Shown piece by piece: positions 1-46,562 of a DNA stretch of 46,562 bases (positions are counted from its first letter, which is position 1; each line of letters starts with the position of its first letter). The DNA lies in assembly GCA_011391125.1 (NCBI GenBank), contig JAABRE010000041.1:1-46562 (forward strand), written 5' to 3'. The translations under genes were made by a program, and so were the position numbers. The notes below the pieces were generated by a model. It searched no databases. It was not told the DNA's origin and saw nothing but the letters and a program-made list of their open reading frames with translations. The DNA is from Synechococcales cyanobacterium S06 (GTDB lineage Bacteria; Cyanobacteriota; Cyanobacteriia; Cyanobacteriales; JAABRE01).

Positions 1-3
1 AAC

Positions 4-131
4 TATAGTAATTCCAAATAAAAATTAAACAAAAGTTTTTAGTTTGTTGTTGGACTTTAGTCCTAAGAAGCGCTAAAGCGCAACTACGAACCTATTTTTT
101 AACTGTTCTAATCTTAATTGGAATTACTATA
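4..131. mobile_element. 128-bp MITE, copy 1
   Basis: A 128-bp element with terminal inverted repeats of about 14 bp (TATAGTAATTCCAA at the left, its complement at the right). The outermost TA at each end fits a TA target duplication, as in Tc1/mariner/IS630-type elements. It is identical to the copy at 10938-11065 and differs from 19785-19912 at five positions. It has no coding capacity. Inside is the dyad GCGCTAAAGCGC. Removing the element and one TA joins AAC-TA-TCAAC, so it sits inside a TATCAAC heptamer array. Confidence 0.85.
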
Positions 132-164
132 TCAACTATCAACTATCAACTATCAACTATCAAC
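130..164. repeat. TATCAAC heptamer array (5 units)
   Basis: Five perfect tandem TATCAAC units follow the MITE directly, which overlaps the first unit. This is the STRR-type heptamer known from cyanobacterial genomes. The array lies downstream of the minus-strand ubiX. Confidence 0.85.
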
Positions 165-195
165 TCGCCCTCACCCGCCATTTATTCAGCAAACC

Positions 196-810
196 CTAAT
201 TATTTCCTTGCCAACGATTAATGGGAATACAGTCAATATCAAGCTGATCTAAGGCTCTTGCGACTACGAAATCGACTAAATCCTCGATGGTTTGGGGGTT
301 GTGATACCAAGCTGGAATTGCGGGAACAATTTTCACCCCTGCTTCGGCCAAAGTGGTTAAATTGCGCAGGTGAATTACGCTAAAAGGCGTTTCTCGGGGG
401 ACAATCACGAGGGGACGACCTTCTTTAATTTGCACATCGGCGGCCCTTTCTAATAAATCTGAACTTAGGCCGGTGGCAATTTTAGCCACCGTGCTCATAC
501 TACAGGGAATAATCAGCATTCCCAAAGTACGAAAAGAACCACTGGCGATGGTTGCGCCAACATCCGTATAACGGTGACAACGCAGAGTTCCCGCTTTCGT
601 CACTCCAGCTTTTTCCCGCCAAAACTGTTCTTGTTGTTCTGGTTCTGGGGGCATTCTAATATTTTGTTCTGCTTGCCAAACCATGAAAGTAGCTTTCGAG
701 GCTACTAGATCAATGGTGTAATCAGCTTCGAGGAGAAATTTCAAAGCTCGAACTGCATAAATTAAACCCGAAGCTCCACTCACACCTATCGTTAGGGGTT
801 TACTGCCCAT
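196..810 (-). CDS. ubiX: UbiX-type flavin prenyltransferase
   Basis: A 204-aa protein of normal family length. UbiX/Pad1 proteins attach a dimethylallyl group to FMN and so make the prenylated flavin used by UbiD decarboxylases, here presumably for quinone synthesis in the cytoplasm. Visible features are the N-terminal Rossmann-like flavin motif GVSGASG (9-15), the central PCSMSTVAKIATG stretch with the conserved Ser and Lys, and the C-terminal VIVPRETPFSVIHLRNL segment of the prenyl-phosphate site. The ATG at 808-810 gives the standard N-terminus. No strong Shine-Dalgarno sequence is visible. Heptamer arrays flank it on both sides and no ubiD is present in the window. Confidence 0.92.
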   Translation of the reverse strand: MGSKPLTIGVSGASGLIYAVRALKFLLEADYTIDLVASKATFMVWQAEQNIRMPPEPEQQEQFWREKAGVTKAGTLRCHRYTDVGATIASGSFRTLGMLIIPCSMSTVAKIATGLSSDLLERAADVQIKEGRPLVIVPRETPFSVIHLRNLTTLAEAGVKIVPAIPAWYHNPQTIEDLVDFVVARALDQLDIDCIPINRWQGNN

Positions 811-878
811 AAAATTAATCCGTAATAAATTTTTAAATTGATAATTAACAACTGATAACTTTTAACTAAAATAACTGT

Positions 879-953
879 TAACTATCAACTACCAACTATC
901 AACTATCAACTATCAACTATCAACTATCAACTACCCACTATCAACTATCAACT
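879..953. repeat. TATCAAC heptamer array (about 10 units)
   Basis: Tandem TATCAAC units with a few variants (TACCAAC, TACCCAC) between ubiX and the HEAT gene. The right end runs into the TAG stop codon of the minus-strand HEAT gene at 952-954. Confidence 0.85.
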
Positions 954-1686
954 AAATTAGTCCTTCTAATTCCAAGTCCTCAATCATTTGTAAAGCGTGG
1001 GCATCTCCCACCTTAAGTAAAGCCGCTTTTGCGTCTTCTTTCACGCCAAAATCAGGGTCTTCTACCAAAGCTTCAATTAAAGCATCGATCGCCGTGGCAT
1101 AAACTACATTAGAAGGTAATTCGCGGGCTAATTGGCCGATGGCCCAGGCCGAATTACTGCGTACAGCGGGGACTAAATCACCCCTTAAAGCTTCAATCAG
1201 AGGGGGAAGGGAAATAATAATTTCATCATAGTGAACTTTAGCAATATTGGCCAAACTACTTGCTGACCAAAGACGGACAGCCGAAATATCATTTTTGAGT
1301 GCATGGATTAGGGGAGCAACGGAAGTGCGATCGCCACAATTGCCCAAAGCCCAAACAATACCCTTACGCACATAACCATTCCAATCTTGGGCGAGGGTAT
1401 CAATTAAAATGGGGACAGCATCAGGATGAGGATTACGTCCAAGGGCATAAGCGGCACTAACGCGAACCAAAGGACAGACATCCTGAATTAAGTCCAGTAA
1501 ATAGGGGATGGCGCGTTCTTCGGAAAGATCACAAAAAGCCCTAGCTGCTAACATACGTTCTTTTTTGTTGGAACTAGAGAGCAGAGTTAACATCATTTCC
1601 GGGTCTGGGGGGGGAGGAGCTAAAGATTCGATCGCCTCCAACTGGTCTAAAGGACTGTCAATTTTATCTTGATTATTTAAAGTCAT
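952..1686 (-). CDS. HEAT/PBS-lyase-like repeat protein
   Basis: A 244-aa soluble protein. After a Pro-rich N-terminal stretch (PPPPDPE, about 24-30) it is made of roughly five HEAT-type helical repeats of the kind in CpcE/CpcF and NblB (for example VRVSAAYALG, VRKGIVWALG and VRSNSAWAIG, each preceded by a PLI-type helix). Such proteins act as binding scaffolds, and in cyanobacteria some handle phycobiliproteins. The exact role cannot be read here, and NblB is only one option. Its ATG lies inside the 3' end of the GNAT gene (14-nt overlap), so the two are probably translationally coupled. The last codons abut a heptamer array. Confidence 0.8.
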   Translation of the reverse strand: MTLNNQDKIDSPLDQLEAIESLAPPPPDPEMMLTLLSSSNKKERMLAARAFCDLSEERAIPYLLDLIQDVCPLVRVSAAYALGRNPHPDAVPILIDTLAQDWNGYVRKGIVWALGNCGDRTSVAPLIHALKNDISAVRLWSASSLANIAKVHYDEIIISLPPLIEALRGDLVPAVRSNSAWAIGQLARELPSNVVYATAIDALIEALVEDPDFGVKEDAKAALLKVGDAHALQMIEDLELEGLI

Positions 1687-2146
1687 AATTATTAAAAGAT
1701 TTAAGCATCAAAAGAGAATGGGTGTGATAGCCTAAACTATTATACAGATTAAGGGCGGCTTGATTCTGGGGATAGACTTGGAGACCAACTTGGCGATGTC
1801 CTCGGGATTGGGCGTAAAATTGAGCCTGACGGAGTAAAAATTTAGCAAGACCTTGACGACGATGGTGAGGTTTAACATAAAGCAGGAAAATATGACTATA
1901 GCGCTCTCCGGTAGCTTGATCAATGGCATTACCGAGCCAAAGACCGGCAATTTTAGCTTGTTCTTGGCGAGAATAAACCCACCACAGGGGAGTTGAAGCA
2001 CAAAAATAACTATCGACAGTATTCGCCAAGTGAGAAAAATCCTGTTGTTGGGGGAATAACTCACGATAAGAGAGAGTGAGAAAATTAAGCAATAAAGCTC
2101 TATCACCCGTAAAACCCGTTTCTAATTGATAATCCGAGGGTAACAA
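1673..2146 (-). CDS. GNAT-family N-acetyltransferase
   Basis: A 157-aa GCN5-related acetyltransferase that moves an acetyl group from acetyl-CoA to an unknown amine. The acetyl-CoA pyrophosphate loop is clear in VKPHHRRQGLAKFLL (about 92-106; R/Q-x-x-G-x-A type). The C-terminal QVYPQNQAALNLYNSLGY motif is typical of RimI-like enzymes. The start chosen is TTG at 2144-2146, because no in-frame ATG gives the N-terminal helix; an ATT just upstream is less likely. It is the middle gene of a tight minus-strand unit: 17 nt after the 51-aa membrane protein and overlapping the HEAT gene by 14 nt. Confidence 0.85.
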   Translation of the reverse strand: MLPSDYQLETGFTGDRALLLNFLTLSYRELFPQQQDFSHLANTVDSYFCASTPLWWVYSRQEQAKIAGLWLGNAIDQATGERYSHIFLLYVKPHHRRQGLAKFLLRQAQFYAQSRGHRQVGLQVYPQNQAALNLYNSLGYHTHSLLMLKSFNNYDFK

Positions 2147-2163
2147 AATTAATCAAAACCACC

Positions 2164-2319
2164 TTAATTTAAGTTAAGAGTTAAAACAACATCTTCGAGG
2201 GGAGCAGGAGCAGCTAAATCAGAAGGCAAAAATATGCGGGCACTGACAACAAACAAAGCCACTAAAAATATTAAAATAGCGACAAAAGGAGCGACATATT
2301 GACGTATAAAACTTAGCAT
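2164..2319 (-). CDS. 51-aa single-span membrane protein
   Basis: A 51-aa reading frame starting at ATG 2317-2319 and ending in TAA. It begins MLSFIRQYVAPF, continues with a hydrophobic segment (about residues 9-31, VAPFVAILIFLVALFVVSARIF in two parts) and ends with a short Pro/acidic tail (SDLAAPAPLEDVV). The layout suggests one transmembrane helix. It heads an apparent operon, with the acetyltransferase start only 17 nt downstream. I believe similar short proteins occur in other cyanobacteria, but I cannot name a family. The function is unknown. Confidence 0.65.
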   Translation of the reverse strand: MLSFIRQYVAPFVAILIFLVALFVVSARIFLPSDLAAPAPLEDVVLTLNLN

Positions 2320-2363
2320 AAGGCATAAATAATTAATGAGGTTCCAGTGTTAATTGTTAATTG

Positions 2364-3314
2364 TTAATGGTCAATTGTCAATTGATAAGTTACCACTCGA
2401 TTACGTCCTTGATGTTTAGCTTGATAAAGAGCTTGATCCGCTCTGTTTAATAATAAATCAAAAGCACAAGGAGAAGGAGTGGAGCTAGTAACACCAATAC
2501 TAACAGTAAAAGAAATAGTTTCTGATTGAGAAAACAAAGAAACTTCAGCGAGATTAAAACGAAGTCTCTCGGCAATTTCGGAAGCTTCTGACAGGGTTGT
2601 TTCTGGTAAAATTACCACAAATTCTTCACCACCAAAACGACAAAAAAAGTCAGAATTACGGAGGGATTTTAAAGTAGTTTGAGCCATTAAAATGAGAGCT
2701 TGATCACCAATGGAATGACCATAAAGATCATTAATTTTTTTAAAGTAGTCAAGATCAAGTAATAAAAGAGATAAAGGGCGATTATTTCTATAACTACGTT
2801 GCAATTCTTGTTCGCCAATAACAAACAATTGACGACGATTATAAATACCAGTTAAACTATCAGTTGTCGCCAATTTTTCTAATTCTAGCAAAGCTTTTTT
2901 TAACTGATCTTGGGTATGTTTTAATTCTAAATGAGTTTTCACCCTGGCTAATAATTCAGGTACACTAAATGGCTTGGTTACATAATCGACCGCCCCTTGT
3001 TCAAAAGCTTGAATTAAATGTTCTTTTTCATTACTAGCAGTCACAAAAATAATCGGAATTTCTTGATTAAGGGGATCGGATTTGAGAGATTGACACACTT
3101 CTAAACCATTCATTTCTGGCATCATTAAATCTAATAAAATTAGATCTGGTTTAGCTGTTTTCACTCTCTTGATGGCTTGTTCTCCGCTAGTGGCAAAAGT
3201 AGTAGCATAACCAATCTCATCAAGAATTGAGCCTACCACTTGTAAATTTTGGCTTACATCATCCACTACTAAAATCAAAAATTGTTCGGAGTTAAAAGGT
3301 ATCATTTCAGTCAT
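2364..3314 (-). CDS. Response regulator with GGDEF diguanylate cyclase domain
   Basis: A 316-aa REC-GGDEF protein that makes cyclic di-GMP from two GTP under phosphorylation control. The receiver domain (about 12-130) has D18/D19, the phospho-acceptor D62 in LLLDLMMP, T92 and K114, so it looks active. The GGDEF domain (about 150-310) has GGEEF at 228-232, a catalytically competent variant. An RNSD inhibitory I-site lies five residues upstream, suggesting product feedback. There is no membrane segment, so it is cytoplasmic. The last residues (QLTIDH) are encoded by a degenerate TTGACAA/TTAACAA repeat that also supplies the stop codon. No partner kinase is adjacent. Confidence 0.92.
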   Translation of the reverse strand: MTEMIPFNSEQFLILVVDDVSQNLQVVGSILDEIGYATTFATSGEQAIKRVKTAKPDLILLDLMMPEMNGLEVCQSLKSDPLNQEIPIIFVTASNEKEHLIQAFEQGAVDYVTKPFSVPELLARVKTHLELKHTQDQLKKALLELEKLATTDSLTGIYNRRQLFVIGEQELQRSYRNNRPLSLLLLDLDYFKKINDLYGHSIGDQALILMAQTTLKSLRNSDFFCRFGGEEFVVILPETTLSEASEIAERLRFNLAEVSLFSQSETISFTVSIGVTSSTPSPCAFDLLLNRADQALYQAKHQGRNRVVTYQLTIDH

Positions 3315-3376
3315 TAGTTATCAGTTATCAATCATCAGTTATCAGTAACTGTTAAATGTTAACTGATAACTGAAAT
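3304..3376. repeat. TTATCAG repeats forming an inverted pair
   Basis: Imperfect TTATCAG heptamers flanked by ATTTCAG and CTGAAAT, which are reverse complements. The stretch can fold into one large imperfect hairpin. It separates the start of the GGDEF gene from purD and includes the GGDEF start codon. Confidence 0.6.
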
Positions 3377-3491
3377 GAGCTGGAAAATAGCTCTCAAATT
3401 TTCAACTTATTCAAATTTAAAAATCAAATTTAACTTTAGAGTCTGAAAAAAGCTAAAATAACAACTGGTATATATTAGGAAAGATAATACA

Positions 3492-4760
3492 GTGAAAGTC
3501 TTAGTAGTCGGTAATGGTGGTCGTGAACACGCTTTAGCAGCGAAATTATTGCAGTCAGACAGGGTAACACAGGTTTATTGTACCCCCGGTAATGGTGGCA
3601 CTGCCACCCTGTCTGGTTGTCAAAATTTGCCCTATTCTGTGGATGATTTTGCCCGCATCGGGCAGGCAGTTGTCGAAAATAGGATCAATTTAGTCGTAGT
3701 TGGTCCAGAATTGCCTTTATCTTTGGGAATTAAGGATTATTTAGCTAAATTTGATCTTCCTGTTTTTGGACCAAATCAGCAAGGTGCGCAACTTGAAGCA
3801 AGTAAATCTTGGGCTAAAGATTTGATGATATCCGCCGGTATTCCCACTGCGACCTCAGAAACTTTCACGGAAGTTGAACCGGCGATCGCCTATTTAAACC
3901 AGCAAACTGCACCCATTGTCGTAAAAGCCGATGGTTTAGCGGCCGGAAAAGGAGTCATAGTTGCACAAACTTTAGAAGAAGCTGAAAACGCGGTTAAATC
4001 TTTGTTTAATGAGGGTTTTCCCAAATTAATTATCGAAGAATTTTTAGTCGGTCAAGAAGTGTCAGTTTTGGCTATTACTGATGGTATCACCATTGTACCC
4101 TTACTGCCGGCTCAGGACCATAAACAAATTGGGGAGGGAGACACCGGAGCAAACACGGGAGGAATGGGGGCCTTTTGTCCCACTCCCTTGGCCAATTCCG
4201 CCATGATGGACAGGATCGAAAGGGAAGTATTACAACCCACCCTAACAGCATTACAACAAAAAGGCATTGATTATCGTGGCATAATTTATGCTGGTTTGAT
4301 GATTACTCCAGAAGGTGAACCAAAAGTCTTAGAATACAATTGTCGATTTGGTGATCCAGAAACCCAAGCAGTTTTGGCTTTATTGGAAACTCCTTTAGAC
4401 GAGGTGATTTTAGCTTGTTGTCAACAAAAATTAAGGGAGTTACCTCCTTTAAAATGGCATTCGGGAAGTGCAGTTTGTGTCGTGATGGCAGCAGGAGGTT
4501 ATCCTAGTAGCTACACTAAAGGTAAGGTAATCACCGGACTTGATTTGGCCGAAAAAACCGGCGCAGTTGTTTTTCATGCTGGAACAAAATTAGTCGGAGA
4601 CAACTTAATTACCGATGGTGGTAGAGTTTTGGGAGTCACGGGTGTTGGTTCAACCTTTGAAGAGGCGATCGCCCTCAGTTATCGAGCAGTTGGTCAAATC
4701 CATTTTGAGGATATGTACTATCGTCGAGATATTGGCCACAGAGTTCAAGGTAAAAGTTAA
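3492..4760 (+). CDS. purD: Phosphoribosylamine-glycine ligase
   Basis: A 422-aa GAR synthetase that joins glycine to 5-phosphoribosylamine using ATP, the second step of de novo purine synthesis. The N-terminus VLVVGNGGREHALA is the family signature. The ATP-grasp region includes IVVKADGLAAGKGV (about 142-155), and the metal-binding/catalytic segment is EYNCRFGDPETQAVL (about 279-293). The start is GTG at 3492, which gives the conserved N-terminus directly. No other pur gene is adjacent, as is common in cyanobacteria where the pathway is scattered. It has HIP1 sites and typical host codon usage. Confidence 0.97.
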   Translation: MKVLVVGNGGREHALAAKLLQSDRVTQVYCTPGNGGTATLSGCQNLPYSVDDFARIGQAVVENRINLVVVGPELPLSLGIKDYLAKFDLPVFGPNQQGAQLEASKSWAKDLMISAGIPTATSETFTEVEPAIAYLNQQTAPIVVKADGLAAGKGVIVAQTLEEAENAVKSLFNEGFPKLIIEEFLVGQEVSVLAITDGITIVPLLPAQDHKQIGEGDTGANTGGMGAFCPTPLANSAMMDRIEREVLQPTLTALQQKGIDYRGIIYAGLMITPEGEPKVLEYNCRFGDPETQAVLALLETPLDEVILACCQQKLRELPPLKWHSGSAVCVVMAAGGYPSSYTKGKVITGLDLAEKTGAVVFHAGTKLVGDNLITDGGRVLGVTGVGSTFEEAIALSYRAVGQIHFEDMYYRRDIGHRVQGKS

Positions 4761-4800
4761 CAGTCATTTCAGTTATCAGTTATCAGTTATCTGGTAACTG
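4761..4800. repeat. CAGTTATCAG heptamers after purD
   Basis: A short TTATCAG array led by GTCATTTCAG directly behind purD. The same leader precedes the arrays at 19745 and 35769. The rest of the 417-base gap to nblS holds the element at 4875-4974 and the array at 5010-5170. Confidence 0.65.
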
Positions 4801-4874
4801 AAAGAAGAGGCCTTACACCGCTTTCTTTAGTCAAAAGTCGAGATTCAGGAGCGAGAAGTGAAAAGTAAAAGTAA

Positions 4875-4974
4875 TATAGCAATCATATATCGTTGTGTAG
4901 AGACGTTGCATGCAACGTCTCTACAGTAAGGGTTTGGTGAAAACTTTTTTTACAACCTATTTAGGAATGCTATA
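4875..4974. mobile_element. MITE-like element with TATAGCAWT ends and a 30-bp palindrome
   Basis: The ends TATAGCAAT and (inverted) TATAGCATT suggest a small TA-flanked element without coding capacity. At 4896-4925 it carries a perfect 30-bp palindrome centred on GCATGC (half site TGTAGAGACGTTGCA). The end sequences resemble those of the elements at 22903-22999 and 35909-36011. Confidence 0.5.
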
Positions 4975-5009
4975 AATTAGTTCTTAATAATTAATTTTTA
5001 CTGATTATT

Positions 5010-5170
5010 TATTACCTATTACCTATTACTTATTACCTATTACCTATTACCCATTACCTATTACCCATTACCTATTACCTATTACCCATTACCTATTACC
5101 CATTACCTATTACCCATTACCTATTACCTATTACCTATTACTTATTACCTATTACTTATTACTTATTACC
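5010..5170. repeat. TATTACC heptamer array, 23 units, beside nblS
   Basis: 161 bp, exactly 23 heptamers, of TATTACC with TATTACT and CATTACC variants. It ends seven bases before the nblS ATG, so it fills the expected position of the nblS leader or proximal promoter. Confidence 0.9.
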
Positions 5171-5177
5171 TTGCTCT

Positions 5178-7103
5178 ATGTTTAAAAATATGAGAGAAAT
5201 TTTAGCTCATTGGTGGTCAGAATTTACGTTACAAACTAAACTAATGGCTGCTGCAACTTTAGCAGTTTCCTTGTTAATGAGTGGTCTTACCTTCTGGGCA
5301 GTCAATACAATTCAACAGGATGCTCGTTTTAATGATACTCGTTTTGGTCGCGATTTAGGGTTACTATTAGCGACGAATACTGCGCCCATGTTAGCGGAAA
5401 ATAATCTCACCCAAGTCGCTAAATTTTCCCATCGTTTTTATCACAGTACATCCAGTGTACGTTATCTGATTTATGCCGATCAAGATGGGGATATTTTCTT
5501 TGGTATTCCCTACTCAGAAGCGGTAGTTGAAAATTCACTCACTATTAAACGTCGCATCCAATTACCTGATAATTATAACCCCAATTCAGAACTTCCTTTT
5601 GTTCGACAACATTTAACACCAAATGGGGAAATTACTGATGTTTTTATTCCCTTAATTTATGAGCATAAATATTTAGGAGTATTAGCAGTTGGGATTAATC
5701 CCAACCCCACCGTGGCAGCTTCTTCAACATTAACAAGGGATGTCACCATCGCCGTATTTGTCTCCATTTGGGCTATGGTAATTTTAGGAGCAGTTTTTAA
5801 CGCTTTAACGATTACAAAACCGATTAAAGAGTTAGTATTAGGGGTAAAGAATATAGCAATTGGAAACTTCAAGCAACGAGTAGATTTACCATTAGGAGGA
5901 GAATTAGGGGAGTTAATTTATAGCTTTAATGAAATGGCGGAAAAATTAGAACGATATGAGGAGCAAAATATCGAAGAATTAACCGCAGAAAAAGCCAAAT
6001 TAGAAACCTTAGTTTCCACCATTGCTGATGGTGCAGTTTTATTAGATACAGAATTGAATACTATTTTAGTTAACCCAGCAGCCAAAAAAATATTTGCTTG
6101 GACAGAAGAAAGTATGGTCGGAAAAAATGTCCTTCACTATTTACCTCCTGCTTTAACTGTTAAATTAACTCGTCCTCTTTATCAGATTATAAAAGGAGAA
6201 GATATTGTCACAGAAAATAACTTAGAAAATGAACCAAATTATTCACCTTTAGAATATAGAATTAGTTTAAATGAACCCAGTATTCGTACACTTAGGGTGC
6301 TTTTGAATAAGGTTTTTGACCAATCTAAAGAAAATATTAAAGGTATTGTGATCACAGTTCAAGATATAACCAAAGAAGTGGAATTAAACGACGCAAAAGG
6401 ACAATTTATCAGTAATGTTTCCCACGAATTAAGAACACCTTTATTTAATATTAAATCTTTTATAGAAACTCTCTGCGAATACGGCGAAGATTTAACAGAA
6501 ATCGAGAGAAAGGAATTTTTAGAAACTGCGAATAACGAAACAGATAGATTAACTAGACTGGTTAATGACGTACTAGATTTATCCCGTTTAGAATCCGCCA
6601 AAATTTATGAACTTAACCCCGTGGAAATTAACCAACCCATTGAACAATCTTTGCGGAATTATCAATTAAATGCCAAAGATAAAAAGATCGAATTAAGTGC
6701 GGAAATTGAAGAAAATTTACCCCAAGTTTTAGGGCATTATGATTTATTGTTGCAGTTACTAACCAATCTCATTGGTAATTCCCTTAAATTTACCGAATCA
6801 GGAGGCAAAGTAGCCGTAAAAGCCTATAAAATTCAATCTCAAAATACCTTTAATCAAGTAACTAAAATTCGGGTAGAAATAGCAGATACAGGAATAGGAA
6901 TTGATCAGGAAGATCAAAATGCAATTTTTGAGCGTTTTTTCCGGGTAGAAAATCGAGTACATACCCTAGAAGGTACTGGTTTAGGTCTTTCAATCGTGAA
7001 AAATATTATCGAAAAACATCACAGTCGAATAAACTTAATTAGTGAAGTGGGTCTCGGTACAACTTTTTGGTTTGATTTAGATATTTTTACCGTTGATAAT
7101 TAA
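5178..7103 (+). CDS. nblS: NblS/Hik33 (DspA) sensor histidine kinase
   Basis: A 641-aa membrane histidine kinase matching the cyanobacterial NblS/Hik33 family (plastid Ycf26). Order of parts: TM1 about 22-43, a periplasmic sensor loop about 44-188, TM2 about 189-210, HAMP about 211-262, a PAS domain about 270-400, the HisKA H-box ISNVSHELRTP with H416, then the ATPase N box (LLTNLIGNSLKF, 527-538), G1 box (IADTGIGI) and G2 box (GTGLGLSI). The family senses high light, cold and nutrient stress, acts mainly through RpaB, and controls nblA, hli and psbA genes. nblA lies 38 kb away at 43439-43627. ATG 5178 is the probable start, with an alternative ATG at 5190. The last codons (TVDN) and the stop lie in a degenerate repeat. 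Confidence 0.93.
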   Translation: MFKNMREILAHWWSEFTLQTKLMAAATLAVSLLMSGLTFWAVNTIQQDARFNDTRFGRDLGLLLATNTAPMLAENNLTQVAKFSHRFYHSTSSVRYLIYADQDGDIFFGIPYSEAVVENSLTIKRRIQLPDNYNPNSELPFVRQHLTPNGEITDVFIPLIYEHKYLGVLAVGINPNPTVAASSTLTRDVTIAVFVSIWAMVILGAVFNALTITKPIKELVLGVKNIAIGNFKQRVDLPLGGELGELIYSFNEMAEKLERYEEQNIEELTAEKAKLETLVSTIADGAVLLDTELNTILVNPAAKKIFAWTEESMVGKNVLHYLPPALTVKLTRPLYQIIKGEDIVTENNLENEPNYSPLEYRISLNEPSIRTLRVLLNKVFDQSKENIKGIVITVQDITKEVELNDAKGQFISNVSHELRTPLFNIKSFIETLCEYGEDLTEIERKEFLETANNETDRLTRLVNDVLDLSRLESAKIYELNPVEINQPIEQSLRNYQLNAKDKKIELSAEIEENLPQVLGHYDLLLQLLTNLIGNSLKFTESGGKVAVKAYKIQSQNTFNQVTKIRVEIADTGIGIDQEDQNAIFERFFRVENRVHTLEGTGLGLSIVKNIIEKHHSRINLISEVGLGTTFWFDLDIFTVDN

Positions 7104-7158
7104 TAATTTAGCTAAAAGTTGTAAACTATATGGATAATTCATAATTGATAATTTAGAT

Positions 7159-7482
7159 ATGGATAACACAGATTGGCTCAAACAATTATTAATGATTGGT
7201 ATTGGTACAACTTCCCTTGTCGCTGAAAAATTAAAAGAAGTCACCGAACAATGGGTTAAAGATGGTAAAATCAATCCAGAACAAGCCAAAACTTTTGTCG
7301 ATGATTTAATGTCCGGCATTAATGGGGAACAAGGCAATTTTGAGGCCCAAATCGAGAGACAATTAAAAAACGTTTTACAGGATTTAGGAGTCCCTCGACA
7401 ATCAGAAATGGACGAATTAAGGGGTAGAATTGACAGATTAGAACGTCAGATTCGAGACCTAGAAAACAAACTTTGGCGTTAA
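7159..7482 (+). CDS. Phasin-like coiled-coil protein
   Basis: A 107-aa protein. Residues 8-22 are hydrophobic/amphipathic (LLMIGIGTTSLVAEK), followed by a charged linker, and residues 60-107 are a strong predicted coiled coil ending in ELRGRIDRLERQIRDLENKLWR (split here from a longer helix). The layout matches the cyanobacterial phasin family of polyhydroxyalkanoate-granule or general coiled-coil proteins. No PHA synthase genes are in the window, so a granule role is only a family-level guess. It lies between nblS and the FKBP gene, 27 nt before the latter, so co-transcription with fkbp is likely. Confidence 0.7.
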   Translation: MDNTDWLKQLLMIGIGTTSLVAEKLKEVTEQWVKDGKINPEQAKTFVDDLMSGINGEQGNFEAQIERQLKNVLQDLGVPRQSEMDELRGRIDRLERQIRDLENKLWR

Positions 7483-7509
7483 GTCAAATAATCAGGAGAT
7501 TTTCACCAG

Positions 7510-8037
7510 ATGAGAGAAATTTTAGTGAGTTTTGCCGTCATTATCGTTTTTAGTGCCTTGTTATTGGTATCATCCCTTATGGGGAATGGGAAAACAGAGG
7601 CGATAGCCGCCAACTTAAACAATTCTACCCCCATCGTACAGCAACAAATAGCCATGAACTCAGGAGCAGAAACAGTTACCATGAACTTAGAAAACGCCAT
7701 CACCACCGAATCAGGATTAAAATATATTGACCAAGAGGTCGGCACAGGAGCAACTCCCCAAAAAGGACAAACCGTAGAAGTCCACTATACCGGTACTTTA
7801 ACCGATGGTAGCGTTTTTGATAGTTCCAGAACCAGAAATAGTCCTTTTTCCTTTAAAATCGGTATTGGCCAAGTCATTGCGGGTTGGGATGAAGGAGTCG
7901 GTACTATGAAAGTAAAAGGTAAACGTACCTTAATCATACCCCCAGAATTGGGTTATGGAACTCGTGGCGCAGGTGGTGTAATTCCCCCCAACGCAACTTT
8001 GATTTTTGATGTAGAATTGATCAGTATTGGCGCTTAA
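7510..8037 (+). CDS. FKBP-type peptidyl-prolyl isomerase, exported
   Basis: A 175-aa protein. The N-terminal hydrophobic segment (about 5-24, [20 protein letters not shown]) is a signal peptide or membrane anchor, so the enzyme acts in the thylakoid lumen or periplasm. A linker leads to one FKBP domain (about 66-175) with the classic motifs [37 protein letters not shown] and [14 protein letters not shown]. It isomerises proline bonds to help proteins fold. A good Shine-Dalgarno sequence (CAGGAG) precedes the ATG. The gene is followed by three 64-bp tandem repeats. Confidence 0.92.
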
Positions 8038-8041
8038 GTTG

Positions 8042-8233
8042 GGCGGCCTAATCCTTGGTTTTTGTCTCACGCAAAGACGCAAAGACGCTAAGGAGATGTC
8101 CGGTTGGCGGCCTAATCCTTGGTTTTTGTCTCACGCAAAGACGCAAAGACGCTAAGGAGATGGCCGGTTGGCGGCCTAATCCTTGGTTTTTGTCTCACGC
8201 AAAGACGCAAAGACGCTAAGGAGATGGCTGGTT
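8042..8233. repeat. Three tandem 64-bp repeats
   Basis: Three direct copies starting at 8042, 8106 and 8170 with a period of exactly 64 bp and only a few mismatches. Each contains ACGCAAAGACGCAAAGACGC. A partly complementary stretch (CTTTGCGCCTTCGCGTCTTGG) lies at about 8329-8349. The 437-base gap between fkbp and gap1 has no credible gene. The short open frame through the repeats is a by-product of the 64-bp period. Confidence 0.85.
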
Positions 8234-8450
8234 GGCCTCATAATCTTGTATTGGGAAATCTTCGCCTTACCATAAAAACAGTAAAATGTCAAGCCTTTAT
8301 GTCAATTTGAAACATCAATATTGGTTTCTTTGCGCCTTCGCGTCTTGGCCTGAGCTTGAAACAAATTTCTAATATTTTGGCAAGTATAAAATTTTTCTGT
8401 ATTTTATAGGGTTTTAGAGAAACTGGCCCTATTATAAAGGCGTAAGTTGA

Positions 8451-9491
<1,041 letters not shown>

Positions 9492-9503
9492 TTAAGAATT
9501 AAT

Positions 9504-9542
9504 GACCCTCACCCCAACCCTCTCCCAAAAGGAGAGGGAGTC
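9504..9542. repeat. CCCTCTCC/GGAGAGGG repeat
   Basis: CCCTCACCCCAACCCTCTCC followed by AAAAGGAGAGGG, giving the hairpin CCCTCTCC-CAAAA-GGAGAGGG. Relatives lie at 22926-22970, 35932-35982 and 45804-45856. It sits between convergent gap1 and the DUF2283 gene, so it may act as a terminator. Confidence 0.7.
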
Positions 9543-9553
9543 AGCAAGGTTAA

Positions 9554-9751
9554 TTAAGCAACGATTTGTTCAAGGGAAACATTGGGAAAATCAGTCCGTT
9601 GTTGAGCGTGTTCAAGGGTAAGCCCGCAAATATCACCATTTTTATCAATATCAATCAAAGTATTGTCATCTAAATCTCTAGTTTCTACAACCTCAGTGAT
9701 TTTAAATTCCATATAGAGAGTGTCAGTATCAGGGAAATATTTAATCTTCAT
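9554..9751 (-). CDS. DUF2283 family small protein
   Basis: A 65-aa protein with the DUF2283 pattern: the opening KIKYFPDTDTLYMEF, a central acidic strand (LDDNTLIDIDKNGDICGLTLEHA) and a short tail. Proteins of this family are common in cyanobacteria and often lie near toxin genes. Their biochemical role is unknown and no partner toxin is adjacent here. The length is normal and the ATG at 9749-9751 gives the conserved N-terminus. It is transcribed divergently from the amidohydrolase downstream. Confidence 0.8.
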   Translation of the reverse strand: MKIKYFPDTDTLYMEFKITEVVETRDLDDNTLIDIDKNGDICGLTLEHAQQRTDFPNVSLEQIVA

Positions 9752-9816
9752 AAATCTTAATAGTTTAAGGAAAAAAGCGTTACTTTATTTTAAGCTTAAA
9801 ATGGTAGGTGAATGTT

Positions 9817-10830
9817 ATGAATAATAACTTAATTCAAGAGATACCAAAAACAGAATTACATTTACATATTGAGGGAACATTAGAACCGGAATTAATGTTT
9901 TCCTTAGCTCAACGTAATCACATTAAATTACCTTTTGCTTCCCTAGAAAAAACAAAAGAGGCCTATAATTTTAGCAATTTGCAATCATTTTTAGATGTGT
10001 ATTATCAGGGTGCAAATGTGTTAATTAATGAGCAAGATTTTTTTGATTTAACTTTTGCCTATTTACAAAAAGCAGCTAGTCAAAATATTGTCCATACGGA
10101 AATCTTTTTTGATCCACAAACCCATACAGACAGAGGAATCCCTTTTGCAACTATTATTAATGGTATTAATCAAGCATTAATAAAAGCTAAAGAAGAGTTA
10201 AATATTTCTAGCTATTTAATCTTGTGTTTTTTGCGTCATTTAAGCGAAGAATCTGCTTTTCAAACTTTAGAAGAAGCCTTAAAATATCAGGATCAAATCA
10301 TCGGAATTGGTTTAGATTCATCAGAATTGGGACATCCTCCCTCTAAGTTTAAAAATGTCTTTAAAAAAGCGAAAGAAGCCGGTTTTTTAACTGTAGCCCA
10401 TGCTGGTGAAGAAGGTCCACCGGAATATATTTGGGAAGCAATTAATATTTTAGGTGTTAGTAGGATTGATCATGGTGTGCGCTGTTTAGAAGACCAAAAA
10501 TTAATTGACTATTTGAGAGAAACACAAATTCCCTTAACAGTTTGCCCTTTATCTAATGTTAAATTAAAAGTATTTAACAGTATTCAAGAACATAATTTGA
10601 AAAAATTACTTGATTTAGGATTATGTGTAACAGTTAATTCCGATGATCCGGCTTATTTTGGTGGTTATTTAGTCGAGAATTTTTTAGCGATCAAAGATGG
10701 GTTAAATTTAACAGATTCTGAGGTAAAAAAATTAGTTGAAAATGGTTTTAAAGCGTCTTTTTTACCCGAAGAATTAAAGTTGGTTAATTTTTTTCGTTTC
10801 ACGCAACTTCTAACTCCGCAACTTTTTTAA
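9817..10830 (+). CDS. Adenosine/adenine deaminase family amidohydrolase (Aah1-like)
   Basis: A protein of about 337 aa in the metal-dependent adenosine deaminase superfamily. It has the metal motif HLHIEG, the AHAGEEG segment with its catalytic Glu, the DHGVRC helix and the metal-binding [12 protein letters not shown]. The [10 protein letters not shown] and [10 protein letters not shown] variants are those of fungal Aah1-type adenine deaminases rather than adenosine deaminases, so conversion of adenine to hypoxanthine is the likelier reaction. ATG 9817 is preferred because AGGTG lies about 8 nt upstream; an in-frame GTG at 9808 is the alternative. The 3' end overlaps the stop of a convergent HicB-like pseudogene. 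Confidence 0.88.
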
Positions 10831-11116
10831 TACCTGGTATTGAATCCTTAGCAAATTCTTGATATAAATCTTTGAGATGTTCTTTTAAATCTTCTAAATC
10901 TTCTCCTTGAGTCCAATGATCGGGATATTCATTAAGATATAGTAATTCCAAATAAAAATTAAACAAAAGTTTTTAGTTTGTTGTTGGACTTTAGTCCTAA
11001 GAAGCGCTAAAGCGCAACTACGAACCTATTTTTTAACTGTTCTAATCTTAATTGGAATTACTATAACCCAAATATTTACCATCATTTTCTTGCCAAAATG
11101 TATATTGTATTTTCAT
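10799..11116 (-). pseudogene. HicB-like antitoxin gene split by a MITE
   Basis: On the minus strand an ATG at 11114-11116 opens a frame reading MKIQYTFWQENDGKYLGY. It is cut by the MITE at 10938-11065. Removing the element plus one TA rejoins the frame as LNEYPDHWTQGEDLEDL and so on, to a stop at 10799-10801 after KKVAELEVA. The joined product of about 63 residues resembles HicB-family antitoxins (partial RNase-H-like fold). No hicA toxin is visible beside it. The gene is therefore an orphan remnant broken by transposition. Confidence 0.75.
10938..11065. mobile_element. 128-bp MITE, copy 2, inside the HicB-like gene
   Basis: Identical over all 128 bp to copy 1 (4-131). It is flanked by TA on both sides within the interrupted HicB-like frame, and excision with one TA restores that frame exactly. 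This is direct evidence for insertion with a TA duplication. Confidence 0.92.
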
Positions 11117-11262
11117 AGCAAATTTTTCCTGATTTTACTATTTACTATAACTCACTTTCTGCACATTCAAAAGTTTATCATAATTATCGAAAAAAATTAT
11201 TTGCTTTAACTTCTCACCCTTCTTAAAATTAACCTAAATTAATAAATCTTTACAAATATTTT

Positions 11263-11290
11263 AGCGCTGAAGCGCAACAACGAACCTATA
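11263..11290. repeat. AGCGCTGAAGCGCAACAACGAACC hairpin unit
   Basis: A solitary member of the GCGCTAAAGCGC + AACAACGAACC family, here AGCGCTGAAGCGC followed by AACAACGAACC. The same core lies inside the 128-bp MITE and at 16378-16400, 26873-26891 and 42303-42338. Confidence 0.65.
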
Positions 11291-11321
11291 ATAAATTGAT
11301 ATATTCAACTGAGGTATTTTT

Positions 11322-11588
11322 ATGGCTAATCTTTTTAGTGAGGTTAATTTTCAAGAGGTACTAAATAACCCTGATTTCAAAGATGATTCTGTTAGGGAGG
11401 TAATTATTCTACCAATTTTAAAAGCTCTTGGTTATTCGGAATCAAATATTATTAGAAGTAAGACTTTACAACATCCTTTTTTGAAAATTGGGAGCAAAAA
11501 ACGCCCAGTAAATTTAGTTCCAGATTATGTTTTAAAGGTGGCCAATAATTCTGCTTGGGTTTTAGATGACAAAAGTGTTGATCAATAA
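11322..11588 (+). pseudogene. Truncated HsdR-type restriction N-terminal domain
   Basis: An 88-aa frame matching the N-terminal nuclease domain of type I restriction R subunits (HsdR_N-like): VREVIILPILKALGYSE, then IIRSKTLQHPFLKIGSKKR, then PDYVLKV and W-VLDDKS. The PDY...D-x-K pattern is the start of a PD-(D/E)xK active site, but where the family usually has LDAK this has LDDK. The frame stops just after it. Functional relatives are far longer (hundreds of residues), so this is a remnant. Base composition is very AT-rich and no full HIP1 site occurs in this patch. Confidence 0.7.
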
Positions 11589-11660
11589 ATGTCAAAAATA
11601 TATTTGTTCTTTTTATTAAATGCTGTTATAATTTTTTGTATTATATTTTATTTTGTGATT

Positions 11661-11768
11661 ATGGGCGATCGAATGTATAAGTTTATTGATTTATTTGCGG
11701 GAATAGGAGGATTTAGATTGGCATTTGAATCCTTAAATTGTGAATGTGTTTTTTCCATTTATCCTTAA
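11661..11768 (+). pseudogene. N-terminal fragment of a cytosine-5 DNA methyltransferase
   Basis: A 35-codon frame (ATG 11661, or 11673) encoding YKFIDLFAGIGGFRLAFES, which is motif I (SAM binding, FAGIGG) of Dcm-type C5 methyltransferases, followed by LNCECVFSIYP and a stop. A working enzyme needs about 300 more residues including the PC catalytic motif, and none of these is present downstream. It directly precedes two restriction-endonuclease-like genes, so this is the relic of their modification gene. Confidence 0.75.
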
Positions 11769-11795
11769 ATTTTAAATATTATTTAATTTGTTACA

Positions 11796-12572
11796 ATGTC
11801 AAAACGTTTATGGACTAGAAAAGAGTTAATCATTGCAATGAATTTGTATTGTAAATTGTCTTTTGGTCAATATCATAGTCGAAATCCTACTATTATTAAA
11901 ACAGCAGAAAAGTTAGATAGAACACCAAGTAGTTTAGCAATGAAACTAACTAATTTAGCAGCTATTGATCCTTATCATAAAAATAGAGGAATTAAAGGTC
12001 TAAAAAGTTATAGTAAAAAAGACAAAGAAATTTGGGATGAATTTCATAATAATTGGGATATTATGGTTATAGAAAGTGAGGAAGAATTGGCATTATTATT
12101 AGGAGAATCAGAAAATAAAATAGAAAAAAATGAACTGGAAAATTATGCTATTTTTCAACTTAAAGAGACAGAAATAAAGACTACAATTAAAGCAAGAAGA
12201 GGTCAAGATTTTTTTCGTAAAACAGTTTTATCTTCCTATAATAATTCTTGTTGTATTACGGGAAATCCTATTCCTGAATTATTAGTCGCAAGTCATATTT
12301 TACCGTGGTCTAAATATTCTAAAGAAAGATTAAATCCTAAAAATGGTTTATGTTTAGCAAAAACCCAAGATGCAGCTTTTGATCGTGGATTAATTAGTTT
12401 TGATGAAGATTATAGATTAATAATTAGTCGTTATTTAGAAAAATTTTTACCAAATAATGCAATAGAAATAAATTTTTTAACCTATAAAAATAAACCAATG
12501 ATTTTACCGGTAAAATTTAAACCTGAGCAAGAATTTCTTTCTATTCATAGAGAAACTATTTTTCAACATTAA
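11796..12572 (+). CDS. HNH endonuclease, restriction-associated
   Basis: A 258-aa protein. The N-terminal part (about 5-60) has a small helical domain with RTPSSLAMKLTNL that looks like a DNA-contacting segment. The C-terminal HNH domain (about 140-215) carries CCITGNPIPELLVASHILPW with H167, then NPKNGLCL with N183, and AFDRGLISFDEDY with D196. Proteins of this shape are found as putative type II restriction enzymes next to Dcm methyltransferases. Here the methyltransferase is reduced to a fragment just upstream. The frame itself is intact. Host protection would need another methylase, or the enzyme may be silent. Confidence 0.75.
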   Translation: MSKRLWTRKELIIAMNLYCKLSFGQYHSRNPTIIKTAEKLDRTPSSLAMKLTNLAAIDPYHKNRGIKGLKSYSKKDKEIWDEFHNNWDIMVIESEEELALLLGESENKIEKNELENYAIFQLKETEIKTTIKARRGQDFFRKTVLSSYNNSCCITGNPIPELLVASHILPWSKYSKERLNPKNGLCLAKTQDAAFDRGLISFDEDYRLIISRYLEKFLPNNAIEINFLTYKNKPMILPVKFKPEQEFLSIHRETIFQH

Positions 12573-12614
12573 AAAACAATTTCAATTTAGAATTAGCTTT
12601 AGGAGTTTTTTAAA

Positions 12615-13394
12615 ATGAATTATAACTTAAATAAACAGGAAAAAAAAGAAATTAATAAAATCCAAAATGCTTATTATCTGCAACCTACTTTAACAAGAAT
12701 AGAAGCCTTTATTTCATCTTCTCAAAATAAACAAGAAGCGTGTAAATTAGTTTTTAATGAATTATATAATATCATTTCTGAAGCACATCCTGAAGTAGAT
12801 ATAATCTTAGAAAATAGACTGAAACAAGGTCTAATTAAAGAGAAAAAACAAGCAAATAAAACCGTTGTAGGTAATACTTTTCCTTTTGCCGTAATTTATA
12901 TTTTTCTTCAGAATAAAATTGTAGGAAATATTAAAGAAAATATTTTTATTACCAGTGAATTATCTACAATTCCCGATTTTAAAAATCTTACTACTATTAA
13001 TATTGGAAAAGAAACGCAAAAACTAGATTGTGATTTAGTAATTTATTCTTTAACTGAAGATAATCAATTAAAAGATTGTTTAATATTATTATTAAAACCA
13101 TCTTTAAAAGAAAAAACAATACCAACTGATATTTGGAAATTATTAATGGAAATAGCAACTTCTAATGATTGTTCAGTAAAGGAAAAATATGATATTTCTT
13201 ATGCTGCTAAAAAATTACCAAAAATTTGTTTTGCAACTATTAATTTTTATGATGAAATTAATAATCCCCAACAAAGAGGAATGTTAAAATTTTTTGATCA
13301 ATCTTTTATTGCGAAAAACATTAATTATGATTTACCATCATTTATTACTCCCATGTCTCATTTGATTGATTTTGTTAATGAAATATTCGATTAA
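12615..13394 (+). CDS. Putative type II restriction endonuclease, BsaWI-like
   Basis: A 259-aa protein. Several stretches recall BsaWI-type endonucleases: VVGNTFPFAVIYIFLQNK (84-101), DCDLVIYSL (138-146), KPSLKEK (161-167), IWKLLMEIA (173-181) and CFATINFYDEINNPQQRGM (205-223). D138/D140 and K161 could form a PD-(D/E)xK site. From memory, relatives have a CKTSLRER-type motif where this has LKPSLKEK, so activity may be reduced. It starts at ATG 12615 behind AGGAG, 42 nt after the HNH gene, and is probably co-transcribed with it. The family assignment is from recognition only. Confidence 0.5.
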   Translation: MNYNLNKQEKKEINKIQNAYYLQPTLTRIEAFISSSQNKQEACKLVFNELYNIISEAHPEVDIILENRLKQGLIKEKKQANKTVVGNTFPFAVIYIFLQNKIVGNIKENIFITSELSTIPDFKNLTTINIGKETQKLDCDLVIYSLTEDNQLKDCLILLLKPSLKEKTIPTDIWKLLMEIATSNDCSVKEKYDISYAAKKLPKICFATINFYDEINNPQQRGMLKFFDQSFIAKNINYDLPSFITPMSHLIDFVNEIFD

Positions 13395-13442
13395 TCATAA
13401 ATTTTAAACAGTATAATTCCATTATTTTATTTTTTAAAATTA

Positions 13443-13622
13443 ATGAAAATTGAAAATAAAACTCCCACCTTTGATGAGATTATCCTGCATTTATTACCCC
13501 TGTTAAAGAATGGGACAACTTCCGAAGATCAAACTATTTTAAGTGTCTTAGAAGACATTGGCCAACGAGTGGGAGAAGACAGTTGGAAGCTTAAACAAGC
13601 AGGTCAAATGACCTTATTTTAG
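13443..13622 (+). pseudogene. 59-aa C-terminal remnant, possibly of a DNA methylase-type protein
   Basis: A 59-codon frame (MKIENKTPTFDEI..., ending KQAGQMTLF). The helical middle (TILSVLEDIGQRVGEDSWKL) and the QMTLF-type ending look like the C-terminal tail of a larger protein. I recall such tails on cyanobacterial DNA methylases or helicases of defence loci but cannot prove it. There is no Shine-Dalgarno sequence. It is probably a remnant, though a genuine small gene is possible. Confidence 0.4.
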
Positions 13623-13626
13623 AGTT

Positions 13627-13688
13627 GGTGGGCAATTGCGAATAATGATTAAAAATAATCCCATTAATTAATTGCGCAATTACCCACC
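13627..13688. repeat. GGTGGGCAATTGCG inverted repeat
   Basis: Arms 13627-13640 (GGTGGGCAATTGCG) and 13675-13688 (CGCAATTACCCACC) pair with one mismatch across a 34-base loop. A related inverted repeat lies behind rpiA at 45722-45768. It fills the gap before the VapBC-like pair and may terminate upstream transcription. Confidence 0.6.
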
Positions 13689-13742
13689 CTACTTAATTAA
13701 GTATAATAAAAAATAAATGGTAAATTAAGGAGAGTGAAAATT

Positions 13743-13958
13743 ATGAATATTCAGGTTGAACAATTTTTAGGTAATTTAACCTTATCTGACTTAGAAAAAT
13801 TAATTGAAGTTGTGGTAAAACGAACTTTAAAAGAGGAAGAAAAAACGGCTAAAAATGGTAATTTCTTAGATACTTTTGGGGCTTGGCAGGATAGCCAAAC
13901 AGATGAAGAAATTATTGAACAAATTTATAATAGTCGTAATAGTAATCTTGATTGGTAA
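13743..13958 (+). CDS. VapB-like antitoxin
   Basis: A 71-aa acidic protein beginning MNIQVEQFLGNLTLSDLEKLIEVVVKRTL, followed by FLDTFGAWQDSQTDEEIIEQIYNSR. The C-terminal half is the usual toxin-binding tail of cyanobacterial VapB-type antitoxins. ATG 13743 is chosen because AGGAG at 13728-13732 is spaced 10 nt; an in-frame GTG at 13734 lies only one base from the Shine-Dalgarno sequence. The toxin gene starts 5 nt after its stop, a typical toxin-antitoxin arrangement. Expected role: bind VapC, block its RNase activity and repress the operon. Confidence 0.75.
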   Translation: MNIQVEQFLGNLTLSDLEKLIEVVVKRTLKEEEKTAKNGNFLDTFGAWQDSQTDEEIIEQIYNSRNSNLDW

Positions 13959-13963
13959 AAATA

Positions 13964-14365
13964 ATGATTAAATATTTACTTGATACAGATATTTGTATCT
14001 ATTGGTTAAAAGGTAGAACAGAAGTTAGAGAAAAATTTTTAGTAATAGAAAATAAGGAAATATCTATCTATAGTATTACGGTTGCAGAGTTATATTTTGG
14101 AGCTTATAATTCTAGTAAAATTAGCCAAAATTTAATTACTGCGGAAACATTTATTCAGTCAATTACAGTGTTACCTTTAACTAATAATTCTCTCAAAAAA
14201 TTTGCTGAATTAAAAGCTAAATTGCGTCAAATTGGCAAACCTATTGCTGATTTTGATTTACTAATTGCAAGTATAGCATTAACTGAAAATTTAATTTTAG
14301 TCACTAATAATACTAAACATTATGCTCGTATTCCTGAGCTAAATTTAGAAAATTGGTTGTTATAA
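13964..14365 (+). CDS. vapC: VapC-like PIN-domain toxin
   Basis: A 133-aa PIN-domain ribonuclease. The acidic metal-binding residues are visible: D7 in YLLDTDICI, E42 in TVAELYFGA and D97/D99 in IADFDLLIASIA, plus the TNN triplet near the end (114-116). The ATG at 13964 follows the antitoxin stop by 5 nt; a TTG upstream is not needed. VapC toxins cut tRNA or rRNA when the antitoxin is lost. The pair closes the decayed defence patch and is followed by a strong bidirectional hairpin terminator shared with argS. Confidence 0.88.
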   Translation: MIKYLLDTDICIYWLKGRTEVREKFLVIENKEISIYSITVAELYFGAYNSSKISQNLITAETFIQSITVLPLTNNSLKKFAELKAKLRQIGKPIADFDLLIASIALTENLILVTNNTKHYARIPELNLENWLL

Positions 14366-14377
14366 ATTATCGAAATT

Positions 14378-14415
14378 CAATTAAAAATCCGATTTTTAAA
14401 TCGGATTTTTAATTG
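14378..14415. terminator. Bidirectional hairpin terminator between vapC and argS
   Basis: A perfect 18-bp stem (CAATTAAAAATCCGATTT with its complement) around a 2-base centre. A-tracts and T-tracts in the stem serve both strands. It lies between the convergent vapC (+) and argS (-) stops. Confidence 0.85.
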
Positions 14416-14421
14416 TTTCAT

Positions 14422-16179
14422 TTACATCCTTTCTAACACAGGAATTCCTAACAGTGATAAACCTAATTTAAGGGTCCTTGCAGTTAAATTGCAGAGAATT
14501 AAACGGGAAGTTTGTAACTGTTTTTCCGCTTTTAATACGGGACAATTTTCGTAAAATAGGTTAAATTTTTGGCTCAATTCATAAAGATATTGACACAAAC
14601 GATTCGGTAATAAATCGGTTTCAATTTGTTTAAGAATTTCACTTAATTGTAACAGGTGTTTTGCTAATACTAATTCCGTTTCTTCTTGTAAAGTAATTTG
14701 CAGATTTTCTCCCAAATTATCAAAGTCAATGTCACCTTTACGACTGATTCCCTGCACCCTAACATAAGCATATAATAAATAGGGCGCAGTGTTACCTTGT
14801 AAAGCTAACATTTTGTCATAGCTAAAAATGTAATTACTGAGGCGATTTTGGCTTAAATCAGCGTATTTTGCCGCACTAATACCCACAATTTGAGCCACAT
14901 TATTAATAAAGTCTGAAGTTTCCTCCCTTCCTTCAGTTTTTAACCTTGATTCTAAGTCGTTTTTTGCCCTTAAAATTGCTTCATCCAATAAGTCTTTTAA
15001 ACGTATCGTTTCCCCTTCCCTAGTCTTAATTTTCTTGCCTCCTTCTCCTAAAACTAAGCCGAAAGGTACATGAACAATCTCTACATTTTCTGGTAATATT
15101 CCTGCTCTTTTTGCTACTTGGAAAACTCCGGCAAAATGGTTCGCTTGACCGGAATCTGTAACGTAAATAATCCGCTCTGCTTTGTCTTGTTGAATACGGT
15201 ATTTAATAGCTGCTAAATCCGTAGTTGCGTAATTAAAACCACCGTCAGTTTTCTGAACAATTACCGGTAAAGGATCACCATCTTTATTGGAAAAACCCTC
15301 TAAGAAAACACATTTTGCTCCCTGATCTTCCTGCAAAATTCCTGATGTTTCTAAATCGGCAATAATGTCAGCTAAAAAAGGATTATAAAACGATTCTCCC
15401 CTTTCAGTTAACTTAATATCTAAGAGATTATAAATTACTTGAAATTCCCGACGAGATTGCTCACAAAGTAATTTCCAAGCAAATAAAGTATCTTCTGCAC
15501 CTGATTGAAGTTTTACCACCTCATTGCGCGCCGTTTCCTTAAATTGGTCATCTTCATCAAAGCGCACCTTTGCTTGTTTATAAAAGCTGACTAAATCACC
15601 GATATTTAAGGCGTCCGCAGTAGTCAACGCTTGCGGGAATTTTTCGCGCAAAAATGCGATTAACATCCCGAATTGTGTACCCCAGTCACCAACGTGGTTT
15701 AAACGCAGCACATCGTGACCAATAAACTCCAAAATTCGGGCAATACTATCGCCAATAATAGTCGATCGCAGGTGGCCGACGTGCATTTCCTTGGCAATAT
15801 TCGGGCTAGAAAAGTCAACGATCGCCCGTTGGGGTTGCGCCACAGTTTCAACTCCCAAACGAGGATCAGTTTCGATCGCACTTAACTGAGATTCCAAGAA
15901 AGCGGGCTTAATCGTGAGATTAATGAACCCTGGACCTGCTATAGTAGGATTTTCGCAAATATCGGTCAAATTCACGGAATCAATCAGTTTTTGCGCAATA
16001 TCCCGCGGTTTTTGCTGTAACTTTTTTGCTAAGGACATGGACACATTGCATTGATAATCACCAAATTTGGGATTAGTGGACGGCACGACACAAGGGTCAA
16101 CGCCCTGCATTTCTGCACCAAAAGCCAAAATTAAAGCTTGACTAAAACTATCTCTGAGAATTTCGTTAATAGATTTCAT
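14422..16179 (-). CDS. argS: Arginyl-tRNA synthetase
   Basis: A 585-aa class I aminoacyl-tRNA synthetase that charges tRNA-Arg in the cytoplasm. The N-terminal Arg-tRNA-synthetase-specific domain (about 1-110) is followed by the HIGH-type motif [16 protein letters not shown] (HVGH at 133-136), the central Rossmann fold, a KMSKS-region equivalent ([13 protein letters not shown]) and the anticodon-binding all-helical domain (DALR type) ending [10 protein letters not shown]. The length is normal. It is a single-copy housekeeping gene with HIP1-like GATCG sites and host-like composition, unlike the AT-rich patch beside it. Confidence 0.97.
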
Positions 16180-16294
16180 AATAAACTATCAAAAAAGAAC
16201 AATAATTAAATTATCAGTTATTAATGAACAATTATCAATTATTAATAAATAAATGGTCGTAATTATCTGTCAAAATGAAGAGGATTTGACTTTG

Positions 16295-16430
16295 TATTTA
16301 TGAGGAGAAGGGCTAAAGGGCAACAAGAAACCCTAATTTATTACTTATTATTTATTACCTATTATTTATGACTGGAAGCGCTAAAGCGCGACAACAAACC
16401 CTGATTTATTTACTTATTACTTATTACTTA
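16295..16430. repeat. Two diverged tandem units with a GGCTAAAGGGC/GCGCTAAAGCGC core
   Basis: Two successive units of about 68 bp. Each has a core (AGGGCTAAAGGGCAACAAGA, then AGCGCTAAAGCGCGACAACA) followed by AACCCT(A/G)ATTTATT and TTACTTATTA heptamers. They fill the gap between argS and the antiporter gene. The cores belong to the same hairpin family as 11263-11290. Confidence 0.55.
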
Positions 16431-18500
16431 TTAATTTGGTTCACCGAATAACATAAGAGATGATTTTAGGTCTTTAATTACCTCAGTAGTTACGTCACTA
16501 ACAGCTAAACCCGCAGCAGTGCGACGACGGAAAGTTCTTAAGATTAAAAGGTCGAAAAATTTGTTTAATCTAATAATAACTTGGGAAACTTTTTTATGGC
16601 TAATTAACTTAATTTTATGTTCCACTTGTAACTCACTTTGACTTAAAATATCCCTTAATTCTTGTTCAAAAGAAAGTAATTGATCCTTGGGAGTTTCGGG
16701 GGAATGAATATGCAGTAAATAGAGCATTCCTTGGTTACTATCTGCTAGTAATTGGGCAAAACGAATGATTTGAATTATTTGGGGAGTAATAATTTTTATG
16801 GGGATTAAAATGCGCTTAATTTCTTGGGGATGATGTATTAGACGCATTACAGCAACAGGACAATGGGCAGCCCATAAAACATGGTCAATGGTATTACCAA
16901 ATAATATCGCTTGTATGCCCAAGTTTTCAGTCAAACCCATAATAATTAGACTAGCATTTTGTTCCCTTGCCGTCCTAATTATACCTGAACCCGGATCATC
17001 AGCAATGCGTAAATTTGTTTTAACTTCAATGTTAAATTGTGAACAAATTTGTTCCGCTTCCTGTAATAAATAATTGCTTTTTTGGAGAGCAAAAACCATA
17101 CTCGGATCATCCATGTGGGGAGGACTGGGAGCAATAATGGAAGCTGGAACAATAATCCCTTTTTCATGACGTACTAAAATCGAAGCCATTTCTAACAGAT
17201 ATTCCGCCGTTTCTGGGTTATAAATTGGTACAAGAATCGTAAAATCTTGGCGTAAATTTTCTTGATTTTCCTCCTTATTTTCCCACCAAGGAACGAGATC
17301 AGATTCGCCTATTTCTGGTTGTATTTGAGGTAATTTTGGCGCATATTTTGCCGTAATTAAAGGTCCTAAAATTGAGGTAACTAACATTAACACAATTACA
17401 CCATTGAAAAATTGTTCTGTCAACATTCCTACCTGTACACCGACTAAAGCAGCAGCTAAAGTTGCCGCTACTTGGGGTAAAGATAGTGACCACATGACCA
17501 TCAATTCATTAAAATCATATTTATAGATTAACTTAGTAAAAAATGCGGCTAAAAACTTACCAATAATTAAACCGATAACTATGGCAAAAGTCAGACTAAA
17601 ACTAGAAGAAAAACTTTCGACAAACAGGGGTAAATTTAATAATAAACCCATATCAACGAAGAAAAACGGTATAAATAAAACACTGCCGATAAATACCACT
17701 TTCTCTTTTACCGGGCTATTGCCAACAGCATCATTAATAGCTAAACCGGCTAAAAATGCACCCACAATTTTATCCACATTAATAATTTGCGCACCAACAG
17801 AAGCTACAAATAAGGCAACTAATACGAATAAAAATTGATTCCCTTCATCCTCCCCAGTGCGATCGAAATATCTCTTACCTAACCAATCAAAACCAAATAA
17901 AACTATGGCGGAATAAATAGCTAATAAACCTAATTGTAAAGCAAGAAAATAGGGAGTGAAATCGCCACCATTAATTGCTACACAAATAGCTAAAACTAAT
18001 AAAGCGCCAATGTCAGTAAAAATAGTTGCACCAATGGTTACAATAACAGCTTGATTCTGCACCAATCCTAATCCTTGAATAATAGGATAGCCCAGTAAAG
18101 TATGGGAAGCAAATAACGAACCAATTAGGATGGAAGCATTCCAACCATAGTCAAATATTCTACCTACAATTGTGCCTAAAATTAGGGGTACTGCAAAGGT
18201 AAAAATACCGAAAGCAAGGGATTTATTTTGATGACTTTTGAATTGTTTAATATCAATTTCTAAACCTGCTACAAACATCAGATAAATTTTGCCAATATCT
18301 GATAATAATTTCATGGTTTCTGTCTCTTCATTGAGTAATTTAAAACCATGGGGACCTAAAATTACTCCAGCAGCCAATAACCCTACTAAACCCGGTAATT
18401 TTAACCGTTCAAAAAGAGGTGGAATAGTTAAACTTACTACTAATAAAACGGTAAAAATAACTATAGGACTATTCACTAAACCTGAGAGTATTTCTGTCAT
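16431..18500 (-). CDS. Cation/proton antiporter with C-terminal UspA domains
   Basis: A 689-aa CPA2-type antiporter (Kef/NapA class). The first about 390 residues hold roughly 12 transmembrane segments, with the family hallmarks LPGLVGLLAAGVILGPHG near the N-terminus and IFTDIGALL (TD-type ion site). The remaining about 290 residues are cytoplasmic and contain two universal stress (UspA) modules, the first with the nucleotide-type segment ASLIIMGLTENLGIQAILFGNTIDHVL. It probably exchanges Na+ or K+ for H+ to hold pH and salt balance. This architecture is common in cyanobacteria (NhaS-type). It may share a transcript with msrB, 97 nt upstream. Confidence 0.9.
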   Translation of the reverse strand: MTEILSGLVNSPIVIFTVLLVVSLTIPPLFERLKLPGLVGLLAAGVILGPHGFKLLNEETETMKLLSDIGKIYLMFVAGLEIDIKQFKSHQNKSLAFGIFTFAVPLILGTIVGRIFDYGWNASILIGSLFASHTLLGYPIIQGLGLVQNQAVIVTIGATIFTDIGALLVLAICVAINGGDFTPYFLALQLGLLAIYSAIVLFGFDWLGKRYFDRTGEDEGNQFLFVLVALFVASVGAQIINVDKIVGAFLAGLAINDAVGNSPVKEKVVFIGSVLFIPFFFVDMGLLLNLPLFVESFSSSFSLTFAIVIGLIIGKFLAAFFTKLIYKYDFNELMVMWSLSLPQVAATLAAALVGVQVGMLTEQFFNGVIVLMLVTSILGPLITAKYAPKLPQIQPEIGESDLVPWWENKEENQENLRQDFTILVPIYNPETAEYLLEMASILVRHEKGIIVPASIIAPSPPHMDDPSMVFALQKSNYLLQEAEQICSQFNIEVKTNLRIADDPGSGIIRTAREQNASLIIMGLTENLGIQAILFGNTIDHVLWAAHCPVAVMRLIHHPQEIKRILIPIKIITPQIIQIIRFAQLLADSNQGMLYLLHIHSPETPKDQLLSFEQELRDILSQSELQVEHKIKLISHKKVSQVIIRLNKFFDLLILRTFRRRTAAGLAVSDVTTEVIKDLKSSLMLFGEPN

Positions 18501-18597
18501 AAAAAAAGTTATTAATAATTAAAGTGATTCAAGAAAATGGGTAGTTTTCTTAAGTTTATACTACCCAATGTCAGGTTAAAATTTGTTTAAAATTAGA

Positions 18598-18993
18598 TTA
18601 TTTTTTCTCAAAATTAAGGGAAACTGAATTCATGCAATAACGTTGTCCTGTGGGAGCTGGTCCATCAGGAAAAACATGACCTAAATGTGCGTCACACACT
18701 GAACATAATACCTCAATTCGACGCATAAATAAGCTGAAATCGTTTTCGGTTTTAATGCTATTTTCATTAAGTGGTTGCCAAAAACTAGGCCAACCTGTGC
18801 CAGAATCATACTTAGTATCAGAACTAAATAATTCATTTCCACAACAAATACATTTATAAAGTCCCTTTTCTTTTAGGTTATGATATTCTCCAGTAAATGC
18901 TCTTTCTGTGCCTTTTTTTCGCGCTACTTTAAATTGTTCTGGAGTTAGTTGTTCTTGCCATTCTTTGTCAGTTTTTTTGATTTTAGCTACCAT
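18598..18993 (-). CDS. msrB: Peptide methionine-(R)-S-oxide reductase
   Basis: A 131-aa MsrB that reduces the R-epimer of methionine sulfoxide in oxidised proteins using thioredoxin. Zn-binding pairs C48/C51 and C97/C100 are present. The catalytic cysteine is C120 in RYCMNSVSL, and the GTGWPSFW and HLGHVFPDGP signatures are complete. The length is normal for the stand-alone bacterial form and there is no signal peptide. The antiporter gene follows on the same strand, with an inverted repeat (TGGGTAG/CTACCCA, 18538-18567) in the gap. Confidence 0.96.
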   Translation of the reverse strand: MVAKIKKTDKEWQEQLTPEQFKVARKKGTERAFTGEYHNLKEKGLYKCICCGNELFSSDTKYDSGTGWPSFWQPLNENSIKTENDFSLFMRRIEVLCSVCDAHLGHVFPDGPAPTGQRYCMNSVSLNFEKK

Positions 18994-19152
18994 GGTTTAA
19001 TAATTGCTGATTACAATAAATTTACTGTTTTTTATTATAGCGATTTTTTCAAATTTGTGTTAATTATAGTAAGGTAGGCAAAAATTTTTAATTCTACTTA
19101 TTAATAAGATTATTTATCTATTTTGCCTAATTTACCTTTTCACGGTGAAATT

Positions 19153-19377
19153 ATGAATAATAAAATCAGTTATCAAACTCCTTCACAATGGCGTAAAGCA
19201 AATATTCATTTATTAAAAAAATATCGCGGTGAATGGATTGCTTTTACTAAAGATGGTATTATTTCTCATCACTCTGATTATACAGTTATGATCGCTAATA
19301 TTGAGGATCGAAATATAGATTTTGTGATTGAAAGAATTTACGAAAATGAATATATTGATCCTCCAAAATTTTATTAA
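19153..19377 (+). CDS. DUF5678-type small protein
   Basis: A 74-aa protein. The WRKANIHLLKKYRGEWIAFTKDGIISHHSDY core matches the DUF5678 pattern (a helix, then K-YRGEW-IA, G-I-SH). Such small proteins are abundant in cyanobacteria, often next to aspartic-protease-like genes. Their function is unknown and no such partner is present here. ATG 19153 is chosen over an in-frame TTG at 19123 because the TTG adds ten non-conserved residues. Confidence 0.65.
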   Translation: MNNKISYQTPSQWRKANIHLLKKYRGEWIAFTKDGIISHHSDYTVMIANIEDRNIDFVIERIYENEYIDPPKFY

Positions 19378-19784
19378 TATTTATTAATAGTAGGGTGCGT
19401 CACACCAACAAATTCTTATTCTCATCATTAATAATTGATTGTGACGCACCTTATTTATTTAAGAAGCAGAAGAAACAATTATTTTTAAGTTTAGAGGTAA
19501 TTAATTTTACTGCTTTTTGCTTACGAGAGACTAATCTTTTCAATTGTCAAAATGTATTACCCCGATACATTTTCCCATGTTGATTAATGGATTTGTTCCA
19601 GAGAAAATGCCTCTAAAATTCTTTTTAAACCCTTTTTATCCTCTATGTTGCTATAAAACTTCTATCAATTGTTTGCCACAAAAACACCCCTTATCATTCC
19701 TATTAAGCGTTTTCAAAATGTATCGTGATAATACATTCTGAAAAGGTCATTTCAGTTATCAGTTATCAGTTATCAGTTATCAGT
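19378..19784. other. Gene-free stretch with inverted repeats and twin dyads
   Basis: No credible gene. It holds an inverted repeat with arms 19394-19403 (GGTGCGTCAC) and 19441-19450 (GTGACGCACC), two identical dyads AATGTAT-N7-ATACATT at 19551-19571 and 19717-19737, and the heptamer array from 19745. The short open frames across it resemble no protein I know. Confidence 0.55.
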
Positions 19785-19788
19785 TATC
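19745..19788. repeat. TTATCAG heptamer array with GTCATTT leader
   Basis: GTCATTTCAG followed by about five TTATCAG heptamers. It runs into MITE copy 3, which interrupts the last unit. The same leader precedes the arrays at 4765 and 35769. Confidence 0.75.
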
Positions 19789-19912
19789 GTAATTCCAAAT
19801 AAAAATTAAACAAAAGTTTTTAGTTTGTTGTTGGACTTTAGTCCTAAGAAGCGCTAAAGCGCAACAACGAACCTATTTTTCTACTGTTCTAATCTTAATT
19901 GAAATTACTATA
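19785..19912. mobile_element. 128-bp MITE, copy 3
   Basis: The same length as copies 1 and 2 with five substitutions, two of them in the terminal inverted repeats (TATCGTAATT at the left, GAAATTACTATA at the right). It is flanked by TA and lies downstream of the minus-strand radA. It is the most diverged copy and so probably the oldest insertion or from a different source copy. Confidence 0.88.
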
Positions 19913-19982
19913 ACAATTGATAACTGAGGGAGCGGAGAAAACCTGAAACCTTTTTTTCTGGTCAACTATCAACTATTAACTA

Positions 19983-21542
19983 TTAACTATTAACTATTAA
20001 CTCTTCTTCTTCCTCTGAATTCTCATCATTGTCTGCTAATTTTGGTCCTTCTTTTTGTGCAGGCATCGCAGCGACGATCGCATCGACAACCTTCCCCACC
20101 GTGATAATTTCTAATCCTAGATCATCTGGTAAACTTTGACCTTTTGGTACGATCGCCCTTTTAAAACCCAACTTGGCGGCTTCTTTCAACCGTAATTCCA
20201 TTTGGGAAACCAAACGCACTTGACCACCTAAACCAACTTCGCCGATTAAAATGGTGCGAGGATCAACCACGCGATCGCGGAAACTCGCCACCACGGCGAT
20301 CGCCATGCCCAAATCCACGGCTGGTTCTTCAACCCCCAAACCACCGGCCGAAGCGACATAAGCGTCCAATTTTGACAAGGGAATCCCGATCCTTTTTTCC
20401 AAAACCGCTAATACTTGCTGTAGCCTGCTGTAATCAACGCCCGTAGTGGAGCGACGGGGAGAAGGGTAGCTGGTGGGACTGACTAAAGCCTGCAACTCCA
20501 CCACAATCGGCCGAGTCCCTTCACAAGCTACCACTGTAGCAGTTCCGGGGATAAACTCATCGCGATTGCCTAAAAATAACTCGGAAGGATTGTCAACTTC
20601 GGCCAAACCGTGGTCCACCATTTCAAAAATACCAATTTCGTGGGTAGCTCCAAAACGATTCTTGACCGATCGCAACAACCGATGGGAAGCATAGCGATCG
20701 CCTTCAAAATACAACACCGTATCGACTAAGTGTTCCAACACCCGCGGACCGGCGATCGCCCCTTCTTTGGTTACATGACCAACAATGAAAAGAGCAATAT
20801 TTTCTCGTCTAGCTACTTGCATCAAGGCCGCCGTACATTCGCGGACCTGAGAAACCGAACCAGGAGCAGAAGTTAAAGAAGCCAAATAAAGAGTTTGAAT
20901 ACTATCAATCACCGCAACTTGAGGTTTAAGAGATTCCAATTCCCTGATAATTTCTTCTAAATCAGTTTCGGCCAATACATATAAATTATTTTCAGAACTA
21001 AGCTTAATTTCGTCTTGATGTCCATTCTGATTATTCTGTTCAGAATTGTGAGCATTATTTTGATTAACTTCCTGGGCAACTCCCACTCCCAAACGTGCTG
21101 CGCGCAACTTTACTTGTTGGCCGGATTCCTCAGCCGAAACATAGAGAATACGAGGTAAAGTTAAACCCAACTGATTAGCAACTTGCAATAATAGGGTTGA
21201 TTTACCAATACCAGGGTCGCCACCAATGAGAATCAAAGATCCAGGTACAATTCCACCACCCAAAACCCGGTCTAATTCCCCATAACCAGAAGGAAAACGA
21301 GCTTGAGTATCACTGACAATTTGAGAAAACTTCAAGGAGATTCTTGGGGTTGGATTTCCTTGAGACTTGCCATTCTTTTTTGCCCCTGACTGCCAACCTC
21401 CCCGACTACTTCCAGAGGAATTATCATTAGAAATTTGTTCCTCTAAACTGCCATAAACAGCGCAACAGGGGCATTTTCCCAACCATTGTGGGGTTTGGGC
21501 GCCACATTCGTTACAGACATAAATAGTTTTCTGTTTCGACAT
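19983..21542 (-). CDS. radA: DNA repair protein RadA (Sms)
   Basis: A 519-aa RecA-related helicase that promotes branch migration in recombination. Parts in order: an N-terminal zinc finger (CNECG...CPCC, 10-27), RecA-like ATPase with Walker A GGDPGIGKST (107-116), the RadA-specific KNRFG motif (SVKNRFGATHEIGIFEM), and a C-terminal Lon-protease-like domain (SAGGLGVEEPAVDLGMA). An Asn/Gln-rich insert (about 157-180) is extra but lies in a loop. ATG 21540-21542 (MSKQKT) is chosen over an upstream TTG at 21575, because the zinc finger normally begins a few residues from the start. The C-terminal VNS and stop lie in a TTAATAG heptamer array. Confidence 0.95.
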   Translation of the reverse strand: MSKQKTIYVCNECGAQTPQWLGKCPCCAVYGSLEEQISNDNSSGSSRGGWQSGAKKNGKSQGNPTPRISLKFSQIVSDTQARFPSGYGELDRVLGGGIVPGSLILIGGDPGIGKSTLLLQVANQLGLTLPRILYVSAEESGQQVKLRAARLGVGVAQEVNQNNAHNSEQNNQNGHQDEIKLSSENNLYVLAETDLEEIIRELESLKPQVAVIDSIQTLYLASLTSAPGSVSQVRECTAALMQVARRENIALFIVGHVTKEGAIAGPRVLEHLVDTVLYFEGDRYASHRLLRSVKNRFGATHEIGIFEMVDHGLAEVDNPSELFLGNRDEFIPGTATVVACEGTRPIVVELQALVSPTSYPSPRRSTTGVDYSRLQQVLAVLEKRIGIPLSKLDAYVASAGGLGVEEPAVDLGMAIAVVASFRDRVVDPRTILIGEVGLGGQVRLVSQMELRLKEAAKLGFKRAIVPKGQSLPDDLGLEIITVGKVVDAIVAAMPAQKEGPKLADNDENSEEEEELIVNS

Positions 21543-21600
21543 TTTTCGGTTACCAATTATAAGTTTAATTAACAATTAACAATTAATAATTAATTATTAA

Positions 21601-21650
21601 TTATTATCAACTATCAACTATTAATTATCAACTATCAACTATCAATTATC
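21601..21650. repeat. TATCAAC/TATTAAT heptamers
   Basis: Seven degenerate heptamers between radA and the flavin reductase gene. The right end adjoins the flavin reductase stop codon. Confidence 0.65.
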
Positions 21651-22128
21651 CACCGTAATTCCAGCCGGTAGTTTCCAGCAATAAAGGTTCACCTTCGCGA
21701 TGAATACCTGCACCAATTACCTGACTAACGAAAACAGTATGATCGCCTTCTTCAACCATTCCCACTACTTTACACTCCACATAACCGAGGGAATCTTTAA
21801 TAATAGGGCAACCTGTTTCTTCACCTTCGTAAAATTCCACTTCTTCAAACTTATTTCCGACTCGACTTTTCGGTTTAAAAAATTGCGCCGCGAGGTCTTT
21901 TTGACCATTTTCGAGAAAACTAATGGCAAAAATTCCTGTTTTTTTGATCATGGCATGAGAACCGGAATCTTGACGCACACAATTAACGATTAAAGGCGGG
22001 TTGAAGGACGACTGCATTAACCAACTAGCGGTAAATCCGTTCATTTCTTCCCCGTCTCTCACTCCACAGATATAAAGTCCATGGGGAATTTTGCGCAACA
22101 TGGTTTTTTTTGCTTCTTCGTTTAACAC
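21646..22128 (-). CDS. Flavin reductase-like FMN-binding protein
   Basis: A 160-aa protein of the flavin reductase-like (DIM6/NTAB) family. The FMN-binding split-barrel core shows GLYICGVRDGEEMNGFTASWLMQSSF (about 17-42 in two parts), PPLIVNCVRQDSGSHAMI and FAISFLENGQKDLAAQF. It is close to the C-terminal flavin reductase module of cyanobacterial flavodiiron proteins but stands alone here. Expected activity: NAD(P)H-dependent reduction of free flavin. It is followed by radA on the same strand after 103 nt and preceded by the nitroreductase gene. The substrate partner is unknown. Confidence 0.85.
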   Translation of the reverse strand: MLNEEAKKTMLRKIPHGLYICGVRDGEEMNGFTASWLMQSSFNPPLIVNCVRQDSGSHAMIKKTGIFAISFLENGQKDLAAQFFKPKSRVGNKFEEVEFYEGEETGCPIIKDSLGYVECKVVGMVEEGDHTVFVSQVIGAGIHREGEPLLLETTGWNYGG

Positions 22129-22254
22129 AGATTAACCTCCTGATTTCTTGATTTATTTAGTCTAATAGAATTCGTCAGAATTTGTGTAACTTTTCCTAAG
22201 TTTAACAGTTGAGTTCCATGATCGATAAATAGGGTGATGCCATCCCTACAAATA

Positions 22255-22857
22255 TTATTTAATCAGCTCCGAAGGTTCTCCCCAATTACCAGTAAAAACA
22301 AAGCTTTCTAAGGGTTTACGACTACGAGGAGATAACTCCCTTGTTTGTAAATTTTCGGGGAAATCTTCTATTTTGCCAAGATAACCGAGGGCGATCGCCG
22401 CAATCGGTGTATAATCTTCAGGAATCTGATATAATTTGCGGGTTTTTTGGGCATCAAAACCACCCATTTGGTGTAAAAATAACCCCAATTCTTGAGCTTG
22501 AATTGACAAATTTCCTACCGCTAAACCGACATCATATAAAGCATGAAAATTCGGTTTTTCGTTATGGGTAAAATTATTTTTCGCCACCGAAATCATTAAA
22601 ACGGGAGCATTTTTCGCCCAAACTTGGTTAGCTTCCACCAAACAACTTAATAAACGTTGATATTCTGTCGGGTTTTCTTTCGTAGCAATAATAAAAGTCC
22701 AAGGTTGTTCATTATAACAGGAAGCAGCCCATCTAGCAGCTTCCAATAAACTAGCTATTTTCTGTTTCTCAACAATTTTACTATCAAATATTACCGGGCT
22801 CCAACGTTGTTTGATTAACTCATTAATGGGATATTTGGTCTCAGCAGGTTTATTCAT
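22255..22857 (-). CDS. Nitroreductase family protein
   Basis: A 200-aa FMN-dependent nitroreductase fold. Visible are the N-terminal KQRWSPVIFD, the FMN-contacting AARWAASCYNEQPWTFI (about 41-57), the dimer helix ALYDVGLAVGNLSIQAQELGLFLHQMGGFD and the C-terminal SPRSRKPLESFVF. The family reduces nitro groups, quinones or flavins with NAD(P)H, and the true substrate cannot be told. It sits on the same strand as the flavin reductase gene (126-nt gap), giving a small flavin-redox neighbourhood. Confidence 0.88.
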   Translation of the reverse strand: MNKPAETKYPINELIKQRWSPVIFDSKIVEKQKIASLLEAARWAASCYNEQPWTFIIATKENPTEYQRLLSCLVEANQVWAKNAPVLMISVAKNNFTHNEKPNFHALYDVGLAVGNLSIQAQELGLFLHQMGGFDAQKTRKLYQIPEDYTPIAAIALGYLGKIEDFPENLQTRELSPRSRKPLESFVFTGNWGEPSELIK

Positions 22858-22902
22858 GGTTTTAACTACTTTTTCAGGTAAAAAGGGGGGGCAAATATTG
22901 AG

Positions 22903-22999
22903 ATAGCATTTTTAGTTGATATTTTGCCTCTTTTTCCCCTCTCCCTTTGGTGGGTTGGGGGGTGAGGGGGTATATAACACTTAATCAGAAAATGCCATA
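22903..22999. mobile_element. MITE-like element carrying CCCTCTCCCTTTGG
   Basis: About 97 bp bounded by ATAGCATTTT and AAAATGCCAT, nearly inverted copies of each other. The G-rich/C-rich core includes CCCCTCTCCCTTTGG and GGGGTGAGGGGG. The body matches 35909-36011 over most of its length, and 45794-45894 in reverse orientation. It sits between the DUF3685 gene and the nitroreductase gene. Confidence 0.55.
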
Positions 23000-23045
23000 A
23001 TTTTTAGCTAACTAAAAATTAGTATAACTTATTTTGCCCTACCTG

Positions 23046-24713
23046 CTAATTACTGTTATTTTTTTTATTAACTTTATTACCAGGTAAACTATTACCTAAA
23101 CCTTCATAAATTCCCCTCCCAATTAAACCAATTCCTTTGCCAATAATTTTGGTTAAAATAAATATTAATCCCTTTCCTAATTTGCCCACAAATGAACGAA
23201 CAATTGGCGACATTGCGTCTCTTAATTCTAACATAATTGTTACAAACCATCTCATTCCTGTTAGTTCATTTAACTCTTTTTTGCGATTAATTTGTTTAAA
23301 TTTATGACTAATAATTTGACTATTTTCTATCTTAAATAAGTGATATTCTCCCTCAAAAATTAGTAGCGGTTCTTCCAAGTATTTATACTTGAAATATTTT
23401 AAAGATAAACTATTTCTAAAACGGGCAATTTCCCGTAAAGAAATAATCTCTGTTTTACCTAACTTTTCTTGAATTATTGGTTCTTCACCGAAATTATTTA
23501 AAATCACCTGCATCGTTGCATTTGCATTCATTACAATTAAAGTTGCTAAAATAATGCCTAATATTTCGATCGCTTCCGGTGAATCATAATTATATATTTT
23601 TGTCCCAATTATTAGATTTTCTTCTAAGATTAAATAGCGAATTATTTGGGCAAATATATCTTGATAATTAAGAATAGTCTGAAAATTGCTCGGTAATTGT
23701 GTCTGTAATATTTCCACTATTTGATATTGAGTTAACTCAATATTTTGCTCATAATTATTAGTAAAAAAACTAATAGTTACACTTTGCCAAATATCTTTAA
23801 TTAAAATTAAATTTTGCTCTTTGATATTCTCCTGAGTAATTTTAGCTTGTAATTTCTGAATTTTGGTAATAATAGTCTCTAAAACTAACTGTAATAACTC
23901 CTGTTTTTTCTCCTCAGTTAAAATATCAATTTCTAAAACATAATCACTATTATTTTCTAAATTTAATTGTAGTTTATTCCTTAATTCATTCAATAAATTA
24001 CTAACCTTATTATCCCATAAAGATAAAGAATTATTATCAGGTAATAAGACTAACTGACTAATATTTTCCTGCTCTATTTGAGTCTGATTTTCCAGGACAA
24101 TAAATTCCACCGGCAACAACTGATTAACCAGCCATTTAGCAGCTAAAAGTTCTCTTTTTTGGCCTTTCCAAAATATTTTATCGAATAAAGATTGAGCAAT
24201 TGCTAACTGATTATCAATCAAAATTAAATTACTATCAATTTCATTTAATCCCATTTTACGAACTTTAGATAACCATTTTAGCGAGTTATTTTGGTTACTT
24301 GAATTTTGCTTATATTGGTAGAAAGAAGTTCCACCTCCTGCAATTTCAACCAAAATTTCAATTAATTTTGAACTGTCTATATTTTTAGGAGCATAACCTT
24401 TAATTCCTAATTCCTTAATTGTGGAAAGCGGTAATTTTTCTAACTTGGAAGTAAGTAAAAAAATAGGAAGATTATGGTAATTTTTAATAATTTTTTTAGC
24501 GAGAGATAAAAAGCTATATTCTAAAACTATTAAATTCGGTTTGTTATCTTCAATCTGCTGAAAAATTGACCGAGAATCATCAAAATCAAGTAAGATTAAT
24601 TCGGGAAAATCCCTTAATACTTCCACCAAACCAAGACGAAAAATTTTCTCATCATCAACGAGAAAAACTCTAATAAGATTGGCGTTTAAATTGCTAGAAT
24701 TACTATCCATCAA
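23046..24713 (-). CDS. DUF3685 (Ycf55-like) protein with degenerate receiver domain
   Basis: A 555-aa protein. The N-terminus (about 13-135) is a response-regulator receiver with D20/D21, T88 and K110, but the phospho-acceptor position is E65 in LIVLEYSF, a phosphomimetic-looking change. Residues about 180-530 form a long helical Leu/Asn/Gln-rich domain of the Ycf55/DUF3685 type, found in cyanobacteria and red-algal plastids, whose role is unknown. The C-terminal segment (GKLGKGLIFILTKIIGKGIGLIGRGIYEGLG in parts) is Gly-rich and amphipathic and might contact membranes. It may be constitutive rather than phosphorylation-controlled. Confidence 0.8.
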   Translation of the reverse strand: MMDSNSSNLNANLIRVFLVDDEKIFRLGLVEVLRDFPELILLDFDDSRSIFQQIEDNKPNLIVLEYSFLSLAKKIIKNYHNLPIFLLTSKLEKLPLSTIKELGIKGYAPKNIDSSKLIEILVEIAGGGTSFYQYKQNSSNQNNSLKWLSKVRKMGLNEIDSNLILIDNQLAIAQSLFDKIFWKGQKRELLAAKWLVNQLLPVEFIVLENQTQIEQENISQLVLLPDNNSLSLWDNKVSNLLNELRNKLQLNLENNSDYVLEIDILTEEKKQELLQLVLETIITKIQKLQAKITQENIKEQNLILIKDIWQSVTISFFTNNYEQNIELTQYQIVEILQTQLPSNFQTILNYQDIFAQIIRYLILEENLIIGTKIYNYDSPEAIEILGIILATLIVMNANATMQVILNNFGEEPIIQEKLGKTEIISLREIARFRNSLSLKYFKYKYLEEPLLIFEGEYHLFKIENSQIISHKFKQINRKKELNELTGMRWFVTIMLELRDAMSPIVRSFVGKLGKGLIFILTKIIGKGIGLIGRGIYEGLGNSLPGNKVNKKNNSN

Positions 24714-24956
24714 TGTTTAATTATCAGAAAATAAAGCAAGAAAATCTTAGCCCAAATCATCCATCTAACTCAAATATTATGACAAAAATTTAAAATTTCC
24801 TTAAATTATTATACAGATAACTAACAATTAAAAATTAACTAATTGTTAATTGTTAATTGTTAAAATTTACCTTTATTGATTCATGTAAACTTAAATTTTT
24901 TTCTTTAGCTAAAAATGAATTAACCTGATAAGTTAAGACATTTAAACCAAAGAATT

Positions 24957-25322
24957 TTATCCTTTTAGCAGCGTTTTGATGGTTTTCAACATTTCTGCTG
25001 ATTGATAAGGTTTTGTTATATAAGCGTCTGCTCCTTGTTTCATACCCCAATATCGATCAAATTCTTCACTTTTAGTCGAACACATCAAAACGGGAATCTT
25101 GCTAGTAGGCGGATTATTCTTAATCCAACGACACAATTCATAACCATTCATTTCCGGCATAATCAAATCAGTCACGACTAAATTGACCGTTTCTGCGCCC
25201 AATTTTTCTTGAGCTTCAATACCGTTAATTGCTTCAATTACTTTGATTCCATGACTCTGGAGAAGTTCTGAGAGCATTTGACGGGGTGTTATACTGTCAT
25301 CGACAACCAAGACTGTAATCAT
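24957..25322 (-). CDS. CheY/PilH-like single-domain response regulator
   Basis: A 121-aa stand-alone receiver domain. D8/D9, phospho-acceptor D52 in VVTDLIMPEMNG, S82/T83 and K104 in YITKPY are all present, so it should be phosphorylatable. The DRYWGMKQGADAYITKPY stretch is typical of the PilH/TaxP-type regulators used in cyanobacterial type IV pilus motility. No cheA-like, methyl-accepting or pilus gene is adjacent. The DUF3685 receiver protein lies 243 nt downstream on the same strand. Confidence 0.9.
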   Translation of the reverse strand: MITVLVVDDSITPRQMLSELLQSHGIKVIEAINGIEAQEKLGAETVNLVVTDLIMPEMNGYELCRWIKNNPPTSKIPVLMCSTKSEEFDRYWGMKQGADAYITKPYQSAEMLKTIKTLLKG

Positions 25323-25574
25323 CTCGTTTTTAGCTATTAAAACAAATAAACTTTATACATGGTACATTTTACTACTTAATTTGAACATAAGCAGATTAAC
25401 CCGAGCCAAAAAATGTAAATTAATGTTTCAATTTTGCTATTAGTCTTGATTAGAAAGATTTTTAATCTTATTTTTTTGCACTCACCATGTCAAGGTAAAA
25501 ATCAAGTAATTGTCAATTGCCACCTCAGCATAAGATAATAAACAGCAATTGTAAGCAAAAAAGAGGGTATCAAA

Positions 25575-26741
25575 TTGAGTCATCATGGCATTGCGCCTCA
25601 CGGCGGTCAATTAATCAATAGAATAGCCACCGCAGCCGAACGTCAAGAATTTTTAGATCAATCCGACAAACTACCTAGAGTTCAACTAGACGAACGCGCC
25701 ACTTCTGACCTAGTAATGATTGCCATTGGTGCATTTAGCCCCTTAAATGGCTTCATGGAGCAAGCTGACTATGAAAATGTAGTCGATAAAATGCGTTTAG
25801 TCAATGGTCTTCCTTGGTCAATACCCATCACCTTATCGGTCAGTGAAGAAATAGCCGACCCCTTAAAAGAAGGAAGTTGGGTGCGTTTAGACGATCAAGA
25901 AGGCAATTTTATTGGCGTGTTAGAATTAACCCAAAAATATCGCTATAATAAGGCACACGAAGCAGTTAATGTTTATAAAACCGACGAAATTAAACACCCC
26001 GGAGTGAAAGTCGTTTATGAACAAGGCCCCATCAACTTAGCTGGTCCAATTTGGTTATTAGAGCGTCACCCCCATCCCTTATTCCCCCCCTACCAAATAG
26101 ATCCCGCCGAATCTCGAACAATGTTTCAAGAAAAAGGTTGGCACACCGTCGTTGGTTTCCAAACCCGCAACCCGATTCACCGCGCCCATGAATATATTAT
26201 CAAGTGTGCTTTGGAAATCGTCGATGGTTTATTCCTACATCCCCTAGTCGGAGCAACTAAAAGTGATGACATAGCCGCCGACGTAAGAATGCGTTGCTAC
26301 GAAATCATGCTCGAAAACTACTTCCCCCAAGATAGAGTAATTCTAGCGATTAACCCCGCTGCCATGCGTTACGCAGGTCCGCGGGAAGCGATTTTCCATG
26401 CTTTAGTACGGAAAAACTACGGTTGTACCCACTTTATTGTTGGTAGAGACCACGCTGGCGTTGGTGACTATTACGGCACTTATGATGCTCAATACATCTT
26501 TGACGAATTTGAACCAGGAGAAATGGGAATCACTCCCATGATGTTTGAACACGCATTCTATTGTACACGCACTGAACAAATGGCCACCACCAAAACCAGT
26601 CCCAGTGGACCAGAAGAACGCATCCACCTTTCCGGGACAAAAGTGCGAGAAATGTTGCGCAATGGGCAGTTACCTCCCAAGGAATTTTCCCGCCCCTTGG
26701 TAGCAGCTGAATTAACCAAGGCAATGCAAATCAGTGGATAG
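25575..26741 (+). CDS. sat: Sulfate adenylyltransferase (ATP sulfurylase)
   Basis: A 388-aa ATP sulfurylase that activates sulfate to APS, the first step of sulfate assimilation. The catalytic motif [10 protein letters not shown] is at 196-205 and the GRDHAG motif at 290-295. The N-terminus [15 protein letters not shown] fits cyanobacterial orthologues, which fixes the start at TTG 25575; the nearby ATG at 25585 is out of frame. The length is typical for the dissimilatory-type/cyanobacterial Sat. The stop codon (TAG) is the first part of a GATAGTT heptamer array. Confidence 0.96.
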
Positions 26742-26840
26742 TTGATAGTTGATAGTTGACAGTTGACAGTTGATAGTTGACAGTTGATAGTTGACAGTTG
26801 ATAGTTGATAGTTGACAGTTGATAGTTAACAGTTGACAGT
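26737..26840. repeat. GATAGTT/GACAGTT heptamer array
   Basis: About 14 tandem heptamers alternating GATAGTT and GACAGTT, beginning within the sat stop codon. It is the reverse complement of the TATCAAC family seen elsewhere. Confidence 0.85.
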
Positions 26841-26866
26841 AGGGGTTAACGGCCGTTAACCCTTAC
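26839..26866. repeat. GGGTTAACGGCCGTTAACCC palindrome
   Basis: A perfect 20-bp palindrome (26843-26862) centred on GGCC, extended by imperfect flanks GTAG and TTAC. A related palindrome lies at 43316-43341. It lies between convergent sat and the adh gene. A partial AAGCGCAACAACAAAC unit follows at 26875-26891. Confidence 0.7.
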
Positions 26867-26940
26867 TAGCCCGATAAGCGCAACAACAAACTTTTACATA
26901 TATCATTAATTTTGACCACTTACTGTTAACTGATTACTGA

Positions 26941-28053
26941 TTACTGATTACTGATAACTGTACGAATACCATCACCATCATGCATCAAATTAAAAGCATC
27001 ATTAATCTTTTCCAAAGGCAAAACATTCGTAATCAAATCGTCAATATTAATCTTACCATCCATATACCAATCCACAATTTTAGGCACATCAGTGCGCCCT
27101 CTTGCACCACCAAAAGCCGAACCTTTCCACACCCTTCCCGTAACTAATTGAAAAGGCCGAGTGCTAATTTCCTCACCTGCTCCAGCGACACCAATGATGG
27201 TTGAAATTCCCCAACCTTTATGGCAGCATTCTAATGCTTGACGCATTAATTTAACATTACCAACACACTCAAAACTATAGTCTGCTCCACCTTTGGTTAA
27301 CTCCACCAAGTATGATACTAAATCCCCCTCAATTTCACTCGGGTTGACAAAATCAGTCAGTCCAAATTTTTCGGCCAAAGCGCGTTTTTTAGCATTAAGA
27401 TCCACCCCGACAATTTGAGCAGCACCGACCAATTTTGCCCCTTGAATTACGTTTAAACCAATGCCACCTAAGCCGAAAACTACTACCCTTGACCCCGGTT
27501 CAACTTTGGCCGTATTAATCACTGCTCCGATGCCCGTTGTCACTCCGCAACCTATGTAGCAGACCTTATCAAAGGGCGCATCTTCTCGAATTTTTGCCAG
27601 TGCTATTTCCGGCACAACGGTATAATTGGCAAAGGTTGAAGTTCCCATGTAGTGATGAATCATTTTACCTTTATAGCTAAAGCGACTTGTCCCATTCGGC
27701 ATAACACCCCTGCCTTGACTTAATCGTATGGCTTGACAAAGATTGGTTTTCATGCTAAGGCAATATTCACATTGGCGACATTCGGGGATATAAAGGGGGA
27801 TGACATGATCACCGGGTTTGAGGCTTTTTACTCCGGGGCCAACTTCGACGACAATTCCGGCTCCTTCGTGGCCTAAAATCGCTGGAAATAAGCCTTCGGG
27901 GTCCTTTCCTGACAGGGTATAGTAGTCAGTGTGGCAGACTCCGGTAGCTTTAATTTCCACTAAAACTTCCCCTTCTTGGGGACCTTCTAAATCCACAGTT
28001 TCAATACTTAATGGTTGACCAGCTTCCCAAGCGATAGCGGCTTTAACTTTCAT
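26941..28053 (-). CDS. adhC: Class III alcohol dehydrogenase / S-(hydroxymethyl)glutathione dehydrogenase
   Basis: A 370-aa zinc alcohol dehydrogenase that detoxifies formaldehyde as its glutathione adduct, and possibly reduces S-nitrosoglutathione. Catalytic zinc ligands C40 and H62 (with E63) and the structural zinc cluster C92, C95, C98 and C106 are visible. The NAD site is VVVFGLGGIGLNVIQGAK, and class III hallmarks such as GVCHTDYYTLSGKDPEGLFP are present. S-formylglutathione hydrolase, often adjacent elsewhere, is absent. The last residues (VISNQ) are encoded by a TTATCAG/TAATCAG repeat that also supplies the stop, so the C-terminus has probably been altered by repeat invasion. Confidence 0.93.
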   Translation of the reverse strand: MKVKAAIAWEAGQPLSIETVDLEGPQEGEVLVEIKATGVCHTDYYTLSGKDPEGLFPAILGHEGAGIVVEVGPGVKSLKPGDHVIPLYIPECRQCEYCLSMKTNLCQAIRLSQGRGVMPNGTSRFSYKGKMIHHYMGTSTFANYTVVPEIALAKIREDAPFDKVCYIGCGVTTGIGAVINTAKVEPGSRVVVFGLGGIGLNVIQGAKLVGAAQIVGVDLNAKKRALAEKFGLTDFVNPSEIEGDLVSYLVELTKGGADYSFECVGNVKLMRQALECCHKGWGISTIIGVAGAGEEISTRPFQLVTGRVWKGSAFGGARGRTDVPKIVDWYMDGKINIDDLITNVLPLEKINDAFNLMHDGDGIRTVISNQ

Positions 28054-28149
28054 TAACCTTTCCTTTAACTAAATTTACTGAATTTTTGTATCAAAAAAAA
28101 CCGTTTAATTACTTGCAATAATCTCTAATTAAGGATTATCATTAGAAAG

Positions 28150-28191
28150 TAATTATCCCATCAGTTCGGCATGGACGAAGTGGGATAATTA
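28150..28191. repeat. Inverted repeat TAATTATCCCA ... TGGGATAATTA
   Basis: 11-bp perfect arms (28150-28160, 28181-28191) around a 20-base loop that can add a TTCG/CGAA helix. It lies about 100 bp upstream of adhC, so it could be a leader structure or a terminator. The 587-base gap here otherwise holds only the small frame at 28318-28449. Confidence 0.55.
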
Positions 28192-28317
28192 ACAAAAATT
28201 AAACTTTTTTAGTATTTAAACTTATTGAATTTATAACGTAAATATTAAGAAAAGTTTAAGAAAGATTAAGCTTAAATAAGCGACCAAGGTTAATTAAACC
28301 TTTAGCCACAATTAAGT

Positions 28318-28449
28318 ATGAAATTAAGCAACTATAGCCCTGAAAAAAGCGAAGCAGATCGGATCAATAATAGTATAGACTTTTCTAGTTTAATGCCAAG
28401 ACCTGGTTGGCATTTAAGATTTTGTGGTGCTGAATTTGACGATTTGTAG
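28318..28449 (+). CDS. Possible 43-aa small protein
   Basis: ATG 28318 to TAG 28447-28449 encodes MKLSNYSPEKSEADRINNSI followed by DFSSLMPRPGWHLRFCGAEF and DDL. It has an acidic C-terminus, one Cys and a Trp/Arg-rich middle. No Shine-Dalgarno sequence is evident and I do not recognise a family. It could be a genuine small protein of the kind missed in annotations, a peptide precursor, or chance. It is the only plausible coding stretch between adhC and the pentapeptide gene, which starts 191 nt downstream on the same strand. Confidence 0.3.
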   Translation: MKLSNYSPEKSEADRINNSIDFSSLMPRPGWHLRFCGAEFDDL

Positions 28450-28640
28450 TTGTCACCACCAAGTATAAAATATTTAAGTAAATTTGTGAAGGAATTTTAG
28501 ACTAATTAAATTAAAGTCTAAAGATTAAGAGTAGGAAAAAAGGCGATTGCCTACCAAAAAAAGAAGATCAATAATTATTAACAACTTTAACAAGGAGAGT
28601 CTGGAATTTCTCATAAAAAAGGAATAATCCAGGAAAATTT

Positions 28641-29636
28641 ATGAATACCATCCATTTAATTGACGAGCAAGAGATTTTAAGTAAATATAAGTCTGGAGAG
28701 CGCAATTTTCAAGGAATTAAAATGTTTCAAGCTAACTTGAAAAAACTCAATTTAAACCGAACTAATTTTCATAAAACCAGTCTAAAAAGAGCTAATTTTC
28801 AAGGAGCAACATTACTCAGTGCTAATTTTCAAAATGCGAATTTAACGGAAGCAAAATTTCAAGATGCTCATTTAATTGAAACTAATTTTGCTCAAGCTAA
28901 TTTAACGGAAGCAAATTTGAGAAATGCTGATTGTCATGGTGCTATTTTTGGTAATGCGATTTTAATAGGCGCAGATTTGACTAATGCTTGTTTAATTAGC
29001 GCAAGCATGATGGGCGCAGAATTAATTAAAACTAATTTAAAAAGAGCAAATTTGAGTAGTGCGAGTTTAACCAGAGCTGTGTTATTTAAGGCTAATTTAA
29101 AAGAAGCAATTTTAACCAGAGCCATTTTAACCGAAGCTAACTTTAAAGAAGCTAATTTGAAAAAAGCAATTTTAATCAAGGCCTATTTACATCGAGCTAA
29201 TTTCGAGTTGGCGAATTTAGAAGGTGCTGATTTAAGCTATGCCGATTTACGGGGTGCTAATTTAGAAGGTGCTAATCTTCAAGGTGCTAACCTCGAAGGT
29301 GCTAACCTCGAATCGGCTAATTTAAAAGGTGCTAATTTGACCAATGCTGATTTAAGGGGTGCAGAATTAAGAAATACTAACTTTGAAAAAGCCAAATTAA
29401 GTCACAGTAATTTGGTCGGTAGTAATTTGCTCAATGCCCATTTGTGTCAGGCTAATTTGACTTATGCTAATCTTTCTCAAGCTGGTTTATTGTTAAGTAA
29501 TTTAAAGGGAGCTAATTTGAGCCACGCGAATTTTACGGGAGCTAACCTCATTGGCGCAAATTTGGCCGATACAAATTTTGTGGAAGCTTTTTTGGAACAA
29601 ACCATCATGCCTAACGGTTTGCAAATGACTGATTAA
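28641..29636 (+). CDS. Pentapeptide-repeat protein
   Basis: A 331-aa protein. Residues about 30-315 are an almost unbroken run of A(N/D)L-x-x pentapeptides (such as ANLTE, ADLTN, ANLEG), predicted to fold as a right-handed quadrilateral beta-helix. The N-terminal 30 residues (INDEQ-type start HLIDEQEILSKYKSGERNF) resemble caps of cyanobacterial pentapeptide proteins. There is no signal peptide or transmembrane segment, so it is probably cytoplasmic. Function is unknown; the fold serves as a scaffold or DNA mimic in some cases. A Shine-Dalgarno sequence (CCAGGA) lies before the ATG. Confidence 0.92.
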   Translation: MNTIHLIDEQEILSKYKSGERNFQGIKMFQANLKKLNLNRTNFHKTSLKRANFQGATLLSANFQNANLTEAKFQDAHLIETNFAQANLTEANLRNADCHGAIFGNAILIGADLTNACLISASMMGAELIKTNLKRANLSSASLTRAVLFKANLKEAILTRAILTEANFKEANLKKAILIKAYLHRANFELANLEGADLSYADLRGANLEGANLQGANLEGANLESANLKGANLTNADLRGAELRNTNFEKAKLSHSNLVGSNLLNAHLCQANLTYANLSQAGLLLSNLKGANLSHANFTGANLIGANLADTNFVEAFLEQTIMPNGLQMTD

Positions 29637-29834
29637 ACCTTTAACTTTAGTCCAGAATTCGAAACATGGACTAGAAGTTCAAAAAAAGAGACGGTTATAG
29701 CAGTACGCACTCTTAATTAGGACATTGCTAAAAGCTAAAATCCTCTCCTCGCATTACTTTTACGAATTCCCGGTTCCCTTTTCCCTAGCGCGTCGCGTTA
29801 TACAAAAGTTTACCAAAAAAAAATTTTTTCTCAC

Positions 29835-29931
29835 TTGTGTTTTTTTCTGAAAAAAGTTATATAATGATTTATGGTGATTCTAATAGGTCACCAAATTTAT
29901 GCTATATCTAAATAGCTTCACACCATAGCAT
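29835..29931 (+). promoter_or_regulatory. speD promoter and structured leader
   Basis: TATAAT at 29860-29865 with a TTGTGT-like -35 (29835-29840, 19-bp spacing). The leader holds two inverted pairs, TGGTGA/TCACCA (29872-29893) and ATGCTAT/ATAGCAT (29899-29905, 29925-29931). The 312-base gap between the pentapeptide gene and speD contains no other gene. Confidence 0.5.
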
Positions 29932-29948
29932 GGAGTAAAGAGAAAAGA

Positions 29949-30353
29949 ATGAAAAAAATGGGAACTCACCTGGTAGTAGATGCATGGGGCTCACCTGCCG
30001 ATCTTCTCAATGATCCAGAGAAAATTCGTCAAGCTTTAATTGAGGGTATTACGGTTGGACAGGCAACCCTGATTGATCTATGTGTTCACCAGTTTAGTCC
30101 CCACGGAGTTACAGCGACAGCAACTTTAGCAGAATCTCATATTGCCATCCATACTTGGCCTGAGTATGGCTATTTTGCAGCAGATTTATTCTTCTGTGGT
30201 CAAGGAAAACCCAAAGAAGCCATGAAATTAATTGAAACTGCCCTGCAAGCTACTCATATGCAAGAGAGACAAATCGATCGCGGTTTTATCCCTTCCCCAG
30301 AAATGGAACGGGAAATTGAAAAATTTGAAAAAGAACTCTGCGCAGTTGTTTAG
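29949..30353 (+). CDS. speD: S-adenosylmethionine decarboxylase proenzyme
   Basis: A 134-aa bacterial class 1 AdoMetDC. The proenzyme self-cleaves at E62-S63 in LAESHIAIHTWPEYGYFAADLF, turning S63 into the pyruvoyl cofactor. It then decarboxylates S-adenosylmethionine to supply aminopropyl groups for spermidine. The conserved HxWPE segment with its catalytic His and the cysteine in LFFCG are present. The length and the N-terminus GTHLVVDAWG fit cyanobacterial orthologues. speE is not in the window. A leader with paired segments precedes the gene. Confidence 0.95.
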   Translation: MKKMGTHLVVDAWGSPADLLNDPEKIRQALIEGITVGQATLIDLCVHQFSPHGVTATATLAESHIAIHTWPEYGYFAADLFFCGQGKPKEAMKLIETALQATHMQERQIDRGFIPSPEMEREIEKFEKELCAVV

Positions 30354-30531
30354 GTAACCGTCCGTAGTTTGTTGCCCTTAATGTAATATAACAAAGGTTG
30401 AAAATTTTGTGTTACTAAAGGCAAGTCTCGTTTTAATAATTAGTTTTTTGCCATCGTTGTTTCGGTTTTTATTTATTCTCAAAACTGATTCAAAGGTGGC
30501 AAACTAATTTTAGTAATTATCCATTATTACA

Positions 30532-32424
30532 ATGAAGGTAAAACGGTTTTTTCCTGAAGAGATTGGCTTTTTGGCGATCGCCATTATTTCCGTAACGGCC
30601 ATATTTTTAGGATTACGTCAGCTGGGAAAATGGCAATATTGGGAATTGTTGGCCTTCGATCAGATGTTAAAATGGCGTACCGATACAGCCATTGATGAAA
30701 GATTATTGGTCGTAGCCATTACTGAGGAGGATATTAGACGACAGCAACAATGGCCGGTGAGCGATCGCATTTTAGCCCAAGTGTTAAGAAATCTACAGAA
30801 AGATAAACCCCAATCCATAGGATTAGATATATATCGAGACATTCCTGTGGCTCCGGGACATGAAGAATTACAACAAGAACTCAAACAACCGAATCTGTTT
30901 GTAGTCAGAAATATAGATACAATTATAGGAACTCCAGCACCTCCACAATCATCACCGGAACAAATCGGATTTAATGATATACCTTTAGATCCCGATGGAG
31001 TAGTAAGACGAAATGTCTTATTTGCAGAAACTGAAGAAGGAGACACCTTATCTTCATTTTCTTTGTTGATAGCTTTGAATTATCTATACAATCAGGGAAT
31101 TACGCCCCGGGGAAGTGAAAAAAACCCCGCTTATTTGCGACTTGGCGAAGAAACCTTTGTCCCGCTGCTCCCGAATAGTGGCGGTTATCAAAAGATTGAC
31201 GCAGGCGGCTATCAAGTTTTACTCAATTATCGTAATCGAAATAACCCAGCTCAAACCGTTACTTTTAGTCAAGTTTTGACGGGAGATATTGACCCAAATT
31301 TAGTCAAAAATAAAATAGTGTTAATTGGTACAACAGCCATTAGTCTTAGGGATACCTTTTTTACACCTTATCGTAAATCCGGACAGAATATCCCCGGAGT
31401 CATGGTTCATGGTCACCTAATTAGCCAATTTTTAGATTCGGCTACCGGATCAAGACGGCTGTTTTGGTATTGGACAGAAAAACAAGAAATACTTTGGCTT
31501 GTTTTGTGGATCATAATGGGTGGAGTCACGGGTTTTTTATTTCGTCACCCGATCGCCGTATTTTTGGCCATTAGTAGTGGTGTAATTATTATTTTAAGCA
31601 CCGGAATGATCCTCTTTTTAAATGCGGGTTGGATACCCATCGCAGCACCTGCCCTTGGTTTCATCTTCACAATTGGTATTGTTGTCACCCATCAATCTTA
31701 TCAAGACTACCAAAAACAACAAACGGTAATGAAATTACTCGGACAAAATACTTCCCCTGAAATTGCCACAGCTTTATGGGAACAAAGAGAAAATTTGTTA
31801 ACATCAGGAAAGTTACCAGGAGTTTCTTTAACCGCTACTTTATTATTTTTAGATATTAAAGGTTTTAGTACAATTTCTGAGATTATGACACCGGAAAATT
31901 TGCTAGAGTGGCTAAATCAATCCCTAGAAGCAATTGCCCATGAAATTGTTAATCATAAAGGTATTATTAATAAGTTTACAGGAGATGGAGTAATGGCAGT
32001 TTTTGGTGTACCGATTCCTCGGAAAAATCCCTTAGAAATCGCCCAAGATGCACAAAATTCCGTTAATTGTGCTTTGGCTATTGGTGACTATTTAGCTATA
32101 CTTAATCAAAAATGTCAACAGGAAAATTTGCCTTTAATGCAAATGCGTATTGGGATCTATACTGGTGAAGTTGTAGCCGGTAGTTTAGGAGGGAAAGATC
32201 GTATGGAATATGGTGTTATTGGTGATACGGTAAATACCGCTTCCCGTTTGGAAAGTTGCGATAAGGATAATCAACCTTGTGATTGTCGTATCTTAATTGG
32301 TAAGGAAACTTTAGCCTATTTAGACGATAATTTTCAGGTGGAATCTTGGGGGGAAAAAGAGTTAAAAGGTAAAAAACAAATGATTTCTGTTTACCGTATT
32401 ATGGGAAAAAATAATATTAGCTAA
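30532..32424 (+). CDS. CHASE2-domain adenylate cyclase
   Basis: A 630-aa class III nucleotide cyclase. TM1 is about 10-30, then comes an extracytoplasmic CHASE2 sensor domain (about 40-300), three transmembrane helices (about 320-388), and a cytoplasmic cyclase domain (about 430-628). Metal ligands D441 (FLDIKGFS) and D485 (FTGDGVMAVFG), adenine-specifying K481 and D565 (VIGDTVNTASR), and N568/R572 are intact. It should therefore make cAMP rather than cGMP. The signal sensed is unknown. It stands alone between speD and mutS2. Confidence 0.93.
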   Translation: MKVKRFFPEEIGFLAIAIISVTAIFLGLRQLGKWQYWELLAFDQMLKWRTDTAIDERLLVVAITEEDIRRQQQWPVSDRILAQVLRNLQKDKPQSIGLDIYRDIPVAPGHEELQQELKQPNLFVVRNIDTIIGTPAPPQSSPEQIGFNDIPLDPDGVVRRNVLFAETEEGDTLSSFSLLIALNYLYNQGITPRGSEKNPAYLRLGEETFVPLLPNSGGYQKIDAGGYQVLLNYRNRNNPAQTVTFSQVLTGDIDPNLVKNKIVLIGTTAISLRDTFFTPYRKSGQNIPGVMVHGHLISQFLDSATGSRRLFWYWTEKQEILWLVLWIIMGGVTGFLFRHPIAVFLAISSGVIIILSTGMILFLNAGWIPIAAPALGFIFTIGIVVTHQSYQDYQKQQTVMKLLGQNTSPEIATALWEQRENLLTSGKLPGVSLTATLLFLDIKGFSTISEIMTPENLLEWLNQSLEAIAHEIVNHKGIINKFTGDGVMAVFGVPIPRKNPLEIAQDAQNSVNCALAIGDYLAILNQKCQQENLPLMQMRIGIYTGEVVAGSLGGKDRMEYGVIGDTVNTASRLESCDKDNQPCDCRILIGKETLAYLDDNFQVESWGEKELKGKKQMISVYRIMGKNNIS

Positions 32425-32646
32425 TAAATATTTATTTAGTTTAAATTGTCTCCCTTTTTAGACAGGGTGTTTTCATTCTAAATTTTTTATTTTGAACAAG
32501 GAACACTAAACAGTGAATAAGCAATTTTTTTTGATAATTTATAGCCACAAATTGATAATTTTATGACTTTTAATTATGATTGAAAATCCGAGAGTGAAAA
32601 ATCCCCCCAATACCCTAATTCCCCACCGTTTTCACCTCCGAGAATG

Positions 32647-32673
32647 AAAACGCCCTGCTTTTTAGGGTGTTTT
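32647..32673 (+). terminator. Rho-independent-type terminator
   Basis: Stem AAAACGCCCT / AGGGTGTTTT (10 pairs with one G-U) around a 7-base loop, ending in a TTTT run. It lies 223 bases after the cyclase stop and 54 before mutS2. The rest of the 302-base gap shows a diverged partial copy (AGGGTGTTTTCATTCT) and no gene. Confidence 0.65.
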
Positions 32674-32726
32674 TAGGTTACAATTGTTATCTATATTTTA
32701 CTATTCTTGATTATAAATAACTTATT

Positions 32727-35108
32727 TTGATTCAAACAGAAACTTTAGCACTACTGGAATGGCCCCGTCTTTGTCAACATTTATCGACCTTTGCAGCGAC
32801 AAAATTGGGTGCGATCGCCTCTCGCTATTTACCAATACCTCAAACGAAACAGGAGAGTATTGAGTTATTAGAGCAAACGAAGGAAGTCTATTATTTAGAA
32901 CAAAAATTGGACAGGGGATTATCCTTTGAAGGGATACAGGATATAGGTTTGTCCCTCGAACGCGCTAAAATTGGCGGGATGCTCTCTGGTGTGGAATTGC
33001 TCAATATTGCCACCACCTTGGCCGGTGTGAGACGTTTAAGACGAGTGATTGAGGACCAAGACAATGTACCCACTTTAACCAGTTTAATTGAGCAAGTTCG
33101 CACTTATCCCGAACTTGAGCAGTCTATTCACCACTGTATTGATGATAGAGGGGAAGTTACTGACAGAGCCAGTGAGAAATTAGCCGAATTACGGGTTAAA
33201 AGTAAGCAATTTCGCGACAAAATCTACAAAATTCTCCACAATATCCTCCAAAGACAAGCAAATTCCCTCCAAGAATTGGTCATTACCCAAAGGGGCGATC
33301 GCTTTGTTATCCCCGTCAAGGCCGGTCAAAAAGAGCAAATCCCCGGGATCGTTCATGATATATCGGGTACGGGATCAACTTTTTACCTCGAACCTAACTC
33401 CATTATTCAATTGGGCAATTCCCTGACCCAAATCCAACGTCAGGAACAAAAAGAGGTCGAGGCGATTTTGACTGCCTTAACGGCTAAAATAACCGAGGTA
33501 GAAGACGATTTAGAGGTGCTATTGGTATGCGTGACCAAGATTGATTTGGCAACGGCAAAAGCCCGTTATAGTTTGTGGCTACAGGCAAATCCTCCTCGTT
33601 TGATCAACGCTGAGGAAACCGTCACGGTGCGGAATTTGCGCCATCCTTTACTCGTTTGGCAACATCAACACGAGGAAGGAAACCCTGTAATTCCCATTAC
33701 TGTTACCATTAAACCAGAAATTAAGGTGGTGGCCATTACTGGTCCGAATACGGGGGGGAAAACCGTTACTTTGAAAACCTTTGGTTTAGCAGCTTTAATG
33801 AGCAAGGTTGGTTTATTCATCCCAGCAAAAGAGCCGGTGGAAATGCCTTGGTTTGGTAATATTTTAGCTGATATTGGCGATGAGCAGTCGTTGGAGCAGA
33901 GTTTAAGCACTTTTTCGGGACATATTCGCCGAATTAGCCGTATTATTAGTGCGATCGAAAGTGAGACTTCTCCCTTTTTAATTTTACTCGATGAGGTGGG
34001 CGCTGGGACAGATCCGGCCGAAGGAAGTGCTTTGGCCATTGCGTTATTAAAATATTTAGCTGACAATGTAAAATTAACTATTGCTACGACCCATTATGGG
34101 GAATTAAAAGCTTTAAAATATCAGGATAGTAGGTTTGAGAATGCTTCCGTGGAATTTGATGACAATTCCTTACAACCCACTTATCGACTTTTGTGGGGAA
34201 TTCCAGGTCGATCAAATGCTCTAACTATTGCGCAACGGTTGGGTTTAAAATCGGAAATTATTAGTGTAGCACAGGAGCAGATGGGGGGATATTCCGAGGA
34301 GGTTAATCAAGTTATAGCAGGTTTGGAGGCACAACGACGAGAACAGGAACAAAAAGCCGAGACTGCTAGTCAATTATTGCAGAAAACTGAGCGTTTTTAT
34401 GCCCAAGTGTCACAAAAAGCCTCGGAATTGAAAGACAGGGAGCGCGAATTAAAGTTATCTCAGGAAAAAGCCATCCAAGACGCAATTAGTCAAGCCAAGG
34501 CTGAAATCGCCAAGGTCATTAGGACTTTGCAACAAGGACCTCAACTTGGCCAAAATGCTCAAAAAGCGACGGAAAACTTACAGAAAATTGGGGAGACTTA
34601 TTTACCGGTGGTTGTTACCCCGAAAAAACCCGGATATAAACCGAAAATCGGCGAAAAAATTAGGATTCCTCGACTTGAACAAACCGGTGAGGTAATTTCC
34701 CTCGAAGATAATGAGCAAATTACCGTTAGATTTGGGATCATGAAAATGACTCTTCCTGTGACGGATATTGAATCTTTGGATGGTCAAAAAGTCGAGATAC
34801 CGGTGAAACCTCCTAAAACTGTTGCTCCTCCCCCCCCTAAAAATACTTCTCTGACTATTAGGACTTCTCAAAATACTTTAGATTTGAGGGGTAGTCGGGT
34901 CCATAATGCGGAAATTGAACTTGACAAGGCGATCGCCACTGGTAGCGCTACAGGTTCAACAGTGTTATGGATTATCCACGGAAAAGGTACAGGAAAATTG
35001 CGAGACGGGATACAGCAGTTTTTAAAAGCACATTCCCAGGTGGAAAAATTTGAGTTAGCATCCGATAAGGATGGAGGAGCAGGAGTAACGATTGCTTATT
35101 TACGTTAA
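32727..35108 (+). CDS. mutS2: Endonuclease MutS2
   Basis: A 793-aa MutS2. The MutS core and clamp (about 1-330) lead to the ATPase with Walker A GPNTGGKT (339-346) and Walker B LLDEVGAGTDPAEG. A coiled-coil segment (about 525-620) and a KOW-like linker come next, and the C-terminal Smr nuclease domain (718-793) has LDLRG and the HGKGTGKLR motif. The family suppresses recombination between diverged sequences and rescues collided ribosomes in some bacteria. The start is TTG 32727, which gives the conserved IQTETLALLEWPRLC opening. It lacks the mismatch-recognition domain, as expected. Confidence 0.95.
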   Translation: MIQTETLALLEWPRLCQHLSTFAATKLGAIASRYLPIPQTKQESIELLEQTKEVYYLEQKLDRGLSFEGIQDIGLSLERAKIGGMLSGVELLNIATTLAGVRRLRRVIEDQDNVPTLTSLIEQVRTYPELEQSIHHCIDDRGEVTDRASEKLAELRVKSKQFRDKIYKILHNILQRQANSLQELVITQRGDRFVIPVKAGQKEQIPGIVHDISGTGSTFYLEPNSIIQLGNSLTQIQRQEQKEVEAILTALTAKITEVEDDLEVLLVCVTKIDLATAKARYSLWLQANPPRLINAEETVTVRNLRHPLLVWQHQHEEGNPVIPITVTIKPEIKVVAITGPNTGGKTVTLKTFGLAALMSKVGLFIPAKEPVEMPWFGNILADIGDEQSLEQSLSTFSGHIRRISRIISAIESETSPFLILLDEVGAGTDPAEGSALAIALLKYLADNVKLTIATTHYGELKALKYQDSRFENASVEFDDNSLQPTYRLLWGIPGRSNALTIAQRLGLKSEIISVAQEQMGGYSEEVNQVIAGLEAQRREQEQKAETASQLLQKTERFYAQVSQKASELKDRERELKLSQEKAIQDAISQAKAEIAKVIRTLQQGPQLGQNAQKATENLQKIGETYLPVVVTPKKPGYKPKIGEKIRIPRLEQTGEVISLEDNEQITVRFGIMKMTLPVTDIESLDGQKVEIPVKPPKTVAPPPPKNTSLTIRTSQNTLDLRGSRVHNAEIELDKAIATGSATGSTVLWIIHGKGTGKLRDGIQQFLKAHSQVEKFELASDKDGGAGVTIAYLR

Positions 35109-35293
35109 GAAAAAGTAGTGGAAATCCAATTTTACACAAAATCGGAGATTTTTAGTGAAAATGCGAACATTTAAAAGAGTAACTAAAATAAAAAATCAGA
35201 GAAAATTTACTATTTTTACACCAATGATAGTGGTAATTAAAGAAGATAATCCTGGAAATAATACTTAAGAAAGTTTAGATTTTTCGGTAGATA

Positions 35294-35327
35294 ATTAATA
35301 ATAAATCTCCTCAGATTTATTATTAAT
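35294..35327. terminator. Hairpin between mutS2 and a convergent gene
   Basis: A perfect 15-bp stem (ATTAATAATAAATCT and its complement) with a CCTC loop. It lies 31 bases beyond the stop of the minus-strand gene at 35359 and 185 bases after mutS2. Confidence 0.55.
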
Positions 35328-35358
35328 TCCGATAGAGTAAAGTTGAGATATTATTTAA

Positions 35359-35676
35359 TCAAGGGTCATTAAAATTATCAGGAATGGTAAATTCACCATT
35401 AGCAATTACCCCTGGACGAGTTTTATTTTCCTTGATCAAAATTTGACAAATTATCTTAATATCACTGTCAGATAAGGGCTGGGATTCGTCTAATTCTCGA
35501 TTATTTTTTAGCAAATATTGCCACTTTTTAAGTATTTTTTCTTCCTTTTCTTTATTTGCAAAAAAATCTTGAGATAAATTAAATTCATCGACTAATTGAG
35601 AGATTAAGTTAAGTTGTTCCTCTGATAAAAAAGCTAACTTTTCAGTTAAATTATTTCTTAATTTTATCCTGTTCAT
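35359..35676 (-). CDS. Antitoxin-like hypothetical protein
   Basis: A 105-aa protein rich in Lys, Glu and Asn. The N-terminal half is helical (LTEKLAFLSEEQLNLISQLVDEF). The ending TRPGVIANGEFTIPDNFNDP recalls the G-EFTVPDDFD tails of VapB/DUF2281-type antitoxins, which usually continue with a few more residues (PLP and so on), so the C-terminus may be shortened. No toxin gene is adjacent. The start ATG has a modest Shine-Dalgarno sequence (AGAGG). The identification is tentative. Confidence 0.45.
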   Translation of the reverse strand: MNRIKLRNNLTEKLAFLSEEQLNLISQLVDEFNLSQDFFANKEKEEKILKKWQYLLKNNRELDESQPLSDSDIKIICQILIKENKTRPGVIANGEFTIPDNFNDP

Positions 35677-35768
35677 TTTTCTACCTCTATTTGTTATTGC
35701 TGTTTATAAGGTACAGTTTAACTAATAAAATATAAGATAAGATTTTTCGATAAACTGTGTTACGATAC

Positions 35769-35804
35769 GTCATTTCAGTTATCAGTTATCAGTTATCAGT
35801 TATC
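35769..35804. repeat. TTATCAG heptamer array with GTCATTT leader
   Basis: GTCATTTCAG followed by four TTATCAG units. It is part of the 461-base gene-free gap 35677-36137, which also holds the MITE-like element at 35909-36011. I see no gene in that gap. Confidence 0.75.
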
Positions 35805-35908
35805 CTCCCTCACCAAGTCGAAGGAAACCTGAAAAAACGACTTATTCTCCTTATTTTTTCCTCGGAAAAGAAGAGGAAACCACTAAACAAAATTTTTTGG
35901 TTAATCGT

Positions 35909-36011
35909 TATAGCATTTTCATTTGACATTTTACCTCTCTTTCCCCCTCTCCCTTTGGTTGGAGGGGGTAGGGGGTGAGGGATAAATAACATTTAATCGG
36001 AAATTGCTATA
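35909..36011. mobile_element. MITE-like element carrying CCCTCTCCCTTTGG
   Basis: About 103 bp with ends TATAGCATTTTC and GGAAATTGCTATA, imperfect inverted repeats. The core is CCCCCTCTCCCTTTGG plus GGGGGTGAGGG. It aligns with 22903-22999 through most of its length. A fragment resembling the 128-bp MITE terminus (TCGTAATTCTAAAT) follows at 36012-36025. Confidence 0.6.
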
Positions 36012-36137
36012 TCGTAATTCTAAATAGTTTTAATTCAATTCCTTCCTCCTGTCAAGGGAGGTTAAGGGGTTCAAATTTACCAGTAAAATAGGATTGCGAT
36101 ATAATAGTCTTTAAAATTAAAGATAAATTTAAACTAA

Positions 36138-36719
36138 ATGTTATCACAGTTGAAACCCCCCACCTTTAAAGATTTATCCGTAAAAAAAACTCCAGATAAT
36201 AAACAATTAGACAACATTAAAACACATCTGGATTTACTTTTGTTGGCCTTAGAATCTTTGGCCGAGATAACTTCCGATACAATTATTACAGCAGCCAAAC
36301 ATTTAAAAATAAATAGTACAATTACGAATAGGGTGGAATTGTGGCGGTTACGTCAATCAAACCCCATAAGGAAAAGTTCAGGAGGGCGAAAAAAACTAGA
36401 TATTGAAGAAGCAAAATCCTTGGTTTTGATTATCTGTTATTTGGCCAATAAACATCAGGAATTAATCCGTCGTGGGGTGACATTATTAGAGGAAAGTCTC
36501 TCTCAAAACCAATCACCTCATCAAATAACTTTATTAGGAGACTACATCGATAAATTTACCAATACTTATCAAGATAGAATGGAGGAAGATGAGACAAATT
36601 ATAACAAATTAGAGCAATTAGGATTCAAATTATTGATAGATTTATTATTTTATAGTGATGAAAATGGTCATCGTCGTCTCTGGTTAGCACTTTTAGATTA
36701 TTCTAAAATTAATTTATAA
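36138..36719 (+). CDS. DUF3038 family protein
   Basis: A 193-aa helical cytoplasmic protein. The core LDNIKTHLDLLLLALESLAEI, VELWRLRQSNPIRKSSGGRKKLD and EAKSLVLIICYLANKHQELIRR (each split from longer stretches) follows the DUF3038 pattern of cyanobacteria. The role is unknown. It is consistently paired with DUF4335, as here (96 nt from its stop to the next ATG), so the two probably act together. The start ATG is at 36138. Confidence 0.78.
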   Translation: MLSQLKPPTFKDLSVKKTPDNKQLDNIKTHLDLLLLALESLAEITSDTIITAAKHLKINSTITNRVELWRLRQSNPIRKSSGGRKKLDIEEAKSLVLIICYLANKHQELIRRGVTLLEESLSQNQSPHQITLLGDYIDKFTNTYQDRMEEDETNYNKLEQLGFKLLIDLLFYSDENGHRRLWLALLDYSKINL

Positions 36720-36815
36720 CAGATAACCTCTTACTTTCGACTTTTGTTTCTTCGTTTTTTACTTTTTATTACTTCTCATTTTTTACTTTTTACTTTTTAC
36801 TTTTTACTTGAATTT

Positions 36816-38234
36816 ATGGTTTCACTGGTTAAACGTTATACACCTCCTACCTGTAGTTTAGAAATAGTCGGAAAAGTTTCTCCCCTATCTATTTATCTAC
36901 AAAAACCGAACCTGAAAGAGTTATACTTTCAGTTACATTTTGATGATCCTCGTTTCGCTGCTGAAACACAAATCACTGTAACGGGCGATCGCCATTTGTT
37001 AGATTCTCTATGCAATACAGTCAGGGAATATGTCCAAAATTTTCTCACTCAACCAACGATTACCTCAAATGTAACCAAATTACCCACTTCCTCCCAACAA
37101 CCATATTTACATCCCCAAGGAGTCACAAACCACAAATTACATTTAGGGAATCTGAATCGACAATCTTCCCCTCAGTCTATTCTTTTGAGCGTTGTTCAAT
37201 TATTCGATTTAGCCCATGCCTTAGAAGAATATAGTCAAGAAATAGCGAGTTTACCAGAATTTTACCGTGGACAATCAAAAAAAGCAATTCCCCTTTTTGC
37301 TACAGCCGGAATCATTTTAGCGGTAGGATTAACGGTAGGAGTAAAATTGTCTCACCAGTCTCCCACAACTTCACCCTCGGATTCCGTGGCGAAAAATTCC
37401 ACGTCAGAAATTAGGCCAACTTCTCCGAAAAAACCTTTATCGGAAGTAATACCTCCCCAACCCTCGACTAATCAACCGGTAACTCCAGCAATTTTACCTC
37501 CTACTCTCCAAAAAAGGGAAAAATTGTCACCTCCTTCTCCTGTGACTCCTCCCCAATCTCCCAAATTAACTCAACCTTCCGTCACTTCCACTCAACCTTC
37601 ACAAGTAAAACCATCACAGACAGAGTTAGTTATTATTCCTCAACCTAAACCTCAATCTACCCAACCAAAACAACCGGAAACGCCAACTCTGATAATTAAT
37701 CCCCAACCTCCCCAAACTGAGAAAAAACCTCCTATTTTAGTGTTAAAATCTCCTTCAGAAGTACCGACATTTCAAGATAATTCTCAAACCAATTTATCTT
37801 CACCAGAATTGTCATCTCCTGAGACTACTTTTCCTAATGATTTATCTCTTAATTCATCTAATACTCAACTAATTATTCCTGAAAAAATAGAGGAAGAAAA
37901 ACCTCATGAAAATTTGCTAAAACCTAGTCTTGATGAGACTGCCAGTTTGTTTGATTATACTCCTCAAATAGCTGAAGTTAGAAATTATTTTCAGGAAAAA
38001 TGGCAACCACCCACCGATTTACAACAAACTTTACAATATCGTTTAGTTATTAATAAAAATGGTTATCTTCAAACTGTTATTCCCTTAGGATATAATGCGG
38101 AATTTTATTTACAACAAGTCAATTTTCCCCCCACTTCTGTGTCTTTTGTTTCTCCTTTTTCCCAGTCAGAAACTCAAACTATCCGCTTAGTTTTACAACC
38201 AGATGGTAATATACTCACACTTTTGGATAATTGA
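36816..38234 (+). CDS. DUF4335 family membrane protein
   Basis: A 472-aa protein. The N-terminal DUF4335 domain (about 1-145) begins VSLVKRYTPPTCSLEIVGKV and contains LYFQLHFDDPRFAAE and GDRHLLDSLCNTVREYVQNFL. A single transmembrane helix follows (about 155-175, LFATAGIILAVGLTVGVKL). Then comes a Pro/Ser/Thr-rich linker (about 180-390) and a C-terminal globular part with strands RLVINKNGYLQTVIPLG. ATG 36816 is chosen because the upstream 24 codons are TTTTTAC repeats. It is the second gene of the DUF3038-DUF4335 pair. The function is unknown; the linker suggests spanning a cell-envelope space. Confidence 0.8.
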   Translation: MVSLVKRYTPPTCSLEIVGKVSPLSIYLQKPNLKELYFQLHFDDPRFAAETQITVTGDRHLLDSLCNTVREYVQNFLTQPTITSNVTKLPTSSQQPYLHPQGVTNHKLHLGNLNRQSSPQSILLSVVQLFDLAHALEEYSQEIASLPEFYRGQSKKAIPLFATAGIILAVGLTVGVKLSHQSPTTSPSDSVAKNSTSEIRPTSPKKPLSEVIPPQPSTNQPVTPAILPPTLQKREKLSPPSPVTPPQSPKLTQPSVTSTQPSQVKPSQTELVIIPQPKPQSTQPKQPETPTLIINPQPPQTEKKPPILVLKSPSEVPTFQDNSQTNLSSPELSSPETTFPNDLSLNSSNTQLIIPEKIEEEKPHENLLKPSLDETASLFDYTPQIAEVRNYFQEKWQPPTDLQQTLQYRLVINKNGYLQTVIPLGYNAEFYLQQVNFPPTSVSFVSPFSQSETQTIRLVLQPDGNILTLLDN

Positions 38235-38254
38235 TAATTGATAGTTGATAGTTG

Positions 38255-39406
38255 TTAATTATTAATCATTAATTGTTTTAAGGCAAAATTTGCGTGTAAT
38301 CGTACAGTTTTTTCCGCATCTTTTGCAAGTAATTCTAATGCTTTTTGAGCATTTTTTTGTCCTAAATTCCCGATCGCAATGGCAATTTTTTGCCTAATTT
38401 GTATTTTTTGTAAGTCCTTTTTTTGCAAATATAAATAATTAATTAAAAGATCACTCGCTTGTTGTTTAAGTTCGTTTTTAACCTGTTTCCCTAAAATTGA
38501 TACTATTTCTTCGCAAATCTGACTATCAGCCCATTCAAAAGTTTGCCCTAAATAGGCGATCGCCTGCTCAGTTTCACACCACCCCAAAGCTCTTACAATT
38601 GGTAGTTGTAACCAAACAGGAGTCATCGGGGATTTTAACACAGCAAATAATGCTTCCATAGATTGAGGTGTCGCAATTCGGCCTAAAGTTAAAGCAGTTT
38701 GTTGACAAACTTCGGGATTAAAATCAGACAAGAAAGGTGTAATTTGAGCTACTATTTCTGTAGTTAGTTCCGTGGGATGACGAAAACCAAGGGCAATTAT
38801 TCCTTCAGTTCTCACTTTTGCAGCTTTATCCTGCAACGAGTCCAGTAAAACTTGGGTAATGGTGGAGTTATGAAAACTTCCCAAAGCTTCAATCGCCAAC
38901 CCTCGAATGTCAGAATTTGGGTCATTGACCATGGACAATAAAGGTGAAATCGTCTCTTGACTGCGAATTTGTGCTAAAGCTTTTATCGCCAATAAACGTT
39001 TCTCTTCGTCTTCTGTGAGTAGTTGAGTTAAACACGCAACAGCCTCCTGACCAATTTTGCTCAAAGATTCAGTGGCCACCGTTAATAATTCTTCCTCCTC
39101 AGACTGTTGCAGGATTTTGACTAAAGATAACACGACTTCTGCTTCGGAAAAATTGCCCAGAATTCGACCAACGAACCAACGCAATTCCCTGTCCTCGGTT
39201 TTATCTTCCCAAATCGCCAACAAGGGGATAAGTGCGTCTTTGTCAAGCTTAGGAAAAATTTTAGCAAGTTCCCATCTCTGCTGAAAATCGCCATTTTTCA
39301 AGCTTAATAAAACTAAATTTAAAGTATCTTCAGAAATAACTCCCTCAAAAACAGTTTTATTTTCTGGTGTGAAAGGGAAGTCTGGTTCTTCTAAAATAGG
39401 GGACAT
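38255..39406 (-). CDS. HEAT-repeat protein
   Basis: A 383-aa soluble protein of about nine HEAT/PBS-lyase-like repeats, such as RLLAIKALAQIRSQETISPLL, DIRGLAIEALGSF, KVRTEGIIALG and EVCQQTALTLGRIA. There is no signal peptide or membrane segment. Proteins like this are protein-protein scaffolds, and in cyanobacteria some relate to phycobilisome handling, but nothing here specifies a partner. It is convergent with the DUF4335 gene, and their shared 3' gap is a short heptamer stretch. The C-terminal INN and stop lie in that repeat. Confidence 0.82.
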   Translation of the reverse strand: MSPILEEPDFPFTPENKTVFEGVISEDTLNLVLLSLKNGDFQQRWELAKIFPKLDKDALIPLLAIWEDKTEDRELRWFVGRILGNFSEAEVVLSLVKILQQSEEEELLTVATESLSKIGQEAVACLTQLLTEDEEKRLLAIKALAQIRSQETISPLLSMVNDPNSDIRGLAIEALGSFHNSTITQVLLDSLQDKAAKVRTEGIIALGFRHPTELTTEIVAQITPFLSDFNPEVCQQTALTLGRIATPQSMEALFAVLKSPMTPVWLQLPIVRALGWCETEQAIAYLGQTFEWADSQICEEIVSILGKQVKNELKQQASDLLINYLYLQKKDLQKIQIRQKIAIAIGNLGQKNAQKALELLAKDAEKTVRLHANFALKQLMINN

Positions 39407-39559
39407 AATTATAAATGGTGTTATTTAGTTAACTAATTTTAAAATTATTAAGGAAAACCCGAAAGCGAAAATTGACAATTAATTATCAATGGTCAATTAA
39501 CCTAGAGAAGGCTAAGATAATAGTATCCAAGCTAAATTCCATCATCCGAGGTAAAGAGT

Positions 39560-40579
39560 ATGAGTAAATCATATTTGATCATATCGTTAAGTTTGTTATT
39601 AATGGTTTTAGGTGGTTGTAAAGATTCAAAAAAGGCTGAACAACCCACGGAAAAACCTCCCCAAACCACGGCCAATCAAAACAAACAACCCGAAAAACAG
39701 GACTTTAAAGATCCTCTGGAAAAGGGTGAAACTCCAAGTCGGTCAACGGTTGTTACTTCCACTTTAATTCCAGCCACCAATCCAGATCAACGGGCGAATT
39801 CTGTGCCGAAAGGTTCTAGTAGTCCCAATCGTAATCCTTTTGGGGTAATTATACCTCCTATTTTCCTTCCTGAAGAATCGAATGACATTTCACCCTTACC
39901 GGAAAGTGGGGATAATAATAGTTCTGGGGGACAAACAACTACTGGTAAAACAACTACTGGTAAAACAACTACTGGTAAAACAACTACTGGTAAAACAACT
40001 ACTGGTAAAACAACTACTGGTAAAACAACTACTGGTAAAACAACTACTGGTAAAACAACTACTGGTAAAACAACTACTGGTAAAACAACTACTGGTAAAC
40101 AACGCAACAGACCAGTTATCCAACAAGAAAATCCCATTGCTACTACTTCTGGTTTAAATCGAACTCCCTCCTCACAGAAAAGTCTTCCCGGTAATATTAT
40201 CGTACCACCACCACCAATTGCGATTATAGATGTCACACCAGACTTTCCCAATAATCCTTCAGGAAAATTACCTAATCGAAGGGGTATTCCCTATGTAAAA
40301 CCTGATTTTAGTTTAAATCCAGCTCCTAAACCTGAACCAGATCAGGCCAGACAAGTGGTTATAACTGGTATTATTGACATAAATGGGATAAATCATGCCA
40401 TTGTCAAAGCTCCTGGAGAAAAGGATAGTCGCTATGTCAAAGCTGGTGATCTTCTTGCCAATGGAATGGTGTTAGTGAAACAGATTGACACCAATAGCAA
40501 TAAAGTTACTTTAGAACAATTAGGCCAAAATGTCGAATTAGCCATTGGCTCAAATAGTAGTGCATCAAAGACTAATTAA
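39560..40579 (+). CDS. Lipoprotein with eleven TTTGK repeats
   Basis: A 339-aa protein. The signal peptide ends in a lipobox VLGGC (C20), so the mature protein should be lipid-anchored. A low-complexity Pro/Ser/Asn region is followed by eleven perfect TTTGK pentapeptides (39935-40099), then more linker. The C-terminal folded part (about 270-335, VVITGIIDINGINHAIVKAPGE, RYVKAGDLL and so on) has the look of a small beta domain such as those in secretion/pilus assembly lipoproteins, though that is only a shape impression. A good Shine-Dalgarno sequence lies upstream. The following 84-aa gene starts 26 nt later and is probably in the same operon. Confidence 0.78.
   Translation: MSKSYLIISLSLLLMVLGGCKDSKKAEQPTEKPPQTTANQNKQPEKQDFKDPLEKGETPSRSTVVTSTLIPATNPDQRANSVPKGSSSPNRNPFGVIIPPIFLPEESNDISPLPESGDNNSSGGQTTTGKTTTGKTTTGKTTTGKTTTGKTTTGKTTTGKTTTGKTTTGKTTTGKTTTGKQRNRPVIQQENPIATTSGLNRTPSSQKSLPGNIIVPPPPIAIIDVTPDFPNNPSGKLPNRRGIPYVKPDFSLNPAPKPEPDQARQVVITGIIDINGINHAIVKAPGEKDSRYVKAGDLLANGMVLVKQIDTNSNKVTLEQLGQNVELAIGSNSSASKTN
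39935..40099 (+). repeat. Eleven perfect 15-bp repeats coding TTTGK
   Basis: The unit ACAACTACTGGTAAA is repeated 11 times with no mismatches, in frame within the lipoprotein gene. Base-perfect identity points to recent slippage or conversion. Confidence 0.95.
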
Positions 40580-40604
40580 CCTATTACAGGAGGTATAAAT
40601 CAAA

Positions 40605-40859
40605 GTGACAGTTACCGCAATTGAAAATAAAACACAATATTGTTATAACGATCGCCTACCATTAGCAGTATATCGGGAAATAGCAGCCCATTTAGAAAGT
40701 ATCCACGGCGTTAAAACCAACTTAATTGCCCAAGATTGCCCTCAATTTGAGTATCTGAACAGTCAGTTAAAAGGGATTTGCCTTGAATATCCCCATAATT
40801 TAGACTTGAGCGATCGGCAGCAGATTACGGAAATTTTAGCTTATTATGGTTTACATTAA
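40605..40859 (+). CDS. Conserved-looking small hypothetical protein (84 aa)
   Basis: An 84-aa protein with one predicted helix-strand-helix layout (LAVYREIAAHLESIHGVKTNLI, then QFEYLNSQLKGICLEY, then DRQQITEILAYYGLH). It has three Cys and no signal peptide. The start is GTG 40605 with a strong AGGAGGT Shine-Dalgarno sequence at 40589-40595, just after the lipoprotein. The 3' end overlaps the convergent lipase gene by 9 nt. I do not recognise a family, but length and spacing fit a cyanobacterial small soluble protein. Confidence 0.7.
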   Translation: MTVTAIENKTQYCYNDRLPLAVYREIAAHLESIHGVKTNLIAQDCPQFEYLNSQLKGICLEYPHNLDLSDRQQITEILAYYGLH

Positions 40860-41543
40860 ATAGGATAGCCAAGCTGACTGTATTTCTCTTGAACCATACC
40901 ACACACCCTTAGATTTCGGCGAATGCTTCACTCCTTCCACCACAATATTGTTTGCTCCGGGCAAATGTGCCGCACTCACGGGGGTTATACCATCTCCCCA
41001 ACACCTCCCCTCACCACAAGTCAATTGATAACTTTGATATGCCAACCAACTACCGGGTTTTTTCGCACCATAAATGGCTTTACCTGCAACGCACACATAA
41101 TCAATGTGGTCATAAAAAGCACCGGGGTAATTATCTTGCACAAAATCAAGATTCTTTTTTGTCCAACGTTCTTGACTAACATGGGGAGTACCTAATGTGA
41201 TCAACTTCGCCACGTAATGATTAGCTTGCCAAACTGCTTCCGTTTCCCCGTGAATATCGTAGGTTTTTTCACCCAAATAAATCCGCGCAATCCAACCTCC
41301 GGCAGAATGACCAATCAAATTTACTCGATTTACCTTATATTTCGCCAAAATGTCCTTAACAGTAGCGTCAATTTGCTTAATAATGGGTGTAACGGACCTT
41401 CCCCCCAAAGTGGGATACCAATCTCGCTGACGTAAAGGTACAATGGCCGTGGGAATCCCTTGTTGATTCATACAGTGGGATAAATTCTGATAATCCGTTG
41501 ATCTGGCAAAATATCCTGGTAAAATAACAGTTGGTAATGGCAT
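40851..41543 (-). CDS. Lipase/esterase-like alpha/beta hydrolase
   Basis: A 230-aa alpha/beta hydrolase. The N-terminal PTVILPGYFARSTDYQNL is the lipase oxyanion-hole region. The nucleophile is S80 in GHSAGG, the acid is likely D184 and the histidine H207, so the triad is complete. It resembles plant- and cyanobacteria-type PGAP1/lipase-like esterases. There is no clear signal peptide. Its start codon overlaps that of the divergent cobI by two bases, and its end overlaps the 84-aa gene by nine, so it is packed on both sides. The substrate is unknown. Confidence 0.82.
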   Translation of the reverse strand: MPLPTVILPGYFARSTDYQNLSHCMNQQGIPTAIVPLRQRDWYPTLGGRSVTPIIKQIDATVKDILAKYKVNRVNLIGHSAGGWIARIYLGEKTYDIHGETEAVWQANHYVAKLITLGTPHVSQERWTKKNLDFVQDNYPGAFYDHIDYVCVAGKAIYGAKKPGSWLAYQSYQLTCGEGRCWGDGITPVSAAHLPGANNIVVEGVKHSPKSKGVWYGSREIQSAWLSYLM

Positions 41544-42258
41544 GATGGATCATAAACCTGTGAAAATAGGAACATTATATGGTGTGAGTGTAGGAACAGG
41601 TGATCCTGAACTCCTTACAGTGAAAGGGTTACGGCTATTACAGCAAACCAAGGTAGTTGCTTTTCCTGCCGGCGTTGGTCAGAAAGTCGGACGAGCTGAA
41701 CAGATCATTGCACCTTGGCTGCAACCTCAGCAACAAAAACTGGCCTTATCCTTTCCCTACTTACAGGATAATCAGATTTTGGCTCAAGCTTGGGAAAAAT
41801 CGGCTTTCCAAGTCTGGGACTATCTCAGTTTGGGGGAAGACGTGGTTTTTGCTTGTTTAGGCGATATTGGCTTATACAGCACTTTTACCTATTTAGCCCA
41901 AACTTTGACTAATTTACACCCTGAAATTGTGGTTAAAACCATTCCAGGTGTAACTTCTCCCCTCGCTGCTGCTGCTGAATTAGGCATCCCTTTAACGGTT
42001 TTGGATCAACGTTTAGCTATTTTACCGGCACTTTATACAGTTGCTGAATTAGAGCAGGTTTTAGCTTGGGCGGACGTTGTGGTTTTACTTAAAGTTAGTT
42101 CGGTTTATCCCCAAGTTTGGGAGTTTTTAAAGCAGAATAATCTGTTAAAACAAGCTTGGATTGTGGAAAATGCCACGTTATCTAATCAGATTTTATACCA
42201 TAATTTAGCCCCCGATTTAAAACTTTCTTATTTCTCGGTTTTAATTATTAAAAAATAA
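41542..42258 (+). CDS. cobI: Precorrin-2 C20-methyltransferase
   Basis: A 238-aa SAM-dependent methyltransferase (CobI/CbiL) of the tetrapyrrole methylase family. It methylates C20 of precorrin-2 or the Co-analogue on the way to cobalamin. The signature GTLYGVSVGTGDPELLTVKGLRLL is near the N-terminus (split here), the central GDIGLYSTF lies in a Gly-rich loop, and PGVTSPLAAAAELGIPL follows. ATG 41542 or 41545 are equally possible. It is divergent from the lipase gene with overlapping starts. No other cob gene is adjacent, and no cobalamin riboswitch-like element is visible upstream. Confidence 0.92.
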   Translation: MMDHKPVKIGTLYGVSVGTGDPELLTVKGLRLLQQTKVVAFPAGVGQKVGRAEQIIAPWLQPQQQKLALSFPYLQDNQILAQAWEKSAFQVWDYLSLGEDVVFACLGDIGLYSTFTYLAQTLTNLHPEIVVKTIPGVTSPLAAAAELGIPLTVLDQRLAILPALYTVAELEQVLAWADVVVLLKVSSVYPQVWEFLKQNNLLKQAWIVENATLSNQILYHNLAPDLKLSYFSVLIIKK

Positions 42259-42302
42259 CCCAAAATTAGCAATTATTAATAATTCTGTAAATGTAAAATT
42301 TC

Positions 42303-42334
42303 GTTGTTGCGCTTTAGCGTTAAAGCGCAACAAC
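42303..42334. terminator. 14-bp hairpin between cobI and a UspA gene
   Basis: A perfect 14-bp stem GTTGTTGCGCTTTA around a GCGT loop, between convergent cobI and the UspA gene. It is followed by AAACC. It is a full hairpin member of the GCGCTTTAGCGC family and a plausible bidirectional terminator. Confidence 0.7.
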
Positions 42335-42359
42335 AAACCTTCTTTAAACCTTTTAATGG

Positions 42360-43235
42360 TTATTTTTTAGTGGGAAAAAATAACACCGGAAACCAACTTT
42401 TTTGTAAGATTTCTGTTGCTAAACTCGGAACTATTGACCCTAATATTTTACTAGGATTATAAGCGATCGCCACACCACTAATATCATAAATTAAAGCGGC
42501 ATTTAAGACTTCCTGTAAAGGATTTCCTTCTTGAACTTTCGTCTCTATTTCTACACCGAATGTTTCTAATTCTGCTTTAATTTGAGCTATGTTTACCTCA
42601 GCTTCTTTTAACTTAAATTCCACTGGGACTCCCCGACTACCACCTTTATTTATAATGGATAATAATAAACATTTTTCTAAGGATTTCCTCGTATTTTTCG
42701 TGAGAAATTTCTTAATTTGTTCGACTAAATAATGCTCATTTTTCTCGTTATTATAAGGTATTAATAAATAACGCCATAAATGTTGACAACGTAAAGATAA
42801 TTCCTCCACTGTATAAGTTGAAATTAACTGAGGACGTAAAATCATGATCGGAATGGAGGTTATTTTTGTTAATGCTAAAGTGGTACTACCAAAAATTTTC
42901 TCTTCTAATACACTTCTAATTGGTGTACCCACCATGATTACTTCACTGTCATATTTGGCTACAGTTTTGGTAATATTCTCTATTATGCGACCAGAAGTCA
43001 CTTCGATTATTACTTCCACTCCAGCTGGCACTGACTTTTTCGCCGTTGCTAATCTGGCGATCGCCTCGTCAATTTGGTCAGTATCAATTCGGGGCATTTC
43101 TCCTTCTTCCCACAAAGGTACATTGTGGAAAAATACTATTTCCCGTAAACCACTATTCCCCAGACTGGGAATAAAATTAACTAAGCGTTCTAAACTATCG
43201 GTAAAATCCGTACAAATTAAGCAGCGTTCAAACAT
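42360..43235 (-). CDS. Tandem universal stress protein
   Basis: A 291-aa protein of two UspA modules. The first (about 1-135) begins MFERCLICTDFTDSLERLV and contains SEVIMVGTPIRSVLEEKIFGSTTLALTKITSIPIMIL, matching the UspA G-x2-G-x9-G(S/T)-type pattern loosely. The second (about 145-290) has DISGVAIAYNPSKILGSIVPSLATEIL. It is soluble, may bind ATP or another nucleotide, and is probably linked to stress. A role beside the antiporter-type UspA domains elsewhere in the window is not indicated. Confidence 0.85.
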   Translation of the reverse strand: MFERCLICTDFTDSLERLVNFIPSLGNSGLREIVFFHNVPLWEEGEMPRIDTDQIDEAIARLATAKKSVPAGVEVIIEVTSGRIIENITKTVAKYDSEVIMVGTPIRSVLEEKIFGSTTLALTKITSIPIMILRPQLISTYTVEELSLRCQHLWRYLLIPYNNEKNEHYLVEQIKKFLTKNTRKSLEKCLLLSIINKGGSRGVPVEFKLKEAEVNIAQIKAELETFGVEIETKVQEGNPLQEVLNAALIYDISGVAIAYNPSKILGSIVPSLATEILQKSWFPVLFFPTKK

Positions 43236-43315
43236 GATCGCATCAGTATATTTTTCTTTACCCTATCATTTTTTTGACCGGATTAATTGTGACAAAGTGT
43301 AAATAAAAGTTGATT

Positions 43316-43341
43316 GTAGAGGCGAACGGCCGTTGCCCTTA
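43316..43341. repeat. GGCGAACGGCCGTTGCCC palindrome
   Basis: An imperfect palindrome (GTAGAGG-CGAACGGCCGTTGC-CCTTAC) related to the one at 26839-26866. It lies 81 bases upstream of the UspA gene start. Confidence 0.6.
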
Positions 43342-43396
43342 CCATTGTTGAAAGTTAAAAATTCTGCTCTTTTCTTGGCTTAGTGAACATAAAAAT

Positions 43397-43415
43397 AAGG
43401 AGGTTGTACCTCCTT
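43397..43415 (-). terminator. nblA terminator
   Basis: On the minus strand AAGGAGGT-ACA-ACCTCCTT is followed by ATTTTTATG. This 8-bp stem and T-rich tail lie 24 bases beyond the nblA stop codon. Confidence 0.75.
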
Positions 43416-43438
43416 TGTGGGGTTTTATTGATATTTGC

Positions 43439-43627
43439 TTACACACTGGGTTCTAATCCCCACTGATGTTTAATGAACTCTTTATACATATTTTCCCTGA
43501 CAATCATCTGTTCATAGAGTTTGACCAAAAAATCCTGTGCCTGTTCCCGACTCATATTCGCAACCTGAGTTTCAAAGGACCGAAGACTAAATTGCTGTTC
43601 TAAAGTTAATTGTATTGGTTCTGACAT
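43439..43627 (-). CDS. nblA: Phycobilisome degradation protein NblA
   Basis: A 62-aa NblA-family peptide (MSEPIQLTLEQQFSLRSFET..., with NMSREQAQDFLVKLYEQMIVRENMYKEFIKHQWG in two parts). The LTLEQ opening, the helix-turn-helix and the ENMY...KHQWG C-terminus are the family hallmarks. NblA binds phycobiliproteins and recruits Clp protease so that phycobilisomes are dismantled under nitrogen or sulfur starvation and high light. ATG 43625-43627 is preferred: GAGGAG lies 5-8 nt upstream, and the upstream ATG at 43655-43657 would add ten unlikely residues. The promoter region carries HLR1- and NtcA-type sites, and nblS lies in the same window. Confidence 0.9.
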   Translation of the reverse strand: MSEPIQLTLEQQFSLRSFETQVANMSREQAQDFLVKLYEQMIVRENMYKEFIKHQWGLEPSV

Positions 43628-43686
43628 CATCCACTCCTCACTATTTTTTTGATTCATACTCTTGTTTTAACACAAGTAATTAACAA

Positions 43687-43743
43687 TGTGTAAAGAAATG
43701 TAAAAAAAGATTGACAAATTTTAGATTTTGTACATTTAGTTAC
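43687..43743 (-). promoter_or_regulatory. nblA upstream region: HLR1-like repeat and GTAN8TAC site
   Basis: On the minus strand, TTTACATTTCTTTACA (43689-43704) is two TTTACA hexamers separated by four bases, close to the RpaB-binding HLR1 consensus. TTGTCA at 43712-43717 with TTTACA at 43689-43694 gives a 17-bp spaced -35/-10 pair overlapping it. At 43730-43743 there is GTA-N8-TAC, the NtcA palindrome. These positions relative to any start site are unmeasured, and single-site matches are expected by chance in AT-rich DNA. Confidence 0.5.
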
Positions 43744-44342
43744 TTTTTGAGTAAGGTAAAGCCAACAAAAATAATTGTAGTTAGACTGATAATTATTCAG
43801 GTTTGTCTTCCCTACCATGATGTTTTAACAAGAGAATCCGAGAAAAAATGTTAAAAATGAACGAAAACTAGAAACTAAAGAGAAAAAAATTTTCACAACG
43901 ATCAAAATTATCTCTATTTATTAAATAAAGTAATTAATGATATAAATAATCATTATCTTAAGCAAGAAAAGTTCAGCAAAAAAAATATAAATAAAAAAAT
44001 GGTCAAGGAGTGTTAAGATTCTGTAATAATCTTTTGAGAATGAAAAGTCTGACGAGTTTAGCGAGTAATGATTTCAAAAACTTAAACTTGAAATAAATTT
44101 GCAAAATCTCGGCACTTTAAGAGGGAAAGAAATTTTGACGGCCAAGTCCGATATTACGAAAAATAGTCAAGATTGTCAAGGAATGCGGTTGGCCGTACTC
44201 TTTTGGCCTATTGAATTAATAAAATTTTTCCTCGGAAACCTCGTCCACAGAAATATGGACGAGGTACTTTGTCGTTTTCCATTAATAACACAGTGTTTAA
44301 ACCACTAACAAATTTTTTATATCAATCTGGAGGTATCTCTAA
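43744..44342 (+). promoter_or_regulatory. Long structured leader upstream of the RNA-binding protein gene
   Basis: About 600 bases without a gene. Stem arms ACGGCCAA (44138-44145) and TTGGCCGT (44189-44196), and the hairpin CCTCGTCCA/TGGACGAGG (44239-44264), point to a folded RNA leader. A Shine-Dalgarno sequence (GGAGG) lies before the ATG at 44343. The more distant half is AT-rich with no recognisable feature. Confidence 0.5.
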
Positions 44343-44822
44343 ATGTCAGTACGTTTATATGTAGGTAATTTACCCAAAGAAATTATTGAAAAAGATGCAT
44401 TGCAAACTTTATTTGCAGATGAAGCCAATACAATTTCCACCAAGGTCATCAAAGACCGTAAAACAGGTAAATGTCGTGGTTTTGCTTTTGTCACCGTTCC
44501 TACTGATGAATCTGCCGATGAATTTATTGCCAATTTTAATGGTCAATTCTTCATGGAGAGTGAATTAAAAATCGAAAAAGCTTTACCTAGAGAGAAAACC
44601 AAGGGTAAAGACGAAGAAGGTGGTCAGGAGGAGGAAACTGTTGCTAAGGTTGTAACTCCTCCCACTACTGCTGAAAAACGCCAAAAAACCAAGCGTAATC
44701 CTAAAAAACCAGGAGCTACGACTAATCAAGCATCAGTTTCCTCGGATTCTGTACAACCAGATCCCCGTTGGGCTGCTGACTTAGCCAAGTTAAAAGAAAT
44801 GTTATTGGCTGTCAATAACTAA
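44343..44822 (+). CDS. RRM-type RNA-binding protein, Rbp3-like
   Basis: A 159-aa protein. One RNA recognition motif (about 3-80) has RNP2 LYVGNL and RNP1 CRGFAFVTV. A charged linker (about 84-140) is rich in Glu, Lys and Pro, and the C-terminus PDPRWAADLAKLKEMLLA matches the tail of the longer cyanobacterial Rbp3 type. Rbp3 was reported to help target photosystem mRNAs to thylakoids, so a similar role is plausible. Short Rbp proteins lack this tail. The gene stands alone and has a long leader that may confer cold or post-transcriptional control. Confidence 0.88.
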   Translation: MSVRLYVGNLPKEIIEKDALQTLFADEANTISTKVIKDRKTGKCRGFAFVTVPTDESADEFIANFNGQFFMESELKIEKALPREKTKGKDEEGGQEEETVAKVVTPPTTAEKRQKTKRNPKKPGATTNQASVSSDSVQPDPRWAADLAKLKEMLLAVNN

Positions 44823-44872
44823 TTACTCATTAAGTCGATGGTCAGAATTAATTGTATAAATCTAAAAAGTTC

Positions 44873-44896
44873 GTTGTAGCACTTTAACACTACAAC
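44873..44896 (+). terminator. GTTGTAG hairpin after the RNA-binding protein gene
   Basis: Arms GTTGTAG and CTACAAC (7 bp) around a 10-base loop, 51 bases after the stop. It is a diverged member of the GTTGTTGCGCTTTAGCGC family. Weak stem, so termination is uncertain. Confidence 0.45.
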
Positions 44897-45005
44897 CAAC
44901 CTTCTTTATTTTTCACAATTAATTTTGCTTAGATACTTAATAATTAACAATTGTTAATTTAATACCAATAACCAGAAATAATTAACCAGAATTTAACCTA
45001 ATTTT

Positions 45006-45713
45006 ATGACTACCAGTGATCCTGTTCAATTAATGAAACAAGAAGTCGGTAAGGCCGCAGCCGCTAAAGTCAAGTCTGATACGGTGGTGGGTTTGGGAAC
45101 TGGATCAACCACTGCCTTTGCGATTCAATATATTGGCGATCGCCTTGCTGCTGGAGAAATCAAGAATATTGTCGGTATTCCCACGTCTTTTCAAGCGGAA
45201 GTCTTGGCGAAAAAATACGGTATTCCTTTAACCACTTTAGATGCAGTAGATCATATTGACATCGCCATTGACGGCGCTGACGAGGTTGATCCTAATAAAA
45301 ACTTGATTAAAGGTGGCGGAGCTGCTCATACCAGGGAAAAAGTCGTAGATGCTTTAGCCGAGCAGTTCATTGTCGTAGTGGATGAAGGCAAAATGGTTGA
45401 GAAATTGGGTTCAACTTTCCTTTTGCCCGTGGAAGTAATCCCCATGGCTGTTGCTCCCGTCATGCGTAGTTTAGAAAAGCTAGGCGGTAAACCGGAATTA
45501 AGAATGGGGATTAGAAAAGCAGGTCCCGTGGTGACAGATCAAGGTAACTTGGTTATTGATGTCAAATTTGCTAGTATTGATAACCCCGCCGAGTTAGAAA
45601 AAACCATTAATAATTTACCCGGTGTGTTAGAAAATGGTTTATTTGTTGGGGTTGCTGATGTGATTTTAGTCGGTAAAGTTATCGACGGCCAAGTGGTAAT
45701 TGAAGAATTTTAA
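45006..45713 (+). CDS. rpiA: Ribose-5-phosphate isomerase A
   Basis: A 235-aa RpiA that interconverts ribose 5-phosphate and ribulose 5-phosphate in the Calvin cycle and pentose phosphate pathway. The phosphate-binding loop GLGTGSTT (29-36), the active-site DGADEVD (89-95), [11 protein letters not shown] (102-112, with the catalytic Glu) and the C-terminal [13 protein letters not shown] are intact. The length is typical. It starts at ATG 45006. Downstream lies an inverted repeat, then the broken restriction gene. Confidence 0.96.
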
Positions 45714-45721
45714 TTAGTAGG

Positions 45722-45768
45722 GTGGGCAATTACATTTATTGTTAGTAATAGTGATGATAATTGCCCAC
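45722..45768 (+). terminator. GTGGGCAATTA inverted repeat after rpiA
   Basis: 11-bp arms (45722-45732, 45758-45768) around a 25-base loop, directly behind the rpiA stop. It is related to the inverted repeat at 13627-13688, so it may be a dispersed repeat acting as a terminator. Confidence 0.55.
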
Positions 45769-45793
45769 TTTACAACTTATTATTAATTAAATT

Positions 45794-45894
45794 TATGTCA
45801 CTTTTTCTCCCTCACCCCCCAACCCCCCTCATCCCAAAGGGAGAGGGGGAAAAGAAGCAAAATATCAACTAAAAATTCTATATGTCACTTTTTC
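45794..45894. repeat. CCCTCTCC element flanked by a 14-bp duplication of a gene start
   Basis: A reverse-orientation relative of 22903-22999 sits between two copies of TATGTCACTTTTTC (45794-45807 and 45881-45894). The second copy is the start of the restriction gene, so the element seems to have duplicated the gene's first codons. Confidence 0.6.
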
Positions 45895-46079
45895 AGATTA
45901 ATAATTATTATAAAGATTTGGATAATTTAAAGCGTTTTGGTGGTAGTAATAATGAGCAGTCTATTCGGCCTGCTTTTGAAAGGTTACTTCATCATTATTG
46001 CCAAAAACGAGATTTTTTATTAGTCAATGAATTATTTATCAAGAGTAAGTTAAATACGAATAAGCTGTTCAGCGTTTAA
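45882..46079 (+). pseudogene. N-terminus of a restriction/helicase-type protein cut by an IS
   Basis: A frame of 65 codons beginning MSLFQINNYYKDLDNLKRFGG, then RPAFERLLHHYCQKRDFLLVNE. This opening resembles type ISP-like restriction-modification enzymes, which are over 1000 residues long. The frame loses sense at about 46061 (SKLNTN, then KLFSV and stop), where the IS630-like sequence begins next to a TA. The rest of the gene lies outside the window, if it survives at all. The family label is from recognition. Confidence 0.55.
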
Positions 46080-46562
46080 AGGACGTATAATGGAAATCAG
46101 AATAAAAGGAGTTTAAAGGAAAATGCCCGCCAAGAATTATCTTAAAGCAGAACAAAAAGAAAAACTACAAAAAGCATTAAAAGAAGAAGAAAATGCAGAA
46201 ATCAGAGAAAGAATATTAATATTACTGTTGGTAAATGATGGAAAAACTCAAGCAGAAATTGCCAATTTTATCGGATGTGGACAGAAAAAAGTATCTTACT
46301 GGTGGGTGCATGGAGATGTCGAAAATCTGGAAAGCTTAAAAGATAAAAGGATGGAAGGGAATCATAGAAAAGCGACAGCTAAATATATTGAACTATTACT
46401 AGAAACGGTTGACAAAGAGCCAAAAGATTTAGGATATGAATTTGGCAGATGGACGGCCAAAAGCAGAAATGGTGAAAGGTAAAAAAAAGAAGTGAAAATT
46501 GGGGTAATTTTAATGATAAAATAGCAAAAGAACTTTAGTAAATATTCTTTTGCCATGTTTAC
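46062..46562 (+). mobile_element. IS630-family insertion sequence, partial and apparently frameshifted
   Basis: Sequence from about 46062 is unlike the interrupted gene and holds a transposase start. The left boundary is placed after a TA, as expected for IS630. The right end is beyond the window, and the 3' part shows a frameshift, so the copy may be decayed. Confidence 0.6.
46123..46482 (+). pseudogene. IS630 transposase, N-terminal part
   Basis: A 119-codon frame (MPAKNYLKAEQKEKLQKALK...). Its N-terminal helix-turn-helix (KTQAEIANFIGCGQKKVSYWW) is typical of the IS630/Tc1 DNA-binding domain, and LGYEFGRWTA is the usual junction to the DDE catalytic part. Here the frame shifts: after WTAK the next residues (SRNGER) are not family-like, while another frame reads KAEMVKGKKKK then stops. 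The catalytic DDE domain is not visible. It is probably a broken transposase. A Shine-Dalgarno sequence (AAAGGA) precedes the ATG. Confidence 0.65.

Follow-up and report, generated by a model that had tools for sequence, protein, structure and literature searches.

The nblA gene in the window, the 46,562-nucleotide stretch of DNA that we analyzed, very likely carries an RpaB repressor site (HLR1) that is built into its core promoter. RpaB is known to repress nblA through HLR1 (PMC4390884, PMC11633204, PMC13421787, PMC6331805), and the window is another instance of this published control. The preliminary description of this DNA had proposed that RpaB at an HLR1-like repeat and NtcA at a nearby GTAN8TAC palindrome jointly control the gene. 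The RpaB half of the proposal is well supported by the conserved position of HLR1 over the inferred -10 box and start site. The NtcA half is not, as the palindrome is unconserved and would lie about 4 bp off the -41.5 position; judged from its sequence context, the palindrome most likely does not function as a site for NtcA. The features are listed in Table 1.

Table 1. Coordinates of the features discussed in the text
Feature	Position in the window	Strand	Basis
nblS, kinase acting on RpaB	5178..7103	plus	NF045911, 1132 bits, cut-off 1000
Intrinsic terminator 3' of nblA	43397..43415	minus	8-bp stem, -10.9 kcal/mol, z -3.3
nblA coding sequence (MSEPIQLTLEQQFSLRS...)	43439..43630	minus	PF04485, alignment of relatives, ribosome-binding site
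HLR1-type candidate RpaB site, TTTACATTTCTTTACACA	43687..43704	minus	17/18 positions
29-bp element of the nblA promoter, here TTGTCAATCTTTTTTTACATTTCTTTACA, T0 = 43717	43689..43717	minus	Consensus match
Inferred transcription start, ~43691	43689..43693	minus	Nostoc 7120 start vs T0 in Nostocaceae genomes
Inferred -10 box, TACATT	43697..43702	minus	TAnnnT at the aligned position in 76/80 promoters
GTCAA box, a helical turn 5' of HLR1	43711..43715	minus	80/80 in the non-redundant alignment
-35 box position, TCTAAA, weak	43720..43725	minus	TTGACA-like hexamers at the corresponding place in relatives
Candidate NtcA palindrome GTAN8TAC, a probable chance match	43730..43743		Exact; not conserved

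The nblA gene, its HLR1 motif and the regulators encoded

The nblA gene is present as a single copy in a genome-wide search. Its product contains the NblA domain (PF04485, E 1.3e-25, 92.4 bits vs a cut-off of 25) and is 61-81% identical to NblA of 13 relatives in the alignment. The reading frame ends at the stop codon at 43439 and likely begins with the ATG at 43630, which is preceded by a GGAG ribosome-binding site (43631-43641); an ATG at 43657 is an alternative upstream start. A long intergenic stretch (43658-44342) separates nblA from a divergent gene for an RRM RNA-binding protein (44343-44822). On the minus strand of this stretch, TTGACA-N17-TAATAT (44179 to 44151) has the look of a promoter and may serve nblA as a distal one; a strong hairpin (44238-44265) precedes the RRM gene. 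Elsewhere, the open reading frame at 39560-40579 contains a tandem repeat of 12 bp, which codes for about 11 TTGK units. No Rfam family scored above threshold in the window.

The TTTACA-N4-TTTACA repeat that had been pointed out upstream of nblA is exact at 43689-43704 on the minus strand, and it is the sole zero-mismatch match to this pattern in the window. The 18-bp HLR1 consensus (KTTACAWWNNKTTACAWW, i.e., KTTACAWW-N2-KTTACAWW) is matched there with one mismatch, and no other site in the 46.6 kb matches with one mismatch or fewer. When the 143 nt upstream of nblA were shuffled with dinucleotide composition preserved, such an HLR1 match arose by chance in 1.1% of the shuffles, and an HLR1 match together with GTAN8TAC arose in 0.06%.

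Genome-wide, HLR1 with at most one mismatch occurred 131 times, compared with 60 for the reversed pattern, and a dispersed repeat makes up part of the excess. This dispersed family, built around TTGTCAAG-N4-TTGTTACAAAACTTAAYA and often with ATACATAAAAC in front, was read at 30 loci in the window's genome (G000; e.g., L118-L144). Its copies are intergenic, with some lying within a repeated coding segment, and HLR1 counts in this genome are therefore inflated. A search of the same genome for a regulon of the promoter element described below gave 43 matches vs 3 in controls, but these were mostly the dispersed repeat and the repeated coding segment, and we do not take them as evidence.

Both RpaB and NblS are encoded in the genome. 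The nblS gene is in the window, as had been stated, but about 36 kb from nblA, so that its co-location with nblA carries little weight. RpaB (396 bits vs a curated cut-off of 330) and NtcA (377 bits vs a curated cut-off of 245) are encoded elsewhere in the genome. Compared with the HLR1 sites of nblA and hli/scp in Synechocystis 6803 and S. elongatus 7942, the window has the same gene, the same 18-bp motif, the same place over the putative -10 and start region and the same kinase, NblS. It differs in that the first half-site starts with T, where G is usual, and in having a weak -35 box and an adjacent GTAN8TAC that was unseen in relatives.

Conservation of a 29-bp promoter element and the geometry of the promoter

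Alignment of nblA upstream regions had been set beforehand as the test of both motifs. The sample of 105 distinct promoters was drawn from 30 genome loci plus 80 named loci, with none of the relatives belonging to the window organism's own family. A 29-bp consensus, TTGTCAAAYNNTTGTTAYATTYTKTAATA, was matched at 20 or more of its 29 positions in 102 of the 105 promoters from diverse cyanobacteria, and the HLR1 of the window is the 3' part of this element. In the open papers of a limited library, we found no description of deep conservation of the whole 29-bp element with its GTCAA box. The element is missing from a few nblA promoters, namely those of G012 and other genomes of family f13, and L009.

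The position of HLR1 is conserved in the orthologous promoters. Among 79 non-redundant relatives, with the window excluded, the HLR1 score peaked at the register of the window (12.06 of 16, vs a mean of 6.35 and s.d. of 0.95 over all offsets; z 6.0). Perfect HLR1 sites (18/18) were found at this register in G018 and in G035, which has a Synechocystis-like tandem nblA pair, and 17/18 matches in G017, G036 and G005. One further genome encodes an NblA 100% identical to the S. elongatus sequence; its promoter (GTTACCTTGTGTAACAAT) has HLR1 at the same register (16/18), with GTCAA also in place. RpaB was reported to bind and repress nblA in S. elongatus (PMC4390884).

Since the relatives were aligned by the consensus itself, the conservation scores contain some circularity, which whole-genome pattern searches answer. 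In 40 relatives, the element pattern gave 37 matches outside the window's genome, of which 25 lay immediately in front of nblA, vs 2 in controls. In 217 Nostocaceae, a stricter pattern gave 120 matches, at most one per genome, and none in controls.

Two side observations concern related sequences. A zero-mismatch copy of the nblA-type element (TTGTCAAACATTTGTTACATTCCTTAACA; L115, G000:C82:16860-16888, locus 1501-1760) sits between glnB-like (P-II) and mtnA-like genes. The next 500 nt are without an open reading frame of at least 40 aa, a terminator-like hairpin lies about 210 nt past the inferred start, and no relevant Rfam family was found at this locus, which is a candidate light- or nitrogen-regulated small RNA. 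In many Leptolyngbya-, Coleofasciculus- and Trichocoleus-type loci (e.g., L036, L038, L045 and L052), an inverted repeat, TACCC-N4/5-GGGTA, lies just upstream of the nblA -35 box; it is possibly the site of another regulator, and it is absent from the nblA promoter of the window.

The aligned promoters also indicated where the core promoter would lie. A TAnnnT hexamer is present at T0+15 to +20 in 76 of 80 promoters, and a TTGACA-like hexamer at T0-8 in relatives, as a perfect TTGACA in Microcystis (L073) and as TTGACG in the genome with the S. elongatus-identical NblA. In Nostoc 7120, one nblA start is at -106 (PMC6166021). Four genomes from a single genus of Nostocaceae have T0 at -130 to -134, and the comparison places the start at about T0+24 to +28. 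We infer that the promoter of the window consists of the -10 box TACATT, a start near 43691 and the weak -35 box TCTAAA. An alternative register, with TTGTCA at T0 as the -35 box and TAATA as the -10 box, was set aside as less probable because the Nostoc 7120 start, the T0 of the Nostocaceae and the hexamers of Microcystis and of the S. elongatus-identical-NblA genome all fit better with a -35 box at T0-8 and a -10 box at T0+15.

With this geometry, the TTTACA repeat covers the putative -10 box, in agreement with the preliminary description, and HLR1 would span about -13 to +4 relative to the start. RpaB acts as a repressor when HLR1 lies between -38 and +23 (PMC13421787), and the site would thus be inside the repression zone, where an HLR1 of the repressor class is expected around the start of a high-light-induced gene. 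In low light, NblS would keep RpaB phosphorylated, and RpaB would contact both TTTACA half-sites from the same side of the DNA; sitting over the -10 box and the start site, it would block RNA polymerase. In high light or under starvation, RpaB would be released and nblA transcribed.

The same geometry raises the question of whether the element is mainly a core promoter (a TTGACA-like -35 box, a 17-bp spacer, a TAYATT -10 box and the start region) in which the likeness to HLR1 is incidental. The TAnnnT counts and the TTGACA-like hexamers at matching distance are as this explanation predicts, and the -10 box and start region do explain part of the conservation at the HLR1 register. The second half-site in most relatives is KTAATA or KTAACA and not KTTACA, so that the majority form is a degenerate HLR1. 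We nevertheless consider a mere core promoter quite unlikely: it leaves the near-invariant GTCAA in the spacer and the G of TTGTTA unexplained, perfect HLR1 sites occur at the same register in unrelated genomes, and the RpaB-regulated nblA of S. elongatus, as represented by the genome with the identical NblA, has HLR1 there.

The GTAN8TAC palindrome as a candidate NtcA site

The GTAN8TAC palindrome upstream of nblA is exact, as had been described. It raised the possibility that RpaB at HLR1 acts together with NtcA, which on nitrogen starvation would bind the palindrome and activate the gene in a class II-like manner. An action of NtcA on nblA has been reported for both S. elongatus and Nostoc (PMC4390884, PMC6166021, PMC4973221), and the poor -35 box of the window resembles those of activator-dependent promoters; however, many of the relatives have weak -35 boxes as well. 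At scpB of Synechocystis 6803, an NtcA motif lies directly upstream of HLR1, and NtcA binding was shown there and is thought to repress (PMC6331805). The window shares with scpB the order of NtcA motif, HLR1 and start, but its NtcA motif is unsupported.

The lack of conservation of the palindrome argued against this joint control. None of 101 aligned relatives has GTAN8TAC at the corresponding position; 7 perfect matches, scattered elsewhere, occurred over 16,546 tested positions. The mean palindrome score at the offset of the window was 1.13 of 6, below the average of 1.62 over all offsets. Among the closest nblA relatives that were readable, the only GTAN8TAC match was in G024, at T0-80, a different place. 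An NtcA site as a conserved feature was rejected both as GTAN8TAC and as the looser GTN10AC. In addition, a GTAN8TAC appears by chance in the 143-nt upstream region in 4.9% of dinucleotide shuffles, and the 5 copies in the whole window are at chance level (7.1 expected).

The spacing would also be unusual. In NtcA class II promoters, GTAN8TAC sits some 22 bp away from the -10 box, with its center near -41.5. The window resembles these promoters in that an exact GTAN8TAC precedes a -10 box of the TAN3T form, but the distance to the putative -10 box is 27 bp and the center would be at about -45.5; the preliminary description had noted a spacing slightly longer than usual. On these sequence grounds, it is improbable that the palindrome functions as an NtcA site in this isolated lineage, and joint control through it is similarly unlikely. 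In model strains, both RpaB and NtcA are known regulators of nblA, and the general idea was right; the palindrome in the window gives no support for the NtcA half.

The GTCAA box upstream of HLR1

All 80 of the 80 non-redundant promoters have GTCAA at T0+2 to +6, which is 11 bp before the first half-site of HLR1; selection for a good match inflates this count a little. Yet the box accompanies only 3 of 21 perfect HLR1 sites examined elsewhere in the window's genome, and at least one of the 3 is in the dispersed repeat. GTCAA is not part of HLR1 in general, and the box is accounted for neither by HLR1 nor by the core promoter. The open cyanobacterial papers covered gave no description of the TTGTCAAA box of nblA, which may nevertheless have been described elsewhere.

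This pattern would fit a reading of GTCAA and GTTAYA, one helical turn apart, by a different regulator of the OmpR type (NblR, or a paralogue of RpaB such as SrrA), alone or with RpaB. NblR is needed for nblA induction, in a role that has been called enigmatic (PMC4390884), and an NblR-like protein is encoded in the genome (287 bits on a 205-aa partial sequence, vs a cut-off of 300). Against such a regulator, one genus of Nostocaceae has lost GTCAA but retained the remainder of the element. We regard its involvement as possible but rather doubtful. It is possible, though less likely than not, that most cyanobacterial nblA promoters have an nblA-specific composite operator of GTCAA and HLR1, which a second regulator, possibly NblR, or an extra RpaB subunit would read.

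The analysis told a probable regulatory site apart from a probable chance neighbor at the nblA promoter, and the RpaB site of nblA keeps its place across distant cyanobacteria. If a composite operator does exist, GTCAA would mark the missing DNA site for the action of NblR, a regulator of nutrient stress, on nblA. The conserved box could offer a way to test what NblR does in phycobilisome breakdown, a role that is unsolved.
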